In this document: positions 1 to 64,000 of the stretch, piece after piece
Layout of the letters: every line of letters starts with the position of its first letter
Numbering within the stretch: position 1 is the first letter of the stretch
Notes under the pieces: model-generated
What the model was told of the DNA's origin: nothing
The model's input: the letters and a program-made list of their open reading frames with translations, nothing else
Database searches by the model: none
Assembly (NCBI RefSeq): GCF_039645965.1
Contig: NZ_CP147917.1
Location: forward strand, 1,054,001 to 1,118,000
Reading direction: 5' to 3'
Origin: Sulfurimonas sp. HSL3-2
GTDB lineage: Bacteria; Campylobacterota; Campylobacteria; Campylobacterales; Sulfurimonadaceae
DNA: 64,000 nucleotides
Made by a program: the position numbers and the translations under genes

Positions 1-140
1 TCTATTTTGCAAAAAATGCAGGTATCCCGTGTATTGCAGAGTTTGTTCACAATGAAAATGTTCAAGATATAATTGAAAAGCTAGGGATTGAATACTCTCA
101 AGGTTTTCTGTTTAGCGAGCCTAGCGAGACTATAGGTTAA
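1..140 (+). CDS. EAL-domain protein, C-terminal end (partial)
   Basis: Only the last 45 residues are in the window, read in the frame beginning at base 3 and ending at the TAA at 138-140. The visible part has an AEFVHNE stretch and ends with YSQGFLFSEP. This is the usual C-terminal end of EAL domains (final helix, then the Y-x-QG-a/f-x-F-x-x-P segment). EAL domains hydrolyse or bind c-di-GMP. The catalytic Glu of the EAL motif and other domains lie outside the window, so activity cannot be judged. The stop codon overlaps the end of the convergent PAS gene by four bases. A c-di-GMP enzyme about 10 kb from a Pel operon is suggestive, but a link is only inferred. Confidence 0.75.
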   Translation, partial: YFAKNAGIPCIAEFVHNENVQDIIEKLGIEYSQGFLFSEPSETIG

Positions 141-691
141 CCAAACATCTTCCTCATCGAGTCAAAGAATTTTGCTCCAATACCTTTGTACTCGACAAGT
201 TCTTTCATATAAGTATCATAATCCGTGTTTTTCTCTTTAAAATAGTTCAAAAGATACTCTTCAGAAGCTCTTATCCCATCTCTATGTTCGATCTGTAGCA
301 GTTTTTTATAAAGAGGTATAACGGCTTCGACGGCTTTTTTAGGGGCTGCTTGTCTGATAGCCAGATAACCTTCCGGTCTTTTCTCAAAAGGGTGGTATTT
401 TGTTTCAAAGAGAGTAGTGACCCAGTAATAATCGCCGTTTTTTGATCGATTTTTTACTACTGCCAAGATATCTTTGTTCTGTCTTAGTCTTTCCCACATC
501 AACTTAAATATCACTTTTGGCATGTCTGGATGTCTGATGATGTTATGAGGTGAACCGATAAGTTCTTTTTCGGTATATCCGGAAACCTCCGTGAAATAGC
601 TGTTGCAATAGGTGATATTGCCCTTTAGGTCTGTTCTGCTGTAGATGGACAAAACATTGCTGAGCTTGATCTCTTTAGGATTACTGTTCAT
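137..691 (-). CDS. PAS-domain protein, Aer/CetB-like
   Basis: This is a 184-residue soluble protein with one N-terminal PAS domain (about residues 10-125). The segments GYTEKELIG, IRHPDMPK and NGDYYWV are typical of the Aer-type PAS that binds FAD and senses redox or energy state. No transmembrane segment, HAMP or methyl-accepting domain follows. The last 60 residues are helical and charged. This matches the small CetB-like proteins of Campylobacter, which pair with a separate CetA transducer for energy taxis. No transducer gene is visible here, so the partner is unknown. A strong AAAGGAG ribosome site precedes the ATG at 691, and a TAAAAT-type -10 lies near 730-735. It is convergent with the EAL gene. 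Role in energy taxis is inferred from family. Confidence 0.7.
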   Translation of the reverse strand: MNSNPKEIKLSNVLSIYSRTDLKGNITYCNSYFTEVSGYTEKELIGSPHNIIRHPDMPKVIFKLMWERLRQNKDILAVVKNRSKNGDYYWVTTLFETKYHPFEKRPEGYLAIRQAAPKKAVEAVIPLYKKLLQIEHRDGIRASEEYLLNYFKEKNTDYDTYMKELVEYKGIGAKFFDSMRKMFG

Positions 692-810
692 ACTTTTACT
701 CCTTTATAGGAATGGACTAAATAAAAAGTATTTTAGCACAAATTAAAACTTTATCTATTACGCAGTTGTATAAAATTTAGTAGTGAGGAGAAAATGAATA
801 TAAAAAGCAG

Positions 811-837
811 TTACATGTAAGAGACTCTTACATGTAA
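811..837. repeat. Two TTACATGTAA copies forming a 13-bp inverted repeat
   Basis: Exact copies of TTACATGTAA lie at 811-820 and 828-837, joined by GAGACTC. Together they make a perfect inverted repeat with 13-bp arms around a single central base. It sits just past the 3' end of ychF, so as RNA it could act as a terminator stem, and a T-rich run follows on the ychF strand. It is also part of the window-wide TTACATGTAA family. Confidence 0.75.
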
Positions 838-847
838 GAAAAGGCGG

Positions 848-1948
848 TTAAACGTTAAATCTGAAGTGCATGACATCGCCGTCTTGTACGATGTACTCTT
901 TTCCTTCTAAACGCATCTTTCCTGCTTCTTTTGCTTTTGCTTCGCCGCCGCACGCTATGTAATCGTCATATGCGATAACTTCTGCACGGATAAAACCTTT
1001 TTCAAAATCGTTATGAATAACTGCAGCTGCTTTTGGAGCAGTCGTATTTTTACGGATGGTCCAAGCACGGACCTCTTTTACACCTGCTGTGAAGTAACTC
1101 ATCAGTCCTAGTTTATCAAATCCTTTTCTGATGATCTGTGCAAGTCCCGACTCTTCGACACCGAGATCTTGTAAGAACTCTTGTGCTTCATCTTCTTCAA
1201 GACCTACAAGTTCCTCTTCGATCTTTGCACAAAGCTTTAATACTTCACAGTTTTGAGCGTTTGCGTGCTCTTTTACCGCTTTGACATACTCATTGTCTTC
1301 AAGAAGACCGTCTTCATCGACATTTGCTCCGTACATGATCTCTTTTGCCGTAAGGAGTCTTAGGTCTCTGTTGAGTTCATGAAACATCTCACTGTCTGCT
1401 TCAGGGAAGTTACGAGCCAGTTTTCCGTCAGCCAGGAACTCCATTAACGTGTCTGCAAAGTCGACCAAAGCTTTTGCGCCTTTGTCTGCTTTTGCTTGTT
1501 TTTGAAGACGCTGGATTCTGTTTGAAAGAGCTTCGATATCGGCAAGGATAAGTTCGTTTTCGATGATATCTATATCGCGTAGAGGATCGATATTTCCCTC
1601 TGTATGGACGATGTTCTCATCTTCAAAACATCTGACGATCTGTAGGATCACCTCAGTCTCGCGGATGTTTGATAAAAATTTATTTCCCAGACCCTCACCT
1701 TTACTTGCACCTTTAACAAGACCTGCGATATCGACAAAGTCAAGTGTAGAGTGTTGTACACGCTCAGGATTGACTATTTTTGAAAGTTCGTTAAGACGGG
1801 CATCCGGTACAGGAACGATAGCTTTATTTGGTTCTATTGTACAAAATGGATAGTTTGCAGCTTCTGCATTTTGAGCTTTTGTTAAAGCATTGAAAGTTGT
1901 TGATTTTCCTACGTTTGGTAGTCCTACTAGACCTATTGCTAATCCCAT
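848..1948 (-). CDS. ychF: Redox-regulated ATPase YchF (OLA1 family)
   Basis: This 366-residue protein has the normal YchF length. Walker A is at residues 9-17 (GLPNVGKST), followed by the family signature NYPFCTIEPN, the DIAGLVKGASKGEGLGN switch II region and a C-terminal TGS domain ending in DGDVMHFRFNV. YchF binds ATP rather than GTP because its G4 motif is changed to NxxE, seen here as NVDE. It associates with ribosomes and is involved in stress and translation control. It is transcribed alone from the minus strand; the gene upstream runs divergently. The pair of TTACATGTAA copies lies directly downstream. The identification is secure; the physiological role in this organism is not visible. 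Confidence 0.97.
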   Translation of the reverse strand: MGLAIGLVGLPNVGKSTTFNALTKAQNAEAANYPFCTIEPNKAIVPVPDARLNELSKIVNPERVQHSTLDFVDIAGLVKGASKGEGLGNKFLSNIRETEVILQIVRCFEDENIVHTEGNIDPLRDIDIIENELILADIEALSNRIQRLQKQAKADKGAKALVDFADTLMEFLADGKLARNFPEADSEMFHELNRDLRLLTAKEIMYGANVDEDGLLEDNEYVKAVKEHANAQNCEVLKLCAKIEEELVGLEEDEAQEFLQDLGVEESGLAQIIRKGFDKLGLMSYFTAGVKEVRAWTIRKNTTAPKAAAVIHNDFEKGFIRAEVIAYDDYIACGGEAKAKEAGKMRLEGKEYIVQDGDVMHFRFNV

Positions 1949-2085
1949 TTTAGACCTTTATTGCGCTTATAAAATAATTGTGTAATTCTATCTAAAGTTT
2001 ACTTGGAGTTTTTATAAACACCCCGATGTACTGTTTAATTAGATAAATTTATTTTTACTAAAAGTCATTTTAGTGAATTTTTTGC

Positions 2086-2091
2086 TACAAT
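2086..2091 (+). promoter_or_regulatory. Probable -10 box (TACAAT) for the host-attachment family gene
   Basis: TGCTACAAT is an extended -10 type element, placed about 70 bases before the gene at 2164. Campylobacterota promoters often lack a clear -35, and none is evident here. The predicted transcript would include a small leader reading frame at 2109-2192. Confidence 0.5.
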
Positions 2092-2108
2092 TTATACAGG
2101 AGTGAAGA

Positions 2109-2192
2109 ATGCGTTGCTTTTATAGTGATATAAAAGTTATTTATAACAACAAAAGGAGTTGCAATGTCAACAAAACTTATTATTGTCGCTGA
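2109..2192 (+). other. Possible 27-residue leader reading frame
   Basis: An ATG at 2109 is preceded at six bases by AGGAG. It opens a 27-codon frame (MRCFYSDIKVIYNNKRSCNV...) that runs across the ribosome site and start codon of the next gene and stops at 2190-2192 in another frame. The arrangement could give translational coupling or a regulatory leader peptide. There is no homology evidence, and the frame may be chance. Confidence 0.25.
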
Positions 2193-2595
2193 TTTACAAC
2201 ATTTTAAATTTTATACAAGTAAAGTCGATCCGCTTGGAAGAGAGTCGTTAGAATTAGTGGAGGGGAGTGACAGTCTTTTGATCCATCAAAGACTGCGTGA
2301 AAAAGTCTCTGACCGTCACGGGAATTTCCAAAGTGTAAGCGGAAGCGGTTTTGGAGAGGATCATAATCTAGGTTTGGAGGAAGAACGCCGCAGGATCAAA
2401 GAGATCGCTCAAGAGATAAATAACGTACTAAAAGAGCAGGGTGACAAATCCTGGTACTTTGCAGCACCAAAAGCTATCAATAATCAGGTAGTAGAACTAT
2501 TGGATCCGAGCGTTAAAAAAAGTATGAGTATTAATCTTCAGGCGGATCTGACAAATATCCCTGTAACAGACCTGCTGGGACATTTTAAAAAATAG
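2164..2595 (+). CDS. Host attachment family protein (baeRF-like)
   Basis: This 143-residue protein matches the small proteins annotated as 'protein required for attachment to host cells'. They start with a KLIIVADLQHFKFY-type strand, have a central Arg/Gly-rich loop (here around LREKVSDRHGNF and SGSGF), and end with a LxADLTxxPxxxLxxHF motif, seen here as LQADLTNIPVTDLLGHFKK. The fold resembles the eRF1 middle domain, so a ribosome-related role has been suggested for the wider family. The original attachment phenotype comes from Agrobacterium and does not imply a host for this organism. The start has an AAAGGAG ribosome site. It is a single gene ending in a hairpin shared with convergent pepA. 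Confidence 0.75.
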   Translation: MSTKLIIVADLQHFKFYTSKVDPLGRESLELVEGSDSLLIHQRLREKVSDRHGNFQSVSGSGFGEDHNLGLEEERRRIKEIAQEINNVLKEQGDKSWYFAAPKAINNQVVELLDPSVKKSMSINLQADLTNIPVTDLLGHFKK

Positions 2596-2606
2596 AAAGT
2601 CAAATA

Positions 2607-2629
2607 TGCCTCTGGAAAGTTCAGAGGCA
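2607..2629. terminator. Bidirectional hairpin between convergent genes
   Basis: TGCCTCTG and CAGAGGCA form a perfect 8-bp stem around a 7-base loop, between the stops of the plus-strand gene (2595) and minus-strand pepA (2638). T-rich sequence follows on the minus strand and a weaker T run on the plus strand. It fits a shared intrinsic terminator. Confidence 0.75.
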
Positions 2630-2637
2630 AAAGAGGG

Positions 2638-4032
2638 TTATTTTAGCTCTTTTAAAAAACTGCTTATAAGTCTGACGCCTGCACCTGTCGCGCCGTATAC
2701 ATTACAATCCCAAGGAGACTCTGTATATGCAGAACCTGCGATATCAAAGTGCAGCCATTTCTCTTTATTCTCATCTTTAATAAAGTTATCTAAGAACAGA
2801 CCAGCCGTGATCGCACCGCCGTACGGTTTGGAAGCGACATTGGAAAGGTCTGCTATCTCGCTTTTAAGAAGCTTTTTCAGATGTCTGTTAAACGGAAGCG
2901 CTCCTATAAGCTCACCAGACTTGTCTGCAGCTGTAAAAAGGTCGTGTTTAAGCTTGTTTGAGTGTCCCATAACACCTGTCGTATATTGACCAAGAGCCAC
3001 CATACAAGCACCTGTAAGTGTCGCAAAATCGAAGATATAGTCTGCTTTGACTTTGTCTTGTGCATAATCAAGCACATCACATAGCACAAGACGGCCTTCT
3101 GCATCGGTATTTCTTACTTCTACCGTTTTTTTGCTGCGTGTCACAAGCACATCATCAGGTTTGTAAGCATCTCCGCCGATCATATTTTCGACTGCACCGA
3201 TAAATGCGTGTATCTCTACATCTAATTTTAGTTCGCTCGCAGCTTTGATCATTCCAAGGACAGCACATGCACCCGCTTTATCCATCTTCATCGTCACCAT
3301 AGAAGTAGCAGGTTTAAGGCTGAGCCCGCCGCTGTCATAAGTAAGACCTTTTCCTACTAAGCTGATGATCTTTTTCGCTTTTTTAGGTTTGTATGCAAGG
3401 TGGATAAGCTGACTTTCATGGCGTGATGCACGTCCGACTGCAAGCATCGATTCCATCTTCTCTTTACGAAGATCATCTTCACCTAAAACGTTACATGTAA
3501 GCTTGTTTTCACGTGCTAGCTCTTTGGCTATTTCAGCGAAGCTTGCAGGGTGGAGGTCTTCTGGAGTCGTATTGACGATATCACGTGTGAAACATGTAGA
3601 TTCAGCGATGATCACTGCTTCTTCGAATGCTTTTGAAAGCTTTTTGATATCTTTACATGTAAGATAGATATCTTGTAAAGTTGCCTCTTTAGACTCTGAT
3701 TTATATCTGTTGTAGTCGTATCCTCCGAGGATGACACCTTCTACAACGGCTTCTAAATTTTTCGCATCTACCGGGAATGAAGCAGATTCATTTTTAGAAG
3801 ATTTAAGTGCTTTTATCGCTTGGCTGGCAGCACTTCTGATGCAGTCGCTCTCTAATGCTTCGACACCGCACGCTAAGATACCTTTCTCATGCAGAAAACA
3901 AAGTGTGTCTTGTGCCGCTTCAAAACCTGCTTTTTCAAGCAGTTTTTTCTGTTTATGTTTTTTTAGCGTCTCTTTAGTTAAAAACTCTACGCATACATCA
4001 CTTTTTATCTCGTTGACTAGATCTAAATTCAT
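2638..4032 (-). CDS. pepA: Leucyl aminopeptidase, M17 family
   Basis: This 464-residue cytosolic metallopeptidase removes N-terminal amino acids. The C-terminal catalytic domain carries the M17 motifs GKGLTYDSGG (228-237), MKMDKAGA with a metal-binding Asp near 251, and NTDAEGRL (308-315), the family signature that binds two metal ions. The N-terminal domain (about 1-150) is poorly conserved, as usual. Two copies of TTACATGTAA lie inside the gene, read as LTCK (124-127) and LTCN (178-181), neither in a catalytic motif. It is the last gene of the minus-strand run that begins at folD; 22 bases separate it from trpB. Hexamer formation is expected from the family. Confidence 0.95.
   Translation of the reverse strand: MNLDLVNEIKSDVCVEFLTKETLKKHKQKKLLEKAGFEAAQDTLCFLHEKGILACGVEALESDCIRSAASQAIKALKSSKNESASFPVDAKNLEAVVEGVILGGYDYNRYKSESKEATLQDIYLTCKDIKKLSKAFEEAVIIAESTCFTRDIVNTTPEDLHPASFAEIAKELARENKLTCNVLGEDDLRKEKMESMLAVGRASRHESQLIHLAYKPKKAKKIISLVGKGLTYDSGGLSLKPATSMVTMKMDKAGACAVLGMIKAASELKLDVEIHAFIGAVENMIGGDAYKPDDVLVTRSKKTVEVRNTDAEGRLVLCDVLDYAQDKVKADYIFDFATLTGACMVALGQYTTGVMGHSNKLKHDLFTAADKSGELIGALPFNRHLKKLLKSEIADLSNVASKPYGGAITAGLFLDNFIKDENKEKWLHFDIAGSAYTESPWDCNVYGATGAGVRLISSFLKELK
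3491..3500. repeat. TTACATGTAA copy inside pepA
   Basis: An exact copy of the 10-bp palindrome, read in pepA as part of L-T-C-N. Confidence 0.8.
3653..3662. repeat. TTACATGTAA copy inside pepA
   Basis: An exact copy of the 10-bp palindrome, read in pepA as part of L-T-C-K, 162 bases from the neighbouring copy. Confidence 0.8.
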
Positions 4033-4054
4033 TATATATCCTTGATTGGAACTC

Positions 4055-5254
4055 TTAATCGAAATGAAGCAGGTCTTTTGCCTGCATCATATCTTTGTCA
4101 CCGCGTCCTGAAAGGTTGACGATGATCAGTTTACCTTTAATATCTTCTATTTTCTTGAGGTATGCTACCGCATGTGCACTTTCAAAAGCGGGAATGATTC
4201 CCTCTTTTCTACTTAACCATACGAATGCGTCAAGTGCTTCTTCATCTGTCGCATTTCCGTATGATGCAGATCCGTTGTCTTTATGAAATGCATGTTCGGG
4301 TCCGATACCGGGATAATCAAGTCCCGCAGAGATCGAATGCGCTTCAAGTATTTGCCCGTCTTCATCTTGAAGCAGGTAGCTCATCTGTCCGTGGAGTACT
4401 CCGGGACGACCCATTAGAAGAGAACACCCGTGTTTGTCCGTACAGACACCGTGTCCGCCTGCCTCGACACCGATACACTCTACCTCTTTGTCTTCTAAAA
4501 AGTGCTGAAATGCACCGATAGCATTACTTCCGCCGCCGATACAAGCGATAACATGATCAGGAAGACGGTTTTCTTTTTCAAGTATCTGAGCTCTTGCTTC
4601 ATACCCTATGATCGCTTGAAAATCACGTACCATCATCGGATATGGATGAGGACCGGCAACTGTACCGATGATATAAAAAGTATCTCTGGCATTTGTAACC
4701 CAGTGACGGATAGCATCGTTCATTGCGTCTTTTAACGTCTTAGATCCACTCTCTACAGCATTGACTTTTGCTCCCAGAAGCTTCATACGAAAGACGTTTA
4801 GTTCTTGGCGTGCGACATCTTTTGCACCCATGAATATTTCGCACTCCAGACCTAAAAGAGCTGCTATGGTGGCAGTCGCTACACCGTGCTGTCCCGCACC
4901 CGTCTCAGCGATCACTTTTTTGTATCCAAGACGTTTTGCCATAAGACCTTGAGCGATAACGTTGTTTACTTTATGTGCTCCCGTATGGTTCAGGTCTTCA
5001 CGTTTTAAGTAGATTTTTGCTCCGAGCTCTTCAGAGATATTATGTGCATAATAAAGCGGAGAAGGGCGGCCTACATAGTCTTTTAGATAGTAATCGACCT
5101 CTTTCCAGAAATCTTTGTCAAATCTGATCTTTTTGTACTCTTTATCCAGATCTAAAAGCGCCGGCATCAATGTCTCAGGAACATAACGTCCCCCGAATAT
5201 GCCGAAGTGTCCGTTTTCATCAGGATCGAATTTTGATGGTGATGGTATATACAT
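4055..5254 (-). CDS. trpB: Tryptophan synthase beta chain
   Basis: This 399-residue PLP enzyme condenses indole with serine to give tryptophan. The PLP lysine is K95 in [11 protein letters not shown]. The catalytic Glu region AETGAGQHG and the phosphate-binding GGGSNAIG loop are present, and length and motifs match type 1 TrpB. No trpA or other trp gene is adjacent; apt precedes it and pepA follows it. trpB therefore sits apart from the rest of the pathway in this window, as is common in Campylobacterota. The start codon at 5254 overlaps the last base of apt, which indicates translational coupling. Identification is secure. Confidence 0.97.
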
Positions 5255-5796
5255 TAATCTATTCCTACTACGCTATAAACTTTTGTCTGTTTTTCCAGTA
5301 CTTTTTGTCCCTCTAGGAAATTCAAAGCAAGGATGAAACATGCTTCGACACAGACAGCACCTGTTTTATTGATAAGGGAAGCGGCTGCATTTGCTGTCCC
5401 GCCTGTCGCTATAAGATCGTCTATTAAAAGGACTTTCGCATCTTTTACATCTCTAAAGGCATCAATATGCAGTTCGACTTCATCAAAGCCGTACTCTAAA
5501 GAGTATTTTTCAGAGATCGTCGTATATGGAAGCTTTCCTTTTTTACGGATAGGGACAAATCCCGTTCCCAGCATCTGAGCAAGTGCAGCCCCAAAGATAA
5601 AACCGCGTGCATCTATACCCGCTATAAAATCCAGATTATAATCTTTATATCTTGCAGCTAAATGGTCCATAAGTACTGAAAAAGCATGTTTGTCGTTTAA
5701 AAGTGTCGTAATATCTTTAAAGACGATACCCGGTTTTGGAAAATCAGGTATGTCACGGATCGCATCATTTATGATCTTTAAATCTTGCGCTGTCAT
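5254..5796 (-). CDS. apt: Adenine phosphoribosyltransferase
   Basis: This 180-residue enzyme converts adenine and PRPP to AMP in purine salvage. The PRPP-binding signature [13 protein letters not shown] is at residues 122-134, and the N-terminal [17 protein letters not shown] segment is characteristic of Apt. Length is standard. It overlaps trpB by one base downstream and follows the small coiled-coil gene by nine bases, so it belongs to the same transcription unit. Confidence 0.97.
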
Positions 5797-5805
5797 AGTT
5801 ATCCT

Positions 5806-6138
5806 TTATAGTAAAGCGTCTATTCTGCTCTCAAGAGCTTTTATTTTAGAGTTTAATCTTTCTGTCTCAAGTCTGTGTTTAGAGTTACGCTGTTTTAAAA
5901 CTTTTAGTTCATTTCTTAGCTTTGTCAACTCTTCACTCAAAATATCAACATTTCCGAGTGCACGCTGAAGCTGTATCTGATACTTTCTGATCAGTATCTC
6001 AGCTTCTTGAAGCGTTAGTTTCATCATCTCATTGCTACGCTGCTCTTTTACAGTAATACTTTTGAAATAAAACATCTTCACAAACAGAAATATAGCTAAC
6101 AGTGAAACTATCGTTAAAACCGACCACTCAAAAAACAT
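5806..6138 (-). CDS. Membrane-anchored coiled-coil protein, unknown function
   Basis: This 110-residue protein has one N-terminal membrane helix (about residues 7-28). A long charged heptad-rich region follows, with segments such as LQEAEILIRKYQIQLQRALG and ETERLNSKIKALESRIDALL, predicted to form a coiled coil. I do not recognise a named family. Its place between rpiB and apt, with gaps of only 3 and 9 bases, indicates co-expression. The topology suggests a single-pass protein with a long helical domain on one side of the inner membrane. No motif shows a function. Confidence 0.6.
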   Translation of the reverse strand: MFFEWSVLTIVSLLAIFLFVKMFYFKSITVKEQRSNEMMKLTLQEAEILIRKYQIQLQRALGNVDILSEELTKLRNELKVLKQRNSKHRLETERLNSKIKALESRIDALL

Positions 6139-6141
6139 ATC

Positions 6142-6579
6142 TTATCCTTGTATAGATTCTATCTTCTCGACACGTCCTGCATGGCGTCCGCCCTCAAAAC
6201 CTGAAGCAATCCAGCTATCGATGATAGACTCTGCAACACCTTTGCCTACAATACGCTCACCAAAACACAAGATGTTAGCATCATTGTGTCCGCGGGCTAC
6301 TTGTGCAGTGTATGCATCATGGCAGAGTGCAGCACGGATACCGTGAAATCTGTTTGCAGCCATACTCATACCGATGCCTGAACCGCAGATAAGGATCCCT
6401 TGGCTTTCACTGTCTGCAAGTACGCTTTGTGCAACTTTGACTGCATAGTCCGGATAATCGACTCTGTCTTTGTTAAACGGACCAAGATCGACGACCTCAT
6501 GACCTTTTTGTTTTAGTAACTCAACTGTATAGTCTTTTAGATCAACTCCGGCGTGATCTGTAGCTATATAAAATTTCAT
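6142..6579 (-). CDS. rpiB: Ribose-5-phosphate isomerase B
   Basis: This 145-residue enzyme interconverts ribose 5-phosphate and ribulose 5-phosphate. The start IATDHAGVDLK and the ILICGSGIGMSMAANR loop with catalytic Cys65 are typical of the RpiB/LacA family. HNDANIL (98-104) completes the active site. It sits in the minus-strand run between the M50 protease and the coiled-coil gene. A LacA-type or allose isomerase activity is possible in principle, but RpiB is the usual function when the gene stands alone among housekeeping genes. Confidence 0.93.
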   Translation of the reverse strand: MKFYIATDHAGVDLKDYTVELLKQKGHEVVDLGPFNKDRVDYPDYAVKVAQSVLADSESQGILICGSGIGMSMAANRFHGIRAALCHDAYTAQVARGHNDANILCFGERIVGKGVAESIIDSWIASGFEGGRHAGRVEKIESIQG

Positions 6580-6591
6580 CCGGTTTTTCCT

Positions 6592-7269
6592 TTATGATAG
6601 AAGTAGGTTTAATACCATTTGAACTGGCAATATTAATAGATAATCTTTTAAAGGTGTCATTAGTACAACAAGTACTATAATCATACCATAACGCTCCAAT
6701 TTATAAAACGTTTCAGCTATCTCTTTTTGGTTAAATTTTAGTGCAAGGTACATTAAAAAATGTGCCCCGTCAAACTGCGGTATCGGCAGCAGGTTAAATA
6801 CACCGAGAACGACATTGATGATGACTAACTGCATTACCAGCATATATGTAAATATATAAACAAGAGAATCAGCAGAAGTAGGGCTAGCCATAGAAACAAG
6901 TGCCATAGAGGCAAATGCAGCAACCGTGAAGTTGTAAACTATACCGGCAAGACTTACCTGCATTGCTGCATTATATCCGCCTCTGTTGATGACTGTTCTC
7001 ATGTTTACCGGAACCGGTTTTGCCCATCCGAAGATAAAGCCGCCTCCGCCTCCGAGTAAAAGAGGTAAAAAGTATAAAACAGCAGGAACGATGATGGTAC
7101 CCACCATATCTACATGTATGATAGGGTTTATAGATAAGCGTCCTGCATTTTTAGCAGTCATATCGCCATATTTGTAAGCAATAAACCCGTGCATTATCTC
7201 ATGACCTATGATAGCTATCATAAGGGCTATGACAGCAGTTATGATCTTTAAAATATCAATAAAGTCCAT
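6592..7269 (-). CDS. Site-2 protease family membrane metalloprotease (M50)
   Basis: This 225-residue polytopic membrane protein has the zinc motif HEIMH at residues 23-27 in the first membrane helix. The partner motif N-x2-P-x4-DG is at 159-168 (NLLPIPQFDG). The short length and the absence of PDZ or CBS domains place it in the compact 'FwdE/YwhC-like' M50 branch common next to lepB in this phylum. A Gly-rich loop lies near residue 73. Such proteases cleave substrates inside the membrane, but the target is unknown. The gene overlaps the end of lepB by 14 bases, so the two are coupled. Confidence 0.88.
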   Translation of the reverse strand: MDFIDILKIITAVIALMIAIIGHEIMHGFIAYKYGDMTAKNAGRLSINPIIHVDMVGTIIVPAVLYFLPLLLGGGGGFIFGWAKPVPVNMRTVINRGGYNAAMQVSLAGIVYNFTVAAFASMALVSMASPTSADSLVYIFTYMLVMQLVIINVVLGVFNLLPIPQFDGAHFLMYLALKFNQKEIAETFYKLERYGMIIVLVVLMTPLKDYLLILPVQMVLNLLLS

Positions 7270-8170
7270 TGTCTTTTTTGTCCTCTTTTACTCTTTCAGC
7301 TATTGCACGGTTTAGGTACTCAGGCTGTTCAAGGTCAGTAGGAGTTTTACCCATTCTGTCCCATCTGATCTCATAATTGTCGTCCATACTGAAGTAGATG
7401 AACCAAGGAGTTCCTTCTAGGTTTGCATACGGTACAGGACCCCAGAAACGGCTGTCGTTTGAGTGGTCACGGTTGTCACCCATCATAAAATAGCTTTTAG
7501 CAGGTACTTTATATATCTCAGTTTGAAAAATAGGATTATGATTCAAAAGTTTTATGTCATCTGAGAGCTTGTACATATTTGAAACTATCATATTGAGTTT
7601 TTCAACTGAATTGATTCTCTCCATTCTTCCATCATTTGAAAGTAATACAGGAGTATCTCCTTCGATAGCATCATCATGATGGATACCAGGATGCTGTTTC
7701 ATATAAGGGTTCTTGACCCAAAGTTTTCCGTCGATCGTGACTATGTTTTCTTTCGGGTAGTTTTTATTGATAAACTCGTCGCCTTCACGTGGATGAAGAT
7801 ACAGATCTTTATCTTTTACGAACACTTCATCGCCCGGAAGTGCCACACATCTTTTTACATAGTGAAGTTTTACGTTGTGAGGATATCTGAATATCACGAT
7901 ATCGCCGCGTTTTGGTTCGTCACCGTCGATAAGATGCAGATCGTCAGTCCAAGGAGTCACAGAGACCTCTAGAAAAGGGATATGTGGAGTAGGGACACCG
8001 TAAACGAATTTTTTAGCAAAAAGGTGATCTCCGATAAGAAGTGAGTCTTTCATAGAACCGCTTGGGATTCTAAAGGCCTGTGCAACAAAAAATATGACAA
8101 ATAAAACGATGATGATCGTTCCAGGCCATGAGTTTGAAAATTTATACGTTTTATACAAAAAGTTTTTCAT
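7256..8170 (-). CDS. lepB: Signal peptidase I
   Basis: This 304-residue inner-membrane protease removes signal peptides from exported proteins. One membrane anchor is present (about 17-31). The catalytic Ser39 lies in IPSGSM, the catalytic Lys106 in YVKRCVALPGD, and the late GDNRDHSNDSRFWG box is the signature of S26 peptidases. An insertion of roughly 70 residues between the Lys and GDN boxes fits the longer Campylobacterota enzymes. Its start overlaps the stop of folD by one base and its end overlaps the M50 gene. Confidence 0.96.
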   Translation of the reverse strand: MKNFLYKTYKFSNSWPGTIIIVLFVIFFVAQAFRIPSGSMKDSLLIGDHLFAKKFVYGVPTPHIPFLEVSVTPWTDDLHLIDGDEPKRGDIVIFRYPHNVKLHYVKRCVALPGDEVFVKDKDLYLHPREGDEFINKNYPKENIVTIDGKLWVKNPYMKQHPGIHHDDAIEGDTPVLLSNDGRMERINSVEKLNMIVSNMYKLSDDIKLLNHNPIFQTEIYKVPAKSYFMMGDNRDHSNDSRFWGPVPYANLEGTPWFIYFSMDDNYEIRWDRMGKTPTDLEQPEYLNRAIAERVKEDKKDNGLY

Positions 8171-9024
8171 TAGCTCTCTTTAGAGTGAAGTTGTGCCGCT
8201 TTTAAAGTATTACTTAACAGCATTGAAATAGTCATTGGGCCGACTCCGCCCGGTACCGGAGTGATATATGAACATTTTTGAGATACGTTTTCATAGTCGA
8301 CGTCACCGACAAGCTTTCCGTTATCAGCTCTATTGATTCCGATATCTATGATGATAGCACCCTCTTTAACCATATCTTCTTTGATCAGGTTTATAACACC
8401 CACACCAACTAGAATTATATCAGCATTTAGGGTATGCTTTTTTAAATCATCGGTAAATATATGACAGATCTCTACGGTCGCATTGGCATTTAAAAGAAGA
8501 GAGGCCATCGGTTTTCCAACAATGTTCGAAGCACCTACGACAACACAGTTTTTCCCTTTTAGATCGATATCGTACTCTTTAAAAAGTTCCATGACACCAA
8601 GCGGAGTACACGGTACAAAACCGTCAAGTCCCGTTGTCAGACGTCCGACGTTGTACGGGTGAAAACCGTCGACATCTTTATTTGGAGAGACAAGTTCAAG
8701 CAGTTTTGTCGTATCTATCTGCGAAGGAAGAGGAAGCTGGATGAGAATTCCGTCTATGTTAGGGTTATTATTCATCATCGTAATAGTGTTTTCGATAGCT
8801 TCTTGGGATATGTTAGTAGGCATCTCATGTGTAACTGAGTAAAACCCGACTCTGTCGCAAGCTTTTTTCTTCATGCTTACGTAAGCTTGGCTAGCAGGGT
8901 CGTTTCCAACTAGTACAACAGCTAAACCCGGAACTCTTCCTGTTTGCTCTTTTAACAGTTGTGTGCCTGTTAGTACCTCATTTTCAATTTTTTTTGCTAA
9001 AGTTTTACCGTCAAGAATCTTCAT
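8170..9024 (-). CDS. folD: Bifunctional methylenetetrahydrofolate dehydrogenase/cyclohydrolase
   Basis: This 284-residue enzyme converts 5,10-methylene-THF to 10-formyl-THF using NADP. The catalytic lysine region YVSMKKKACDRVGF, the DGFHPYNVGRL and PCTPLGVMEL motifs, the VVGASNIVGKPMA nucleotide-binding segment and the closing TPVPGGVGPMT motif are all present. It is the first gene of the minus-strand run that continues through lepB, M50, rpiB, apt and trpB to pepA. It is divergent from the cytochrome gene, with a short AT-rich region between them. Confidence 0.97.
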   Translation of the reverse strand: MKILDGKTLAKKIENEVLTGTQLLKEQTGRVPGLAVVLVGNDPASQAYVSMKKKACDRVGFYSVTHEMPTNISQEAIENTITMMNNNPNIDGILIQLPLPSQIDTTKLLELVSPNKDVDGFHPYNVGRLTTGLDGFVPCTPLGVMELFKEYDIDLKGKNCVVVGASNIVGKPMASLLLNANATVEICHIFTDDLKKHTLNADIILVGVGVINLIKEDMVKEGAIIIDIGINRADNGKLVGDVDYENVSQKCSYITPVPGGVGPMTISMLLSNTLKAAQLHSKES

Positions 9025-9085
9025 TTAATCACCATAAATTATTTTTTTGATAATATACCGATAATTGCCTAAAAGGTCGCTTTGA

Positions 9086-9415
9086 ATGAAATTGTTACTA
9101 TTATTAATAACTCCTATATATATATTTGCCGCTGCATCGTTTATTACAGAGGATGAGTATGCATCATCTTTATATAAAAATCCCAGAGGGATAGGGTGTG
9201 ATAAATGTCACGGGGCTGACGGAAAAGGGCTGCTTGTAGCCAAATACGTAAGCAACGGTGTCACAAAGGAGTTTAAAGGTCCCGACATAACGGAACTAGG
9301 ATTTAAAGTCTTTTATGAAGCTCTAGATACGAGAAAAAGCGGAATGCCGAGATACTTTTTGACAAAAGACGAGATAGAGACGCTTTACAAATATCTTCAT
9401 AAGGAGAAGAAGTAA
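9086..9415 (+). CDS. Small secreted c-type cytochrome
   Basis: This 109-residue protein has an N-terminal signal peptide (about residues 1-16, LLLLLITPIYIFAAA). One haem c attachment motif, CDKCH, is at residues 38-42. GMPRYFLTKDEIETLYKYLH near the end resembles the distal Met region and final helix of class I cytochromes c, with the Met as likely sixth ligand. It would carry electrons in the periplasm. The TAA stop overlaps the ATG of the CitE-like gene, so the two are coupled although no functional link is obvious. The exact redox partner is unknown. Confidence 0.82.
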   Translation: MKLLLLLITPIYIFAAASFITEDEYASSLYKNPRGIGCDKCHGADGKGLLVAKYVSNGVTKEFKGPDITELGFKVFYEALDTRKSGMPRYFLTKDEIETLYKYLHKEKK

Positions 9416-10353
9416 TGGATGAGACTCTTTTAAGATCGATTGAAAAAGCGTTGGAAGAAAATGATCTTGCAGCACTAGACAAGATCGCAGTACCAAAGTA
9501 CAGAGTCATCAATAAAAAAGAGGACTACAGGTCTGCGTTGATGCTTTCAGCTCATAATCTCAAACATCTCTTGAAGATCCCTTCGCTTGACGCCGAGTGT
9601 ATCATGCTTAATCTCGAAGACGGAGTATCAAAAGAGCAAAAACCCTTTGCACTTGCTCTTTGTGCTATCTTCTTGTCGCATTATAAAGAGTGTGATAAAA
9701 AGCTTGTCGTGCGTGTTAATGCATTAGATGAAGGTGGATACGATGAGATAACCTATCTAAACCAGTTTATGCCCGATGCTATCCGCGTACCAAAGATAAA
9801 GACTCCAAAAGAGGTAGAAAGTATACTTCATCTATTAAAAGATGAGATAGAACTGCACCTCTCGATAGAGACATGCGAAGCATGGGCAAATCTAGCATCT
9901 TTAAAGGTAGATAAACGGGTAAAAGCATTTTATCTCGGTGTTTTGGACCTGTTTGCCGATATGCGCATTCCGCAATCCCAGATACAACGCGACAACCATA
10001 CATTCTTGTATATGCTAAGCCATTTTCTTGTTACATGTAAAGCCATACATGTAAAGCCTGTCTCGTTCGTGTATCAGGACTTTAAAAATCTTGATGAGTT
10101 TAAGCTGTGGCTTGAAATGGAAAAAAGTATGGGATTTGATGCAAAAGGGTGTATCTCTCCTTCTCAGGTCACGCTGGTAAACGAGGTGTTTAAAGATGAG
10201 ATAGCTGAGATCGAACGTGCAAAAGTCATAGTAAAACTCTTTGAGATGAACAGAGATCTTGGTATTACAGGATTTGTGGACGATGAGTACGGCTTTATAG
10301 ATGAGCCGATCTATAAAGGAGCCTTGGCTGTTTTAAAAGACAAGGATCTTTAA
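9415..10353 (+). CDS. HpcH/HpaI aldolase / CitE-like family protein
   Basis: This 312-residue protein has the TIM-barrel signature of citrate-lyase-beta-like enzymes: MLNLEDGVSKEQK (acidic metal/CoA-binding loop), VVRVNALDEGG, and a DAIRVPKIKTPKEVESI strand. It lacks neighbours encoding citrate lyase alpha, gamma or accessory genes, so classical citrate lyase is unlikely. CitE-like stand-alone proteins act on malyl-CoA, citramalyl-CoA or similar thioesters. One exact and one near copy of TTACATGTAA (10031-10054) are read as VTCKAIHVK. The start overlaps the cytochrome stop by one base. Substrate cannot be determined from sequence. Confidence 0.75.
   Translation: MDETLLRSIEKALEENDLAALDKIAVPKYRVINKKEDYRSALMLSAHNLKHLLKIPSLDAECIMLNLEDGVSKEQKPFALALCAIFLSHYKECDKKLVVRVNALDEGGYDEITYLNQFMPDAIRVPKIKTPKEVESILHLLKDEIELHLSIETCEAWANLASLKVDKRVKAFYLGVLDLFADMRIPQSQIQRDNHTFLYMLSHFLVTCKAIHVKPVSFVYQDFKNLDEFKLWLEMEKSMGFDAKGCISPSQVTLVNEVFKDEIAEIERAKVIVKLFEMNRDLGITGFVDDEYGFIDEPIYKGALAVLKDKDL
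10031..10054. repeat. TTACATGTAA copy plus a one-mismatch copy inside the CitE-like gene
   Basis: An exact copy at 10031-10040 is followed four bases later by ATACATGTAA (10045-10054). The two are read in different frames, as T-C-K and I-H-V-K. Confidence 0.8.
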
Positions 10354-10376
10354 GAACCTTGTCTTACATGTAAGAC
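10341..10376. terminator. Hairpin region between convergent CitE-like gene and pelB
   Basis: CAAGG (10341-10345) pairs with CCTTG (10357-10361) around the CitE-like stop codon. A perfect 16-base palindrome, GTCTTACATGTAAGAC (10361-10376), follows, with an exact TTACATGTAA at 10364-10373. pelB ends at 10378 on the other strand. A bidirectional terminator is plausible. Confidence 0.5.
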
Positions 10377-10377
10377 T

Positions 10378-13158
10378 TTAAGGATGCATATACATAAACT
10401 GGTATCTGAGGAAGATCTCAAAGGTACTGTCTGTCGAACTGTATGTCGTGTTGGAGTAGCTTGCTCCGATGACCATATGGTCTTGATGCCAGACCTTTCC
10501 TCCATACCCGACATTAACAGCGACATTACCGCTTGTATTTAAACTGCTGTAATATCCAGAGACCGAGAAGTAAGGTCTCCATACTCTTGTATATATCTCA
10601 CTGTTTTGCATGCCGTATCTCAGTTCCGTACCGATATTGTAAAAATCACTAGGTAAGACCGGATATACTCCGTTTTGCACCTCATCTATTACGCCGTGAG
10701 TTGTCGAAGTCTCATGGTATATACCGTTATCGACATAAAGGCTGACACCGATGTCGGGATAGCCGTTTCTATACTGTTTGCTTAGTGATAATCTTGCATA
10801 GTCTCCATACCCTATATCGACATTGTCTTGTGAAGAGAAATAGTTTCTTTCATACTCAAATTCAAAGGATGTAGAATCTAAAATACTCCATATTATATTG
10901 GCACCAAGCATATCTTTTTTACCTGCGGCTGAGAGCTGCGCCGTATCATCTGCATTCATATTTTTTTCCAGTATGATATCTGCTTCAAGGTCGGTACTGA
11001 TCTGTGAGTGCAGTGTTAGTCCGTATACAGGATAGCTTTTAAGAAAAGCCTTATATCCTCCATGAGCCTGAATATATGACCTGTCAAATCTTTTTCTCAG
11101 AGCTACATCTCCCTCTACCGTATCGGCTTTTAGATGGTCCAGTGTATCTGTATCTAAAGAGCTGTTGTTGAAATATCCTGCTGAAGTAAATAGATCCCAG
11201 CCACCCGGTATATAGGTTCTGTTTCCTACTTTTGCATATTTTTGCAGCAACGGTTTTCTGCTGTAGTATGAGAATTGCGAGTCAAACTGATCTCCTCTTT
11301 GTTTTGAGAGGTCGATCTGCTGCATATAAGCATCTTGGTCGTAACTATTCTTGTCAAGCATATTATAGTTCAAGGTTTGAGCAAGGGCTAGTTGTCCGTC
11401 ATCTCTAGCTGCAGCAGATGTATCGGCCTGAGTATATTTATTCAGATTCTCATCAATTGCGTTTTCTATGTTTGTATGATGTTGAAAGAGCAGGGCGTCA
11501 TTAAACCTCATCCATAACTGTTTATTTCTTATCTTATTATAGATACCATGACTTTTCTCATCAGCATTATTGGTAGTAGCCCAAGTGTATGATATATCGT
11601 CATAGTCGCCTGATGTCATATGCTTTTTAGCAAACTGAAGATCATTGTTAAACTTATCTGCATCGACTACAGGCATTGCTGCGTTTAGGTATGATACCCA
11701 GTATTCATTCGTCAACATCACCTCTTTATGCATAGACACCTGCATCTGCAGGTCTTTAAGGATCTCTTTTAGCTTTTTAATATATCCGCCTTCATTGTTT
11801 TGGCTCTGATATATATATGCTTGCAAGAATTTAAAGTCAGTAGAACCCGTAAGACTTTTATGGTTGTCTATGACTTTTTTCATGTAGTAATCGGCACTGT
11901 CGACTTCATTTAACTGATAGTATGCTGTTGCAAAAGGGATATAAAAGACAGATTCGACATTGCCCTTATCCTCAATATTATGCATCAGCTCTTTTATCTC
12001 TTTATTCATATCATGGTCAAGGTAAAAGTAAAATACATTCAGTTGTATATCTAAGTTGCCCTTGCCTAGAAACAGCGCTTTATTTAAAGCTTCCACTGCT
12101 AAATAGCGGTTATTATAATGCAGATAGACATCAGCTTTGATTATCCAGTAGTTGGCTTCATTTTTTATCGTGTCATTAGAGTCGTCTATCCGTGTTATCG
12201 CATCTTGAAGTTTTTTATACTCGTTTAACTTTATCGCACTGTTTGCAAAATCATAAAAAAGATATGAGAGTTTATATTTTGAATATGCTTCATCAGCTGT
12301 TTTTGAACCTAAAGCAGGATTGAGAGTCTCATATACGCGCATCACTCTTTCATAGTCTGCCAATCTTGCCTGATCGTTTTGTATTAAAAATGCCGAAGCT
12401 TCCATTGAGGTCTTATAGTCTTGCATATACCAGCTCAGGTCGCTTAGTAACTGGTAATATCTTACATTATCTTTGCCCGGAGGTGTTTTGACAAATAAAA
12501 GAGCATTATATGATGACTTCAGATCCTTTTTCATGTAGTAGTAATATGACACTAAAGTGGCGTTTTGTGTACTGTACAGCTTCTGGTTTTCAATTATATT
12601 GACTACTCTTTTAGCAGAATTCAGGTCACCGGTATCCAGGTACAACTGCAACTCTTGTGTAAGCAGAGCTGTTTTTCGCTTATCTTTTTCATACTCGATA
12701 TTTAATATCTTCGCTGCTTTTTCAGGTGTTCCCAGCTGGTTCTCTATAAAGATCATCATCTTGATGTTTTCTTCATTAGGATTTACTCTGGCTTTTTGTA
12801 TGACAAGGTCTTCTATCTTCTGATATTGATACATACTTAGACCGTAAGTAATGATCTCATCCCTTAACTTCAAGTCATGATTTTTTTGATACAGTTCTAT
12901 CTCAAACTGTACTGCTTCTTGAGGATGATTGGTCCATTTCGCAGTCTCTACCGCCTGCTTATTCCAATAAATAGATTTAGGATACTTCTTATAGCCTATA
13001 AGAGCGACCTTGTAAGCATTATCCGTGTCACCTTTGTATAAAAAAGATTGGATCATCAACTTCAACTCTTCGTTATTGTAGGCGTTAAAGTTTGCTTGAG
13101 ATATATCTTTAGCGACGATAGTTGAGAAAAATATGATTATTAAAAGTAAAGTACGCAT
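10378..13158 (-). CDS. pelB: PelB C-terminal part: secreted TPR and outer-membrane beta-barrel
   Basis: This 926-residue protein starts with a signal peptide (MRTLLLIIIFFSTIVA). About 600 residues of helical TPR-like repeats follow, then a C-terminal beta-strand-rich barrel ending in an aromatic strand (EIFLRYQFMYMHP). In Pseudomonas, PelB is one protein of about 1190 residues that forms the outer-membrane channel, with periplasmic TPRs that guide Pel to PelA. Here the same architecture is divided: this gene carries most TPRs and the pore, and the upstream gene carries a membrane anchor with more TPRs. The ATG overlaps the previous stop as TAATG. Identification as PelB rests on architecture and operon context, since sequence conservation in this family is low. 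Confidence 0.82.
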   Translation of the reverse strand: MRTLLLIIIFFSTIVAKDISQANFNAYNNEELKLMIQSFLYKGDTDNAYKVALIGYKKYPKSIYWNKQAVETAKWTNHPQEAVQFEIELYQKNHDLKLRDEIITYGLSMYQYQKIEDLVIQKARVNPNEENIKMMIFIENQLGTPEKAAKILNIEYEKDKRKTALLTQELQLYLDTGDLNSAKRVVNIIENQKLYSTQNATLVSYYYYMKKDLKSSYNALLFVKTPPGKDNVRYYQLLSDLSWYMQDYKTSMEASAFLIQNDQARLADYERVMRVYETLNPALGSKTADEAYSKYKLSYLFYDFANSAIKLNEYKKLQDAITRIDDSNDTIKNEANYWIIKADVYLHYNNRYLAVEALNKALFLGKGNLDIQLNVFYFYLDHDMNKEIKELMHNIEDKGNVESVFYIPFATAYYQLNEVDSADYYMKKVIDNHKSLTGSTDFKFLQAYIYQSQNNEGGYIKKLKEILKDLQMQVSMHKEVMLTNEYWVSYLNAAMPVVDADKFNNDLQFAKKHMTSGDYDDISYTWATTNNADEKSHGIYNKIRNKQLWMRFNDALLFQHHTNIENAIDENLNKYTQADTSAAARDDGQLALAQTLNYNMLDKNSYDQDAYMQQIDLSKQRGDQFDSQFSYYSRKPLLQKYAKVGNRTYIPGGWDLFTSAGYFNNSSLDTDTLDHLKADTVEGDVALRKRFDRSYIQAHGGYKAFLKSYPVYGLTLHSQISTDLEADIILEKNMNADDTAQLSAAGKKDMLGANIIWSILDSTSFEFEYERNYFSSQDNVDIGYGDYARLSLSKQYRNGYPDIGVSLYVDNGIYHETSTTHGVIDEVQNGVYPVLPSDFYNIGTELRYGMQNSEIYTRVWRPYFSVSGYYSSLNTSGNVAVNVGYGGKVWHQDHMVIGASYSNTTYSSTDSTFEIFLRYQFMYMHP

Positions 13159-14210
13159 TATTTTATCTTTTGTGTTAATATTTTTTTAGATAGATCATTG
13201 GCTTTTTTCAGATCATTGGCCGCAAGATAGAGTTTGAGTAAAAAGACTCTTACCTGAGTGTCCTTTAGATATCGATTTTCATATCTATAGCCCAAAGCAA
13301 CAGCTTCTTTCATCAAACTACCTGCCTGTAAGGATTTTAAAGCTTCTATGAAGTATCTTTTTTTATCGTTACTTGCATTTGATCTGTTATAAAGCTGCAT
13401 ATATGTCTGTGACGCTGCTTGATAACTTTCCGTTGCAAGATAAAACTCAGCCAGTTTTTCTCCCCATTTAAATGAAGTTTGGGCATGTGCTTTTAGCAGT
13501 TCCTCTGCATCTTTTAGATTGTCTTTTTTCATATAATAGTTGTACTCTGCTAAGATCCAATTATCTCTATTGTCAATATCTTTTGTTTGTAAGGTATCCA
13601 GATAGTTGATGACCTCCGGTCCATAATCTAACTTATCTGCCAGATAATAAGCATCCGTGAGCAGTTTGATATCATTTGGAGCGTACGAGATCTTCTCTTT
13701 TAAGAGTCTAAAGGTATAGCCAGTCATCCCTAAGAAAAAAGATTCGTTATAAAACTCATTTAGGTTCTCTTTCGAGTAGTAAACGTTATCGACAATATTT
13801 TTAAAGATGTCACGTAGATCGTCCTTGATCTGAGCTTTTTGTTTCTCATCTTTTACGACGTAATATCTCTCTTTTGCAAGTTTATAGCTTAAAAGGCTGG
13901 CATTTTTTCTTATTTCAGGGTTTTCGCTGCTCATAAGAGGTTTTAACAGACCGTATGAAGCTATCAGCTTTCCGGCTTTATAGTTGTTGTTAGCAATAAG
14001 CAGTATTAACGACTCATTTGACGGATCCTGTTTTAACATGTTTTGTAGATACACCATATTCAGATCATTGTTTGAAGTGTCTTGTAATATCTGCTCTTTT
14101 AAGAGATTTTTAGGATATAAGACAAACAATACAACGCTAAAAGCTATAAAAATAAGTACGATCTCTTTATATGTTGCTACATATACTTTTTTATCATCTG
14201 CAAGAAACAT
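13158..14210 (-). CDS. pelB: PelB N-terminal part: inner-membrane-anchored TPR protein
   Basis: This 350-residue protein has one N-terminal membrane helix (about residues 14-33, IVLIFIAFSVVLFVLYP). Helical repeats typical of TPRs follow. It matches the N-terminal anchor and first TPRs of PelB. The gene ends exactly where the barrel gene begins (TAATG), and that gene has its own signal peptide. The split therefore looks like two genuine genes rather than a sequencing frameshift. The start overlaps pelA by 17 bases. Length of the two products together (about 1,276) is near that of full PelB. Function as a periplasmic scaffold between PelA and the pore is inferred. Confidence 0.75.
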   Translation of the reverse strand: MFLADDKKVYVATYKEIVLIFIAFSVVLFVLYPKNLLKEQILQDTSNNDLNMVYLQNMLKQDPSNESLILLIANNNYKAGKLIASYGLLKPLMSSENPEIRKNASLLSYKLAKERYYVVKDEKQKAQIKDDLRDIFKNIVDNVYYSKENLNEFYNESFFLGMTGYTFRLLKEKISYAPNDIKLLTDAYYLADKLDYGPEVINYLDTLQTKDIDNRDNWILAEYNYYMKKDNLKDAEELLKAHAQTSFKWGEKLAEFYLATESYQAASQTYMQLYNRSNASNDKKRYFIEALKSLQAGSLMKEAVALGYRYENRYLKDTQVRVFLLKLYLAANDLKKANDLSKKILTQKIK

Positions 14211-16941
14211 TTACTGTTGCCTCCTTTATATTTTTATAGTTTAGATAGACCTCATTGCCTTCTGTCCTTCTACTTGTCTCAACAGGTTTTGAACTCATTG
14301 TGCACTCCTTTGGCAGGTTGAAATGCAATCTCAGGTCGACGTATCCTTTAAAAGAAAGCTGACCGTTTTTACTTTGGATCACTTCGGCATTTGCATCTAT
14401 CAGATATGCGGCATCTTGTCTTTTTGTCGATACACGCAACATTTGAGCCTCTGAGTCGTCAAGATGATAGTATGTATGATCCTCAAAATGTTTAAACCCT
14501 AAGACTCCTTTTGAATTTTTAAAGTCAGCAGTATAACCGCGTTTTTCCAGTCTTACCGTATGAAGATCCTTCATTCCGCTAAATAACCATTCATCACTAT
14601 CATTTGCTATGGATGCAGTGTAGTAATCCATCGCTTTTAAGATGTATTCTGAGGTAAATATCGGAAACGTGTTTTGTTTCAGCGCCCAGTCAAAGACATC
14701 TTTTAGAGCATTTAACGAAGCTCTTTTAGAGCCTGAATATTGATGAAAATAGATGTCTATAGGCTTAAAGCGGCGAGGGGAGTCCGTAAGCTCAAATGTC
14801 TGTATCACTTTTTTATATCCCCAAAACGGTCCATCCCAATCATTTGTATAGACATTCTCATTTTGAGCACCTGTATATATTTGATAGTAGTCACCGCGTT
14901 CAAGACCTATCGGTGATATAAGCGACTGCCATGGCGATGAGTTTGATATCGTAGTATCGCCGCCGTTGATATTTAAAAGATTGTGCTTATATACATATTC
15001 CAATACATCTTCGGGAGGTCTACACTCTCCGGTCCAGAAAATAGTTTTAGCCATAAGCTCAGCAGGTTTGTTCTTTGGCATTAGATCATTGTTTATATAG
15101 TTTAAAGATCCTAGTATCTCTCTGTCAATAGAAAACTCATATCCTTTTACGTCCAGTCTATATTTCGCATCTAAATTGCCGTCTTTTATCTCTCCCCATG
15201 AAAATGGATGACTGAACGTATGTGAAGCACCCTCTACATTAGGAAGTGCATATATTTTTTTTGCTATTTTTACCAGTTGCGGCGATATTTTCGGATATAA
15301 ACCGTCCGGTTCGATCTCTGCACCGATTGTAGAAACCGATATAGGGATCTTATATTTGCTAAAAACACTTTCATACAGCGATTCTCCGGAGAACATAGTC
15401 GGATTCCACTCGGTCATGTTCATGATCCCGTCACCGTCTACATGTGAGAAAAGGATCCTGTCTCCATTTTCCGTAGTAGTATCCGGAACGATCAAAGGTT
15501 TCAAATCTAACGCCTTTACAAAAAACTTAAACGGATCTATGACCCAGATATTATTATCATCCATCTCTGTCATAAATGCATCACCGACAGCATAGCCGCC
15601 CCACGGTGTAATAGCTGCCAGTGTAGAACTGTTGCCGTTTGTATCTTCTATCCTTAGTAACGGTCTTACATTTTTCGCAGTCAAGTAATACCCTATGTTC
15701 TTAGGTACTGCCATCTCAAAACCCATCATCTTGTCTTGATATGTGACCTTGTTTTTTTGAAGATTATTGCTTATATTCTCTACGACTTGAATCCCAAGAG
15801 GGTTTAAAATATTTGGAGTGATCTCGATACCGAAATTATTTACAAATACGACTTTGATACCGATATTTTTCAGCTCGGCAGCCCATTTTATGAGCTCATC
15901 GGGTTTTTTATAGTACTCAGACAGCCATACGACTACACCGGCGTATTGGCTCATATCTTCTAGTTTCGGCAGTCCCTCTTTGTTGATATCATGAAGTTTT
16001 TGAATGTATCCCATATATTCAAGAGGCAGAGCGCCGTACTGATGAGCTGATTGAGTGATCCTGTCATGTTCCGTTTCATCGATCAAGGTCAGTATCTCTC
16101 TTTTTAAAGCATTTTTGGATGATCTACCATATATGTTTAGATCTCTATCCGAGACATAGGGAATAAAGCCTTGTTTTTTGATCTTTTGAACCAGTTCATC
16201 GGCTTTATTCATCTCGTTATACGGGAGATAGTCGACAGCGATGATATCAAGACCGTAGCCTTTTGCTTTTTTTATCTGCTTATCCAGCCAGTTTCTTTCA
16301 TCAGCCGAGACTGTCTCATATCCAAGTTTTTTGTTTTCTATACCATGGTAATACGATTCAAATAAAACAGCCTGCAGGCTGTTATGGATCTTATCCATGA
16401 TCTCAAAGCCACGGTTTACGATCAGCTTTGAGTGCGGATATTTTTCATGAAACCTATTTATAAAAGATGCCAAGGCATTTTCATATACAGCACGATCTTC
16501 TTTTGTTTTAGCTGCTAACTGGTATGAATCCAATGTATCGAAGAAAAAGTTTTGAAACCCTTTGTCTATCTGCGGTTCTATCATCTTTTTAAATAAAAAC
16601 TCTTGATAGTGCGGATCTCTTATATCCATGACTTCTGAATTCCATGCTTTATTTTCAGTCAGAATCCAGGCTTTGTCTATCTGCGAATACTCTTTAGTAT
16701 CTTTATCGATCTCACCGATACTGACATAAGCATACATCTTGTCTTTATAGACGGAAAAACCGTGGCTATGAGTATTGATATTGTCCGGTTGAACGATTAT
16801 ATAGTCATGTATGCCTACCATAGGGTAAGAGATATGCTCACCGTAATATAAAATAGCACTCTTGTCTTGAAGTGATGCATGAGCAAAGTTAAAAAATAAT
16901 AGTAGAGCTAAAACAACTCTATTGCAACATAAATGTTTCAT
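14194..16941 (-). CDS. pelA: PelA: periplasmic Pel hydrolase/deacetylase
   Basis: This 915-residue protein begins at the ATG at 16941, which gives a clean signal peptide (MKHLCCNRVV... ending FAHA); an upstream ATG at 16962 adds seven residues. An N-terminal GH166-like hydrolase domain carries E195 in VLFESYYHG, and a CE4-like deacetylase domain carries D502 and D504 (HVDGDGIMN) with H574 and H578 (ASHTFSHPF). These line up, at a constant offset of 23-26 residues, with E218, D528, D530, H600 and H604 of Pseudomonas PelA as I recall them. A C-terminal beta-rich domain follows. PelA trims and partly deacetylates the GalNAc-rich polymer in the periplasm. It overlaps pelG upstream and pelB downstream. 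Confidence 0.93.
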   Translation of the reverse strand: MKHLCCNRVVLALLLFFNFAHASLQDKSAILYYGEHISYPMVGIHDYIIVQPDNINTHSHGFSVYKDKMYAYVSIGEIDKDTKEYSQIDKAWILTENKAWNSEVMDIRDPHYQEFLFKKMIEPQIDKGFQNFFFDTLDSYQLAAKTKEDRAVYENALASFINRFHEKYPHSKLIVNRGFEIMDKIHNSLQAVLFESYYHGIENKKLGYETVSADERNWLDKQIKKAKGYGLDIIAVDYLPYNEMNKADELVQKIKKQGFIPYVSDRDLNIYGRSSKNALKREILTLIDETEHDRITQSAHQYGALPLEYMGYIQKLHDINKEGLPKLEDMSQYAGVVVWLSEYYKKPDELIKWAAELKNIGIKVVFVNNFGIEITPNILNPLGIQVVENISNNLQKNKVTYQDKMMGFEMAVPKNIGYYLTAKNVRPLLRIEDTNGNSSTLAAITPWGGYAVGDAFMTEMDDNNIWVIDPFKFFVKALDLKPLIVPDTTTENGDRILFSHVDGDGIMNMTEWNPTMFSGESLYESVFSKYKIPISVSTIGAEIEPDGLYPKISPQLVKIAKKIYALPNVEGASHTFSHPFSWGEIKDGNLDAKYRLDVKGYEFSIDREILGSLNYINNDLMPKNKPAELMAKTIFWTGECRPPEDVLEYVYKHNLLNINGGDTTISNSSPWQSLISPIGLERGDYYQIYTGAQNENVYTNDWDGPFWGYKKVIQTFELTDSPRRFKPIDIYFHQYSGSKRASLNALKDVFDWALKQNTFPIFTSEYILKAMDYYTASIANDSDEWLFSGMKDLHTVRLEKRGYTADFKNSKGVLGFKHFEDHTYYHLDDSEAQMLRVSTKRQDAAYLIDANAEVIQSKNGQLSFKGYVDLRLHFNLPKECTMSSKPVETSRRTEGNEVYLNYKNIKEATVNVSCR

Positions 16942-18292
16942 AATCCAACCCATCCAATTCATTTCTGATAACGATTAAACTCGCTATAAAGACTATAAGC
17001 AATGACACCGTATACCCGTATCCAAACATTGTAGGACCCATGTATATGGAAGCCAGAGTCAAAATAGTGTTTAAGACAAAAAAAGCGATACTAAGCCACA
17101 TTGCGACCTTTCTTCTGTCTAAATAATAAAGTATTGCCAGAATCGACATAAATGCCAGCTGCAGCATAGCACCTATCGTTAAAATATAGAGCAGTCCAAG
17201 ATACAGATGAGGAATGTTCAGCATGTCAAAAACGGTGTCTACCGTTAAGAACAGAAATATATCCAGTATCCCCTGTATCATAATGATCTCGTGTATAGCG
17301 TGGCGTACCACTCTTATCATATCGTTTTTATATCTTTGTATAAGTCCCAGTGTACCGCCGTTTCTAACTGCATCATAGTAAAGATTGTACTTTTCTGAAA
17401 AGTTGACCTCAAGACGGTAGAAAAAGACTGCCATCCCCGGTAAAATGGAGAGATATGCCAAGAAGATAGGTATATCGTAAACTATGGATGCATGCAGCTT
17501 TCCTATGACTTCCGTCCCTGTTAGCGGGTGATACCAGAAGATAAATTTGTCTACCCATGAACCAAGATTATAAGCCAGCCCCGCAATACCGAGAGACCAG
17601 TAAAAATTCGGTTTTAGAAAGAAATTCAGTTTCATAAACACAGACGAGTTGTACGATTTGATGATAAGGGACATCAAGATCGTAAACAAAGTGGCATTAC
17701 CGGTTAAAAATATAAAGATAAGACTCTCCACATTTTTTCCGTACATATATGAAAATACGACTATTAACAGATAAGAGATGAAGTATGCCGCTACTACACG
17801 TTTATACAGTTTCAGACTTGCTGCGAGAATACTTGATATCCACACGCCGCAAAGTATTAAGAATGTAGCGATGACACTAAGAAGAAAGAAGATGCTTTGA
17901 TCTTTAAACACCCAAAATACAATAGGAGTGATCAAAGGCGCTCCGATCAGCCACGATGTAAATATCGCACCGAAATATGCCGGCAGTATCTCTTCCTCTC
18001 TCTTTTCAAATATAAGGTCTGCAATATATCTTGTAAAAGGCAGCTGGAGCATACCTGTTACAATAAGACTCGATGCCAATGCGATGGCATAAGTGATGAC
18101 GATCTGAAATCTTGCGACTTCACCAAAGCTTTCAAGATTGATGATATTCACAAATCCGACTAAAAAGATGGCGATGATGGATATGACCCAGGGGCCTGAA
18201 CTGAGTATCGCAGATTCACCATATACTTTTACTAAAGATAAAAGACTGCCTCTTTTTAAGACTTTTTTTAGTTCAAAACCTATACCAGCCAT
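16919..18292 (-). CDS. pelG: PelG: polytopic exopolysaccharide transporter
   Basis: This 457-residue integral membrane protein has about twelve hydrophobic segments and starts MAGIGFELKKVLKRGSLLSL, the conserved amphipathic entry of PelG. PelG is a MATE/Wzx-related protein that, with PelD, PelE and PelF, moves Pel across the inner membrane. Its ATG overlaps the pelF stop as TAATG, and its end overlaps the pelA start by about 23 bases. Such overlaps suggest tight translational coupling and fixed stoichiometry. Confidence 0.92.
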   Translation of the reverse strand: MAGIGFELKKVLKRGSLLSLVKVYGESAILSSGPWVISIIAIFLVGFVNIINLESFGEVARFQIVITYAIALASSLIVTGMLQLPFTRYIADLIFEKREEEILPAYFGAIFTSWLIGAPLITPIVFWVFKDQSIFFLLSVIATFLILCGVWISSILAASLKLYKRVVAAYFISYLLIVVFSYMYGKNVESLIFIFLTGNATLFTILMSLIIKSYNSSVFMKLNFFLKPNFYWSLGIAGLAYNLGSWVDKFIFWYHPLTGTEVIGKLHASIVYDIPIFLAYLSILPGMAVFFYRLEVNFSEKYNLYYDAVRNGGTLGLIQRYKNDMIRVVRHAIHEIIMIQGILDIFLFLTVDTVFDMLNIPHLYLGLLYILTIGAMLQLAFMSILAILYYLDRRKVAMWLSIAFFVLNTILTLASIYMGPTMFGYGYTVSLLIVFIASLIVIRNELDGLDYETFMLQ

Positions 18293-19809
18293 TATAAACT
18301 CGCTTTTTTATTGATTAGATTCATGTAGATATCATGATATTCTTTTAAGAATATCTCTTGGCTATAATATTTTTCAACTCTGCTTTGAGCTACAGCACTA
18401 GCTTTGTCCCAAGCATCTTCATCCGTTAAAAATCGGATATACTGTTTAGCAATCTCTCCCGGAGTAGCGATCGATGTTATCGCACCTGCTGAACCCAAAC
18501 TTTTATCTTCATCGTTTAGTCCGCCTTCGATGAGATTTCTACAGCTTCCGACATCTGTCGCAACACACGGGATTCCTGCTGCAAACCCTTCTAAGATGAC
18601 TAAAGGCATACCTTCACTTATAGAGGTAAGTGTCAAAAGAGAGGTATGCGGCAAGATCTCTTTGATATTTCTAAATCCTAAGAATTTTAGATTATTACCA
18701 AGACCCAAAGATTCTATCATCTGTTTACATTCCGTAAAATACTCTTTGTCCTCATCCATCGGGCCTACTACCCAGCCTTCTACGTCCGGAATATGATTTG
18801 CGGTGATCCTTATTGCACGTATGAACGTTTTTATATCTTTGATAGAGACGACCCTTCCTATTAAGCTGATGACAGGTTTTTGATTCTCTGTTCTATTTTT
18901 CATAGTAGCTTTTAATACATTTACATTTACACCGTTTGGCAGGACTCTTGTCTTTTCTGCATCAGCACCCAGTGCAATTTGTATCTTTTGTGCTTCAGGA
19001 TATAAGGAAAGAACGAGCTCAGCTCTTTTGTACGCGAATTCACCGATGATTCTAAAGAACTCTATCCACATCTTTTTGATGTAGTTGAACTCCTCAGGCT
19101 GTTTTAAAAGTGCAGGTTTCTTAAAGTCGATCCATTCAGCGGAAAGCATATCAATTTTACGCTCTCTGGTGTATATTCCATGTTCTGTCAGAACCAGTCC
19201 GATATCTCTGTCAAAAGAGGCGAGGGTACCTAAAAAACCTGCATACCCTGTAGAAGGGGCATGTAAAACCTTCATATGAGGGAAATGTTTTACTATTTTT
19301 GCAAGTGTCCATATGGGTTTGTGGATATCTCTTAACGTCCAGAAATAATCAATAAAAGACACATCCGGCGCATTTTTGAAATAGATTTTGTTGATAAACT
19401 CCCAAGCTCTTTTTGAATACAAAAAATCTTCAAATGTCATATCATTAAGATAAAAATCAACATTTTTTATCTCTTCCGGAATAGGCACGGATTTATCTTT
19501 AAACGATGCATAGAGTTTTTCTATTGTCTCAAATGCCTTTTTATTACCGCTTGTTTTTTTGACATCCGGAGTATTTTCTTCAAATATATAATGGACTTCT
19601 AAATGGACAAGATTATCAGGAAGCTCATATTTTAAGTCACCGTAATCACTTTCTAAAGACCCTAGAAAACATACGCCGAACTTGATATCTTTCATCCCGT
19701 CTAATATTTGTGCGATCCATGATGAGACACCGCCGCCGATATACGGGTATGTCCCTTCTGCCAAGAGCATGACATCGACATTGTTGCTTTTACGGATGTA
19801 TTTTGTCAT
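18292..19809 (-). CDS. pelF: PelF: Pel glycosyltransferase (GT4)
   Basis: This cytosolic glycosyltransferase of 505 residues uses a nucleotide sugar (UDP-GalNAc/GlcNAc is expected) to build Pel. It shows the PelF N-terminus (DVMLLAEGTYPYIGGGVSSW), the LTEHGIYTRERK segment, a GRVVSIKDIKTFIRA UDP-binding region and the GT4 EGMPLVILEGFAAGIPCVATDVG motif (E-x7-E). The start at 19809 is preferred because it overlaps the pelE stop as ATGA and has GGAGAG upstream. A longer frame starting at 19824 has no ribosome site. Confidence 0.95.
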   Translation of the reverse strand: MTKYIRKSNNVDVMLLAEGTYPYIGGGVSSWIAQILDGMKDIKFGVCFLGSLESDYGDLKYELPDNLVHLEVHYIFEENTPDVKKTSGNKKAFETIEKLYASFKDKSVPIPEEIKNVDFYLNDMTFEDFLYSKRAWEFINKIYFKNAPDVSFIDYFWTLRDIHKPIWTLAKIVKHFPHMKVLHAPSTGYAGFLGTLASFDRDIGLVLTEHGIYTRERKIDMLSAEWIDFKKPALLKQPEEFNYIKKMWIEFFRIIGEFAYKRAELVLSLYPEAQKIQIALGADAEKTRVLPNGVNVNVLKATMKNRTENQKPVISLIGRVVSIKDIKTFIRAIRITANHIPDVEGWVVGPMDEDKEYFTECKQMIESLGLGNNLKFLGFRNIKEILPHTSLLTLTSISEGMPLVILEGFAAGIPCVATDVGSCRNLIEGGLNDEDKSLGSAGAITSIATPGEIAKQYIRFLTDEDAWDKASAVAQSRVEKYYSQEIFLKEYHDIYMNLINKKASL

Positions 19810-20750
19810 GATGACACTCTCCATTGCTCGACTATCGGATAAAGCTTACTGTTTAAATCTAAGCCTTGAGCTTGTTTTAGGATCGATTTTACTTTATCAT
19901 AGTCACCGGAGATAAAGTTTATCTCTGCTAAATAAGGCATGACATAGCTAAGTTTATCATCACTGTATCTCTCTGCTAAAGTAAATTGCAGTTCAGCATT
20001 CACATAATCTTTGTTAAACATATAGACACGCCCGAGTAGAACGTACAGTTTAGGATCTTCTAAATAGACTTCCATAGCTGTATCTATATAGTGTACGACC
20101 TTTTCTAAAAGAAATTGGACTAAAGAGTCGTCTGAAAGTTCATAATATACCATCTCCCAGTACAAAAATGCCAACTCTTTCGCGATTGAAGCTCTTTTTT
20201 CAGTACCATCAGATGCTTTAAACGACTCAAGCAGTCTATATATTTTACTGTTGAGCTCTCTTTCTGTCTTATCCATAATGGAAAAACCGTATAGTCTGAC
20301 TTCATCGTCACTGCTGGAAAGAGAGTCTTTGATTATATGCATATTCCCCTGCGACATGTTGTCTGAAAGAGAGACCAGTGCTTTGATCTTTTTTTCTGTG
20401 GGGACATACTTGTTTTTTATCATATCCTGAACAGAACCCTCACCAAATTCTCTATGGATATTTATAAAGTTGTATCCAAACTCTTCAAGGTCCACAAGGC
20501 TGGTCTTCTTTATTTTTTCAGTATAGACACCGTTCTTTAAATAGTATGAGATCCATAAAGAGGATATATACCCGATAACCGGCATAGAAAAATTAAATAA
20601 GAAGAAAAATAGAAAACCCTGAACTCTTGAATTTGGAAACCTTGACATAAGATATGTCGAGCTTCCTGCTGCGATCAGCAGACTGATACTAAGATGCGCA
20701 AGAAAAAGATAGAGTAAAGTATTGGCGTCATTTACTGATACGGTCTGCAT
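19806..20750 (-). CDS. pelE: PelE: membrane-anchored TPR protein of the Pel complex
   Basis: This 314-residue protein has two N-terminal membrane helices (about 10-33 and 43-70). A soluble helical domain follows, with TPR-like segments such as LYVLLGRVYMFNKDYVNAELQFTLA. This is the known layout of PelE, which binds PelD and PelG in the inner membrane. Sequence similarity within the family is weak, so the assignment leans on position between pelD (three bases upstream) and pelF (overlapping). Confidence 0.85.
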   Translation of the reverse strand: MQTVSVNDANTLLYLFLAHLSISLLIAAGSSTYLMSRFPNSRVQGFLFFFLFNFSMPVIGYISSLWISYYLKNGVYTEKIKKTSLVDLEEFGYNFINIHREFGEGSVQDMIKNKYVPTEKKIKALVSLSDNMSQGNMHIIKDSLSSSDDEVRLYGFSIMDKTERELNSKIYRLLESFKASDGTEKRASIAKELAFLYWEMVYYELSDDSLVQFLLEKVVHYIDTAMEVYLEDPKLYVLLGRVYMFNKDYVNAELQFTLAERYSDDKLSYVMPYLAEINFISGDYDKVKSILKQAQGLDLNSKLYPIVEQWRVSS

Positions 20751-20753
20751 GAT

Positions 20754-22034
20754 TTAGCCATTATGAATATATTTGTCATAAAGATCTATCTGTCCATATC
20801 CAAAAGTGATATGATCAAATTGATCTTCAGTGATGTCGCTCATATTCGATAACAGACGGTTTAAGAAACCTGTCGTTACAGATATATGTCCTAAAGGGAA
20901 TAAAATCGATATAAAATAGACACCTTCATGTTGTGTTAATGTAGATATGTCTAAAGAACGTAAGAGTTTTTTTATGGTTTCAAACATTCTTACCGCTAAC
21001 AATTCGTTATCGATCTTGATAACTAAAGTCGTAGAGTCGATCTGATTGATTTTATAGAGTTCATACAATCGGAAATATTCATATTTGTACTCCTCATCCA
21101 TAATAACCTGCAGTCTCTTATCTTTAGCCAGCATATCGTCTTTTCTGATCTCATTAAAAAAGTATTCCGTAAGGATGGCTATTGACGTCAGGTTTTCTTT
21201 GTTAAAAGACATAAAAGGCATCTTCTCGATTAAAAGCAGCCCAACGATATTTTCTTGTTGTAAAGCAGGTATGATAGCTACATACTTACTTTGTTTAATG
21301 TTGTCATCGCTGACAAAAATCGGCTTTTTAAGTTCAAGGGACTTTTGTACCAACTGATCCTGAAAGTCTATATAATCTAAAGCATCGTCTGATCTGGCAA
21401 CAATAGCAAGCCTGTTATCATCTGCTCTTGGATCATCTTTAGATGCTATAGCACTGCTGTTTATATTAAACGACTTTTCTAAGAATTGTAAAAAATCAGT
21501 TATCTTCTGCTTATCATCTCCCTCTATCTCTTTTATATGCAGGATAGAGTTACGAAGGCTCATAGGTTTTGTTACATAGTTTTTTTCAAGCTGATCGTGT
21601 GATATTTTCAGGGTGTAAAATGCACGGGAAAGCTCGTTTAATTTTATGTCCCTGTACTCTGAACCAGCTTCAGCTTCACGTATTTTTTTAGTCCAGTAGT
21701 AATGAAACTCGCTTAAGATGAGTATCATGATTAACGTTGATAAGAACTGGACATAATTAAATGTAGGATAAAAATACCACATCACAACTGCTATGATACC
21801 TATTCCAAGCATACCGCTTTCAAATCCATGAAAAAGCGTAATTATCGACAGCAAGATCAGAATGTAAGAGAACTTGCCGTTTAATATACAGATATCATTC
21901 GGATTTAAGAGATACCCGATAATAAGATATACGGATATCAGCAGAACTGTTTCAAGATATGCATAGTAATGCAATTTTTTAACAAATTCGGATAGACTGA
22001 AGTCTTTCCCTCTGCGTTTTTGTTCAACTTTCAA
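20754..22034 (-). CDS. pelD: PelD: c-di-GMP receptor of the Pel synthase
   Basis: This 426-residue inner-membrane protein has four predicted membrane helices (about 25-110). A GAF domain follows (about 160-295), then a degenerate GGDEF domain (about 305-425). The GGDEF signature itself is lost (the position reads EGVYFISILF). The allosteric I-site R-x-x-D is kept as R359-S-L-D362, as in Pseudomonas PelD, where c-di-GMP binding switches on synthesis. PelD here should therefore still bind c-di-GMP without making it. It follows pelC by six bases. Confidence 0.93.
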   Translation of the reverse strand: MKVEQKRRGKDFSLSEFVKKLHYYAYLETVLLISVYLIIGYLLNPNDICILNGKFSYILILLSIITLFHGFESGMLGIGIIAVVMWYFYPTFNYVQFLSTLIMILILSEFHYYWTKKIREAEAGSEYRDIKLNELSRAFYTLKISHDQLEKNYVTKPMSLRNSILHIKEIEGDDKQKITDFLQFLEKSFNINSSAIASKDDPRADDNRLAIVARSDDALDYIDFQDQLVQKSLELKKPIFVSDDNIKQSKYVAIIPALQQENIVGLLLIEKMPFMSFNKENLTSIAILTEYFFNEIRKDDMLAKDKRLQVIMDEEYKYEYFRLYELYKINQIDSTTLVIKIDNELLAVRMFETIKKLLRSLDISTLTQHEGVYFISILFPLGHISVTTGFLNRLLSNMSDITEDQFDHITFGYGQIDLYDKYIHNG

Positions 22035-22040
22035 AGTTTT

Positions 22041-22553
22041 CTAGTCCTCTATCATTGACTCAATCAGTTCTTGAGCTGTTGTTCCGACTGAAGCATTTCC
22101 CCAATCACTGTCAGAAGATGTTGCACTCCAGATGACTTTAGAAGTTTTTGTTTCATATACGACACATTTAAGGCTGACTGCAGGCTCACCGTCGATACCT
22201 GTTTTGTATCTCCACTCGCTTACACCGCCGTATAAGAAGTATTTTGAATTGTCTTTTAATGCAGTCTCACGCATCTCATTAAAACTTTTTTCTCCATCGT
22301 GTATATGGTCTACGACTTTATACCCGTTTGCGATCAGTACACCATCGACTATATTTGATGCTCTCATACCCGCTCTTGGAGTATCAGTGTAGTTTTTAAG
22401 TGCGAAGACAGATATGGAAATATCACCTCTCGTACTACTGTTTGTATCTGCATATATGCTAGACAGCTTTGCTTTTGTTTGAATACTTGTAGAACATCCC
22501 ACACTCATTAATAGTATTGATGAATACAACAGACCTTTAAAGATGACTTTCAT
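22041..22553 (-). CDS. pelC: PelC: outer-membrane lipoprotein
   Basis: This 170-residue lipoprotein has a signal peptide ending in the lipobox MSVGC (lipidated Cys near residue 20). The body resembles the small CsgG/TolB-N-like fold of PelC, which in Pseudomonas forms a dodecameric ring that funnels the polymer into the PelB barrel. It is the first gene of the pel operon here, whereas pelA is first in Pseudomonas. A GCGGAG ribosome site and a TATAAT box at 22588-22593 precede it. Assignment rests on lipobox, length and context. Confidence 0.83.
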   Translation of the reverse strand: MKVIFKGLLYSSILLMSVGCSTSIQTKAKLSSIYADTNSSTRGDISISVFALKNYTDTPRAGMRASNIVDGVLIANGYKVVDHIHDGEKSFNEMRETALKDNSKYFLYGGVSEWRYKTGIDGEPAVSLKCVVYETKTSKVIWSATSSDSDWGNASVGTTAQELIESMIED

Positions 22554-22587
22554 TTTTTCAACTCCGCAAATTTAGATTTATTGAACC

Positions 22588-22593
22588 ATTATA
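22588..22593 (-). promoter_or_regulatory. -10 box (TATAAT) of the pel operon
   Basis: On the minus strand the sequence reads GTGCTATAATGG, a perfect -10 in an extended context, 35-40 bases before pelC and within the 64-base gap after nhaA. It indicates that pel is transcribed separately from nhaA. Confidence 0.65.
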
Positions 22594-22617
22594 GCACTAA
22601 TTAAAATTAAAGTTACC

Positions 22618-23985
22618 TTAATTTACATCTTTTGTTTTATTAGGTTTTGCAATGAAACGCAGCCAGATATAACCGAGAATTCCTGCTAAAAGGGACGCGG
22701 CAAGGACGGAAGTTTTTGATTGAATTAAAAGCATCTCATTGCCTTCGTATGCAAGATCCGCGACAAAGATACTCATTGTAAAACCGATCCCTCCCAGAAA
22801 TGAGGCGCCAAACAGCTGGCTGGTCGTACTGTCTTCGGGAAGCTTGGCTATACCGAACTTGATCGCAAGCCATGAGACGGCAAAAATCCCGACGACCTTA
22901 CCGAGTACGAGACCGAGTATGACTCCCTGACTTACAGGCTGCAGTAAAAGTGAACCTATTGAGGAGAATTCAATCGGTATTCCTGCATTGACAAGTGCAA
23001 AGATAGGGATAATAAGGATACCGATAGGGATATGAAGTCCATCTTCATACTTGTTAAGCGGTGCTTCGACGCCGTTTACCTGCTGTTTCATCCCTCGTAT
23101 TATCCTCTTTTGCTCTTCTGCAAGGGTAAAGTTCTTTCCATGCGGATAAACTTCAAACCCCTGTATCAACTCTTTCATCGGTTTGACAAAATAGTTTGGA
23201 TTAAACTTTGGCAGAGAGGGAATGGTCATAGCGACTAAAACACCGGCAATTGTCGCATGAACCCCTGATTCCAATGTAAAGAACCAGACAAATACACCGA
23301 TCAAACCGTAGAGAAAACCGTTTCTTATTCCGAATCTGTTAAATACGATCAAAACAAGGAAAAAAAGAACAGCGATAAGTAAAGAGAGTAGATGGATCTT
23401 TGATGTGTAGAATAGGGCAATGACCGTAACGGCACCAAGATCGTCTACGATTGCAAGTGCGACTAAGAAGGTTACAAGAGCGGGAGAGACTCTTTTTCCG
23501 AGCAGGATAATAATACTAACGGCAAAGGCAATATCCGTAGCCATCGGAATACCCCATCCGTTGCTCCCCGTTTCGCCGTAAGTCATATATGTAAATATAA
23601 GAGCAGGGACGGCCATCCCGCCTATAGCTGCTAAAATAGGAAGTATTGCAACTTTTATATCGGAGAGTTCACCGACAAGGATCTCCCTTTTTATCTCTAA
23701 CCCTACATGGAAGAAAAAGAGTGTCATAAGTCCATCGTTGACCCAGAAGTGTACGCTGTGGTCAATAACAAAAGAGCCTATACTAAAAGAGATATGTGTG
23801 TGTAAAAGATGATGATATGAGTCGCTTAAAGGAGAATTGACCCAAACAAGAGCTGCAAGTGTCATAAACATAAGGATGATCCCATTAGTCATCTGTGCAT
23901 GTAAGAAAGCTTCAAAAGGAGAATAGATCGTTTTTCGAAAGAACTTCTCCCATGGATTATAGAGTCTGACAAGATTAGGTTTCAT
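22618..23985 (-). CDS. nhaA: Na+/H+ antiporter NhaA
   Basis: This 455-residue inner-membrane antiporter exports sodium in exchange for protons. Signature segments include FFFHVGLEIKREILVGEL, GGMAVPALI, GIPMATDIAFAVSIIILLGKRV (with the paired Asp motif VALAIVDDLGAVTVIALFY) and GASFLGGIGFTMSIFVADLAY. The conserved Asp pair of the ion site is visible in IVDDLGA. The length is slightly above the E. coli protein (388) because of an internal hydrophilic insertion around residues 265-315. It follows the TonB-like gene directly. Suits a marine or brackish lifestyle. Confidence 0.96.
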   Translation of the reverse strand: MKPNLVRLYNPWEKFFRKTIYSPFEAFLHAQMTNGIILMFMTLAALVWVNSPLSDSYHHLLHTHISFSIGSFVIDHSVHFWVNDGLMTLFFFHVGLEIKREILVGELSDIKVAILPILAAIGGMAVPALIFTYMTYGETGSNGWGIPMATDIAFAVSIIILLGKRVSPALVTFLVALAIVDDLGAVTVIALFYTSKIHLLSLLIAVLFFLVLIVFNRFGIRNGFLYGLIGVFVWFFTLESGVHATIAGVLVAMTIPSLPKFNPNYFVKPMKELIQGFEVYPHGKNFTLAEEQKRIIRGMKQQVNGVEAPLNKYEDGLHIPIGILIIPIFALVNAGIPIEFSSIGSLLLQPVSQGVILGLVLGKVVGIFAVSWLAIKFGIAKLPEDSTTSQLFGASFLGGIGFTMSIFVADLAYEGNEMLLIQSKTSVLAASLLAGILGYIWLRFIAKPNKTKDVN

Positions 23986-24882
23986 TTAGTACCCCCTTAG
24001 GTAATATCCCACTTTATATCGGATAAGTGTCTTCTGTTCCGGTCTCGGGTATTTGCTGTATGCATATTCTATAGTTTCTTTTGTCGTATCGTCAAGTATA
24101 TAGAACCCGCTTTTTTTGAGGAATCTAAAATCTGTCATATCTCCGTTAGGATGCAGATAGAACTCTATTACATTTATCCTGTTTACACGCAGGTCGTTTG
24201 GTATGTTGACTCTGCCGACTCTGTTTAAGACCTGTTGAGTGATCCTTCTCATTATCTCTGTGTTGTCAAGTATATATTTTTGCTCACCCGCACTTAGCTC
24301 ACCGAATTCAGAACCGTATAACTCTTTGATGTCCTGATTGATCTGGCTGCTTCTTTGAGTCTGTTTTTTATTTTCATTCTCATTTTGCAGGCTTTTGTCC
24401 TCTTTGGAAAGGAATGAATAGAGTTTTGAATGTTTCTTTTCTACCTCTTGTTTTACGATAGTCTCGTTTTTATCGACAGCTTTTTCGACTTCTATATATG
24501 GTTTCTTAGGCGGTAAAGGTACAGTTTTCGGTATAGTATGGGCTTTTGTAGAAGATTTGACCGGTTTATTGATCGTTATCTTATGCGGCTGTTGAGCATG
24601 TTTTTTGGGAACATACTTTTCAAACTGTTTGACTATCTTTTTAAGTTGACTTCCCTTTGGCATAGGAGGTGCTATATCAGGTTGATTTACAGGTTCTTTT
24701 TTAACACCGGCATCTTTCTTTTTAATGGTCTTTGGAAGCTCTTTTAAAGAGATCTTTATACGGTTCTCTTCAGGTTGTTTTTTTTCAATTGTGTGTATGT
24801 TTCTTGCCAATAAGATAAATATCAAAATAAGCAAAAGGTGAAATAAAAATGCTATTAAAAATGCTGCAGTGGAACGGTTCAA
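23986..24882 (-). CDS. TonB-like energy transducer protein
   Basis: This 298-residue protein has one N-terminal membrane helix (about 7-25). A long proline/lysine-rich periplasmic linker follows (PKTVPLPPKKPYIEVEK, PDIAPPMPK), then a C-terminal domain with VNRINVIEFYLHPNGDMTDFRFLKKSGFYILDD and a final YPRPEQKTLIRYKVGYYL strand. This is TonB/TolA-type architecture. TonB passes proton-motive force from ExbB/ExbD to outer-membrane receptors; no exbBD gene is nearby. The next gene, nhaA, begins one base after its stop. TolA is an alternative, but the C-terminus looks more TonB-like. Confidence 0.78.
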   Translation of the reverse strand: MNRSTAAFLIAFLFHLLLILIFILLARNIHTIEKKQPEENRIKISLKELPKTIKKKDAGVKKEPVNQPDIAPPMPKGSQLKKIVKQFEKYVPKKHAQQPHKITINKPVKSSTKAHTIPKTVPLPPKKPYIEVEKAVDKNETIVKQEVEKKHSKLYSFLSKEDKSLQNENENKKQTQRSSQINQDIKELYGSEFGELSAGEQKYILDNTEIMRRITQQVLNRVGRVNIPNDLRVNRINVIEFYLHPNGDMTDFRFLKKSGFYILDDTTKETIEYAYSKYPRPEQKTLIRYKVGYYLRGY

Positions 24883-24908
24883 AAATTACCTCAATTATTG
24901 TTTACACC

Positions 24909-24914
24909 ATTATA
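24909..24914 (-). promoter_or_regulatory. -10 box (TATAAT) for the TonB-like gene
   Basis: The minus strand reads TGTTATAATGG about 27-32 bases before the TonB-like start, within the divergent region shared with hemL. Confidence 0.55.
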
Positions 24915-24940
24915 ACAAATATACATTAACACTAATTGGC

Positions 24941-24946
24941 TATAAT
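24941..24946 (+). promoter_or_regulatory. -10 box (TATAAT) for hemL
   Basis: TTGGCTATAATTAC is an extended -10 about 35 bases before the hemL ATG, divergent to the box at 24909-24914. Confidence 0.65.
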
Positions 24947-24978
24947 TACAAAAATAGATATATTTAAGGTTTTATTTT

Positions 24979-26265
24979 ATGAGTATTGAAAAGTCTGTAA
25001 AAGCATTCCAAGAAGCACAGAAGCTGATCCCTGGCGGTGTCAACTCTCCTGTACGTGCATTTGCAAGTGTCGGCGGCACTCCGCGTTTTATCTCATCCGG
25101 AGAGGGTGGATATATAATAGATATAGACGGCAATAGATATGTCGATTATGTACAAAGCTGGGGACCGTTGATATTCGGTCATAGAAACGAAGAGATCGAA
25201 AATGCAGTTATCGAAGCTGTAAAACACGGTCTGAGCTTCGGTGCACCGACAGAGGCTGAGACAGAACTGGCGTCTTTAGTCGTGTCTTTTTTTGACTCTA
25301 TGGATAAAGTCCGTTTCGTCAGCAGCGGTACGGAAGCGGTTATGAGCGCTATCCGTCTTGCTCGCGGATTTACGGGACGTGATGATATCGTGAAATTTAC
25401 AGGATGTTACCATGGACATAGTGATTCGCTTTTAGTGCAGGCTGGAAGTGGTGCGGCTACTTTTGGAAATCCAAGCAGTCCAGGTGTACCTGCAGACTTT
25501 ACGAAACATACACTTCTTGCTACATACAATGATATCGAGAGTGTAAAAAAATGTTTTAACGACTCTAAAGATATTGCTTGTGTCATCATTGAACCGATCG
25601 CAGGAAACATGGGTCTTGTCCCTGCAGATAAAGAGTTCTTAGCAGAACTGAGAAAGCTTTGTGATGCAAACGGCACGCTTCTTATCTTTGATGAAGTTAT
25701 GAGCGGATTTCGTGCATCTATTCACGGTGCAGAGTCTATCACAGGCGTTAAACCGGATATCGTGACACTAGGAAAAGTGATCGGCGGCGGTATGCCTGTC
25801 GGTGCTTTTGGCGGACGTGCAGAAGTGATGGCTAAACTTTCACCGGAAGGTCCTGTATACCAAGCAGGAACACTGAGCGGAAATCCTGTCGCTATGGCAG
25901 CAGGTCTTGCAGCATTAACAAAACTGAAGACTCATGCAAGAGTGATGGATACCTTACATGTAAGAGCTGCTCGCTTAGTAGAAGGTATGAAAGAGATGGC
26001 TTCAAAGCACGGTATACCTCTTCAGATCGATTCAAGAGGTTCTATGTTTGGTTTCTTTTTTAACGATAAAGAGGTAAAGAACTTTGATGATGCGTTAAAG
26101 TCGGATCTTGCGATGTTTGCAAAATTTCATGCAGCGATGCTGGAAGAGGGCTTCTATTTTGCATGTTCACAGTTTGAGACAGGTTTTATATCGACTGCTA
26201 CGACAGATGAGATGATAGAAGACACGATCCAAGCGTGTGACAGAGTATTTGGACGTATAAAATGA
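24979..26265 (+). CDS. hemL: Glutamate-1-semialdehyde 2,1-aminomutase
   Basis: This 428-residue PLP enzyme makes 5-aminolevulinate, the first dedicated tetrapyrrole precursor in the C5 pathway. It shows the start [13 protein letters not shown], the [18 protein letters not shown] cofactor region, DEVMSGFR with the PLP-contacting Asp, and the Schiff-base lysine in [17 protein letters not shown]. Length is normal. One TTACATGTAA copy (25954-25963) is read as L-H-V. The downstream atpZ start overlaps the last four bases (ATGA). Confidence 0.97.
25954..25963. repeat. TTACATGTAA copy inside hemL
   Basis: An exact copy with the extended form CCTTACATGTAAGA, read as L-H-V-R. Confidence 0.8.
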
Positions 26266-26591
26266 ATGAAGAAGAGAAAAAACCGCGTTTAAAACCGATA
26301 GTGGAGGGTGCTGAGAGTCTTTCTCTTGGTATCTCTATGGTTGTTGCCGTACTTATCGGTGTTGCACTTGGATATGGGCTAAGACGTCTATTTGATGTAG
26401 AGTGGGTATTTTGGGTCGGTGTATTTGTCGGTATTGCCGCAGCTGTCTTAAATGTCTATAAAGCATACTCAAAACAGTACAAAGAGTTTGAAAAACTTGC
26501 TGAAGAACCAAGATACAAGTATAAAAAAGAGCTTGAAGATAAAAAGTACGATGAAGAAGACGATGAGGACTACGGTGAAAAAAACTATTAG
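26262..26591 (+). CDS. atpZ: AtpZ/AtpI family membrane protein
   Basis: This 109-residue protein has two membrane helices (about residues 21-43 and 48-68) connected by a short RRLFDVEW loop. A highly charged tail ([21 protein letters not shown]) follows. The double-helix core [23 protein letters not shown] matches the AtpZ/AtpI family, which helps assemble the c-ring of F-type ATP synthase or supplies Mg2+/Ca2+. No atp operon is present here; the location behind hemL is common in Campylobacterota. It overlaps hemL by four bases. Confidence 0.82.
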
Positions 26592-27087
26592 TATTTTTCT
26601 TGTCGCAGAACTTCTAACACTAGCTACGACTCTAGTATCTTATAAATTTTTTCTCAATGCACAGATCGCATTTTTAAGCGCTTTTCTTATCATTATCGGC
26701 TCTATGTTCTCATATAAAAGATTAGTAGACAAGAGAGTGGAAGCCGGAGCGTACAGCGATGACAACAGAGATGAACTTGATAAGATAGATGATCCTTATG
26801 ATCTGTATGATGAAGGTGAAGAGGTCAAGCTGGAGTCGCAAGATATAAAAGCTGTCATCAAAGAGGAAAAAAAGCGCTTAAAAGCAAATAGTTTTAAAAA
26901 CACAAAGATAGCATCTGGTGCGACAATGTCTATGTTTAGACTTATCCCTTACGTGTTTTTAGTCTTTGGATTTATCGGATTGCAAAATAATCAGAATCTG
27001 ATGATTTTCCCCTATCTACTATTTCTGCTCGTCGGTGTAGTAGTAGGGTTTTTTACAGGTAAAAAGCTTTTTATGTCTAATCAGTGA
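26575..27087 (+). CDS. Membrane protein with acidic linker, unknown function
   Basis: The likely start is the GTG at 26575, six bases after GAGG; ATGs at 26551 and 26563 in the same frame lie further inside atpZ. The product (170 residues) has two N-terminal membrane helices (about 4-45) and two C-terminal ones (about 117-165). They flank a charged linker rich in Asp/Glu/Lys. It overlaps atpZ by 17 bases and so is co-translated with it. I do not recognise a family. A companion role in ATP synthase assembly is possible but only from context. It ends 11 bases inside the convergent gene at 27077. Confidence 0.6.
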   Translation: MKKTISIFLVAELLTLATTLVSYKFFLNAQIAFLSAFLIIIGSMFSYKRLVDKRVEAGAYSDDNRDELDKIDDPYDLYDEGEEVKLESQDIKAVIKEEKKRLKANSFKNTKIASGATMSMFRLIPYVFLVFGFIGLQNNQNLMIFPYLLFLLVGVVVGFFTGKKLFMSNQ

Positions 27088-27766
27088 TCAGAGGGATATT
27101 TACTGAGACATAGTTGTCTTTTATCTCTACTGATACGCTGTTCTGCTCTGCTAGTTGATCGATAGATGAAGATTTCGACAGATCAATGTTTGACGAGCTT
27201 ATCATAATCGTAAATAAAGAGTATTTCTTATTATCGAATTTGATATGCTCTCCGACTCTAAAAAACAGTTTTGTCGTTATCTCATCACTGTCTAGACAAA
27301 CCGAATATATTCTATTTAACAGTTTCACAAAAAGATTGGTATTGAGTCTGACATCCGGAATAGACGGATCCAGATCTTTTAAGAAAGTCGCTTTGGAACT
27401 GATCGAGTTCGTACTTATACACAAGTCTATAAGCGTGTATACGTTGACTATCTCACCACTGTCTATTTTAGGTTTTGAAAAATGATATGAAGGCACTTGA
27501 TAAAGACGTATCCCCAGTTGATCCTCATTCTCATAACCGACTGTTATACCGAAAAATTTGTATCTGCCGAACTCTAAGTCCATAAAAGTGGTTTTAAATC
27601 CAAAATTCTGGCTTGCGTGAAGCGTAGCGATCTCAAATATTGTTGCTGTGTTTGAGCTCCCAAGTAAAAATTGTGCTTCAGCATTCAGCGAAACTATCTT
27701 ACCTGATGAGTCAAAAAGGATGAACGGATTGAAATCGTATTCAATCCATTGTTGTTCGAAAGTCAT
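27077..27766 (-). CDS. PAS-like protein with degenerate kinase-like C-terminus
   Basis: This 229-residue soluble protein starts with a PAS-like domain (about 1-100; NPFILFDSSGKIVSLNAEAQFLLG is a classic PAS beginning). The C-terminal part contains DVRLNTNLFVKLLNRIYSVCLDS, which resembles the helix carrying the N-box of histidine-kinase ATPase domains. It ends with a strand reading VSVEIKDNYVSVNIPL. There is no phosphorylatable His motif and no G-boxes, so kinase activity is unlikely. The ATG overlaps the rpoD stop by one base, so it is co-transcribed with the housekeeping sigma factor. Function unknown. Confidence 0.5.
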   Translation of the reverse strand: MTFEQQWIEYDFNPFILFDSSGKIVSLNAEAQFLLGSSNTATIFEIATLHASQNFGFKTTFMDLEFGRYKFFGITVGYENEDQLGIRLYQVPSYHFSKPKIDSGEIVNVYTLIDLCISTNSISSKATFLKDLDPSIPDVRLNTNLFVKLLNRIYSVCLDSDEITTKLFFRVGEHIKFDNKKYSLFTIMISSSNIDLSKSSSIDQLAEQNSVSVEIKDNYVSVNIPLITD

Positions 27767-29634
27767 TATTCTTCTATATAATTTTTAAGTTTACGACCCA
27801 CTTTAGGGTGTTTTAGCTTTTTAATAGCACTTGATTCTATTTGACGTACACGTTCACGAGTCACGCTTAACTCTTTACCGATCTCTTCTAGTGTTCTGTC
27901 ACTTTCATCATCCATGATCCCGAAACGTAGTTTGATAACTGCTTTTTCACGCTCATTCAACTGCTCTAAGACACTTTCGATCTGAATGCGCAGGTCATCT
28001 TTTAGAGTGACGTCTGACGGAGATAGAGATGTCTTATCTTCGATAAAGTCTCCAAAACGCCCATCATCTTCATTCCCGATAGGTGCTTCAAGAGAGATAG
28101 GCTCTTTCGTGATCTTGATAACGTTCTTTACCTTCTCGACTGAAAGCCCGACCTCTTTTGCGATGATCTCGACATCCGGCTCTTTTCCATGCTCTTGGAG
28201 GTGTTTACGCATGATCTTATTGATACGGTTGATAGTCTCGATCATATGTATCGGAATACGGATCGTTCTTGCTTGATCTGCAATCGCACGTGAGATAGCC
28301 TGACGGATCCACCAAGTCGCATAAGTAGAGAACTTATAACCTTTTTTGTATTCAAACTTATCGACTGCTTTCATAAGACCGATATTACCCTCTTGGATAA
28401 GGTCAAGGAAAGGAAGTCCTCTATTTGTATAACGCTTAGCGATAGATACGACAAGACGAAGGTTTGACTTAGCCATACGAGTCTTAGAGACTTCAGATAT
28501 GTTTTTACCGCGTTTTATCTGTTCTAAGATATCTGCGAGTTTATCCGGTTCCATGTTGAAGCTGTCTTTCGAAGCTTCTTTCGTCTGGATAAGCTTTTTG
28601 ATCTCAACGTAAGTGCTGACCATTGTAGCTTCCGGGACCATCGCCGTGATATCCTCTTTAGAAAGGTCACAGATCTTATCAAGGATCTTTTGATGGTTCT
28701 CTTTTAACGTATCGTTAAAAAGTGGAAGTTTGTATTCAAGACGTCTTAACTCTTTATCAAATCCTTCATCACTTTTTAGTGCTGTTTCCATCGACTTAAC
28801 AAGTTCATTGATAAGTTTAGAAGTTGGTCCCAGGTCTAACAGCTTTTCTTTAAGTATAGATTTTTTAAACGTTGCAGTAAGCATTAGAAGAACAAGATCT
28901 TCGCTTAGTTCGTCACTGTTTATTTCAAGTACTTTATCAGCAGCTTTAACCCAGTCTTTTTTAGCTTTTTCTAAAGCTTTAAAGCTGAAGACTACTTTTT
29001 CGACACGTTTTTTATCTTTTGCAGAAAAGACTCTTTCACTGTTCTCCTCATCTGTTTCTTCGATATCATCAGAATCATCATCAGAGTCATCATCCTCTTT
29101 TTCGTCTTCAAAACTTTTGAAAAGTTCTTTTACACGTCTTTCACGGTTGATAAGAGGTTCTTTGTAGTCTAAGATAAAATCTATAAGATACGGAACAGAA
29201 CAGATAGCATCGATGATGATACTTTCGCCTATCTCGATCTTTTTAGAGATCTCTATCTCTTCATCTTTTGTTAAAAGAGGGATCTGCCCCATCTCTCTCA
29301 GGTACATCCTGACAGGTGAATCAGAACGAGACCATTCAAGAAGTTCGTGCTCTTTTAAGATGTCAAATGAATCAGATTCATTATTTTCAAGCATTTTTAT
29401 CTGAGCGTTTCTTTTTGCTTCCGCTTCTCTGTCATTCAACATCTTCGCATGTTCAGATGATGTATATAGACATTTATCGTGTTTCGTCGCTAATTTATAG
29501 ATATTCTTAGCTTGAGCAGCGGTCGGTTGTTTTTCAAGCAACTTTATAATTGATTCGTAGGTAACACACTCATGAGTAGATTTTTTTTCAATAAATAAAT
29601 CTTCAAGTGCTTTGGTTAGTTCTTTTGCAGTCAT
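27766..29634 (-). CDS. rpoD: RNA polymerase sigma factor RpoD (sigma70)
   Basis: This 622-residue primary sigma factor carries region 1.1 at the N-terminus and region 1.2 ([22 protein letters not shown]). A variable non-conserved region follows, with an unusually acidic stretch ([18 protein letters not shown], about residues 177-196). Regions 2.1-2.4 contain [38 protein letters not shown] and [15 protein letters not shown]. Region 4.2 has the helix-turn-helix [17 protein letters not shown]. It directs transcription of housekeeping genes. A TATAAT box precedes it, and the PAS-like gene is coupled downstream. Confidence 0.97.
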
Positions 29635-29697
29635 ATAAAAATGCTCCGAAGTATCTTGTGTCTTTCTTTCATTTTGTCTTATTAATAAAAGGAGTGG

Positions 29698-29703
29698 ATT
29701 ATA
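29698..29703 (-). promoter_or_regulatory. -10 box (TATAAT) for rpoD
   Basis: The minus strand reads CGGTATAATCC about 65 bases before the rpoD ATG, leaving a 5' leader of about 55 bases. Confidence 0.6.
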
Positions 29704-29768
29704 CCGAGATTTTATTAAAACCTACCTTATATATAAAAAAATATTAAAAAAAGTGCATCATAAAAAAA

Positions 29769-29785
29769 TTGGAACACTAAATGCT
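29769..29785 (+). promoter_or_regulatory. Sigma54 (RpoN) promoter for flgF-flgG
   Basis: TTGGAACACTAAATGCT has GG at 29771-29772 and GC at 29783-29784 with exactly ten bases between, as in the -24/-12 consensus TTGGCAC-N5-TTGC. It lies 36 bases before flgF. Sigma54 control of rod and hook genes is established in Campylobacter and Helicobacter. Confidence 0.75.
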
Positions 29786-29820
29786 ACCGAGATAAAAAGT
29801 TTAGTAATGAGGATGCAAGG

Positions 29821-30633
29821 ATGCAAGCAGGGTATTACAACGCAGCAGCCGGAATGGTTGCTCAATTTAATCGACTTGATACTATCGCAAACAACCTGGC
29901 AAATGTAAATACTGCAGGTTATAAAGAAGACGGTCTTGTGACCGGCGACTTTATGAGACTTTACAAAGAAGCCAGAGATGAATTGCCAAATGAGAACAAC
30001 TCTAAAGAGGGTGCTAAATTCTTAAACAGGACTTTAAGCCGAGCACCTCAGATCGTTGATTCTTATACAAATCAAAATGTCGGAATAATGCAAAAGACAG
30101 ACAACACGTTTGACTTTGCTTTGTCACAAGAGGGGCTGTTTTTTGCCGTAAAGACTCCAAACGGGATCCGTTTAACACGTGACGGCAGTTTTACCACGAG
30201 TAATGACGGTAAACTGGTCACAAAACAGGGCTTTGAAGTTCTTGGAAGTGACGGAAAACCTATAGAAATAGGACAAAACGATAATATCATTCATGTTGAT
30301 AAAAACGGAAAGCTTTCTGTCAACACACCGGGGACTTTAAATTTTGTAGAGAGACAGACTTTTTATATTGCTGCTCCGGACAATCTGAGCAAACTTCAAA
30401 AAGAGGGCAGTAATCTTTATAAGTTTGATGAAGGCGATGCTTTAAAACCGCAGGCACAGACTGGTTCTGTACAGCAGGGTTTTATAGAAAAGAGTAATGT
30501 CAACGCCGTCAATATGATGGTGAAGATGATAGAAACAAATAGACTTGTCGGTATGTATCAAAAAGTGATGGATACGCAGATGAACGATCTCAATCAAGAT
30601 GCTATCAATAAACTAGCGTCTACTAAAGCTTAA
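29821..30633 (+). CDS. flgF: Flagellar basal-body rod protein FlgF/FlgG2
   Basis: This 270-residue rod protein shows the N-terminal helix with DTIANNLANVNTAGYKED and the matching C-terminal helix SNVNAVNMMVKMIETNRLVGMYQKVM. Both are hallmarks of FlgG-family rod and hook proteins. It is exported by the flagellar type III system and assembles the proximal rod. The gene pair FlgF (often called FlgG2 in Campylobacter) plus FlgG is read from the sigma54 promoter. Eleven bases separate it from flgG. FlgF is distinguished from FlgG by position and by the less conserved middle. Confidence 0.9.
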   Translation: MQAGYYNAAAGMVAQFNRLDTIANNLANVNTAGYKEDGLVTGDFMRLYKEARDELPNENNSKEGAKFLNRTLSRAPQIVDSYTNQNVGIMQKTDNTFDFALSQEGLFFAVKTPNGIRLTRDGSFTTSNDGKLVTKQGFEVLGSDGKPIEIGQNDNIIHVDKNGKLSVNTPGTLNFVERQTFYIAAPDNLSKLQKEGSNLYKFDEGDALKPQAQTGSVQQGFIEKSNVNAVNMMVKMIETNRLVGMYQKVMDTQMNDLNQDAINKLASTKA

Positions 30634-30644
30634 AGGATAACATT

Positions 30645-31433
30645 ATGATGCAATCACTATATATCGGTTCAACCGGAATGCTTGGTATGCAAACACAGAT
30701 AGACACTACGGCGAATAATATAGCCAATGTCAATACGATAGGATTTAAAAAATCTCGTGCAGAATTTTCTGATCTGATGTATAAGACTATGGAGTATGCA
30801 GGTACGTCTACAAGTGATACTACGAAGTCTCCGACAGGTATCGAAGTCGGTCTTGGTGTCCGTCCTACAGCTACAAATAAAATATTTACAGAGGGGAACC
30901 TAAAGCAGACTGATAACCAGCTGGATATGGCAGTGACCGGTCGTGGATTCTTTAAGGTCCAGCTCCCGGACGGTACTGAAGCGTATACAAAAAACGGTGC
31001 ATTTAAAATTGATGAGAATGGAAGCGTCGTTAACTCAGACGGGTATAAACTTATTCCAGAGATCGTTATCCCTGCAGATGCAACAAATATCACAGTAGGT
31101 GTCGACGGGATAGTCACTGTTACGCAACCCGGTCAGACAGCAGCGACGCAGGTAGGTCAGGTTAATCTTACTAACTTCATCAATCCGGCAGGTCTTCACT
31201 CGATGGGAGATAACCTTTACCTTGAAACAGACAGTTCAGGACAGCCTGTAGAAGGGACTCCGGGAGTTGACGGTCTTGGCAATATAAGACAGGGCTTTGT
31301 TGAGCTTAGTAATGTCCAGCTTGTTGTCGAACTTACAGACCTTATTACCGGTCAAAGAGCTTATGACTCTAGTTCAAAGATCATCACAACAAGTGACGAG
31401 ATGCTTCAGACGGTTAACGGATTAAAACGTTAA
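30645..31433 (+). CDS. flgG: Flagellar distal rod protein FlgG
   Basis: This 262-residue protein matches the canonical FlgG length. MMQSLYIGSTGMLGMQTQIDTTANNIANVNTIGFKKSRAEFSDLMYKT is a textbook FlgG N-terminus. The C-terminal VELSNVQLVVELTDLITGQRAYDSSSKIITTSDEMLQTVN is the conserved rod/hook helix. It forms the distal rod that joins the hook. A strong hairpin follows at 31444-31475. Confidence 0.97.
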   Translation: MMQSLYIGSTGMLGMQTQIDTTANNIANVNTIGFKKSRAEFSDLMYKTMEYAGTSTSDTTKSPTGIEVGLGVRPTATNKIFTEGNLKQTDNQLDMAVTGRGFFKVQLPDGTEAYTKNGAFKIDENGSVVNSDGYKLIPEIVIPADATNITVGVDGIVTVTQPGQTAATQVGQVNLTNFINPAGLHSMGDNLYLETDSSGQPVEGTPGVDGLGNIRQGFVELSNVQLVVELTDLITGQRAYDSSSKIITTSDEMLQTVNGLKR

Positions 31434-31443
31434 AGCTACCTAA

Positions 31444-31475
31444 AGTAGGTTGATATTATTTCATATCAGCCTGCT
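31444..31475 (+). terminator. Intrinsic terminator after flgG
   Basis: A 13-bp stem with two G-T pairs (AGTAGGTTGATAT with ATATCAGCCTGCT) around a six-base loop is followed by ATTTTC. It begins 10 bases after the flgG stop. Confidence 0.75.
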
Positions 31476-31533
31476 ATTTTCGATAAATTCTTTTAACTGA
31501 CTTTGTTTTATATTACTCCAATCTCCTTTTGGC

Positions 31534-31539
31534 TATAAT
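31534..31539 (+). promoter_or_regulatory. -10 box (TATAAT) for leuD-leuB
   Basis: TTGGCTATAATCAC is an extended -10, 33 bases before the leuD ATG. It is nearly identical in context to the hemL promoter. Confidence 0.65.
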
Positions 31540-31571
31540 CACATTTATTTTTAAAAATTTAGGAAAAATAT

Positions 31572-32078
31572 ATGCAAACAATTGAAGCTAAAACATGGAA
31601 ATTTGGTAAAGATATAGATACCGATCTTATAATAGCTGCCAGATACCTAAATACATCTGATCCAAAAGAGCTTGCTAAGCACGTAATGGAAGATGCTGAT
31701 CCAGAATTTGTAAATAAAATGAGCAAAGGCGACATCATTGTCGCTGATGAAAACTTTGGATGCGGTTCATCAAGAGAACACGCTCCAATAGCACTTAAAG
31801 CAGCTGGAGTCGCAGCTGTCATCGCTCCTACTTTTGCGCGTATTTTTTATAGAAATGCTTTTAATATGGGTCTTCCTATATTTGAACTTCCTGAAGCAAA
31901 CGAGATCAGTGAAGGTGATGAAGTGAGTATCGATATGGATAACGGAACGATTACAAATAAAACAACATCAAAAACATATAAATTTACTCCGATACCGGAA
32001 TTTATGCAAAAACTTATCAATGCAGGCGGACTTATGAGCTTTGCACAAGAAGAGATCGCAGCACAGGAGACAAAATGA
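31572..32078 (+). CDS. leuD: 3-isopropylmalate dehydratase small subunit
   Basis: This 168-residue subunit of isopropylmalate isomerase works in leucine synthesis with LeuC, which is not in the window. The core motifs [12 protein letters not shown] and [41 protein letters not shown] are diagnostic. The short length is typical of the LeuD type found in archaea and Campylobacterota. leuB starts inside the last four bases (ATGA). Homoaconitase-like specificity is an alternative, but the leuB neighbour supports leucine synthesis. Confidence 0.95.
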
Positions 32079-33151
32079 AAAAATATAAGATCGCATTGAT
32101 CAAAGGTGACGGGATCGGTCCCGAGATCATAGATGAGGCAGTAAAAGTCTTAGATGCCGTAGCTTCAACGGAAGATTTTGAGATAACTTATGATGAATAT
32201 TTAATGGGCGGATGCGCATATGATGCGACTGGTGACCCACTGCCAAATGAGACGATAACAGGGGCTCTTAACAGCGATGCGGTACTTTTTGGTGCTATCG
32301 GCGGAGAAAAATGGGATAACCTTCCACGTGAAAAACGTCCTGAAAGCGGACTTTTGAGATTTAGAAAAGAGCTTGGTGTATATGCAAACCTTCGTCCTGC
32401 CGTTGTGTACGATGAACTTGTCAATGCATCGTCATTAAAAAGCGAAATAGTCAAAGGCGTCGATCTTATGGTCGTAAGAGAGCTTATCGGCGGTATCTAT
32501 TTCGGTGAACCAAAAGGCCGTGACGAGAACAAAGGCTGGAACACGATGGTATATACTCGTGAAGAGATCGTAAGAATCGCCCACCAAGCCTTTAAGATCG
32601 CTATGAATCGTGACAAACGTGTATGTTCTGTCGACAAGGCAAATGTACTTGACGTTTCTCAACTTTGGCGTGACGTTGTGACAGAAGTCGCAAAAGAGTA
32701 TCCTGAAGTAGAACTTTCTCATATGTATGTCGATAATGCAGCGATGCAGCTTGTCCGTAATCCAAAACAGTTCGATGTAATGCTTACGGGAAATATTTTC
32801 GGTGATATTTTAAGCGATGAAGCAAGTATGATCTGTGGTTCTATCGGACTTCTTCCTTCAGCATCTGTCGGAAACAAAATAGGTGTCTACGAGCCTATTC
32901 ACGGTTCAGCACCGGATATCGCAGGTCAGGGCATCGCTAATCCGATAGCGACGATCGCAAGCGCATCTATGATGCTGCGTTATGCTCTTGGTGAAAACAG
33001 AGCTGCAGATAAGATAGATATGGGGATTAAACAGGCACTTAGCGAAGGCTATCGTACAAAAGATTTAGCACAGTTTGATGCAAAAGAAGTTTGCTCTACA
33101 AACGAGATGGGCTCGATCATCGCTAACTATGCTGTAAAATGCAAACTTTAA
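32075..33151 (+). CDS. leuB: 3-isopropylmalate dehydrogenase
   Basis: This 358-residue enzyme oxidises and decarboxylates 3-isopropylmalate with NAD. It shows the GDGIGPEII start, the substrate loop [21 protein letters not shown], the [16 protein letters not shown] region, and the metal-binding [28 protein letters not shown] segment. NAD-binding [18 protein letters not shown] completes the family signature. It overlaps leuD by four bases and the following small gene by 13. Confidence 0.97.
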
Positions 33152-33387
33152 CACTAGCAAATATTTATGAGCTTCAAGGCTTAAAAGATGAAGCTCTTGA
33201 AATATACAAAGAGATTCTAAAAAAGGATCCGTCAAATACCGATGCAAAGATCGCTATACGCAGACTTTCCGGTATGAGAAAGAAATTTCTCGGTGTAAAC
33301 AAAGAGATGAAAGATTTTTTTGTCAAGATGGATGATAAAGTAGAATTTTATGAGTTTGAAAGGTGGCTATTAAAATCATGGAATTAA
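33139..33387 (+). CDS. Small TPR-like protein, unknown function
   Basis: This 82-residue protein carries one clear TPR-type helix pair ([38 protein letters not shown]). A charged tail follows. It overlaps the end of leuB by 13 bases and the next small gene, so the whole group from leuD to purU looks like one operon. A single TPR suggests a protein-binding adaptor, but the partner is not visible. Confidence 0.6.
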
Positions 33388-33683
33388 AAGATGTCATACT
33401 GAGTACATTGGCTGAATTGGATGATGTTGAAACATCGTCGGTAGAGCCGAGAGTAGAAGTACCGAAAAATAATAGTATTACAAAAAACGAGACCGCACCG
33501 GGTGATGAAAAACTTTTTTTACAAAGTATTCAAGAGAGACTGCTTGTACTATTTGAAGGTTTTCAGTCACCAAACAACTCAAACATAGAAGCAAAAGTAG
33601 ATCTTACTTTGAACTTTTTAGAATACCTCTTAGCAAGTATAGAAAATCGAATAAACCTGATAGACAGTAAAGAGAAAAAATGA
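33378..33683 (+). CDS. Conserved small protein between leuB and purU, unknown function
   Basis: The ATG at 33378 gives a 101-residue protein ([16 protein letters not shown]...); a GTG at 33363 is a possible alternative start, and neither has an ideal ribosome site. The N-terminal helix, a Ser/Asn/Pro-rich linker and a C-terminal helical region (IQERLLVLFEGFQSPNNSN then LTLNFLEYLLASIENRINL) are visible. I do not recognise a named function. It overlaps its upstream neighbour by 10 bases and purU by four bases. Confidence 0.6.
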   Translation: MELKDVILSTLAELDDVETSSVEPRVEVPKNNSITKNETAPGDEKLFLQSIQERLLVLFEGFQSPNNSNIEAKVDLTLNFLEYLLASIENRINLIDSKEKK

Positions 33684-34516
33684 AGCAATATAGAGTTTTA
33701 ATAGATGCGCATGATGAAAAAGGTCTTGTTTATAAGATCTCATCGGTATTTTTCAAATATAACTTAAACATCCTCTCAAACAACGAGTTCGTTGATAAAG
33801 TAAACAATAAGTTTTTTATGCGTAGTGTCGTCGTCGGTGATGTCGAAGAGAAAGACTTGTACGATGCATTGGTAGAGATACTGCCAAAGAAAGTAAATGT
33901 CGAAGTCATCACACCTGGTAAAAAAAATATTATCATTATGGCAACAAAAGAGTCGCATGCACTAGGTGATATTCTTATGAGATATGAGGCAAACGAACTG
34001 GATGCGAACATATTGGCCGTGATATCAAACTATGACGACCTAAGAGGTCTGGTCGAAAAATTCGGTATCGAGTACCACTCTGTTTCTCACGACGGTCTAG
34101 ACCGTGCAGAGCATGAGACTCAAGTTCTTGAGCTGTTATCTCAGTTTGAAGATATAGACTACATCGTTTTGGCAAAATATATGAGAATCCTAACGCCTAG
34201 ATTTGTAGAAGAGTATAACAATAAGATCATAAATATCCATCACTCATTTTTACCTGCATTTATAGGTGCAAATCCATACAAACAGGCTTATGACAGAGGT
34301 GTTAAGATCATAGGGGCAACTGCTCACTTTGTAAACAACAACTTGGATGAAGGTCCGATCATCGCTCAGGATGTCAGACATATAGACCATGCCTTTGGTT
34401 GGAAAGATATGCAGCGTCTTGGAAAAGATGTCGAGAAGATCGTCCTCTCGCGCGCACTCAAGCTTGCACTTGAAGACCGCATATTCGTTTATGCAAATAA
34501 AACAGTCATTTTTTAA
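33680..34516 (+). CDS. purU: Formyltetrahydrofolate deformylase
   Basis: This 278-residue enzyme releases formate from 10-formyl-THF, balancing folate one-carbon pools. An N-terminal ACT domain (about 4-80, YRVLIDAHDEKGLVYKISSVFFKYNLNIL) precedes a formyltransferase fold. The fold has INIHHSFLPAFIGANPYKQAYDRGVKIIGATAHFV carrying the catalytic Asn-His region, and DEGPIIAQDV with the catalytic Asp. The combination of ACT and formyltransferase domains distinguishes PurU from PurN. It overlaps the preceding gene by four bases. FolD, which makes the substrate, is also in the window. Confidence 0.96.
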   Translation: MKQYRVLIDAHDEKGLVYKISSVFFKYNLNILSNNEFVDKVNNKFFMRSVVVGDVEEKDLYDALVEILPKKVNVEVITPGKKNIIIMATKESHALGDILMRYEANELDANILAVISNYDDLRGLVEKFGIEYHSVSHDGLDRAEHETQVLELLSQFEDIDYIVLAKYMRILTPRFVEEYNNKIINIHHSFLPAFIGANPYKQAYDRGVKIIGATAHFVNNNLDEGPIIAQDVRHIDHAFGWKDMQRLGKDVEKIVLSRALKLALEDRIFVYANKTVIF

Positions 34517-34524
34517 GGATAATT

Positions 34525-34995
34525 TTGTTTAATATAGTCCTAGTAACTCCTCAAATACCGAACAATACAGGTACCATCGGAAGATTGTGTGTAAACACAG
34601 GCTCATCTTTGCATCTTATAAAACCGCTTGGATTTGATATAACTGAAAAAGCGGTACGCAGAGCAGGGCTTGATTATTGGGATAAGTTAGATCTGCATGT
34701 ATGGGAAGACCTTGATGAGTTCTTTAGCAAAGCAGATATTGCCGATAATGTACATTTCGCGACTACCAAGACAGACAAACCATACTTTAATTCAGAATTT
34801 AAAGTGGGTGATTATATATTTTTCGGTAGTGAGACATCAGGACTGCCGGAAGATCTACTAGAGAGATTTCATGATAAAAATATCACTATTCCGATGACAA
34901 AAGACGGTAGAAGTCTAAACCTTGCAGTGAGTACGGGTATAATCCTATATGAAGCCATAAAGCAAAACTTTACAGATTACAGGGAGTTAATGTGA
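34525..34995 (+). CDS. trmL: tRNA (cytidine/uridine-34-2'-O)-methyltransferase
   Basis: This 156-residue SPOUT methyltransferase methylates the wobble ribose of tRNA-Leu. Motifs NIVLVTPQIPNNTGTIGRLCVNTGSSLHLIKPLGF, DYIFFGSETSGLP and IPMTKDGRSLNLAVSTGIILYEA are characteristic of TrmL. The start codon is TTG at 34525, five bases after AAGGA. A 39-codon membrane-protein gene starts inside its last codons. Confidence 0.95.
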   Translation: MFNIVLVTPQIPNNTGTIGRLCVNTGSSLHLIKPLGFDITEKAVRRAGLDYWDKLDLHVWEDLDEFFSKADIADNVHFATTKTDKPYFNSEFKVGDYIFFGSETSGLPEDLLERFHDKNITIPMTKDGRSLNLAVSTGIILYEAIKQNFTDYRELM

Positions 34996-35111
34996 ATTTC
35001 GTAGATACCGTCGTACTTATCGCTTTTGTACTTTTTATGATCTTTATCTTTAAAGGTTACCATCAAAGTAAACTGGAAGAAAGAGAAAAAGATGAAAAGA
35101 GTGATGACTAA
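34992..35111 (+). CDS. Small single-pass membrane protein (39 residues)
   Basis: A GTG start at 34992 overlaps the trmL stop (GTGA), with AGGGAG five bases before it. The product has one strong hydrophobic helix (residues 3-20, FVDTVVLIAFVLFMIFIF) and a charged tail (HQSKLEEREKDEKSDD). Translational coupling to trmL, a good ribosome site and a clear helix-plus-tail layout support a real gene. No family is recognised. Confidence 0.6.
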   Translation: MNFVDTVVLIAFVLFMIFIFKGYHQSKLEEREKDEKSDD

Positions 35112-35201
35112 TCGGTTCTAAAAAAATCTATTAGCTATCTTTTCAAGTCTTATCTCAAGTAGTTCCAACATTGTTTCCGCTCTCTTAATCATTACATACA
35201 T
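35109..35201 (-). CDS. Possible 30-residue peptide divergent from the S24 repressor
   Basis: An ATG at 35201 with AAGGA six bases upstream opens a 30-codon frame (MYVMIKRAETMLELLEIRLE...). It ends at TAG 35109-35111, overlapping the stop of the small membrane protein. The predicted product is one amphipathic, charged helix. It lies head-to-head with the S24 repressor gene, whose control region it would share. No homology is known to me; it may be chance. Confidence 0.35.
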
Positions 35202-35219
35202 ATCGAATCCTTTTCAACA

Positions 35220-35233
35220 AATATGCCAAATTG
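35220..35233. promoter_or_regulatory. Possible repressor half-site upstream of the S24 gene
   Basis: AATATGCCAAATTG matches AATATGTCAAAATG in the recN promoter (55761-55774) at 12 of 14 positions. It resembles the inverted form of the TTTGTCATAT element downstream. Location is between two divergent starts. Confidence 0.4.
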
Positions 35234-35263
35234 TAAATAAAAATTATTTCTTCAGTTAAAAAT

Positions 35264-35280
35264 ATTGCATTTTGTCATAT
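35264..35280. promoter_or_regulatory. Probable operator shared with recN, overlapping the S24 gene -10
   Basis: ATTGCATTTTGTCATAT differs at one of 17 positions from ATTGCAATTTGTCATAT upstream of recN (55724-55740). Its last three bases belong to a TATAAT -10 box (35278-35283) for the S24 repressor gene. This would allow autorepression. Confidence 0.5.
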
Positions 35281-35342
35281 AATTATAAAATCATTTCATA
35301 TTACTCTAATATATTAATATCAAATAGAGTAGGAGGATTACT

Positions 35343-36002
35343 ATGAAAAGCTTTATGGAGATAGTAGAAGAGATAAAAGATATCATCTCTCAAGAGATTC
35401 CAGGCAAAAAGGTATTTGACAAAGATATCGCAGATGTTCTGGGTATCACTCAGATGAATTTTGCTACTATGAAGAAAAGAGACAAGATCCCTTTTACAGA
35501 ACTCTTGGATTTCTGTGCATCAAAATCGATATCTATCAACTGGCTGCTATACGGTCAGGCACCGGAGAGTCTCGTCGAGACGACAAACCGCTTTTATATG
35601 GTCAGATATTTTAGTGACATCAGTGCATCTGCAGGCGGTGGCAGCGATACTGATAACGAAGAGTATGAAAGTCTGGAACTCTCGGAGAACTTCATCGATA
35701 TTTTAGGCGGTAAGAACGAACTGAAAAACGTCGAAGCGATCAAAGTGAGCGGCGATTCGATGGAACCGACGTTCTCATATGACGATATCGTGTTTATTAA
35801 TCGCCAAAAAAATGACCTGTCACGCGGCGGTGTATTTGTTATCAGAACAGAGCACGGACTGTTCATAAAACGAATTAGTAAGAGAATAGACGGAAAAATA
35901 GATATAATTTCGGACAATAAAGAATACTCAAAGATGACTCTTTATCCTCAAGAGATAGAGCTTATAGGAAGAGTCGTCGGAAAATTCGGATCTGTTGATT
36001 AA
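35343..36002 (+). CDS. Self-cleaving S24 family transcriptional repressor (LexA/CI-like)
   Basis: This 219-residue protein has an N-terminal CI-type helix-turn-helix domain (about 5-72, VFDKDIADVLGITQMNFATMKKRDKIPF). A linker and a C-terminal LexA/UmuD-type S24 peptidase domain follow. An Ala-Gly cleavage site is visible at A97-G98 (SASAGGG). The catalytic Ser139 lies in SGDSMEPT and Lys176 in LFIKRI, spaced 37 residues apart as in LexA (119 and 156). All features needed for RecA-stimulated self-cleavage are intact. No phage genes surround it, so it is more likely a chromosomal regulator than a prophage repressor. A -10 box lies at 35278-35283 and AGGAGG precedes the start. Confidence 0.88.
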   Translation: MKSFMEIVEEIKDIISQEIPGKKVFDKDIADVLGITQMNFATMKKRDKIPFTELLDFCASKSISINWLLYGQAPESLVETTNRFYMVRYFSDISASAGGGSDTDNEEYESLELSENFIDILGGKNELKNVEAIKVSGDSMEPTFSYDDIVFINRQKNDLSRGGVFVIRTEHGLFIKRISKRIDGKIDIISDNKEYSKMTLYPQEIELIGRVVGKFGSVD

Positions 36003-36005
36003 TAC

Positions 36006-36015
36006 TTACATGTAA
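36006..36015. repeat. TTACATGTAA copy in the gap after the S24 gene
   Basis: An exact copy in extended form ACTTACATGTAAGG. It lies between the stop at 36002 and the TTG start at 36025, so its AAGG end also serves as the ribosome site of the next gene. Confidence 0.8.
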
Positions 36016-36024
36016 GGAAACCGT

Positions 36025-37335
36025 TTGCGATATATATTACTGTTTTTAACAATGCTGCTTTTTACTGCATGTACATCTTTGAGAACACTTGACTATGGAG
36101 ATATACAAGATTTAAAAGAGCTGCCTCAGCAAACGGGTGCATATGCATATGTCAAAGATGAGAATGTAAGTATTTCGGATATCCAAAACAGTTATGAGGA
36201 CAACTACTTCAGACCATGGAATATGGACTCGATAAAAACAGATATCGAACAGGTAAAATGGCCGTTTAGAAGTTATACGGCGAAAAATAGTTACGGCGAG
36301 AACTTAAAACCGCTTTCTCAAGAGTGGTTTGACAAGATGTATAAAAGATCGAACTTTGACAGCTATGCTACTGTCAATAAAAAGGCGATCACACTTCGTT
36401 TTGCCAATCTAAGAAGTTTCCCGACCGATAAACCTATCTTTAAAGACCCGAATCAAGCAGGTGAGGGTTTTCCGTTTGATTATCTTCAAAACAGCTCTGT
36501 CCACGCAAATGAGCCTATCTTTGTGTCTCACTATTCAGATGACGGTGCATGGGCATATGTTTTTACATCATATGCATCAGGCTGGATGCATAGTTATAAC
36601 ATAGCCTATATCCCTGAACAGAACATGGATATTATTAAAAACTCTAAGAAGATATATATCATTACAGACGGTTATCCGCTTAAAGATGAAAACAATCAGT
36701 TTGTCATATATAGTCAAGTCGGGATGATCTTTCCTTTGATAGATGAGAAAGATGACAGCTACGAAGCTTTGGCGATAACCAAAGGAAAAGAAAATACCGC
36801 GATATATACAAAAGTCGTCATCCCAAAAGATATTGCATCCGTTGACGTATTGAAGTTAAACAGAGAAAACATTACTCATGTCGGGGATGAGATGTTGAAA
36901 ACAAAATACGGCTGGGGCGGGATGTATCAAGAACGTGACTGTTCTTCCATGATAAGAGATATGTATGCACCGTTTGGCATATGGCTTCCTAGAAACTCAT
37001 ACCAGCAATCAAGAGTAGGTAAAGTGATTTCACTCAAAGATCTCAGTGATGACGAGAAAAGAGAGGTTATAAAAGAGAACGGTATACCTTTTGAAACACT
37101 ACTGCATAGAAAAGGGCATATACTGATCTATGCCGGTGTATATAATGATAAGATCATAGTGATGCATGATATGTGGGGTATAAAAACAAAGCAGGGCGAT
37201 AAAACAGGTAGAATAGTTGTCGGTAAAACTGTATTTACATCACTGGAAGTAGGGAAAGAGCAAAAATTTTATGATGAGAAAAGCAGTTTACTACGTAGAA
37301 TAGACAGTATGAATATTATAACTATCAGACCTTAA
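36025..37335 (+). CDS. SH3 and NlpC/P60-domain lipoprotein (peptidoglycan hydrolase)
   Basis: This 436-residue protein starts at TTG 36025. A signal peptide ends in the lipobox LFTAC (Cys near residue 16), so it is probably an outer-membrane lipoprotein. The middle holds SH3-like segments (AITLRFANLRSFPTDKPIF; DDGAWAYVFTSYASGWMHS). The C-terminal NlpC/P60 domain has the catalytic Cys in YQERDCSSMIRDMY and His in HRKGHILIYAG. Domain order matches the SH3-NlpC/P60 family common in Campylobacterota and predicted to cut peptide stems. It overlaps the convergent flagellar-type gene by 11 bases. Confidence 0.82.
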   Translation: MRYILLFLTMLLFTACTSLRTLDYGDIQDLKELPQQTGAYAYVKDENVSISDIQNSYEDNYFRPWNMDSIKTDIEQVKWPFRSYTAKNSYGENLKPLSQEWFDKMYKRSNFDSYATVNKKAITLRFANLRSFPTDKPIFKDPNQAGEGFPFDYLQNSSVHANEPIFVSHYSDDGAWAYVFTSYASGWMHSYNIAYIPEQNMDIIKNSKKIYIITDGYPLKDENNQFVIYSQVGMIFPLIDEKDDSYEALAITKGKENTAIYTKVVIPKDIASVDVLKLNRENITHVGDEMLKTKYGWGGMYQERDCSSMIRDMYAPFGIWLPRNSYQQSRVGKVISLKDLSDDEKREVIKENGIPFETLLHRKGHILIYAGVYNDKIIVMHDMWGIKTKQGDKTGRIVVGKTVFTSLEVGKEQKFYDEKSSLLRRIDSMNIITIRP

Positions 37336-37630
37336 TATCTAAAAGAGAACCGTACATCGCATCTTGAGTTCTTATCGCATTTACATTTGCACTAACGGCA
37401 GCCGTAATACTTATCTGATCAGGAAGCTCTTTCGCTAAGTTCGTTTGGCTTTTTTCTGAACCGTTGTCATCTGCCAATCTAGTATCTGCAGTAACCGTGT
37501 CATCAGAAGAGTTTGTCATTCTTGTATCGTTTGGTCTAAAGCCATCTGTATTAACATTTGCAATGTTGTTCGCATTGTTATTCATAAACGTTTGATGTGC
37601 TTGAATAGATGAAACATTTGAAGATATCAT
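37325..37630 (-). CDS. Short FlgC/FlgG-like rod-domain protein
   Basis: This 101-residue protein joins the two rod/hook terminal helices almost directly. The N-terminal VSSIQAHQTFMNNNANNIANVNTDGFRP motif is the rod signature, and the C-terminal helix reads ISITAAVSANVNAIRTQDAMYGSLLDIKV. The middle domain found in FlgG or FlgE is replaced by about 35 polar residues. It is an orphan, away from flgF-flgG. It may be a minor axial protein or export-related. The start has AAAGGAG within a palindromic sequence. Confidence 0.7.
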   Translation of the reverse strand: MISSNVSSIQAHQTFMNNNANNIANVNTDGFRPNDTRMTNSSDDTVTADTRLADDNGSEKSQTNLAKELPDQISITAAVSANVNAIRTQDAMYGSLLDIKV

Positions 37631-37654
37631 AATGACTCCTTTTAAAGAGTCATT
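37631..37654. promoter_or_regulatory. Perfect palindrome spanning promoter and ribosome site
   Basis: AATGACTC and GAGTCATT form an 8-bp inverted repeat around CTTTTAAA. On the minus strand one arm merges with a TATAAT box (37652-37657), and the other contains the GGAG ribosome site of the rod-like gene. It could be an operator, or an RNA hairpin hiding the ribosome site, or the dapD terminator. Confidence 0.5.
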
Positions 37655-37697
37655 ATAGAATGATTTAACTGAAGTTAAAGTTATTGAATCGTATTAA

Positions 37698-38897
37698 CTA
37701 GTGAAGGTCAGCGTTTAGTTTGATCTCTCTTCTTGAACGAGATGCAGACAGTTCGCCTGTTAAAGAGTTTTGTCTAAAGTGAAGGCCGTTTAGTCCTGCC
37801 AGCTCTTTTCCTTTGAAAACATCACCTTTTAAAGGAGTGCCTTGGTTTACTTCTTGAATTTTTTCTAATTCTTTTGCATTGATAGTAACTTTAGTACCTT
37901 CTAAAATAGCGATCCCCGCATCTATGATACAGCCGTCACCTAAAGGGATACCACAAACACTGTTTGCGCCAAGAAGACAGTTTTTACCGATAGAGATAGG
38001 GTTTCCGTCCGTTCCGCTAAGAACACCAAGGATAGAAGCACCGCCGCCCACATCACTTCCGTCACCGACGATAGCAGATGAAGAGATACGTCCTTCGACC
38101 ATGCTCACACCTGTCGTACCTGCATTGAAGTTCACATAACTAGCACCAGGCATGATAGTAGTCCCGGCATGAAGCTGTGCACCAAAACGTACTTTTGAAG
38201 TATCTAAGACACGTGTATTGTCCGCAGGGATGATGTGTTGTAAGAATCTTGGGAACTTATCGACGAAATCGATATGAGGGTATGAGTTTGAAAGTTTTAA
38301 CTCTATTTCAAATTCACGTAACCAGTCAAGTTCAATAGGGTTTCCTGCAGACCAAGCAACATTTGGAAGTGCACCGAAAGCTCCGTTTAGGTTGATGCTT
38401 CTTAGTTGTACTTTTGCTAATGAAAGCGCGTAAAGTTTAAGGTATGTAGCTTCAACGCTTGCACACGGGGCATCATTAAATAAAAATACTACTCTAAACT
38501 CACCCTCTTTATAACCGTTTTCTTTCATCTGTGAGTAAAGGCTTGAGACTACTTGGATGTTTTTATGTGCATCACCGTAAGCTTCTTCACTGTAAGGTGT
38601 AAATGCATTTAAACAACTCTCTAAAAATGCTAAATTAATATTACAAATGACTTCATCTTTGTTAAAATCAACTTGTACGCCTTGCTCTTTTAATGCTTCT
38701 ATGAAGATAGCGGCACTACCAAAGTTTTCATTCCAGTTGATAATAGGGTAAGTCGCTTGAAGAACTTTATCACTGTTTAACTGACCGAAATCAACTCTTG
38801 CGATACCAAAAGCCAATGGATCTTTATATCCGGCAGTCTCAGATTTTATTTTCTCAATCAATGCCTTAAAGGCATCACTTGTTTCTATTATTTGCAT
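37698..38897 (-). CDS. dapD: Tetrahydrodipicolinate N-succinyltransferase (Campylobacterota type)
   Basis: The ATG at 38897, eight bases after AAAGAG, gives 399 residues; a GTG at 38906 is less likely because it would abut the ribosome site. The protein has a long unique N-terminal domain (about 1-240). The C-terminal left-handed beta-helix of hexapeptide repeats follows (RFGAQLHAGTTIMPGASYVNFNAGTTG, ISIGKNCLLGANSVCGIPLGDGC). This is the extended DapD of Campylobacter. It acts in lysine and meso-diaminopimelate synthesis. A TATAAT box lies at 38931-38936 on the minus strand. Confidence 0.92.
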   Translation of the reverse strand: MQIIETSDAFKALIEKIKSETAGYKDPLAFGIARVDFGQLNSDKVLQATYPIINWNENFGSAAIFIEALKEQGVQVDFNKDEVICNINLAFLESCLNAFTPYSEEAYGDAHKNIQVVSSLYSQMKENGYKEGEFRVVFLFNDAPCASVEATYLKLYALSLAKVQLRSINLNGAFGALPNVAWSAGNPIELDWLREFEIELKLSNSYPHIDFVDKFPRFLQHIIPADNTRVLDTSKVRFGAQLHAGTTIMPGASYVNFNAGTTGVSMVEGRISSSAIVGDGSDVGGGASILGVLSGTDGNPISIGKNCLLGANSVCGIPLGDGCIIDAGIAILEGTKVTINAKELEKIQEVNQGTPLKGDVFKGKELAGLNGLHFRQNSLTGELSASRSRREIKLNADLH

Positions 38898-39017
38898 ATT
38901 TATCACTCTTTTTTTAAAAATTTAGTTGTAATTATACTTAAAAAATATTAATATTATTTTTCGTTGGCTAAGTGTTATAAATCAAGTGTATAATTTTAAA
39001 ATTAATAGGTGGTAATT

Positions 39018-39488
39018 ATGAATGAATGGATTAATCTTTTACAAGATAACGATTATTTAGGTGTAAAAAAGTATATAAAAGAGGGCGCTGACGTAAATGA
39101 AAGTAATGAGACAGAAGAGTCGGTTCTTGCGTGTGCCCTCAGATATAGATGTGATGATGAGATAATAGATATTTTAGTACAAAACGGCGCAGATCTGAAC
39201 GATTTTAATGAAGACGGAGTAAGCATACTCGATTATGCGATCATGTATAATAAAATCGATCTGGCTAAAAAAATAATCGAATCAGGTGTTGACGTAAACA
39301 GAACAAACCGACCTAGCAGATTCACGCCACTGATGGGAGCAGTATGTTACGGAAGAGGGGAAATAGCAAAAATGTTGTTGGAAAAGGGGGCTGATAAAGA
39401 CGCTGTAGACAATAAAGGGCTTAGCGCTCTTGGCTTTGCCAAGAAGACGCATAAAAAAAGTATGATCAAACTTCTTGAAGAGAGTTAA
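39018..39488 (+). CDS. Ankyrin-repeat protein
   Basis: The ATG at 39018 follows AGGTGG by five bases, giving 156 residues. Three to four ankyrin repeats are visible: GVKKYIKEGADVNESNET, EIIDILVQNGADLNDFNEDGVSILDYAIM, DLAKKIIESGVDVNRTNRPSRFTPLMGAV and IAKMLLEKGADKDAVDNKGLSALGFA. There is no signal peptide or other domain, so it is a cytosolic protein-binding module. A -10 box TATAAT lies at 38989-38994. Partner unknown. It converges on the small gene at 39485. Confidence 0.85.
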   Translation: MNEWINLLQDNDYLGVKKYIKEGADVNESNETEESVLACALRYRCDDEIIDILVQNGADLNDFNEDGVSILDYAIMYNKIDLAKKIIESGVDVNRTNRPSRFTPLMGAVCYGRGEIAKMLLEKGADKDAVDNKGLSALGFAKKTHKKSMIKLLEES

Positions 39489-39673
39489 AAAAAGATACCT
39501 TGGTTCTCGTTGTCAAGGGGTTTTCTTTTCTCTTTTGCCAGCCAGTCTTGCAGCAGCTGCTCGACGACCTTGCTTAAACTCATCTTGTATCTGGCACGTG
39601 AGTACTTCATCGCATCATCCCATGTACTTTTATCTATAAGCAGACTTCTCGTCACTTCATCTTTTGGTTTCAT
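39485..39673 (-). CDS. Small basic protein, possibly ribbon-helix-helix
   Basis: This 62-residue protein (DEVTRSLLIDKSTWDDAMKYSRARYKMSLSKVVEQLLQDWLAKEK) has a strand followed by two helices. The SLSKVVEQLLQDWL segment resembles the second helix of MetJ/Arc-type DNA-binding proteins. No toxin partner is adjacent. It converges with the ankyrin gene and overlaps its stop by four bases. Assignment to the ribbon-helix-helix fold is tentative. Confidence 0.5.
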   Translation of the reverse strand: MKPKDEVTRSLLIDKSTWDDAMKYSRARYKMSLSKVVEQLLQDWLAKEKRKPLDNENQGIFF

Positions 39674-39734
39674 TAAATCTCCGACTATATAATAAGCTAT
39701 ATAGTATTGTATTTAATCTTTTAAACCCATAAAT

Positions 39735-39863
39735 CTAAAGCTTAAATGTATAATGTTTTCGCTGCTTTTCACTGTGTTTAGGAGCATGCAAATAGAAATT
39801 TTTATATACGATATAGCCTGAGACTACAACTACAAGAGACGCCAATAATATATATATCAACAT
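39735..39863 (-). CDS. Small single-pass membrane protein (42 residues)
   Basis: An ATG at 39863 is preceded by TAGGAG with a seven-base gap. The product has a clear membrane helix (residues 2-20, LIYILLASLVVVVSGYIVY) and a basic, His-rich tail (LHAPKHSEKQRKHYTFKL). It fills most of the otherwise empty stretch between 39674 and 39929. The positive tail predicts a cytosolic C-terminus. I do not recognise a family. Confidence 0.55.
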   Translation of the reverse strand: MLIYILLASLVVVVSGYIVYKNFYLHAPKHSEKQRKHYTFKL

Positions 39864-39929
39864 GCTGCTACTCCTAGATAATATAGAGGAAGATCGTCAT
39901 TAACTCAGTGTAACTTAAATAATCTTATA

Positions 39930-40667
39930 TTAATCTTTAATAACATACTCGATATTTTGATCATTTAGGTATTTGATAAACTTATCAAACTCCGTATTTA
40001 ACACCTCGTTATCATTATAGTTTAAAGAAAGTTCGACTCTTGGAGAGTTGTTGTTTATTATCGGTAATGAGGAGAGTTCCATATCTGCAGGGATCGTTTT
40101 CATAATGTCGATCAGGGTGTTTTCACTGGTATCTGCAAGGAGTGTCTTGCGGTACTTCTTGATAGATTCAGAAAAATATCTGCCGACACACTCTTTTAAC
40201 ATTGGATGTGACATCTCAGGAAAACCGGGGACAAAAAAGTATCTGTGCTGGAGTTCAAAACCGGACATGTTATTGACGGGGTTTTTTATAAGGTTCGCAT
40301 ATTCAGGCAGTTCGGCCATATGTATGCGGTGAGGGTAGGCCTCATCTTTAAACCTTTCTAAGATATCTTGTTCAAACTGCTTATGGCGCACTAGAGGCTT
40401 ACATGTAAAGACATCGGCTGCTATCTGTCTTGTCAGATCATCGGGAGTAGAACCGATCCCTCCAAAACTAAAAAGAACCGATCTTTCATCTTTTTTTACA
40501 AGCTCGAATGTGTTTTTAATAAGCTCTTCATCGTCTTTGATGATAAACGAAGCAAAAAGATTGTGTCCGTAGGAGTTTAAAAGGTCTCTGATAAATATAA
40601 AATGTTTGTCCTCTCTACGGCTGTTGAGTATCTCCGTCCCTATGATAACGGCATAAAAGTTGTACAT
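39930..40667 (-). CDS. CinA/MoaB-like molybdopterin-binding domain protein
   Basis: This 245-residue protein starts YAVIIGTEILNSRREDKHFIFIRDLLNSYGHNLFASFIIKDDEELI and has SVLFSFGGIGSTPDDLTRQIAADVF. These are the motifs of the N-terminal MPT-binding domain of CinA and of MoaB/MogA. The C-terminal nicotinamide-nucleotide amidohydrolase domain of full CinA is absent. Stand-alone versions are common; the in vivo role (pyrophosphatase or cofactor handling) is not settled. One TTACATGTAA (40399-40408) is read as F-T-C-K. Confidence 0.8.
   Translation of the reverse strand: MYNFYAVIIGTEILNSRREDKHFIFIRDLLNSYGHNLFASFIIKDDEELIKNTFELVKKDERSVLFSFGGIGSTPDDLTRQIAADVFTCKPLVRHKQFEQDILERFKDEAYPHRIHMAELPEYANLIKNPVNNMSGFELQHRYFFVPGFPEMSHPMLKECVGRYFSESIKKYRKTLLADTSENTLIDIMKTIPADMELSSLPIINNNSPRVELSLNYNDNEVLNTEFDKFIKYLNDQNIEYVIKD
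40399..40408. repeat. TTACATGTAA copy inside the CinA-like gene
   Basis: An exact copy, read on the minus strand within F-T-C-K. Confidence 0.8.
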
Positions 40668-40716
40668 ATTTAGTCCTGTCGTTTTTTAAAAAGCTAACGA
40701 TTATAATGACAATAAT

Positions 40717-40740
40717 GTTACATATGGCTTACATGTAACA
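40717..40740. repeat. TTACATGTAA copy within an 8-bp inverted repeat
   Basis: TGTTACAT (40717-40724) and ATGTAACA (40733-40740) form an inverted repeat, and an exact TTACATGTAA lies at 40729-40738. It is in the region between the divergent CinA-like gene and the acidic gene at 40786, where promoters must lie. Confidence 0.7.
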
Positions 40741-40785
40741 AACTATCTGCTATTATTTTACATAGAATAACTTAAGGATAAAAAC

Positions 40786-41055
40786 ATGTCATATGCACAA
40801 AAACTTGAAGAGCTGATAAAAGAGAGCGTCATACCTGATATAGAAGACAGAATGGATGAACTTTATACTATCATCGCTGACAAAAAAAATGAATCAATCG
40901 AAGAAGCGAAAGAGGAACTTGAAGAACTTATCGAGTTTCGTGATGATCTAAAAGACGTTTTAGTCGATATCGAATGCGGTGAGATCGATGAAGATGAATG
41001 TAAAGAGATGATAGATGATATTTTAGAGGCTCAAAAAGGTGATGAAGAGGAGTAA
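40786..41055 (+). CDS. Acidic helical protein, unknown function
   Basis: This 89-residue, strongly acidic protein consists almost entirely of predicted helix with heptad-like spacing (VIPDIEDRMDELYTIIADKKNESIEEAKEELEELIEFRDDLKDVL). It has no cysteine cluster, signal peptide or membrane segment. It stands alone between the CinA-like gene and adk. A coiled-coil dimer is likely. I do not recognise a function. Confidence 0.65.
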   Translation: MSYAQKLEELIKESVIPDIEDRMDELYTIIADKKNESIEEAKEELEELIEFRDDLKDVLVDIECGEIDEDECKEMIDDILEAQKGDEEE

Positions 41056-41115
41056 TTCTAGTTTCTTTTAAACTCATTTGTATATAATTTCAACAATAAA
41101 ACAGATAGGACTTAA

Positions 41116-41766
<651 letters not shown>

Positions 41767-41772
41767 GCAGTT

Positions 41773-41827
41773 TCATAACCCCTCAAAAAGCAGTTGCAAG
41801 TTCATTTAGAACTGTGGCTGCTCATTT
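41773..41827. repeat. attC-like stem-loop after adk (degenerate copy)
   Basis: TCATAAC (41773-41779) starts a structured region. GCAG (41790-41793) pairs with CTGC (41818-41821), and AGTTC (41799-41803) pairs with GAACT (41809-41813). It shares CATAAC, TCAA at identical spacing, AAGC, and the closing GCTCATTT (41820-41827) with the region after the cupin gene (42293-42361). No convincing GTTRRRY box ends it, so it may be a decayed site. Confidence 0.4.
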
Positions 41828-41887
41828 CCAATAAATTTTTCAAGCAATACTTCAATAAAAAATCCCAAATAGATCCATTTCATTCAA

Positions 41888-41893
41888 TATAAT
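41888..41893 (+). promoter_or_regulatory. -10 box (TATAAT) for the cupin gene
   Basis: CAATATAATTTAG lies about 63 bases before the cupin ATG. Confidence 0.45.
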
Positions 41894-41956
41894 TTAGTAT
41901 TTAGTAATAGTTACATACAATGGCAATATTTAAATAGTTATGCATAGGAGTACAAA

Positions 41957-42298
41957 ATGGCAATTGTTTCCATAAAAAACAGTAATCATTATGAATGGGG
42001 AAGCAACTGTGATGGTTGGCATCTTGCTACTTCTAAAGATCTAAGCGTCATCCAGGAACGTATGCATAAAGGAACATCTGAGACACGTCATCTGCACAAT
42101 AAAGCAGAGCAATTTTTCTATATTCTTTCTGGTATAGCAACACTTGAAGTATCAGGAGATATACATATTATACATCCTAATGAAGGGTTTCATATTCCTG
42201 CAGGTGTCGCACACACTTTAAGTAATGAGCATGAGCAGGATTTGGAGTTTCTAGTAGTATCAACTCCGCCAAGCCATGGGGACAGAGAAAATGCATAA
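41957..42298 (+). CDS. Single-domain cupin protein
   Basis: This 113-residue protein is one small beta-barrel of the cupin_2 type. Motif 1 is visible as SETRHLHNKAEQFFYILSGIATLEV and motif 2 as PNEGFHIPAGVAHTLSN, with metal-binding His, Glu and His residues kept. Function ranges from isomerases to sugar binding and cannot be fixed from sequence. It is flanked by two related attC-like stem-loops and direct repeats of CTAAGCA (41763-41769 and 42356-42362). This suggests arrival as a cassette. An AGGAG ribosome site precedes the ATG. Confidence 0.85.
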   Translation: MAIVSIKNSNHYEWGSNCDGWHLATSKDLSVIQERMHKGTSETRHLHNKAEQFFYILSGIATLEVSGDIHIIHPNEGFHIPAGVAHTLSNEHEQDLEFLVVSTPPSHGDRENA

Positions 42299-42361
42299 CA
42301 AATCAATGAAGCCAAAAAACTACCCCGCGGGCAATTTGCTAGCTCATTTTAAACGCTAAGC
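42293..42361. repeat. attC-like recombination site after the cupin gene
   Basis: The order fits an integron attC. R''-like GCATAAC (42293-42299), which includes the cupin stop, is followed by a 5-base spacer and L''-like AATGAAGC (42305-42312). The centre contains CCCGCGGG, then L'-like GCTCATT (42342-42348), a 6-base spacer and R'-like GCTAAGC (42355-42361). The last box matches GTTRRRY at 6 of 7 positions. L'' pairs with L' except for one extra A, as the extrahelical base of real attC sites. No integrase is in the window. Confidence 0.45.
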
Positions 42362-42376
42362 AAATCTCAAAGCAGT

Positions 42377-42946
42377 TTATATCTTCGTTTTTATAAAACT
42401 TTCCATCTCGGAGACTATCTCTTCGATGCTTCCTTCGCCACTTATTACATGTAAAAGATCTTTAGCACTGTAAAAAGCTTGTATTTCAGCTAATGGTTCA
42501 GTATAAACTTTCATGCGGTTGTCAAACACCTCTGTGTTGTCATCAGCACCACGTGCACGACCTAGGACTCTGTCACGAGCCGTTTCTTCGCTTACATGTA
42601 CTTCTATAACACTGCAAAGCTCTAAAGAGGAGTCCTCTTTTAGATACTCGTCTAATGCATTTAACTGTTCCATACTTCTAGGATAACCGTCGATGATGAT
42701 CACATCAGTAGGAGCGTTTTTGATCGCGTTTACAATCGTTTCTATAGCTATCTTGATAGGAACGATAAGTCCCTTGCTGATATAGTTGTTGATCTCAGCA
42801 CCAAGCTCACTGCCGCTTGCGACTTCTGCTCTAAGCATATCGCCTGTAGAGTAGTGAGAGATATCTTGATTGTTTTTAGCGATCAGCTCAGCATCTGTCG
42901 TTTTCCCGGAGCCCGGAGCCCCGATAATCAAAAACAGTTTTTTCAT
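42377..42946 (-). CDS. adk: Adenylate kinase, short Campylobacter/Helicobacter type
   Basis: This 189-residue kinase has the P-loop [12 protein letters not shown] (residues 8-19), [17 protein letters not shown] and [13 protein letters not shown]. In place of the long LID it has only a short loop ([12 protein letters not shown]). Enzymes of this kind are the sole Adk in Campylobacter and Helicobacter, where the gene sits beside aspS, as here (the ATG overlaps the aspS stop by one base). The GSGKT-T loop also resembles UMP/CMP kinases, so broader nucleotide use is possible. One exact and one near TTACATGTAA (42445 and 42592) are read as L-H-V and V-H-V. Confidence 0.88.
42445..42454. repeat. 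TTACATGTAA copy inside the short adk
   Basis: An exact copy; a further copy with one mismatch (TTACATGTAC) lies at 42592-42601 in the same gene. Confidence 0.8.
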
Positions 42947-44703
42947 TATGCTTTTACTTGCTCACGGACTCTGATATGAAGCTCTTTTAACTGGTCGTTA
43001 TCGACAGTGCTTGGAGCCTGAGTCAAGATACATGAAGCTTTTTGTGTTTTAGGGAATGCGATGACATCACGGATGCTTGATTTTTTAGAGATAAGCATCA
43101 TAAGTCTGTCAAAACCGATAGCAAAACCACCGTGTGGCGGTGCACCGAATTTTAGTGCATCAAGTAGGAAACCAAATTTTTCTTGTGCTTCCTCTTCACC
43201 GATTCCAAGAAGTTTGAATATCTCTTCTTGAACTTCAGGTTTATGGATACGGATACTACCACCGCCTAGCTCGACACCGTTAAGTACGATATCGTAAGCT
43301 ATAGATTCGATCTCTTCGACATCCTCTTTATCAGTGTCTTTTGGCATAGTAAACGGATGGTGAAGTGCTTTTACGCGTCCGTCTTCAACTTCGAACATAG
43401 GGAAGTCAACGACCCATACGAACTCGAATCTATCTTTGTCTACAAGGTTCATCTTCTCATGTTCAGCGATAAAGATTCTAAAACGTCCCATATAGTCAAG
43501 TACAGTTTTTTTATCTCCTGCACCGAAGAAAACAACGTCACCGACTTCAAGTTCAGTTCTTTCTATAAGAAGCTGAATATCCTCTTCACTGAAGAACTTG
43601 ATAAGCGGACCTTTAAGACCATCTTCTTTCATCTGGAAGTATCCAAGACCGTGAGCACCGAATTTTCTTACAAAGTCTTCAAAGCTTTTCATCTCTCTTT
43701 TTGAAAATACTAAGTCAGCACCCGGAACTTTTAAAGCTTTGATACGGTTCGTATGAGGTTTTTTAGCGATATTTGTAAATATTTCGTTGTCACAACGCTC
43801 GAAGATGTCGATAACGTCGACCATTTTAAGACCATATCTTAAGTCAGGTTTGTCTGAACCGTACCACTCCATAGCATCATTGTGTTTGATACGGTTAAAC
43901 GGTGGTTTTACATCGATACCGCAAGCACCGAACATACCTGTTAAAAGGTCTTCAGCCACTTTGATGACCTCTTCTTGGTCACAGAAGCTCATCTCGACGT
44001 CTATTTGCGTAAACTCAGGTTGACGGTCAGCTCTTAGATCTTCATCTCTAAAACATTTAGCGATCTGGAAATATCTGTCAAATCCACCGACCATAAGTAG
44101 TTGTTTAAATAGCTGCGGTGATTGTGGAAGCGCATAAAACTCTCCATTATGTACACGTGAAGGGACAAGGTAATCTCTTGCACCCTCAGGAGTCGACTTA
44201 GTAAGAATAGGAGTCTCGACCTCTAAGAATCCGTTAGCATCAAGTACGTTACGAGCAGCGATAGCCGCTTTTGAACGAAGACGGAATGTCTCATACATCT
44301 CAGGATCACGAAGTTCTAGATAGCGGTATTTTAAACGTGTCTCTTCACCTACGTTTTTATCCCCGATAACAAAAGGGGTAGGGGCACTTTTATTTTCTAT
44401 TTTTAAAGTATCTACAACTAGTTCTATCTCACCTGTTTTTAGACGAGGATTTACAAGTCCTTCACCACGAGGGCGAATTTTACCTGTTGCTACAAGCACG
44501 AATTCATCGCGAATACCATCAGCGATCTTATGTGCTTCAGCATTGTCAGATGGATCACATACAAGTTGGATCAATCCGCTTTTATCACGCACGTCGATAA
44601 AGATGATCCCGCCGTGGTCACGGTAGCTGTTCGCCCAACCAGCTACAGTTACTACTTCATCTATATTCTTTATGCTTAAGTCTGTACAATAATGAGTTCT
44701 CAA
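42946..44703 (-). CDS. aspS: Aspartate-tRNA ligase
   Basis: The true start is TTG at 44703 (Leu-Arg-Thr-His-Tyr-Cys-Thr-Asp), seven bases after AGGA; upstream codons in frame lack any ribosome site. The 585-residue class II synthetase has an N-terminal OB-fold, class II motif 2 ([23 protein letters not shown]), the bacterial GAD insertion, and motif 3 ([14 protein letters not shown]). It charges tRNA-Asp; in this phylum AspRS is often non-discriminating and also charges tRNA-Asn, with GatCAB completing the reaction. No asnS is seen in the window. It is coupled to the short adk. Confidence 0.95.
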
Positions 44704-44793
44704 ATCTAGATTCCTAAAGAAAAAATTTCCGCGATTATAACTAAAAGTTACTGATACAAAGATAAACGTGCAGGAAAACAGCAGACTTGACAA

Positions 44794-44821
44794 AGCGTTA
44801 TGTAAAAATATATACTACGCT
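44794..44821. promoter_or_regulatory. ModE-like box upstream of the porin-mod operon
   Basis: AGCGTTATGTA (44794-44804) and TATACTACGCT (44811-44821) flank exactly six bases. The known ModE consensus is CGnTATATA-N6-TATATAACG, so this site matches in order, spacing and most positions. Confidence 0.55.
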
Positions 44822-44837
44822 AATTATTTCTAAAAAG

Positions 44838-44886
44838 ATATAACGCTCTATGTATATAAGAATGTTTTTTGCATATAGCGTTATAT
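44838..44886. promoter_or_regulatory. Inverted ModE-type half-sites, 29 bases apart
   Basis: ATATAACGCT (44838-44847) and AGCGTTATAT (44877-44886) are perfect inverted copies of the ModE-type half-site, 46-94 bases before the porin ATG. Together with the box at 44794-44821 this makes four half-sites in one control region. Confidence 0.55.
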
Positions 44887-44931
44887 AAAAAAATACATAA
44901 CAAGAAATAAGTTTAATTTGGAAGGAAATAT

Positions 44932-46395
44932 ATGAAGAAAAGTAGAATGATTAAGATATCGTTGGCGACTTTGGTTTTTTGTACAAGCGCGCAACTATTG
45001 GCACAAGATGACGCACCAAAGCAGGCTTTAAAGACGAACTATCAGCTAGTTTACAATCTAAAACCGGCAAAAGCGGATAGTTTTACAAACATGTTCAAAG
45101 AGGGAAACTTTTTCGGAAGACTTAGATCAAATACATTTATGTATAACTGGGAAAAAGAAACAGCAACACAAAAAAATCATATGACAAGCGGTCTTGGCGG
45201 TTCTCTTGTTTTTCAAAGTGCTGTTTTTGATGACTTTGATTTTAGAACAGCTCTTTACTACAGTCACGGATTTACAAATCTCTCATCAGATAATGCAAAG
45301 TATATGAAAGCCGGTGCAGATGTATTGAGCCGTTTTGATTACAGCAATACAGGTTCTCAAGATCTCGGAGTACTGGGTCAGGCATATATCAGATACAGTG
45401 GTATACAAGACAGTGATATTAAAGTCGGGCGTCAGCTTGTAGAGACTTTTTACACAAAATCAAATGACACGAAGATGATCCCGAACACTTTTGATGCAGT
45501 CGTCTTTGACACAAAACTGCTGCCAAAGACATCTTTGACTGTAGGCTATCTTGCTAAAGAGAAGCTCCGTAACCATACGGACTCACATTCTGTACTTATG
45601 TATGGAGATGCAAACTCATCATCATCGACAAATCCTGCATGGGATGAGAATGATGACAGTGCGATGCATAAAGGTCTTACATATACGGCTTTAAAAGCAG
45701 CAGGAAAACCGACAGATGCTCCTTTGATAGTCGTCGATGTACACAATAAATCTATAGAGAACCTTAACATAGATGCAGCTTACTATAACGTCCCGGAACT
45801 TATCTCTCAAGCGATGATAGAGGGTAACTATAAAGTAGCTATAAACAGTGATTGGTCTGTGACACCGGGTGTGAGATACATCAAACAGTTCGATGACGGA
45901 GCAGGGGCTGTAGGCGGTGCTGCATATGACGGTACGACTACAGGCTACAAAGATCCGACTTCGTTAGATTCTCAGATGCTAGCTGCGAGATTGGTGACTA
46001 AATATAAAAAATTCCAGTTAAACCTTGGATATTCTCATGTTTTTGACGAAGCCGATCTTATAACGCCTTGGAGAGGTTTTCCTACCGCAGGATATACCCG
46101 TTCGATGGCTCGTTATAACTGGATTGCAAATACAAAAAGTTACCGTGCAGAACTCTCTATAAACGGCAATAAAACAGGTGTCTATAAAGATGTGTTTATG
46201 CAGCTTTCCGTACTGCATACAGATGCTGACGAAAGCAAGGGACAGTTTGACGAAAACTTCTACTACGCGGGATTTACACAAAACCTTCCGATGATGCCTG
46301 AGCTTCAATGGCGTTTTAGAATAGGGTATGCGGATACTAAAAAAGTAAATGCGGATAATACAGATACGCGTTTTGAACTAAACTATCTCTTTTAA
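44932..46395 (+). CDS. OprD-family outer-membrane porin
   Basis: This 487-residue protein has a signal peptide (about 1-25, ending LLAQD). A beta-rich body alternates polar and aromatic residues and ends TRFELNYLF, with the terminal Phe of outer-membrane barrels. The mature start (LKTNYQLVYNLKPAKADSFTNMFKEGNFFGRLRSNTFMYNW) matches Campylobacterota OprD-type porins. It is the first gene after the ModE-like sites, and modA begins 16 bases after it, so molybdate or tungstate passage is a reasonable proposal. AAGGAA precedes the ATG. Substrate is inference. Confidence 0.82.
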   Translation: MKKSRMIKISLATLVFCTSAQLLAQDDAPKQALKTNYQLVYNLKPAKADSFTNMFKEGNFFGRLRSNTFMYNWEKETATQKNHMTSGLGGSLVFQSAVFDDFDFRTALYYSHGFTNLSSDNAKYMKAGADVLSRFDYSNTGSQDLGVLGQAYIRYSGIQDSDIKVGRQLVETFYTKSNDTKMIPNTFDAVVFDTKLLPKTSLTVGYLAKEKLRNHTDSHSVLMYGDANSSSSTNPAWDENDDSAMHKGLTYTALKAAGKPTDAPLIVVDVHNKSIENLNIDAAYYNVPELISQAMIEGNYKVAINSDWSVTPGVRYIKQFDDGAGAVGGAAYDGTTTGYKDPTSLDSQMLAARLVTKYKKFQLNLGYSHVFDEADLITPWRGFPTAGYTRSMARYNWIANTKSYRAELSINGNKTGVYKDVFMQLSVLHTDADESKGQFDENFYYAGFTQNLPMMPELQWRFRIGYADTKKVNADNTDTRFELNYLF

Positions 46396-46410
46396 GAAGG
46401 AAATATAAAG

Positions 46411-47157
46411 ATGAAAAAAACAGTTTTAGCCTTAATACTTTCGATCTCTTCGCTTTTTGCAGGAGAGATCAATCTGGCAGTGGCTGCCAATGTCAGTTAT
46501 GCAATGGATGAGTTAAAAGCAGAGTTTGCAAAGATGCATCCCGGTACAAAAATTGAAGTGACACTAGGCAGCAGTGGTAAGCTTACCGCTCAGATAAAAA
46601 ACGGTGCACCGTACGGACTTTTTATGTCTGCAAACATGAAATATCCGGAGGCTCTTTATAAAGATGGTATTGCAACTACAAAACCTGTTGTTTACGCACA
46701 GGGTGCTTTGGCGTACTTTAGTTCAAAGAAACAGGATTTTTCGCAAGGGATCAAGCTTCTTAATTCTAAAGATATTCAAAAGATTGCTGTAGCAAACCCT
46801 AAAACGGCGCCTTACGGTAAAGCGGCGGTGGAAGCGATGAAAAACGGAGGTGTACTTGACAGTGTTAAAACAAAGTTCGTTTATGCTGAAAGTATCTCTC
46901 AAACAGTCGCTTACTCTATTAGTGCTGCAGATATCGGTTTTATCGCAAAATCTTCACTGTATTCGCCAAAAATGGTACAGTATAAAGAGGGCATAAACTT
47001 TAAAGATGTCGATCCTTCACTCTATACTCCAATAAAACAGGGTATAGTTTTACTTAAATTTGCAGATGCGAATAAGGAATATAAAGATTTTTATGACTTT
47101 ATTTTAAGTGCAAAAGCAAAAGAGATATTTAAAAAGTATGGATACCTAGTTCAATGA
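46411..47157 (+). CDS. modA: Molybdate ABC transporter substrate-binding protein
   Basis: This 248-residue periplasmic protein has a signal peptide (about 1-17). Family motifs are INLAVAANVSYAMDELKAEF, VTLGSSGKLTAQIKNGAPYGLFMSAN (oxyanion-binding Ser/Thr residues), AVANPKTAPYGKAAVEAM and a late AYSISAADIGFIAKS. It captures molybdate or tungstate for ModBC. The following TOBE gene overlaps its last four bases. Confidence 0.95.
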   Translation: MKKTVLALILSISSLFAGEINLAVAANVSYAMDELKAEFAKMHPGTKIEVTLGSSGKLTAQIKNGAPYGLFMSANMKYPEALYKDGIATTKPVVYAQGALAYFSSKKQDFSQGIKLLNSKDIQKIAVANPKTAPYGKAAVEAMKNGGVLDSVKTKFVYAESISQTVAYSISAADIGFIAKSSLYSPKMVQYKEGINFKDVDPSLYTPIKQGIVLLKFADANKEYKDFYDFILSAKAKEIFKKYGYLVQ

Positions 47158-47558
47158 ATATAATCAATGCGACTATCACTGATATAAAAAAATATGAAGA
47201 GATCTCAGCGGTATCTTTTAATGCAAACGGCGTAGAGATAAGTATGGTCGCTTTAGAGTTGGATCCAGAACTTAAAATCGGTACAAAAGTACAGCTAAAG
47301 GCCAAAGCGACAAATATCGCTTTGGCTAAAGGCTTTAATTCGCAGATAAGTATAGCCAACCAACTCGAAGCTGTAGTAGAAGATGTCGTAAACGGCGAGA
47401 TATTATGCAGTGTAAAGCTCTCGGTAAAAGAGACTGTCATAGAGAGTATCATCACTCAAAAATCCGCTGTTTCTATGGATATAAAGACGGGTGACAGACT
47501 CATCGCTCTTATAAAATCAAATGATATATCAATAGCATCATTTGAATCAGAATTTTGA
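47154..47558 (+). CDS. TOBE/Mop molybdate-binding domain protein
   Basis: This 134-residue cytosolic protein contains two TOBE-like beta-barrel halves. NIINATITDIKKYEEISAVSFNANGVEISM and VEDVVNGEILCSVKLSVKETVIESIITQKSAVSMDIKTGDRLIALIKSNDISIAS both show the Mop motif (I-x-G/D-x-V near I-x-A-I-I-K-x-x-x-V). It can store molybdate or sense it. ModE usually carries such a domain fused to a DNA-binding part; this one has no DNA-binding domain. In Campylobacter the ModE lacks the TOBE half, so the two could cooperate (inference). It overlaps modA. Confidence 0.8.
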   Translation: MNIINATITDIKKYEEISAVSFNANGVEISMVALELDPELKIGTKVQLKAKATNIALAKGFNSQISIANQLEAVVEDVVNGEILCSVKLSVKETVIESIITQKSAVSMDIKTGDRLIALIKSNDISIASFESEF

Positions 47559-47574
47559 TATAAAGGATATAGAG

Positions 47575-48420
47575 ATGCCTCTACTTTTAGATGCCGAACT
47601 TTTAGAGTATATACGTGAAGATATACCATACTTTGATCTGACTACAACACTGCTCGGTTCAGATTTTGAAAAGGCAAAACTGGAGATAAAGACAAGAGAG
47701 GAGATAGTCGTAGCATGTAGTGAAGAAGCGGCACGAATAGCTGAACTTTTAGGTTGTAAGGTTGAGTTTTTTGTGCCATCGTCAAAAAGAGTTAAAGCAG
47801 GCGAGACGATCATGAGCATTGAAGCAAAAGGAGAGATCCTGCATCAGGCATGGAAACTCACCCAGGTGCTTTTGGAATATGCATGCGGGATGGCTACATA
47901 CGCAAACGATATGCTCTTAAACGTGCAAAAAGTAAATAAACATTGTGAGATATTGGTCACAAGAAAAAGTATCCCTTTTGCTAAGCAGTTTGCTATCCGC
48001 GCATTGTTGTGCGGAGGCATACTGCCTCACAGACTGGGACTTTCGGAGTCCATACTCGTCTTTTCTCACCATCGTTCTCTTTTTAAGGACAGTGATGCAT
48101 TTAAAGAGGGATTTAAAGAGTTAAGATTAAGAGCTGTTGAGAAAAAAGTGGTGGTCGAATGTGAAGGTTTCGATGATGCAAAAGAGATGCTTTCACTCGG
48201 TGCAGATGTTGTCCAGATGGATAAATGCGACATACAGATGCTTACTGAGCTTATGGAGTACAGACAAAAAGAGTTTCCAAGTGCAAAGATCATAGCTGCA
48301 GGAGGCATAAACAAGATGAATGTTGCAGAGTTCGCAAAAACAGGTGTGGATGCCATCATAACAAGCAGCCCTTATCAGGCGAAGATGGCAGATATCAGCG
48401 TAAAATGGATAAAAATATGA
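47575..48420 (+). CDS. modD: ModD-like pyrophosphorylase of molybdate operon
   Basis: The ATG at 47575, seven bases after AAAGGA, gives 281 residues; a TTG further upstream is less likely. The protein is related to nicotinate-nucleotide pyrophosphorylase (NadC): [16 protein letters not shown] at the N-terminus, [40 protein letters not shown] in the middle, and [19 protein letters not shown] with [27 protein letters not shown] at the end. ModD is regularly found in mod operons but its reaction is not established. It overlaps modB (ATGA). Confidence 0.88.
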
Positions 48421-49100
48421 ATGCATTAAACTTTGAACCCTTTTTCCTCTCTTTTAAACTGGCGGCTTTTACAACCGTGATACTTTTTATCATTGCTCTG
48501 CCTCTTAGCTGGTGGCTGAGCCAGACAAACAACAGGTTTAAGCCTATGATCGAAGCATTTGTGTCACTGCCTATCGTGTTACCGCCGTCAGTCTTAGGGT
48601 TTTACATACTCTATGCGCTTTCATACAACTCTCCTTTTGGTGCGTTTATGGATGAGTATTTCGGTGTAAAGATGGTCTTTAATTTTACGGGACTTGTGAT
48701 AGCGAGCTGTTTTTATTCTTTTCCTTTTATGGTGCAGCCGCTTCAAAGCGGGTTTGAATCACTCAATAAAAACATGCTTGAAGCATCATATATTGCAGGT
48801 AAGAGCAGGCTTGTCACTCTCTTACATGTAGCGCTTCCAAACATCAAACCTGCACTTATCACGGCACTTATCATCACATTTGCTCATACTGTAGGCGAAT
48901 TCGGTGTTGTTTTGATGGTCGGAGGATCTATCCCCGGAGAGACAAAAGTCGCTTCTGTTGCGATCTATGAGTATGTTGAGATCATGGACTATACATCTGC
49001 GCATATATACAGCATTATAATGGTGCTTATAAGCTTTTTTGTCTTACTCGGGGTCTATATATTCAATCAACGACAAAGTCGTAAAATGGGCATAATATAA
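48417..49100 (+). CDS. modB: Molybdate ABC transporter permease
   Basis: This permease has about 227 residues from the ATG at 48417 (an in-frame ATG at 48405 is also possible). Five to six membrane helices are present, with the inner loop [49 protein letters not shown], the EAA motif that docks to ModC. It forms the molybdate channel. The coding sequence contains TTACATGTAG, one base off the palindrome. It overlaps modD (ATGA) and touches modC. Confidence 0.94.
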
Positions 49101-49957
49101 TGATCAGACTAGATATAAAAAAGAGATTATTCACAACAAACGGACATGTCGATCTGGATGTCGATATAAAGATCAAGAAAAATGAGTTCGTAGCATTAAG
49201 CGGTGTGAGCGGCAGCGGAAAGACGACACTTTTACGTATCCTTGCAGGACTTGAAGAGGCTAGCGGAGAGATAGATGTCTTCGGTACGCAGTGGCTGAGT
49301 TCTAAAAAAGCTCTTCCTCCGCAGGAAAGGGGTATAGGTTTCGTCTTTCAGGACTATGCGCTGTTTCCAAATATGAACGTTTTACAAAATCTGCTTTTTG
49401 TCAGTAAAGATATAGAGTTGGCAGAACACCTTTTAGAGTTGACGGGCTTGAGTGAGTTAAAGGAGAGGTTTCCAAATATGCTCAGCGGAGGACAGCGTCA
49501 ACGTGTCTCTTTATGCCGTGCTTTGATGAAGCGTCCAAAAATCCTACTCATGGACGAGCCGCTTTCAGCTTTAGATCCCGAGATGAGGACAAAGCTGCAG
49601 CACGATATATTAAGGCTTCACAAAGAGTTTGGTACCACTACGATAATGGTAAGTCATGATCCAAGCGAGATGTACCGTTTAGCCAGCAGAGTACTTGTAC
49701 TTGACCATGGAAAGATCATAAAAGACGGACTGGCAAAAGATATTCTTCTGAAAACACAGGGGAGTCAAAAGTTTACGCTTCAAGGCGAACTCTTAGATAT
49801 AAAAAAAGCCGATGTCATATATATTGCCATAGTGGCTATAGGACAGCAGATAGTGGAGATTGTACTTGATTCAAACGAAGCTAAAAGCTTTAAAATAGGG
49901 CAGAGCGTACAAGTAAGTACGAAAGCATTTTCTCCGTCACTCTCAGATATTAACTAA
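49100..49957 (+). CDS. modC: Molybdate ABC transporter ATP-binding protein
   Basis: This 285-residue ATPase shows Walker A GVSGSGKTT, the Q-loop FVFQDYALFPNMNV, the signature LSGGQRQRVSLCRALMKRPKILLMDEPLSALD with Walker B, and an H-loop MVSHDPSEMY. A C-terminal beta domain (about 225-285) is the TOBE-type regulatory region of ModC. It powers ModB. The ATG overlaps the modB stop by one base. It is the last gene of the mod operon. Confidence 0.95.
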   Translation: MIRLDIKKRLFTTNGHVDLDVDIKIKKNEFVALSGVSGSGKTTLLRILAGLEEASGEIDVFGTQWLSSKKALPPQERGIGFVFQDYALFPNMNVLQNLLFVSKDIELAEHLLELTGLSELKERFPNMLSGGQRQRVSLCRALMKRPKILLMDEPLSALDPEMRTKLQHDILRLHKEFGTTTIMVSHDPSEMYRLASRVLVLDHGKIIKDGLAKDILLKTQGSQKFTLQGELLDIKKADVIYIAIVAIGQQIVEIVLDSNEAKSFKIGQSVQVSTKAFSPSLSDIN

Positions 49958-50027
49958 CTATTGATTTTTTTGAACTACTTTTTGATACAATAAATTGTAC
50001 GACATTTTTAAAAAATAGGAGTTTATC

Positions 50028-50360
50028 ATGACTGCGCGAAAAGACTTAGATTTTAGCGAATTTGAAAAAATTCTAAAAGAACAAAAAGAGAGTATAGAAA
50101 AAAATATAGAAGCTACCCGTTCTGAGATAGAAGCAATAGCTCTTGAAGATGAGATAGACGATATGGAAGATATGGCTGAACTTCAGATCGATAATGCATC
50201 AGACCAGACTATCCTTCATCATCTTGAAACTGAACTTGCAGAGGTCGAAGCCGCATTACAACGTATACATAATAAGAGTTACGGCATTTGTGAAGATACA
50301 GGCAAGCATATCCCGTTAGAGAGATTAAAAGCATACCCTTTAGCCAGAACATTCGCTTAA
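50028..50360 (+). CDS. DksA/TraR-family protein without zinc ligands
   Basis: This 110-residue protein has a long helical hairpin (about 8-80). D45-M46-E47-D48-M49-A50 matches the DxxDxA tip that DksA inserts into the RNA polymerase secondary channel. The C-terminal globular part (YGICEDTGKHIPLERLKAYPLARTFA) aligns with the DksA zinc finger. Only the first Cys (C88) remains; the second is Thr and the closing CxxC pair is missing. It should therefore act without zinc, like DksA2 of Pseudomonas. It may modulate transcription with ppGpp (family knowledge). A TACAAT -10 lies at 49986-49991. Confidence 0.8.
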   Translation: MTARKDLDFSEFEKILKEQKESIEKNIEATRSEIEAIALEDEIDDMEDMAELQIDNASDQTILHHLETELAEVEAALQRIHNKSYGICEDTGKHIPLERLKAYPLARTFA

Positions 50361-50374
50361 AATAAACGACATGC

Positions 50375-50399
50375 CTACAGACTAAAACATAGTCTGTAG
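50375..50399. terminator. Hairpin between convergent genes
   Basis: CTACAGACTA and TAGTCTGTAG form a perfect 10-bp stem around AAACA (loop), 14 bases after the DksA-like stop and before the convergent gene ending at 50437. Confidence 0.75.
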
Positions 50400-50436
50400 A
50401 TAGTATTACTTCTTCTTATAGCCTCAAGATACAGGA

Positions 50437-50661
50437 TTATGCATATGTATCCAACAGATTTGTAGAGTTTACCGTCGGTTTAACTTCTTTTTTTTCACTG
50501 CTTAGATATGTCTGTGCTTTGCTCGCAGTATCATTTGTACTTTCTAAGATCTGCGTGTCTTGCTGAGGGGCTGAAACATCCTGTTTCGCACTTGGATCCG
50601 GTCTTCCTATCTGTACTTGGCTAGGATAGGGTGATTGAAATATATATCGGGTGATATTCAT
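50437..50661 (-). CDS. Small polar protein, unknown function
   Basis: This 74-residue protein is rich in Ser, Thr, Gln and Pro (PYPSQVQIGRPDPSAKQDVSAPQQDTQ). It has no hydrophobic segment or cysteine and ends NSTNLLDTYA. It is likely unstructured. AAAGGAGG precedes the ATG, which supports translation. The composition resembles short proteins encoded near flagellar genes in this phylum, but no firm link can be made. Confidence 0.5.
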   Translation of the reverse strand: MNITRYIFQSPYPSQVQIGRPDPSAKQDVSAPQQDTQILESTNDTASKAQTYLSSEKKEVKPTVNSTNLLDTYA

Positions 50662-50752
50662 AAAATCCTCCTTTGCGCTTTGATAAATTATAGCATATTA
50701 TTTATTTAAAATTTTGGCAAAAAAAGCTTGCTTAAAAGTGAAATATTAGGAG

Positions 50753-50758
50753 TATAAT
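50753..50758 (+). promoter_or_regulatory. -10 box (TATAAT) for the DUF2156 gene
   Basis: GGAGTATAATTTT lies 26-31 bases before the ATG at 50784. Confidence 0.6.
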
Positions 50759-50783
50759 TTTACAAAAAAACAGAAGGTTGCAG

Positions 50784-51764
50784 ATGTCAAGCTTAGTTAT
50801 AAACAATTATACTTTAAAGCATTTTAATTTAAATGCAAAACCGATAATGGATGAATATCTCCATATGATAGAGATCGATCTTAGCGACTATACATTTGCC
50901 GGAAATTATATCTGGCTATCGAACTCCACCGGGTTTTACGCTATCGTCAATGAGACCTTCTGTCTGTTTATCTTGTCTTCTGGAGTTCTAACGATGCTTC
51001 TGCCGCCTCTTGGAAAACAGGAAAAGATCTATGATGCGATAATCGAGTGTTTCGACATTATGAATACGCACAATGAAAATAAACATTTTTCTAAGATCGA
51101 ATATGTACATGAAGATATATTAGAAGGGTTTGTAGACTATCTGGAAGAGGGTACGGAGATATTTGAGAAACTCAAAGATTTCGTTATAGAGAAAAAATTG
51201 GTCGACTATATTTATAGAACTGATGACCTTATCGACTTAAAGGGCAATCCGTACAAAGTAAAAAGAAACGAGATCAATCGCTTTAGAAATATTTATCCTA
51301 ACCATAAAATCGAGATCTTTGAGAAAGAAAAACATGCAAAAGAGGTGATAGCACTCTTTAATAAATGGGTACAAGACAGGACGATACATATGCCAAAAGA
51401 GGATGCGGAAGTGTTCTTAGACGGCATCTACTTTGAGCGTTTTGCAATAAAAAGGCTTATGAACGACTATGATAAACTCGACGTCATAGGAATAGTGATC
51501 TATATAGATGATGTGCTTAAAGGCTTTACCGTCGGAGAAAAGATCAGTGACGACACGGCAAGCGTTATAATCGAGAAGACAGACTTTGAGATACTCGGCT
51601 GTGCACAGTTCATCTTCAGAGAGTTTACTAAACTGCTTAAAGAGATGTATAACAGCGAATATATCAACGTGGGTGACGATATGGGGTTTGAAAACCTTAA
51701 AAAGGTCAAGATGTCATACCGTCCGGACAAGTTGATACCAAAATATACCATCTACCAAAAATGA
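50784..51764 (+). CDS. DUF2156 (LPG-synthase C-like, GNAT-fold) protein
   Basis: The ATG at 50784 follows AGAAGG by six bases and gives 326 residues; a TTG at 50778 is in frame but has no room for a ribosome site. The protein matches DUF2156, related to the catalytic domain of phosphatidylglycerol lysyltransferase, with two GNAT-like halves: LDLKGNPYKVKRNEINRFRNIYPNHKIEIF and GFTVGEKISDDTASVIIEKTDFEILGCAQFIFREF. The closing INVGDDMGFENLKKVKMSYRPDKLIPKYTIYQK is a hallmark. No membrane domain is attached, so it is cytosolic. Its last codons overlap the next gene, a GNAT acetyltransferase, by four bases. Confidence 0.85.
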   Translation: MSSLVINNYTLKHFNLNAKPIMDEYLHMIEIDLSDYTFAGNYIWLSNSTGFYAIVNETFCLFILSSGVLTMLLPPLGKQEKIYDAIIECFDIMNTHNENKHFSKIEYVHEDILEGFVDYLEEGTEIFEKLKDFVIEKKLVDYIYRTDDLIDLKGNPYKVKRNEINRFRNIYPNHKIEIFEKEKHAKEVIALFNKWVQDRTIHMPKEDAEVFLDGIYFERFAIKRLMNDYDKLDVIGIVIYIDDVLKGFTVGEKISDDTASVIIEKTDFEILGCAQFIFREFTKLLKEMYNSEYINVGDDMGFENLKKVKMSYRPDKLIPKYTIYQK

Positions 51765-52189
51765 CGATAAGACAAGCTTCTCTAACGGACTTGGAAGAGA
51801 TACTAAAAGTGGAGACGGATAACTTTACGGCTGAGGATTTTGGACTTTCAAGGTCTTCGCTGCGTTATCACTTAAAAAGAAATATCGTCTTTATCATCGA
51901 AGATAAGAAGGGGATTATAGGTTATTGTCTATGGCTTACTAGAAAGAACTTCTATAGACTTTACTCTATTGCCGTACTTCAAGAGTTTCACTCAAAAGGA
52001 TACGGAAAGATGCTTTTAGAGTATTCGCTTAAGCAGTTAAAAGACAAAGAGCTGCGTTTAGAGGTAAAACAGATAAATAAACAAGCCGTATCTCTCTATG
52101 AAAAGTTTGGATTTAAGATAATAAAGACACTTAAATCCTACTATCCAAATAATATAGACGGCTATCTTATGAAAAGAGCTATCTCTTAA
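51761..52189 (+). CDS. GNAT N-acetyltransferase, RimI-like
   Basis: This 142-residue single-domain GNAT protein shows TIRQASLTDLEEILKVE at the start, RLYSIAVLQEFHSKGYGKMLLEYSLKQ (acetyl-CoA pyrophosphate loop, Q/R-x-x-G-x-G/A written as SKGYGK), and EVKQINKQAVSLYEKFGFKIIKTLKSYY. The LEVKQINKQAVSLYEKFGF segment is like RimI. It overlaps the DUF2156 gene (ATGA) and its end overlaps the convergent P-type ATPase by 11 bases. Substrate unknown; a small peptide or amino acid is possible. Confidence 0.85.
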   Translation: MTIRQASLTDLEEILKVETDNFTAEDFGLSRSSLRYHLKRNIVFIIEDKKGIIGYCLWLTRKNFYRLYSIAVLQEFHSKGYGKMLLEYSLKQLKDKELRLEVKQINKQAVSLYEKFGFKIIKTLKSYYPNNIDGYLMKRAIS

Positions 52190-54710
52190 CAGCTCTTTTC
52201 AGACTCCATTCTACCCATTTATAAGACTCTATCAAAACAAATACGGCAGCTGTAGCGCCTCCTATGTAACCAAGCATCTCTAGCGTCGGCGGTACTGAGT
52301 GAAGCCAGCTTGGAAAGATGTAAAGAGCAGCACTTTGAAGCACTATACCGATACCCACTCCGATCCATATAGCAGGATTGATGGTCAGACTTTTTTTAAT
52401 GTCACGTAAAAACGGTTCATGCTCTTTTTGAGCCAAGATGCCGTTGACCCATTGTGAGGTCACGATAATGGAAAAAGATACTGTAATGGCAGCTTCATAG
52501 CTGTACCCGGTACTTAAAAGGTAGATAAAGACAGAGACAGTCACGGATGCATTGACGATCGAGACCCATGCGATCCTCGCCATCTGCCAGCGGTCAAAAA
52601 ACTGTTTTTCAAGTCTGCGTGGAGGGTTTTTCATCACATCTCCCTCTTCACGGCATAATGGAAACGTCTTGTCAGTGACTCCGTCGGTCACAATATTGAT
52701 CCATAGGATCTGTGTTGCATGAACGGGTAGGGGAAGCCCTGCTATGATCGCTCCGCTGATAAGAAGTATCTCATCAAAACAGGTCGCAAGCAGATAAAAT
52801 ATGACTTTTCTCAGATTTGCCGTGATGATCCTTCCTTGGCGGATCGCATCGACTATGACACCGAGATTATTATCGGTTATGACCATCTTTGCGGTTGATT
52901 TTGCAGCTTCGCTTCCGCCGCCCATGGCAATGCCCAGATCGGCTGCTTTAAGTGCAGGGACGTCATTGACCCCGTCTCCCGTAACAGCTACTATCTCACC
53001 ATCTTTTTGCAGAAGTTTGACGACTCTGTATTTGTGCTCGGGAAGGGCGCGTGCTATGACGCTGCATCTTTTTAGCGCATTTGAGAGCTTTTCATCCGTC
53101 ATATCTTCTATCTCAGTACCGCTTAGTACTATATCTTCATCTTGCCATATACCGACCTCTTTGGCAATGACCTGTGCTGTTAAAGGGTTATCTCCCGTTA
53201 TCATGATGACCTTGATACCGGCATTTTTCGCTTGAGCTACGGCATCGGTCACACCCGCTTTCGCAGCATCCGCAAAACCGATAAGTCCGACGATACGGAT
53301 ACTCCATTTTTTAGGATCGTCCCACTTCTCATCGCTAATCCCAAAAGCCAAAAGACGCAGTCCCATCGATGCCATTTCATCATGAGCATCGTTTAGTCTT
53401 TCTAACTCCTCGGAACTGTTTACAGTCATCTTTTTTAGAGCTTCATAGGCTCCTTTGATATATAAACGTTCTTTCTTCTCGTGGTCTTGATTGATAGTCG
53501 CCATCATGCGTAGTTTTGGATCAAATGGATGGTAAAACACTCTGGGATTGTGCTTTCTTATCAAGTCATATTCGGAGTCCAGCCATGTTCTGAGTGCTTT
53601 GTCGGCAGGATCACCATGCTCCTCTGAGGCATCGTTACACAGTGCCGCACACACTCTAAGAGCATCTTTATCAAATACCTCCATCTCTTTGACAGATAAA
53701 TATCCTTGAGTGATCGTCCCTGTCTTGTCCGTAGCGATCACCGAAGCGCTTCCGAGTGACTCAACTGAAGGAAGATGACGTACAAGAACCTTATGACCAC
53801 TGAGTCTATATGCACCGAGTGCCAAGATAAGGGTCACGACTATAGGCAGACCCTCCGGCACGGCAGAGACAAGTTCTGCTATAAGTATGGAAGCCAGATC
53901 TCCTGCACCAAGTCCGTGAATCAGTCCGACAACACCCACGATCAACAATATCCCTGCCAACACTACGATAAGTTTTTTTGAGAAGATGGCAAGAGAACGT
54001 GTAAGCGGCGAATCCGGGGACTGTTCCTGTGCACTTTTTGCGATGCTTGCCAGATAGGTATGTTCTCCAGTCGCAGTGACCATCCCTTTTGCCGTTCCTT
54101 TGATGATGTGTGTGCCTGAAAAGAGGATGTTCTTTCTTTCATAAGGAGGCGTCTCTTGCGCAAGTACCTTGTCTGCATCTTTGGAAGAGGGCACTGACTC
54201 TCCCGTAAGTGTCGCTTCATCGACTTGCAGTCCATGAGATTCGATCAGCCTGATATCCGCCGATATGAGATCGCCTTCACCTAAAAGAACGATATCCCCG
54301 GGAACGATCTCATCAGAAGGTATAAGCGCTTCTAATCCCAACCTGATGACTCTTACATGCGTCTCTGTAAGTTTTTTAAGCGCTTGGATGGAGGTCTCGG
54401 CTTTGTACTCTTGGAAAAAACCTAAAATGCTGTTGATGATAAGGATGCCGATGATAAATATACTGTCCGTATTGTGCCCCATAGCCAAAGAGAGAACTGC
54501 CGCAGCGATCAGTATGGCGACAATAGGGCTTTTAAACTGACTGATAAAGATAGACAGAAGTGAACGCCGATCCTCTTTGAGAGCGTTTAGACCGTAGATA
54601 TCTAAACGTTTTGAGGCTTCATCGGCTTCTATTCCTGTCTCAGAGCTTTCAAAGATTTCGTAAAGCTCTTCGGGAGTCTTAGAATGAGGAGAATCGGATA
54701 ATGTCATCAT
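52179..54710 (-). CDS. P-type cation-transporting ATPase (Ca2+ / P2 type)
   Basis: About 843 residues from the ATG at 54710 (in-frame ATGs at 54722 and 54743 lie upstream; a -10 at 54747-54752 argues against the longest form). An N-terminal cation-ATPase domain (SPHSKTPEELYEIFESSETG), the LTGESVPSSKDAD loop, the phosphorylated Asp in DKTGTITQG and the hinge TGDGVNDVPALKAADLGIAMGGGSEAAKSTAKM are present. About ten membrane helices include PEGLPIVVTLILALG with the PEGL motif of the P2A/P2B Ca2+ and Mn2+ pumps. It likely exports Ca2+ or Mn2+; H+ pumping is an alternative. Confidence 0.87.
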   Translation of the reverse strand: MMTLSDSPHSKTPEELYEIFESSETGIEADEASKRLDIYGLNALKEDRRSLLSIFISQFKSPIVAILIAAAVLSLAMGHNTDSIFIIGILIINSILGFFQEYKAETSIQALKKLTETHVRVIRLGLEALIPSDEIVPGDIVLLGEGDLISADIRLIESHGLQVDEATLTGESVPSSKDADKVLAQETPPYERKNILFSGTHIIKGTAKGMVTATGEHTYLASIAKSAQEQSPDSPLTRSLAIFSKKLIVVLAGILLIVGVVGLIHGLGAGDLASILIAELVSAVPEGLPIVVTLILALGAYRLSGHKVLVRHLPSVESLGSASVIATDKTGTITQGYLSVKEMEVFDKDALRVCAALCNDASEEHGDPADKALRTWLDSEYDLIRKHNPRVFYHPFDPKLRMMATINQDHEKKERLYIKGAYEALKKMTVNSSEELERLNDAHDEMASMGLRLLAFGISDEKWDDPKKWSIRIVGLIGFADAAKAGVTDAVAQAKNAGIKVIMITGDNPLTAQVIAKEVGIWQDEDIVLSGTEIEDMTDEKLSNALKRCSVIARALPEHKYRVVKLLQKDGEIVAVTGDGVNDVPALKAADLGIAMGGGSEAAKSTAKMVITDNNLGVIVDAIRQGRIITANLRKVIFYLLATCFDEILLISGAIIAGLPLPVHATQILWINIVTDGVTDKTFPLCREEGDVMKNPPRRLEKQFFDRWQMARIAWVSIVNASVTVSVFIYLLSTGYSYEAAITVSFSIIVTSQWVNGILAQKEHEPFLRDIKKSLTINPAIWIGVGIGIVLQSAALYIFPSWLHSVPPTLEMLGYIGGATAAVFVLIESYKWVEWSLKRAVKR

Positions 54711-54766
54711 GCAGTTTACCATCCCTTTATTTATGCGTCTCATTAGATTTTAACCATAAAAAAGTG

Positions 54767-54772
54767 TATAAT
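54767..54772 (+). promoter_or_regulatory. -10 box (TATAAT) for nadK
   Basis: GTGTATAATTG lies 30-35 bases before the TTG start at 54802. It rules out the in-frame codons further upstream, which would precede the transcript. Confidence 0.6.
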
Positions 54773-54801
54773 TGTTTAAAAAAAGATATAAAGAGTTATT
54801 T

Positions 54802-55656
54802 TTGAAAAAAATGGATATTAAAAGAGTCGGTATTATTCTCAGACCTTCGACACCGGAATTAAAAGATATATTTTATGATATAAAAAACGTGTTTGAGTCT
54901 CATGGCATAGAAGTATTCATCGACAGCATCAGCGGCGGGATGATAGATGTCATGGGTCAGGAGTTTGACATCATATGCCAAAAATGCGATATCTTAGTAA
55001 GCATCGGCGGAGACGGGACACTTATCTCGACTGTTAGAAGATCATACAAATACCAGATACCTATCCTTGGAGTCCATGCAGGAAAACTGGGCTTTTTAGC
55101 AGACCTTTCAGTTGATGAGATGAAGGATTTCGTTGAGATACTGGTCAAAGGCGAGTTCCGCATAGACCACAGAGCCGTTTTGCAGGCGACCATTAAGACA
55201 AGCGAGTCTGAAAACACGATATTCGCATTTAACGACATCGTCCTTACCCGTCCATCGATATCGAAGATGATCCGTATAGAGACTTTGGTGGATGATAAAG
55301 CGTTTAACACATACTACGGCGACGGCGTTATCGTTTCGACACCGACGGGCTCGACTGCCTACAACCTTTCAGCAGGCGGCCCTGTCTTGTTCCCGCTTAC
55401 AAACGTGTTCTCACTCACTCCGATCTGTCCGCACTCTTTGACGCAAAGACCGGTCGTCCTTCCTGGACACTTCAGCATAGACATGAAAACACCGGATAAA
55501 TCGGCACTGCTCATCGTTGACGGGCAGGATATGCACGAGTTCGGCTCAGGAGACACCATAAGCATCAAACTGGCAAAAAACCCTGCAAAACTGATACACA
55601 GAAAAGAGTTTAACTACTTTGACGTACTAAAAGAGAAACTTCGCTGGGGGGAATAA
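54802..55656 (+). CDS. nadK: NAD kinase
   Basis: The likely start is TTG at 54802, six bases after AAGAG; the ATG at 54811 is the alternative. The 284-residue enzyme phosphorylates NAD to NADP. Motifs are SIGGDGTLISTVR (GGDG), GKLGFLADLSVDEM, FNDIVLTRPS (the usual NE is ND), and VSTPTGSTAYNLSAGGPVLFPLTNVFSLTPICPHSLTQRPVVL. It precedes recN by 175 bases with its own promoter. The nadK-recN order is conserved in Campylobacter from memory. Confidence 0.95.
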   Translation: MKKMDIKRVGIILRPSTPELKDIFYDIKNVFESHGIEVFIDSISGGMIDVMGQEFDIICQKCDILVSIGGDGTLISTVRRSYKYQIPILGVHAGKLGFLADLSVDEMKDFVEILVKGEFRIDHRAVLQATIKTSESENTIFAFNDIVLTRPSISKMIRIETLVDDKAFNTYYGDGVIVSTPTGSTAYNLSAGGPVLFPLTNVFSLTPICPHSLTQRPVVLPGHFSIDMKTPDKSALLIVDGQDMHEFGSGDTISIKLAKNPAKLIHRKEFNYFDVLKEKLRWGE

Positions 55657-55723
55657 GAATCACATTCCCTCATTTTTCTTGATTAATTTTACTTCACAAT
55701 ATGTGTCATCTCAATATGTATTT

Positions 55724-55740
55724 ATTGCAATTTGTCATAT
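55724..55740. promoter_or_regulatory. Probable operator upstream of recN, shared with the S24 repressor gene
   Basis: ATTGCAATTTGTCATAT differs at one of 17 positions from the element at 35264-35280. An inverted relative, AATATGTCAAAATG (55761-55774), lies nearer the recN -10 (TATAAT 55801-55806) at the expected -35 edge. Confidence 0.5.
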
Positions 55741-55800
55741 TTTTTACATTACTACGTAATAATATGTCAAAATGATAAAAATCAAGATGAGTGTTTAAAG

Positions 55801-55806
55801 TATAAT
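55801..55806 (+). promoter_or_regulatory. -10 box (TATAAT) for recN
   Basis: AAAGTATAATTGC lies 26-31 bases before the recN ATG at 55832, with GAAGAGG as ribosome site. Confidence 0.6.
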
Positions 55807-55831
55807 TGCAGACAATGAAGAGGTCAAAAAG

Positions 55832-57367
55832 ATGATAGAGAGATTTTACCTAAAAGATTACCTGAGTTTCAATGAAGCGGAGCTTGAGCTAAAAAGCGGT
55901 CTTGTCGTGTTTACCGGTCCCAGCGGAAGCGGTAAGTCCATACTTATGAACTCCATTCTCTCTTCACTGGGTGCGAGCAGTTGTGAGGCTTCTCTTTGCG
56001 AATCTAGCGTGACGTGGGAACTTGACTTGGAAGAGACGGGCATAGAAAGCGATGATGTAAATGTCTTTAAGCATATCAAGAAAGAGAAATCCCGCTACTT
56101 CATCAACAACCAAAGCGTCTCTAAAAAAGCGATGTCCGACATCGGCTCGAATTACCTCAGACACTTGAGCCTCAAAGACTACAGCGATTTTGAGAACGAA
56201 AACCTCCTTTCTATCTTAGACAACCGTATAGAACACAAGACACAAGGTCTTGAAAAGCTCAAAAAAGAGTATCAGAAAAGCTTTTTGGAGTATAAAAAGG
56301 TCAAGCAGGAGCTTGACAAGATAGAGGAAGAGGAGAAAAAGATAATCGAACTCAAAGAGTTTGCTGCTTTTGAGATCCAAAAGATCCAAGAGGTAAATCC
56401 AAAAGAGGGTGAAGACGAGGAACTTCTGTCTATCAAAAAAGAGCTTTCCAAAAAAGAGAAGGTGTTAGAGAGCATAGAGCTTGCAAAGTCTCTTTTTGAC
56501 AATGAACACCACGTTTTCAGTACACTTGACCTGCTGGATGTGGACAGCTCTTTCTTTGACGATGCGATGAACGAGCTGAGAGTCGTTCTGGATAACGCTG
56601 AAGAGAGATTCAGCGCATTGGAGGACATAGAGGTCGAAGAGGTGCTAAACCGCATAGAAGAGCTTAGCGCCATCAAAAGAAGATATGGAAGTATCGAAGA
56701 AGCGCTTGTTTATAAAGAGCAGAAGATAAAAGAGCTTGAGGCGTATGAGAATATCGAGATAACAAAAGACGAGCTTGTACAAAGACACGCTGTTTTAGAT
56801 AAAGCGGTCAATAAACTTGCAGATACTCTAAGCGAGCTAAGAGCTAATGAGCTTAAACCTTTTAACGATGACCTGAACAAATACCTAAAAGACCTTTATC
56901 TAAGAGATGCAAAGGTGGGTTTAAGTGCAAGCAGACTTGACCTGCTAGGCAAGGACACTATGGAGCTGGAGCTAAACTCAACGGCACTTGATAAAGTAAG
57001 TACGGGTGAGTTCAACAGACTTCGTCTTGCGATACTTGCCTTAAAATCGGAGTTTATGAATAAAAACGGCGGTGTCTTGATGCTTGACGAGATAGATGCC
57101 AACCTGAGCGGTGAGGAGTCTATGAGCGTTGCAAAGGTGCTTCGCAAACTGGCAAAACATTTCCAGATATTTGTCATATCGCACCAGCCGCAGCTGACTT
57201 CCATGGGAGATCAGCATTTTCTTATCCATAAAAAAGGCGATGAGTCTTTTGTCAAAGAGCTTGATTTTAACAGCAGGATAGAGGAGATAGCGCGTATTAT
57301 CAGCGGTGAGAGCATCACCAAAGAGGCAAAACAGTTCGCAAAAGAGCTTTTGGAGGCATGCAGATAG
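55832..57367 (+). CDS. recN: DNA repair protein RecN
   Basis: This 511-residue SMC-like ATPase aids double-strand break repair. Walker A FTGPSGSGKSILMNS is near residue 30. A coiled-coil middle follows (about 140-350, EYKKVKQELDKIEEEEKKIIELK), then the ABC signature KVSTGEFNRLRLAILALK and Walker B VLMLDEIDANLSGEES with VISHQPQLTSMGDQHFLIHK. Somewhat shorter than E. coli RecN (553), as in Campylobacter. In E. coli recN is strongly LexA-controlled. It shares a promoter element with the S24 repressor gene here. It starts an operon running through tatD. Confidence 0.94.
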   Translation: MIERFYLKDYLSFNEAELELKSGLVVFTGPSGSGKSILMNSILSSLGASSCEASLCESSVTWELDLEETGIESDDVNVFKHIKKEKSRYFINNQSVSKKAMSDIGSNYLRHLSLKDYSDFENENLLSILDNRIEHKTQGLEKLKKEYQKSFLEYKKVKQELDKIEEEEKKIIELKEFAAFEIQKIQEVNPKEGEDEELLSIKKELSKKEKVLESIELAKSLFDNEHHVFSTLDLLDVDSSFFDDAMNELRVVLDNAEERFSALEDIEVEEVLNRIEELSAIKRRYGSIEEALVYKEQKIKELEAYENIEITKDELVQRHAVLDKAVNKLADTLSELRANELKPFNDDLNKYLKDLYLRDAKVGLSASRLDLLGKDTMELELNSTALDKVSTGEFNRLRLAILALKSEFMNKNGGVLMLDEIDANLSGEESMSVAKVLRKLAKHFQIFVISHQPQLTSMGDQHFLIHKKGDESFVKELDFNSRIEEIARIISGESITKEAKQFAKELLEACR

Positions 57368-57550
57368 ATGTGTTTTATAATCTCTATCATCTCTTTGGTG
57401 TTATGTTTTAACTTTTATATGGCCGGTAATCTTTTACTAGCCTTATTTTCGCTGTTAGTCTCCATCTTTTTTATTATTTTGATGATAAAGAATATAAAAT
57501 ACGTTAAAAGTTTAAAAGACGAGAAAAAGGGCAAAAAAGATGATAATTGA
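57368..57550 (+). CDS. Small two-helix membrane protein
   Basis: This 60-residue protein starts at the ATG at 57368 directly after the recN stop. It has two hydrophobic helices (about 3-20 and 22-43) and a lysine-rich tail (KSLKDEKKGKKDDN). It overlaps tatD by 11 bases. No ribosome site is obvious apart from coupling to recN. I do not recognise a family. Confidence 0.55.
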   Translation: MCFIISIISLVLCFNFYMAGNLLLALFSLLVSIFFIILMIKNIKYVKSLKDEKKGKKDDN

Positions 57551-58316
57551 TACGCACATACATTTGGATGACGATAGATACGACGATGACTTTGAAGATG
57601 TCATAAATAGGGCGTATGAGAGTGATGTAAAGCGTTTTATCATACCCGGAGCCGATCCTCTCACGCTTGATAAAGCGGTAAAGATAGCAGAAGCGCATGA
57701 AGATATCTACTTTGCCGTAGGCGTGCATCCTTACGACCTTGAAGCGTTTGACTCTCTGGACTTTGAAAAGTATCTAAGCCATGAAAAGTGTGTGGCCGTA
57801 GGCGAATGCGGGATGGACTACTTTAGACTAGAGGGCAGTGACGAAGAGAAAGAGAGCGTTAAAAAAGAGCAGGAAAGAGTCTTTAAAGCACAGATAAGAT
57901 TGGCAAAAAAGTATAAGAAACCTCTTATAGTGCATATCCGTGATGCTTCAGTCGACTCTAAAAGGATACTGCTAGAAGAGGATGCCGGAGAAGTAGGGGG
58001 TGTCCTTCACTGTTACAACGCCGATGAGCAGCTTCTTTCTCTTGCAAAAGAGGACTTTTACTTCGGTATAGGCGGTGTTCTGACATTTAGCAATGCTAAA
58101 AAACTTGTAAATGTTCTGCCTAAGATCCCTTTAGAGAAACTTGTCATAGAAACAGACGGTCCATACCTGACTCCGACGCCTCATAGAGGGACTAGAAACG
58201 AGCCTGCATATACTAGATTCGTGGCAAATAAAATGTCTGAGCTGCTTGATATGGATGTGCAAACTATAGAAGAAATAACCACGGAAAATGCGAGAAAATT
58301 GTTTCATATTTTTTAA
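57540..58316 (+). CDS. tatD: TatD-family metal-dependent hydrolase
   Basis: This 258-residue TIM-barrel enzyme begins IIDTHIHLDDDRYDDDFEDVI with the HxH metal site. GVHPYDLEAF, ECGMDYFR (Glu ligand), VHIRDAS, HCYNA and ETDGPYLTP (Asp ligand) follow. These are the full metal-binding signature. TatD proteins are 3'-5' DNA exonucleases or D-aminoacyl-tRNA deacylase relatives. It sits between the small membrane gene and the lytic transglycosylase, as in Campylobacter. Confidence 0.94.
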   Translation: MIIDTHIHLDDDRYDDDFEDVINRAYESDVKRFIIPGADPLTLDKAVKIAEAHEDIYFAVGVHPYDLEAFDSLDFEKYLSHEKCVAVGECGMDYFRLEGSDEEKESVKKEQERVFKAQIRLAKKYKKPLIVHIRDASVDSKRILLEEDAGEVGGVLHCYNADEQLLSLAKEDFYFGIGGVLTFSNAKKLVNVLPKIPLEKLVIETDGPYLTPTPHRGTRNEPAYTRFVANKMSELLDMDVQTIEEITTENARKLFHIF

Positions 58317-58327
58317 TATTATATAGT

Positions 58328-58337
58328 TTACATGTAA
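58328..58337. repeat. TTACATGTAA copy after tatD
   Basis: An exact copy, 11 bases after the tatD stop and before the -10-like GGGTAAAAT (TAAAAT 58367-58372) of the transglycosylase gene. Confidence 0.8.
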
Positions 58338-58403
58338 GATTTATCTACTAATAATCTCTTTTTGGGTAAAATAAAAGACTTTTTATTATGGAAATTGTTT
58401 ATT

Positions 58404-59627
58404 ATGATTAGATTTTTCTTGATTTTACTGGCTCCCTATGCGCTTTTTGCAGCATTGACGTTTAGCACAAACAACAATAAAGACGTAGAACTTTTAAAGA
58501 CTTTTGATGTCGATTCATCCTTTTTATACGATGAAAAGCTCAACGAGATGAAGTCCTCTGAACGTGCCAGATACCAATATAAACACTTTTTCAACGCTAT
58601 GGATAATGCCTATATATTTATCCCCAGGATCAAAGAGGTACTAAACGAGTACAACGTGCCTGCAGAGTTTTTGTATCTTGCTATGGCAGAATCGAACTTT
58701 TCGACAAGAGCGTACTCTAAAAAGAAAGCTACGGGTATGTGGCAGTTTATGCCTCGTACGGCAAAACTTTACAAACTGAGAATCGACAGCTACGTAGATG
58801 AGAGACGCGATCTTATAAAATCTTCTGAAGCTGCAGCAAAATATCTTACATTTTTACATAAAAAATTCGGTAAATGGTACTTGGCTGCGATCGCTTATAA
58901 CTGTGGTGGAGGCTACCTTAGCCGTGCTATTAAAAAAGCAGGTACGGATGACCTGAAAGTCCTTTTGGATGAGAAGAAAAGATATATTCCTCGCGAGAGC
59001 AGACTTTACATCAGAAAGATCCTGGCTTTAGCACTTGTCGGAAACGATGAAGACTATCTGATAGACAATGAGTATGAGTTCTTGCTAAACCGCGGGAATG
59101 CTTACTCTTTAGCGACCGTAAAAGTCGGAAGAGGCGAGTCTTTGACAAGAATATCAAAGATGCTTGGGATCCCGTTAAAGGAGTTAAAAGCATTAAATCA
59201 TCATCTGTCTCATGACTTTACTCCGCCTGATGTTAAAAAGTACGATATCTATATCCCATATGTCAAACTTTCCGATTTCAAACAGAAATACCATCCGGAA
59301 GATATCAAAAACATCTACATGGTGCATACCGTCAAGCATGGAGAGAGTCTTTTTGCTATCGGCAGAAAATACCATGTGCCGTATAAGATCATAAAAGATT
59401 TCAACAAGCTTTCTAGCAATAGATTGTCATTAAAACAACAGCTTGTTATCCCCATAGCTGTTGCGAAGAACCATGAGCATGACAAGAGATACTATATGGT
59501 CAAAAACGGAGATACTTTAGACTCTATAGCAAAAGCAAATAAGCTTACAATAGGGTTTATCAAGTCGGTAAACAACCTAAAGAACAATACTATAAAAATC
59601 GGTGACAAGTTGTATCTAAATGAATAG
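58404..59627 (+). CDS. mltD: Membrane-bound lytic transglycosylase with LysM domains (MltD-like)
   Basis: The ATG at 58404 gives a clean signal peptide (MIRFFLILLAPYALFAA); the in-frame codon at 58362 lies at or before the promoter. The 407-residue protein has an SLT domain with YLAMAESNFSTRAYSKKKATGMWQFMPRTA (catalytic Glu in AES) and AIAYNCGGGYLSRAIKKAG. Two clear LysM domains follow (VKHGESLFAIGRKYHVPYKII; VKNGDTLDSIAKANKL), with a weaker third before them. It cleaves peptidoglycan glycan chains in the periplasm. It overlaps rlpA by eight bases. Confidence 0.9.
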   Translation: MIRFFLILLAPYALFAALTFSTNNNKDVELLKTFDVDSSFLYDEKLNEMKSSERARYQYKHFFNAMDNAYIFIPRIKEVLNEYNVPAEFLYLAMAESNFSTRAYSKKKATGMWQFMPRTAKLYKLRIDSYVDERRDLIKSSEAAAKYLTFLHKKFGKWYLAAIAYNCGGGYLSRAIKKAGTDDLKVLLDEKKRYIPRESRLYIRKILALALVGNDEDYLIDNEYEFLLNRGNAYSLATVKVGRGESLTRISKMLGIPLKELKALNHHLSHDFTPPDVKKYDIYIPYVKLSDFKQKYHPEDIKNIYMVHTVKHGESLFAIGRKYHVPYKIIKDFNKLSSNRLSLKQQLVIPIAVAKNHEHDKRYYMVKNGDTLDSIAKANKLTIGFIKSVNNLKNNTIKIGDKLYLNE

Positions 59628-60399
59628 AGTTTTAGTCTTTGTAGTCGTTTTATTTTTATTTGCAGGTTGTAGTACAAGAGGTGTCAGGTATTACGGCGGT
59701 TCGACCACATATAAGAACTACACTACTGGCAGTAGTAAAAAGTATTCCAAAGCGACTATGCGTCCATACGTAGTCCGTGGGATAAAATACTATCCCACTG
59801 TCGTCAGTGTAGGAGATGAGTTTCATGGGCGTGCAAGCTGGTACGGTCCTGATTTCCACGGTAAACTAACGTCAAACGGCGAGAGATACAACATGTACGA
59901 TATGACCGCAGCGCATAAGACTCTGCCGATGAACACGATCGTTAGAGTCACGAGCAGAGCAACCGGAAAGTCTGCCGTAGTACGTGTAAACGACCGCGGG
60001 CCGTTTGTAGATAACAGGATCATAGACCTTTCAAAAGCGGCAGCTTCAAAAATAGATATGATTGGCACGGGAACTGCTTTAGTGACACTTGAAGTGATTG
60101 GATTTGCAGGAAAAGGAAAAGTGGTCATTCCTAAGCAAAAAGAGCTTGATGAAGGACCTAAACAGGAGATCGTCACTGAGTTTGCATTACAGATCGGTTC
60201 ATTTGTAAATATAGACGGTGCGATACGAACACAAAAGAAATATGATGGTCTGGATGGATACAAAACTATCATAAAAGATGTAGATGCAGGGGATAAAAGA
60301 GTTTTCAAAGTATGGCTTAAAGGTTTCCAAAGTGAGGCCGAAGCAAGAGATTATAAAGCAAATGGACCATTTGCAAGTTCATTTATAGTAAAGGAATAA
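59620..60399 (+). CDS. rlpA: RlpA septal-ring lytic transglycosylase lipoprotein
   Basis: This 259-residue lipoprotein has a lipobox LFAGC (Cys near residue 17). A double-psi beta-barrel follows with ASWYGPDFHGKLTSNGERYNMYDMTAAHKTLPMNTIVRVTSRATGKSAVVRVNDRGPFVDNRIIDLSKAAA, including the catalytic Asp/Glu-type residues of RlpA. A C-terminal SPOR domain (about 185-259, FALQIGSFVNIDGAIRTQKKY) binds denuded peptidoglycan at division sites. It overlaps the transglycosylase gene and precedes hisB by three bases. Confidence 0.94.
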   Translation: MNRVLVFVVVLFLFAGCSTRGVRYYGGSTTYKNYTTGSSKKYSKATMRPYVVRGIKYYPTVVSVGDEFHGRASWYGPDFHGKLTSNGERYNMYDMTAAHKTLPMNTIVRVTSRATGKSAVVRVNDRGPFVDNRIIDLSKAAASKIDMIGTGTALVTLEVIGFAGKGKVVIPKQKELDEGPKQEIVTEFALQIGSFVNIDGAIRTQKKYDGLDGYKTIIKDVDAGDKRVFKVWLKGFQSEAEARDYKANGPFASSFIVKE

Positions 60400-60402
60400 A
60401 AT

Positions 60403-60975
60403 ATGATTAGCAAGACAAGAAAAACAAAAGAAACTGATATTACCATCTCTTTAGAGCTTTACGGAGAAGGGAAGAGCACTATAAATACGGGTGTTGGCTT
60501 TTTAGACCATATGCTTGAAAGCTTTGCTAAGCACTCATTGATCGACTTGGAGATCGCATGTAACGGCGATGTTCACATAGATGATCACCACAGTGTAGAA
60601 GATGTAGCTATCGTACTCGGTTCACTTTTAGCAGATTCTATTTATCCTGTTAAAAAACTGGAGCGTTTTGGAAATGCAAGTGTTGTCATGGATGAAGCAT
60701 GTGTAAGCTGTGATATAGATCTTAGCAACCGTCCTTTTTTAGTGTATGAACTTGATCTTGCAGGCAAAGTAGGAAGCTTTGATACCGAACTTGTCGAAGA
60801 GTTCTTCAGAGCATTGATATTTAATGCAAAGATAAGTGCTCATATCATTCAGCAACGCGGGAAAAATAAGCACCACATCATAGAAGCTTCTTTTAAAGCT
60901 TTAGCCGTAGCTCTTCGCCGTGCAACGACGATAAATGAGAGAGTAGGGATACCTAGCACTAAAGACGTTTTATGA
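60403..60975 (+). CDS. hisB: Imidazoleglycerol-phosphate dehydratase
   Basis: This 190-residue monofunctional HisB catalyses the sixth step of histidine synthesis. GVGFLDHMLESFAKHS, DVHIDDHHSVEDVAIVLG and AKISAHIIQQRGKNKHHIIEASFKALAVALRRA carry the manganese-binding His/Glu residues. No phosphatase domain is fused, as in most bacteria outside Enterobacteria. It is the only his gene in the window, placed among envelope genes. It overlaps kdsC by four bases. Confidence 0.96.
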   Translation: MISKTRKTKETDITISLELYGEGKSTINTGVGFLDHMLESFAKHSLIDLEIACNGDVHIDDHHSVEDVAIVLGSLLADSIYPVKKLERFGNASVVMDEACVSCDIDLSNRPFLVYELDLAGKVGSFDTELVEEFFRALIFNAKISAHIIQQRGKNKHHIIEASFKALAVALRRATTINERVGIPSTKDVL

Positions 60976-61466
60976 TCAAGCTTATAGTTTTAGATGTTGA
61001 CGGATGTATGACAGACGGCGGAATAATATATTCAAACAGTGCCGAAGAGACTAAAAAATTTAATGTAAAAGACGGTTTTGCGATAGTAAACTGGAGAAAA
61101 CTCGGCGGGGAACTGGCGATTATCACCGGAAGAAAATCGAAAATAGTCGAAAATAGAGCCGCAGAGCTTGGTATCAAGTATCTGTTTCAAAATGTAAAAG
61201 ATAAAAAAGCTACTTTAGTGAAGCTTTTGGAAGATATCAATATCTCTGCCGATGAAGTCGCTGCTATCGGAGATGATCTAAACGACTACAATCTTCTCTC
61301 TTATGTAGGAAAAAGCTTTACTCCTAATGACGGGGTAGATAAGGTCAAAGAGATCGTCGATTGCGTATTGACTCGAAAAGGCGGAGATGCCGCAGTGAGA
61401 GAGATGATAGAGATCGTTTTAGAAGAGAATGGACAGTTAGAACAGTTTATGGAACTTTGGATATGA
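60972..61466 (+). CDS. kdsC: KDO-8-phosphate phosphatase
   Basis: This 164-residue HAD phosphatase removes phosphate from KDO-8-P in lipopolysaccharide core synthesis. HAD motif I is VLDVDGCMTDGGI, motif II/III include ITGRKS and K at VKDKKATLVKLL, and motif IV is AAIGDDLNDYNLL. The lack of a cap domain fits tetrameric KdsC. lptC and lptA follow with ATGA overlaps, so lipid and transport functions are co-expressed. Confidence 0.95.
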   Translation: MIKLIVLDVDGCMTDGGIIYSNSAEETKKFNVKDGFAIVNWRKLGGELAIITGRKSKIVENRAAELGIKYLFQNVKDKKATLVKLLEDINISADEVAAIGDDLNDYNLLSYVGKSFTPNDGVDKVKEIVDCVLTRKGGDAAVREMIEIVLEENGQLEQFMELWI

Positions 61467-61987
61467 ATATAAACTTCTATTTTATCTATATATCTGTGGG
61501 ACTTGCCATGATATATATATTTTTTAACCCTATGAAACTGGAAAAATTCGATAAAGGTGAGATCGCTCAGCTTGAACTGGCGAATTTCACTATATACGAT
61601 TTGGACGAAAAGGGATTAAAAAGTGTATTTAACGGCTCAAAAGGCTATAGATATTCAAATAGATATGAAGTTTTTGATATAAACTATACGGATAATTCAA
61701 AAGAGTATATAGCAAACATCACGTCTGATTTCGGTGTTTATAAGGATTATGTAGTCAATATGTACGGTAATCTGGTCTATAAAAGAGCGGACGGATTGAC
61801 ATATAAGAGTGATGATGGAAACTATAATCAAAAAACAGGTGTCCTAAGAACAGAAGGTAAATATATTTCATATAGAAATAGTGATAAAATTACAGGAAAG
61901 AACTTGATGTATGACAGTAAACACGGTCATGCGACTTCAAAAAATGTATTTGCAATATATCAATTAAAAAATAGTGAGAAATTATGA
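61463..61987 (+). CDS. lptC: LptC-like LPS export protein
   Basis: The ATG at 61463 overlaps the kdsC stop (ATGA) and gives 174 residues; a longer upstream frame is not needed. The protein has one N-terminal membrane helix (about 4-21). A periplasmic beta-jellyroll follows, with LELANFTIYDLDEKGLKSVFNGSKGYRYSNRYEVFDI. LptC links the LptBFG ABC transporter to the LptA bridge. Sequence similarity in the family is weak; position between kdsC and lptA supports it. Confidence 0.85.
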   Translation: MNINFYFIYISVGLAMIYIFFNPMKLEKFDKGEIAQLELANFTIYDLDEKGLKSVFNGSKGYRYSNRYEVFDINYTDNSKEYIANITSDFGVYKDYVVNMYGNLVYKRADGLTYKSDDGNYNQKTGVLRTEGKYISYRNSDKITGKNLMYDSKHGHATSKNVFAIYQLKNSEKL

Positions 61988-62460
61988 AAATAAAAACAGT
62001 TTTTGCTCTACTTTTATCGTCAAGTGTACTATTTGGCAATGAATTAAAAGTCACTGCCGATTCTTTCGACGGTGATGAGAAGAAGGGGATCGCTATATTT
62101 CAAGGTGATGTCAAGATAAAAAGAGGCGTTGATGAACTCAATGCATCAAAAGTTACGATCTATACCGATGAAAAGCATGAACCTATCAAGATGGTAGCTG
62201 AGGGGAATGTATCCTTCTTTGTAAAGACGGATAACAACTCGACATACACAGGACAGGCACAAAAAACGATCTATCTGCCAAAGATAAAAGAGTATCAGTT
62301 CTATACAAACGTACATCTGCGCCAGATAAATGAAAAAAAACAGATCGACGGTGACAAAGTCATATTAAATACGATAGACGGAAAAGCTATCGCACAAGGT
62401 GCAAATAAAGAGCCTGTTATCATGATATTTAATATCAAAGATAAAAATGAGAGTAATTAA
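61984..62460 (+). CDS. lptA: LptA periplasmic LPS bridge protein
   Basis: This 158-residue protein has a signal peptide (about 1-19). An OstA-type beta-jellyroll follows: VTADSFDGDEKKGIAIFQGDVKIKRGVDELNASKVTIYTDEKHEPIKMVAEGNVSFFVKT. LptA forms the periplasmic bridge that carries LPS to LptDE. It overlaps lptC by four bases and engB by one base. Confidence 0.92.
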   Translation: MKIKTVFALLLSSSVLFGNELKVTADSFDGDEKKGIAIFQGDVKIKRGVDELNASKVTIYTDEKHEPIKMVAEGNVSFFVKTDNNSTYTGQAQKTIYLPKIKEYQFYTNVHLRQINEKKQIDGDKVILNTIDGKAIAQGANKEPVIMIFNIKDKNESN

Positions 62461-63083
62461 TGGTTGATATAGTAGAAGCAAAATTCATAACATCGGCTCC
62501 AAGTATAGATAAAGCACCGCCTGCAGACGAGCAAAATGAGGTCGTCTTTATGGCCAGGTCAAATGCCGGTAAAAGCTCGCTTTTAAATGCTCTTACAAAC
62601 CATAAGGGACTTGCAAAAGTTTCTTCAACACCGGGTAAGACCAGACTTATCAACTATTTTGACGTGACATTTTTAGATAGAGATATCAACGAAAAAAGAT
62701 ATGCAAGATTTGTCGACCTTCCGGGTTTTGGATATGCAAAAGTTTCAAAATCTATGAAATACGACTGGGAAAAAAACTTAACGGACTATATAGCACAAAG
62801 AGCGCAGATAAAACTTTTTATCCATCTTATAGACTGCCGTCATCCTGAGCTTGATATCGATGTCGATGTGGCAGATTTTTTACTCAACGTTGCGAATGAA
62901 TCGCAGATAATCTTAACGGTATTTACAAAAATAGATAAATTAAACCAAAAAGAGCAGAGTGCACTTCGTAGAAAGTTCCCCGATGCTTTGATGGTCTCAA
63001 GCAGTAAAAAACGCGGTATCGGCAAACTTGTGTCTGAGATATATGAGATATTACAAGAGGAGATCATTGATGATAACATATAG
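62460..63083 (+). CDS. engB: Ribosome-assembly GTPase EngB/YsxC
   Basis: This 207-residue GTPase helps assemble the large ribosomal subunit. G1 is ARSNAGKSSLLNAL, G2/G3 are TPGKTRLINYF and DLPGFGYAKVSK, and G4 is FTKIDKL with G5 VSSSKKRG. Length and the SKSMKYDWEKNLTDYI segment match EngB. It follows lptA with a one-base overlap and overlaps the acetyltransferase gene by 14 bases. Confidence 0.95.
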   Translation: MVDIVEAKFITSAPSIDKAPPADEQNEVVFMARSNAGKSSLLNALTNHKGLAKVSSTPGKTRLINYFDVTFLDRDINEKRYARFVDLPGFGYAKVSKSMKYDWEKNLTDYIAQRAQIKLFIHLIDCRHPELDIDVDVADFLLNVANESQIILTVFTKIDKLNQKEQSALRRKFPDALMVSSSKKRGIGKLVSEIYEILQEEIIDDNI

Positions 63084-63528
63084 AAAAGCATCTCTAAATG
63101 ATATTGCGTCTATGCAGGCACTTATACAGCCTGAGGTCGATTCAGGTATTATCCTTGCAAGAAGTAATGATGAGATCGCGACGAATATCAGGTCTTATAT
63201 GCTTGCATATGAAGGTGATAAGCTTGTAGGATTCTGTGCTTTACATGTACACTCTCCGGCATTGGCTGAGATCAGATCATTGATCGTAAGAGAGGAATAC
63301 CGATCACATAATATCGGTTCAGAGATCGTTAGAAAATGTTTGGAAGAGGCAAAAAACTTAGGTTTAAAACAGGTCTTGGCATTGACATATAAACAAAGTT
63401 TCTTTGAAAAACTAGGATTTACAGAAATTCCAAAAGAGTCATTGCCTGATCATAAGATATGGGCTGATTGTATTAAATGTAAGCACTTTCCGGTATGCAA
63501 CGAAATATCACTAATAAAAAATATTTAA
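63070..63528 (+). CDS. GNAT acetyltransferase, ArgA-like short form
   Basis: The ATG at 63070 has AGAGGAGA upstream within engB; a longer frame starting at 63028 is unlikely. The 152-residue protein has a GNAT core (LAEIRSLIVREEYRSHNIGSEIVRKCLEEA, the acetyl-CoA loop). A C-terminal cysteine cluster WADCIKCKHFPVCNE follows. That closing motif is typical of the short N-acetylglutamate synthases of the ArgA/ArgO type, which start arginine synthesis. Function is inferred. One near copy of TTACATGTAA (63241-63250) is read as L-H-V. Confidence 0.75.
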   Translation: MITYRKASLNDIASMQALIQPEVDSGIILARSNDEIATNIRSYMLAYEGDKLVGFCALHVHSPALAEIRSLIVREEYRSHNIGSEIVRKCLEEAKNLGLKQVLALTYKQSFFEKLGFTEIPKESLPDHKIWADCIKCKHFPVCNEISLIKNI

Positions 63529-63983
63529 ATATATTCATATATTTAATACTATTTTTAATATATGAAAGCTTAAGCAGTATATATCTTTTTTTACCGCCGC
63601 TGTTTGCTGTCTTGTTCGTTATCTTTATAAATGCGATCAAAGATGAAGATACGGTAGTACTGCTTGCAGCATCGATGGCTTTAGTCCTGCTTGAGGCCCA
63701 AAAAGACTATATACTCTTTAGTTCGATTGTGTATTTTACTTTTGTATATCGATTTTTAGTCTTAAAACTTGACAAAAATATACAGTGTACGAACTGTATC
63801 AAATTTTTACTGGTCTTGATAGCATACATAGGGTACTACCTGTTTGCATTGATACTATCACAAATATTTTTACTGAATCAACCGGAACTTAGTCTTTATG
63901 TGATCTACTATATCGTGATCGAATTTATTATCATACTGATCTTTCAAGACTGGAATTCAAAAGGGACATGGTTTGAGGCTTAA
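63495..63983 (+). CDS. Integral membrane protein (MreD-like position)
   Basis: This 162-residue protein is almost wholly hydrophobic, with five predicted membrane helices (IFIYLILFLIYESLSSIYLFLPPLFAVLFVIF; TVVLLAASMALVLLEAQ; and three more). Such a protein lies between engB and PBP2 in Campylobacter, where its size and position are like MreD of the cell-shape complex. Sequence identity is not strong enough to name it. It overlaps the acetyltransferase by 34 bases and the next frame by 11. Confidence 0.7.
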   Translation: MQRNITNKKYLNIFIYLILFLIYESLSSIYLFLPPLFAVLFVIFINAIKDEDTVVLLAASMALVLLEAQKDYILFSSIVYFTFVYRFLVLKLDKNIQCTNCIKFLLVLIAYIGYYLFALILSQIFLLNQPELSLYVIYYIVIEFIIILIFQDWNSKGTWFEA

Positions 63984-64000
63984 AATAATACTGCTTATCT
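63973..64000 (+). CDS. Start of next gene (possibly penicillin-binding protein 2)
   Basis: A TTG at 63973 opens a frame (MRLKIILLI...) that runs off the window and overlaps the membrane protein by 11 bases. The hydrophobic N-terminus fits the signal anchor of PBP2 (MrdA), which follows this membrane gene in Campylobacter as I recall. Only nine residues are visible. Confidence 0.35.

Follow-up and report, generated by a model that had tools for sequence, protein, structure and literature searches.

Passage of molybdate and other trace oxyanions across the outer membrane is rarely tied to a specific protein and is usually left to general porins. In Escherichia coli, a ModE operator lies over the modA-side promoter. 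The mod cluster of Campylobacter jejuni is laid out as modA, a Mop-like gene, modB and modC, and the known OprD/Occ porins of Pseudomonas take carboxylates. In the available portions of two papers, the E. coli-type ModE operator is given as ATCGNTATATA-N6-TATATANCGAT (PMC545781) and a near-identical consensus is reported (PMC2700814). OprD-like porins of Sulfurovum indicum were proposed, on the basis of expression, to serve elemental sulfur/polysulfide (PMC10045233, available portion). For Pseudomonas stutzeri RCH2, one metal-challenge table lists a mutant of the OprD-family porin Psest_1957 as strongly impaired (PMC5554334, Table 1; available portion); the locus number is close to that of mobA (Psest_1961). 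A literature search that took in few subscription journals and left regulon databases outside recognised no paper on a molybdate-regulon porin or on a family-wide pairing with oxyanion systems.

The locus described here lies in a genome of 2.24 Mb in one contig, and the window is the whole 64-kb stretch of that genome that was analysed. Six genes follow one another in tandem over 44932–49957, in the order porin, modA, Mop, modD, modB, modC that the original prediction had described. The features of the upstream region and of the genes are as follows.

44787–44816, + strand: sigma-70-type promoter, TTGACA-N18-TATACT, 11 of 12 consensus bases
44794–44821 (core 44796–44819), no strand: ModE site 1, 3/18 mismatches, over the promoter spacer and −10 element
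44822–44845, no strand: weak ModE-like dyad (site 2), 5/18 mismatches, right half alone good
44838–44847, no strand: ATATAACGCT, first arm of an inverted pair, the right half of site 2
44877–44886, no strand: AGCGTTATAT, second arm of the inverted pair, the left half of site 3
44879–44902, no strand: ModE site 3, 2/18 mismatches, in the leader 30–53 bp before the porin start
44932–46395, + strand: outer-membrane porin of predicted OprD/Occ fold, 487 residues (Pfam OprD; AlphaFold2; VIA-align)
46411–47157, + strand: modA, molybdate-binding protein (TIGR01256, 175.9 bits, cut-off 62.5)
47154–47558, + strand: Mop-like protein, one TOBE/Mop domain (PF03459, 50.5 bits), start overlapping the modA stop
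47575–48420, + strand: modD, nadC-like (TIGR01334, 225.5 bits, cut-off 178.85)
48420–49100, + strand: modB, permease (PF00528, 72.1 bits), placed between modD and modC
49100–49957, + strand: modC, ATPase (PF00005, 112.6 bits), placed after modB

The genes modA and modD were named by NCBIfam cut-offs, and modB, modC and the Mop gene by Pfam domains together with position. modA, modB and modC lie together on one strand, as in a ModABC operon. The porin and modA are separated by 15 bp on the same strand, and no terminator-like site was found between them on the + strand.

The porin matches Pfam OprD (PF03573) with 35.7 bits (cut-off 25) over residues 158–380. An AlphaFold2 model was calculated from 40 aligned relatives (pLDDT 90.2, pTM 0.86). 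The top Foldseek matches to this model are Occ porins (best E 1.3e-23), and VIA-align gave Z scores of 35.1 to a BenF-like porin (r.m.s.d. of 2.9 Å for 373 residues) and 35.0 to OpdK. A sequence profile of the porin finds the same PDB families weakly (best E 4e-5). The protein is thus predicted, from the model, to adopt the OprD/Occ barrel fold.

Homologues of the porin at E 1e-40 or better occur in 182 of the 228 genomes of the family. Gene contexts were compared for 112 distinct porins from 160 loci (L074–L233; L145 was dropped and L075 is without a porin), a set taken from the top-scoring matches to the window porin and therefore not randomly sampled. Porin trees were built by quick searches with SH-aLRT support alone. 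In a tree of 113 rows, clades A and B separate with a support of 99. Clade A holds 81 rows (62 mod-linked, six wtp-linked, one cys-linked and 12 unassigned) and clade B holds 32 (24 sox-linked, one mod-linked, one with modE only and six unassigned). The WtpA, SoxB and sulfate-binding-protein neighbours pass NCBIfam cut-offs, and the WtpB and MoeA neighbours match their own families below the equivalog cut-offs. Linkage of the porin to modA, which the original prediction had proposed to compare in other genomes, recurs: among 58 clade-A porins, 44 have modA no more than 3 kb away (in most cases at 12–35 bp), versus one of 52 clade-B porins. The 58 are those above 470 bits in genomes with modA (modA rows of genus g15 being excluded), and the 52 are part of those listed in the family-wide homologue search. 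The other 14 clade-A porins are not near modA, and some are without any oxyanion neighbour.

The genome of the window itself also encodes a clade-B OprD-type paralogue directly after soxXYZAB (L074:7418–9016, near 1991 kb of contig G000:C1), where soxX, soxZ and soxA were identified from their position and their similarity across loci. The sox-linked porin recurs across families and is a candidate thiosulfate channel. At L082:8317–9786, a single case, a clade-A porin lies between a gene for a sulfate-binding protein and cysT-cysW-cysA-like genes; it is the sister of a mod-linked porin in the tree, and its context possibly reflects a switch to sulfate.

A survey directed outside the family covered 20 stretches, two of them (L321 and L322) from within the family. 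Clade-A porins were found there in a mod cluster (L304) and in a wtp cluster (L303). Clade-B-like porins occur inside mod clusters in L306, L308, L310, L311 and L318; the last four have ModE boxes before the porin, and in L306 the boxes precede modE. Further sox-linked porins were found in L305, L309, L313, L314, L315, L319 and L320. The porin of L312 faces modC, modB and Mop, and those of L307 and L316 are without oxyanion-system neighbours. A third, distant porin type adjoins modA in L234, L238, L250, L251, L321 and L322, with 28–32% identity to the window porin in the four compared. A tree of 73 rows places the mod-linked porins in clade A (support 100), in a cluster that lies within the sox-linked porins (93) and in the third type (100), and seven changes are required to explain the four typed contexts. 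On this evidence, at least three porin lineages include members linked to mod genes. Many relatives carry modABC with no porin linked to it, so a dedicated porin is dispensable; some of these porin-less operons are flanked by genes that also border loci with a porin (ORFs judged by eye to be rplM/rpsI-like).

Upstream of the porin start, the 28-bp box of the original prediction, AGCGTTATGTA-N6-TATACTACGCT, was located at 44794–44821. The window was scanned with the ModE-type motif CGTTATATA-N6-TATATAACG, allowing up to three mismatches in 18 positions, and exactly two matches were obtained, at 44796–44819 (three mismatches) and 44879–44902 (two mismatches). The number expected by chance was 0.04, and two matches were obtained in none of 100 shuffles. 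Site 3 is a better match than site 1; this strong dyad had been missed in the original prediction. With a looser motif, both porin sites fall within the top three places of the whole genome (one, two and two mismatches). The third place with two mismatches or fewer is at 946800, before a response-regulator gene. Genome-wide matches with up to three mismatches are about as frequent as those of a reversed-pattern control (17 versus 15 per strand). A pattern search for further members of the ModE regulon in this genome was set aside, since matches other than the two porin sites are at the control level. The promoter at 44787–44816 has the top score among 11 promoter-like sites in 44600–50450; this count is not above that of shuffles.

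An alignment was made of four members of the genus with a mod-linked clade-A porin (the window, L076, L078 and L079). The TTGACA and TATACT elements, site 1 and site 3 are each kept in all four, with 3, 4, 2 and 2 mismatches in site 1 and 2, 2, 2 and 4 in site 3, respectively. The weak dyad of site 2 is found in three and is absent in L079. The likeness to the ModE consensus that had been claimed is upheld by the two window sites and by their retention across the genus. The 10-bp inverted pair fared differently: both arms are present, at 44838–44847 and 44877–44886, and the pair was rejected as an operator in its own right, because its right half precedes its left half, which is the wrong order for one operator, and the arms are split between two dyads.

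The original prediction called for a modE gene elsewhere in the genome, and a full-length homologue of 258 residues is encoded at L001:1132–1908, about 220 kb from the operon. Its DNA-binding domain matches TIGR00637 with 101.2 bits (cut-off 98.5) and is accompanied by two TOBE domains; residues 14–256 align with E. coli ModE (PDB entry 1o7l; 243 residues). Elsewhere in the same genome, at L004:1441–1863 (near 1578 kb), a TOBE/Mop protein lies amid ferredoxin-like and dinitrogenase-cofactor-like ORFs, and is perhaps a nitrogenase-linked molybdenum-binding protein, the neighbouring ORFs having been judged by eye.

ModE boxes were then compared across porins using one motif, the 300 bp upstream of each porin and a limit of 3/18 mismatches. 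Context labels of L303–L320 were assigned by hand, L317 was excluded (its porin was missed by the ORF caller), the boxes of L306, which lie before modE, were left uncounted, and the mod genes of L312 face the porin. Of the 69 mod-linked porins, 27 have a box upstream, as does one of the 20 unassigned porins; none was found for the 31 sox-linked porins, the seven wtp-linked, the single cys-linked or the single one with modE only. The other 42 mod-linked porins are without a box within 300 bp. When 100 permuted half-sites were applied to the 69 mod regions, the mean was 0.03 and the maximum 1/69. In a scan of spacers of 5–8, all matches with three mismatches or fewer have a spacer of 6. The sox-linked porins come last, after soxB, so they control for composition and not for promoter position. 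The presence of ModE (matches of about 79 bits or more) was assessed for the 44 mod-linked loci of known genome. A box accompanies 21 of 31 ModE-positive loci versus one of 13 others (Fisher p = 0.0006, with kinship ignored); ten of the 44 are without a box despite a ModE in the genome, and the sole ModE-negative locus with a box, L095, is near a contig end.

A boxed porin that is not near modA was found in L096. It has its own TTGACA-N18-TATACT promoter, whose spacer and −10 element are overlaid by a box, and a second box lies close to the start codon; since this arrangement occurs away from modA, the layout follows the porin and not only modA. A Na/Pi cotransporter gene (L096:5943–7706) is divergent from this porin. 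Phylogenetic footprinting, the contrast with sox-linked porins, the permuted motifs, the association with ModE and L096 all favour membership of the porin in the ModE regulon, as originally proposed, and on this sequence evidence the porin is very probably regulated by ModE.

Two other accounts of the upstream elements were weighed. The boxes may be chance occurrences in AT-rich intergenic DNA, or sites of another factor. The region is indeed AT-rich and the looser genome-wide matches are at the control level, but the window scan, the conservation in the genus, the contrast across porins and the association with ModE make this account hardly credible. Alternatively, the inverted pair may form a hairpin in the leader RNA and act at the RNA level. 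A strong folding signal was obtained for the window (z = −2.86) and L078 (z = −2.94), that is, for two of the four aligned genus members; it is missing, however, in the other two (L076, z = −0.72; L079, z = −0.38) and in the unlinked L096 (z = −0.17), an Rfam scan of the leader returned no family at threshold, and the arms are ModE half-sites. A hairpin or riboswitch was set aside on these grounds and is considered highly improbable.

The solute is less clear-cut than the regulation. The porin may be a general dianion channel that is regulated by ModE through its place in the mod operon, with a pore blind to the difference between molybdate, tungstate, sulfate and thiosulfate. Its close relatives adjoin wtp, cys and sox systems, whose substrates are all tetrahedral or near-tetrahedral dianions, and the cys-linked porin of L082 is sister to a mod-linked one. 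Few charged columns set the mod clade apart from the sox clade: 17 Lys/Arg columns are kept in both clades A and B, and one alone is specific to clade A. At the Arg405 column, all 71 clade-A rows have a basic residue and most sox-linked rows do not; the column was rejected as a substrate marker because the mod-linked rows that fall inside clade B also lack a basic residue there, so that it fails to follow substrate across lineages. Among the conserved columns tested, no pore feature divides mod-linked from wtp- or cys-linked porins, and porin selectivity cannot be read from such columns. Against a general channel, the porins linked to mod or wtp and those linked to sox fall into distinct clades with tree support, and both kinds coexist in one genome as if not interchangeable. 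We give this explanation slightly less than an even chance. A different possibility is that the porin carries an unrelated solute such as a small carboxylate, and that the mod linkage arises only through the use of that solute by molybdoenzymes such as formate dehydrogenase. The Occ porins of known structure carry, by name, carboxylates, wtp-linked loci have fdhD adjoining moeA, and the genome of the window has five molybdopterin-oxidoreductase matches. The partners switch, however, to sox and sulfate systems, and the factor common to all of them is oxyanions, not formate; we regard an unrelated solute as unlikely.

The preferred reading is that the porin is a ModE-repressed molybdate channel from a family paired with different oxyanion systems, and as a whole this is judged fairly likely. 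We infer a mechanism in which the porin would be the first gene of a co-transcribed molybdate-uptake operon, porin-modA-Mop-modD-modB-modC, read from one sigma-70 promoter (44787–44816) that ModE site 1 overlaps, and the leader carries the second strong site. With ample molybdate, ModE in its molybdate-bound form would occupy these sites and repress the operon; when molybdate is scarce, the porin and the ABC transporter would be produced together, and the OprD/Occ barrel would pass molybdate across the outer membrane to periplasmic ModA. The original prediction had suggested molybdate or tungstate as the solute. Gene context and fold incline us towards molybdate, and only for the wtp-linked relatives would tungstate be the likelier solute; strict selectivity of the porin is held with less confidence than passage itself.

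The Campylobacterota porin family would, in the same reading, be paired with periplasmic systems for molybdate (mod), tungstate (wtp), sulfate (cys) and thiosulfate (sox), and the recurrence of porins beside genes for these four anions points to channels matched to particular oxyanions. A broader proposal is put forward tentatively, as one about as apt to fail as to hold or a little more so: that these porins form a Campylobacterota family of inorganic-oxyanion channels, each encoded and regulated with its periplasmic partner, that mod recruitment occurred in at least three lineages and that, where no porin is linked, the ModE boxes can belong to another outer-membrane system, either TonB-dependent receptors with a TonB-ExbBD of their own or a barrel of the alginate-export type.

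Other outer-membrane components were observed near mod genes. Beside a porin-less mod operon, L254:1728–11553 (and likewise L255) carries exbB, exbD, tonB, genes for two Peripla_BP_2 proteins and two TonB-dependent receptors, a FecCD permease and an ATPase. ModE boxes with one or two mismatches lie at 1728, 2653, 2704 and 8498 in L254, and L255 has a single weak box; the L254 cluster is a possible TonB-dependent route for molybdate or a metallophore. In L242, a barrel of the Alginate_exp family (3402–4760) lies near modA and modE, with a box at 4787 (1/18 mismatches) about 27 bp upstream.

If the broader proposal is true, the outer-membrane step for molybdate would be a dedicated, regulated and replaceable part. 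The mod-operon porin and its sox, wtp and cys sisters provide direct candidates for this step and a set of paralogues in which dianion selectivity can be studied. They are relevant to nitrate reducers and nitrogen fixers at low molybdenum and to thiosulfate oxidisers with periplasmic Sox enzymes.

Compared with E. coli ModE-modABC, the locus shares a ModE with a DNA-binding domain and two Mop/TOBE domains, and an operator over the modA-side promoter; here, by contrast, an outer-membrane porin comes first and the leader contains another strong operator. The ABC and Mop genes are those of the Campylobacterales mod cluster of C. jejuni, whereas the porin at the front, and modD in some, are not part of that cluster. 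The modelled porin resembles the OprD (Occ) porins of Pseudomonas and Acinetobacter, such as OpdK/OccK1 (Z of about 35, r.m.s.d. of 2.9–3.1 Å for about 360–373 residues), but shares 11–16% identity with known Occ porins, and its neighbours handle inorganic oxyanions whereas their substrates are carboxylates. In the available portion of its description, the P. aeruginosa T6SS-ModA-IcmP system likewise assigns an outer-membrane partner to molybdate uptake (PMC8602904). The porins of Sulfurovum indicum are similarly OprD-like Campylobacterota proteins thought to serve a sulfur substrate, but, unlike the window porin, are without a mod or ModE link in the available portion of that paper (PMC10045233). 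The Occ porin and the ModE regulon are each of a known kind.
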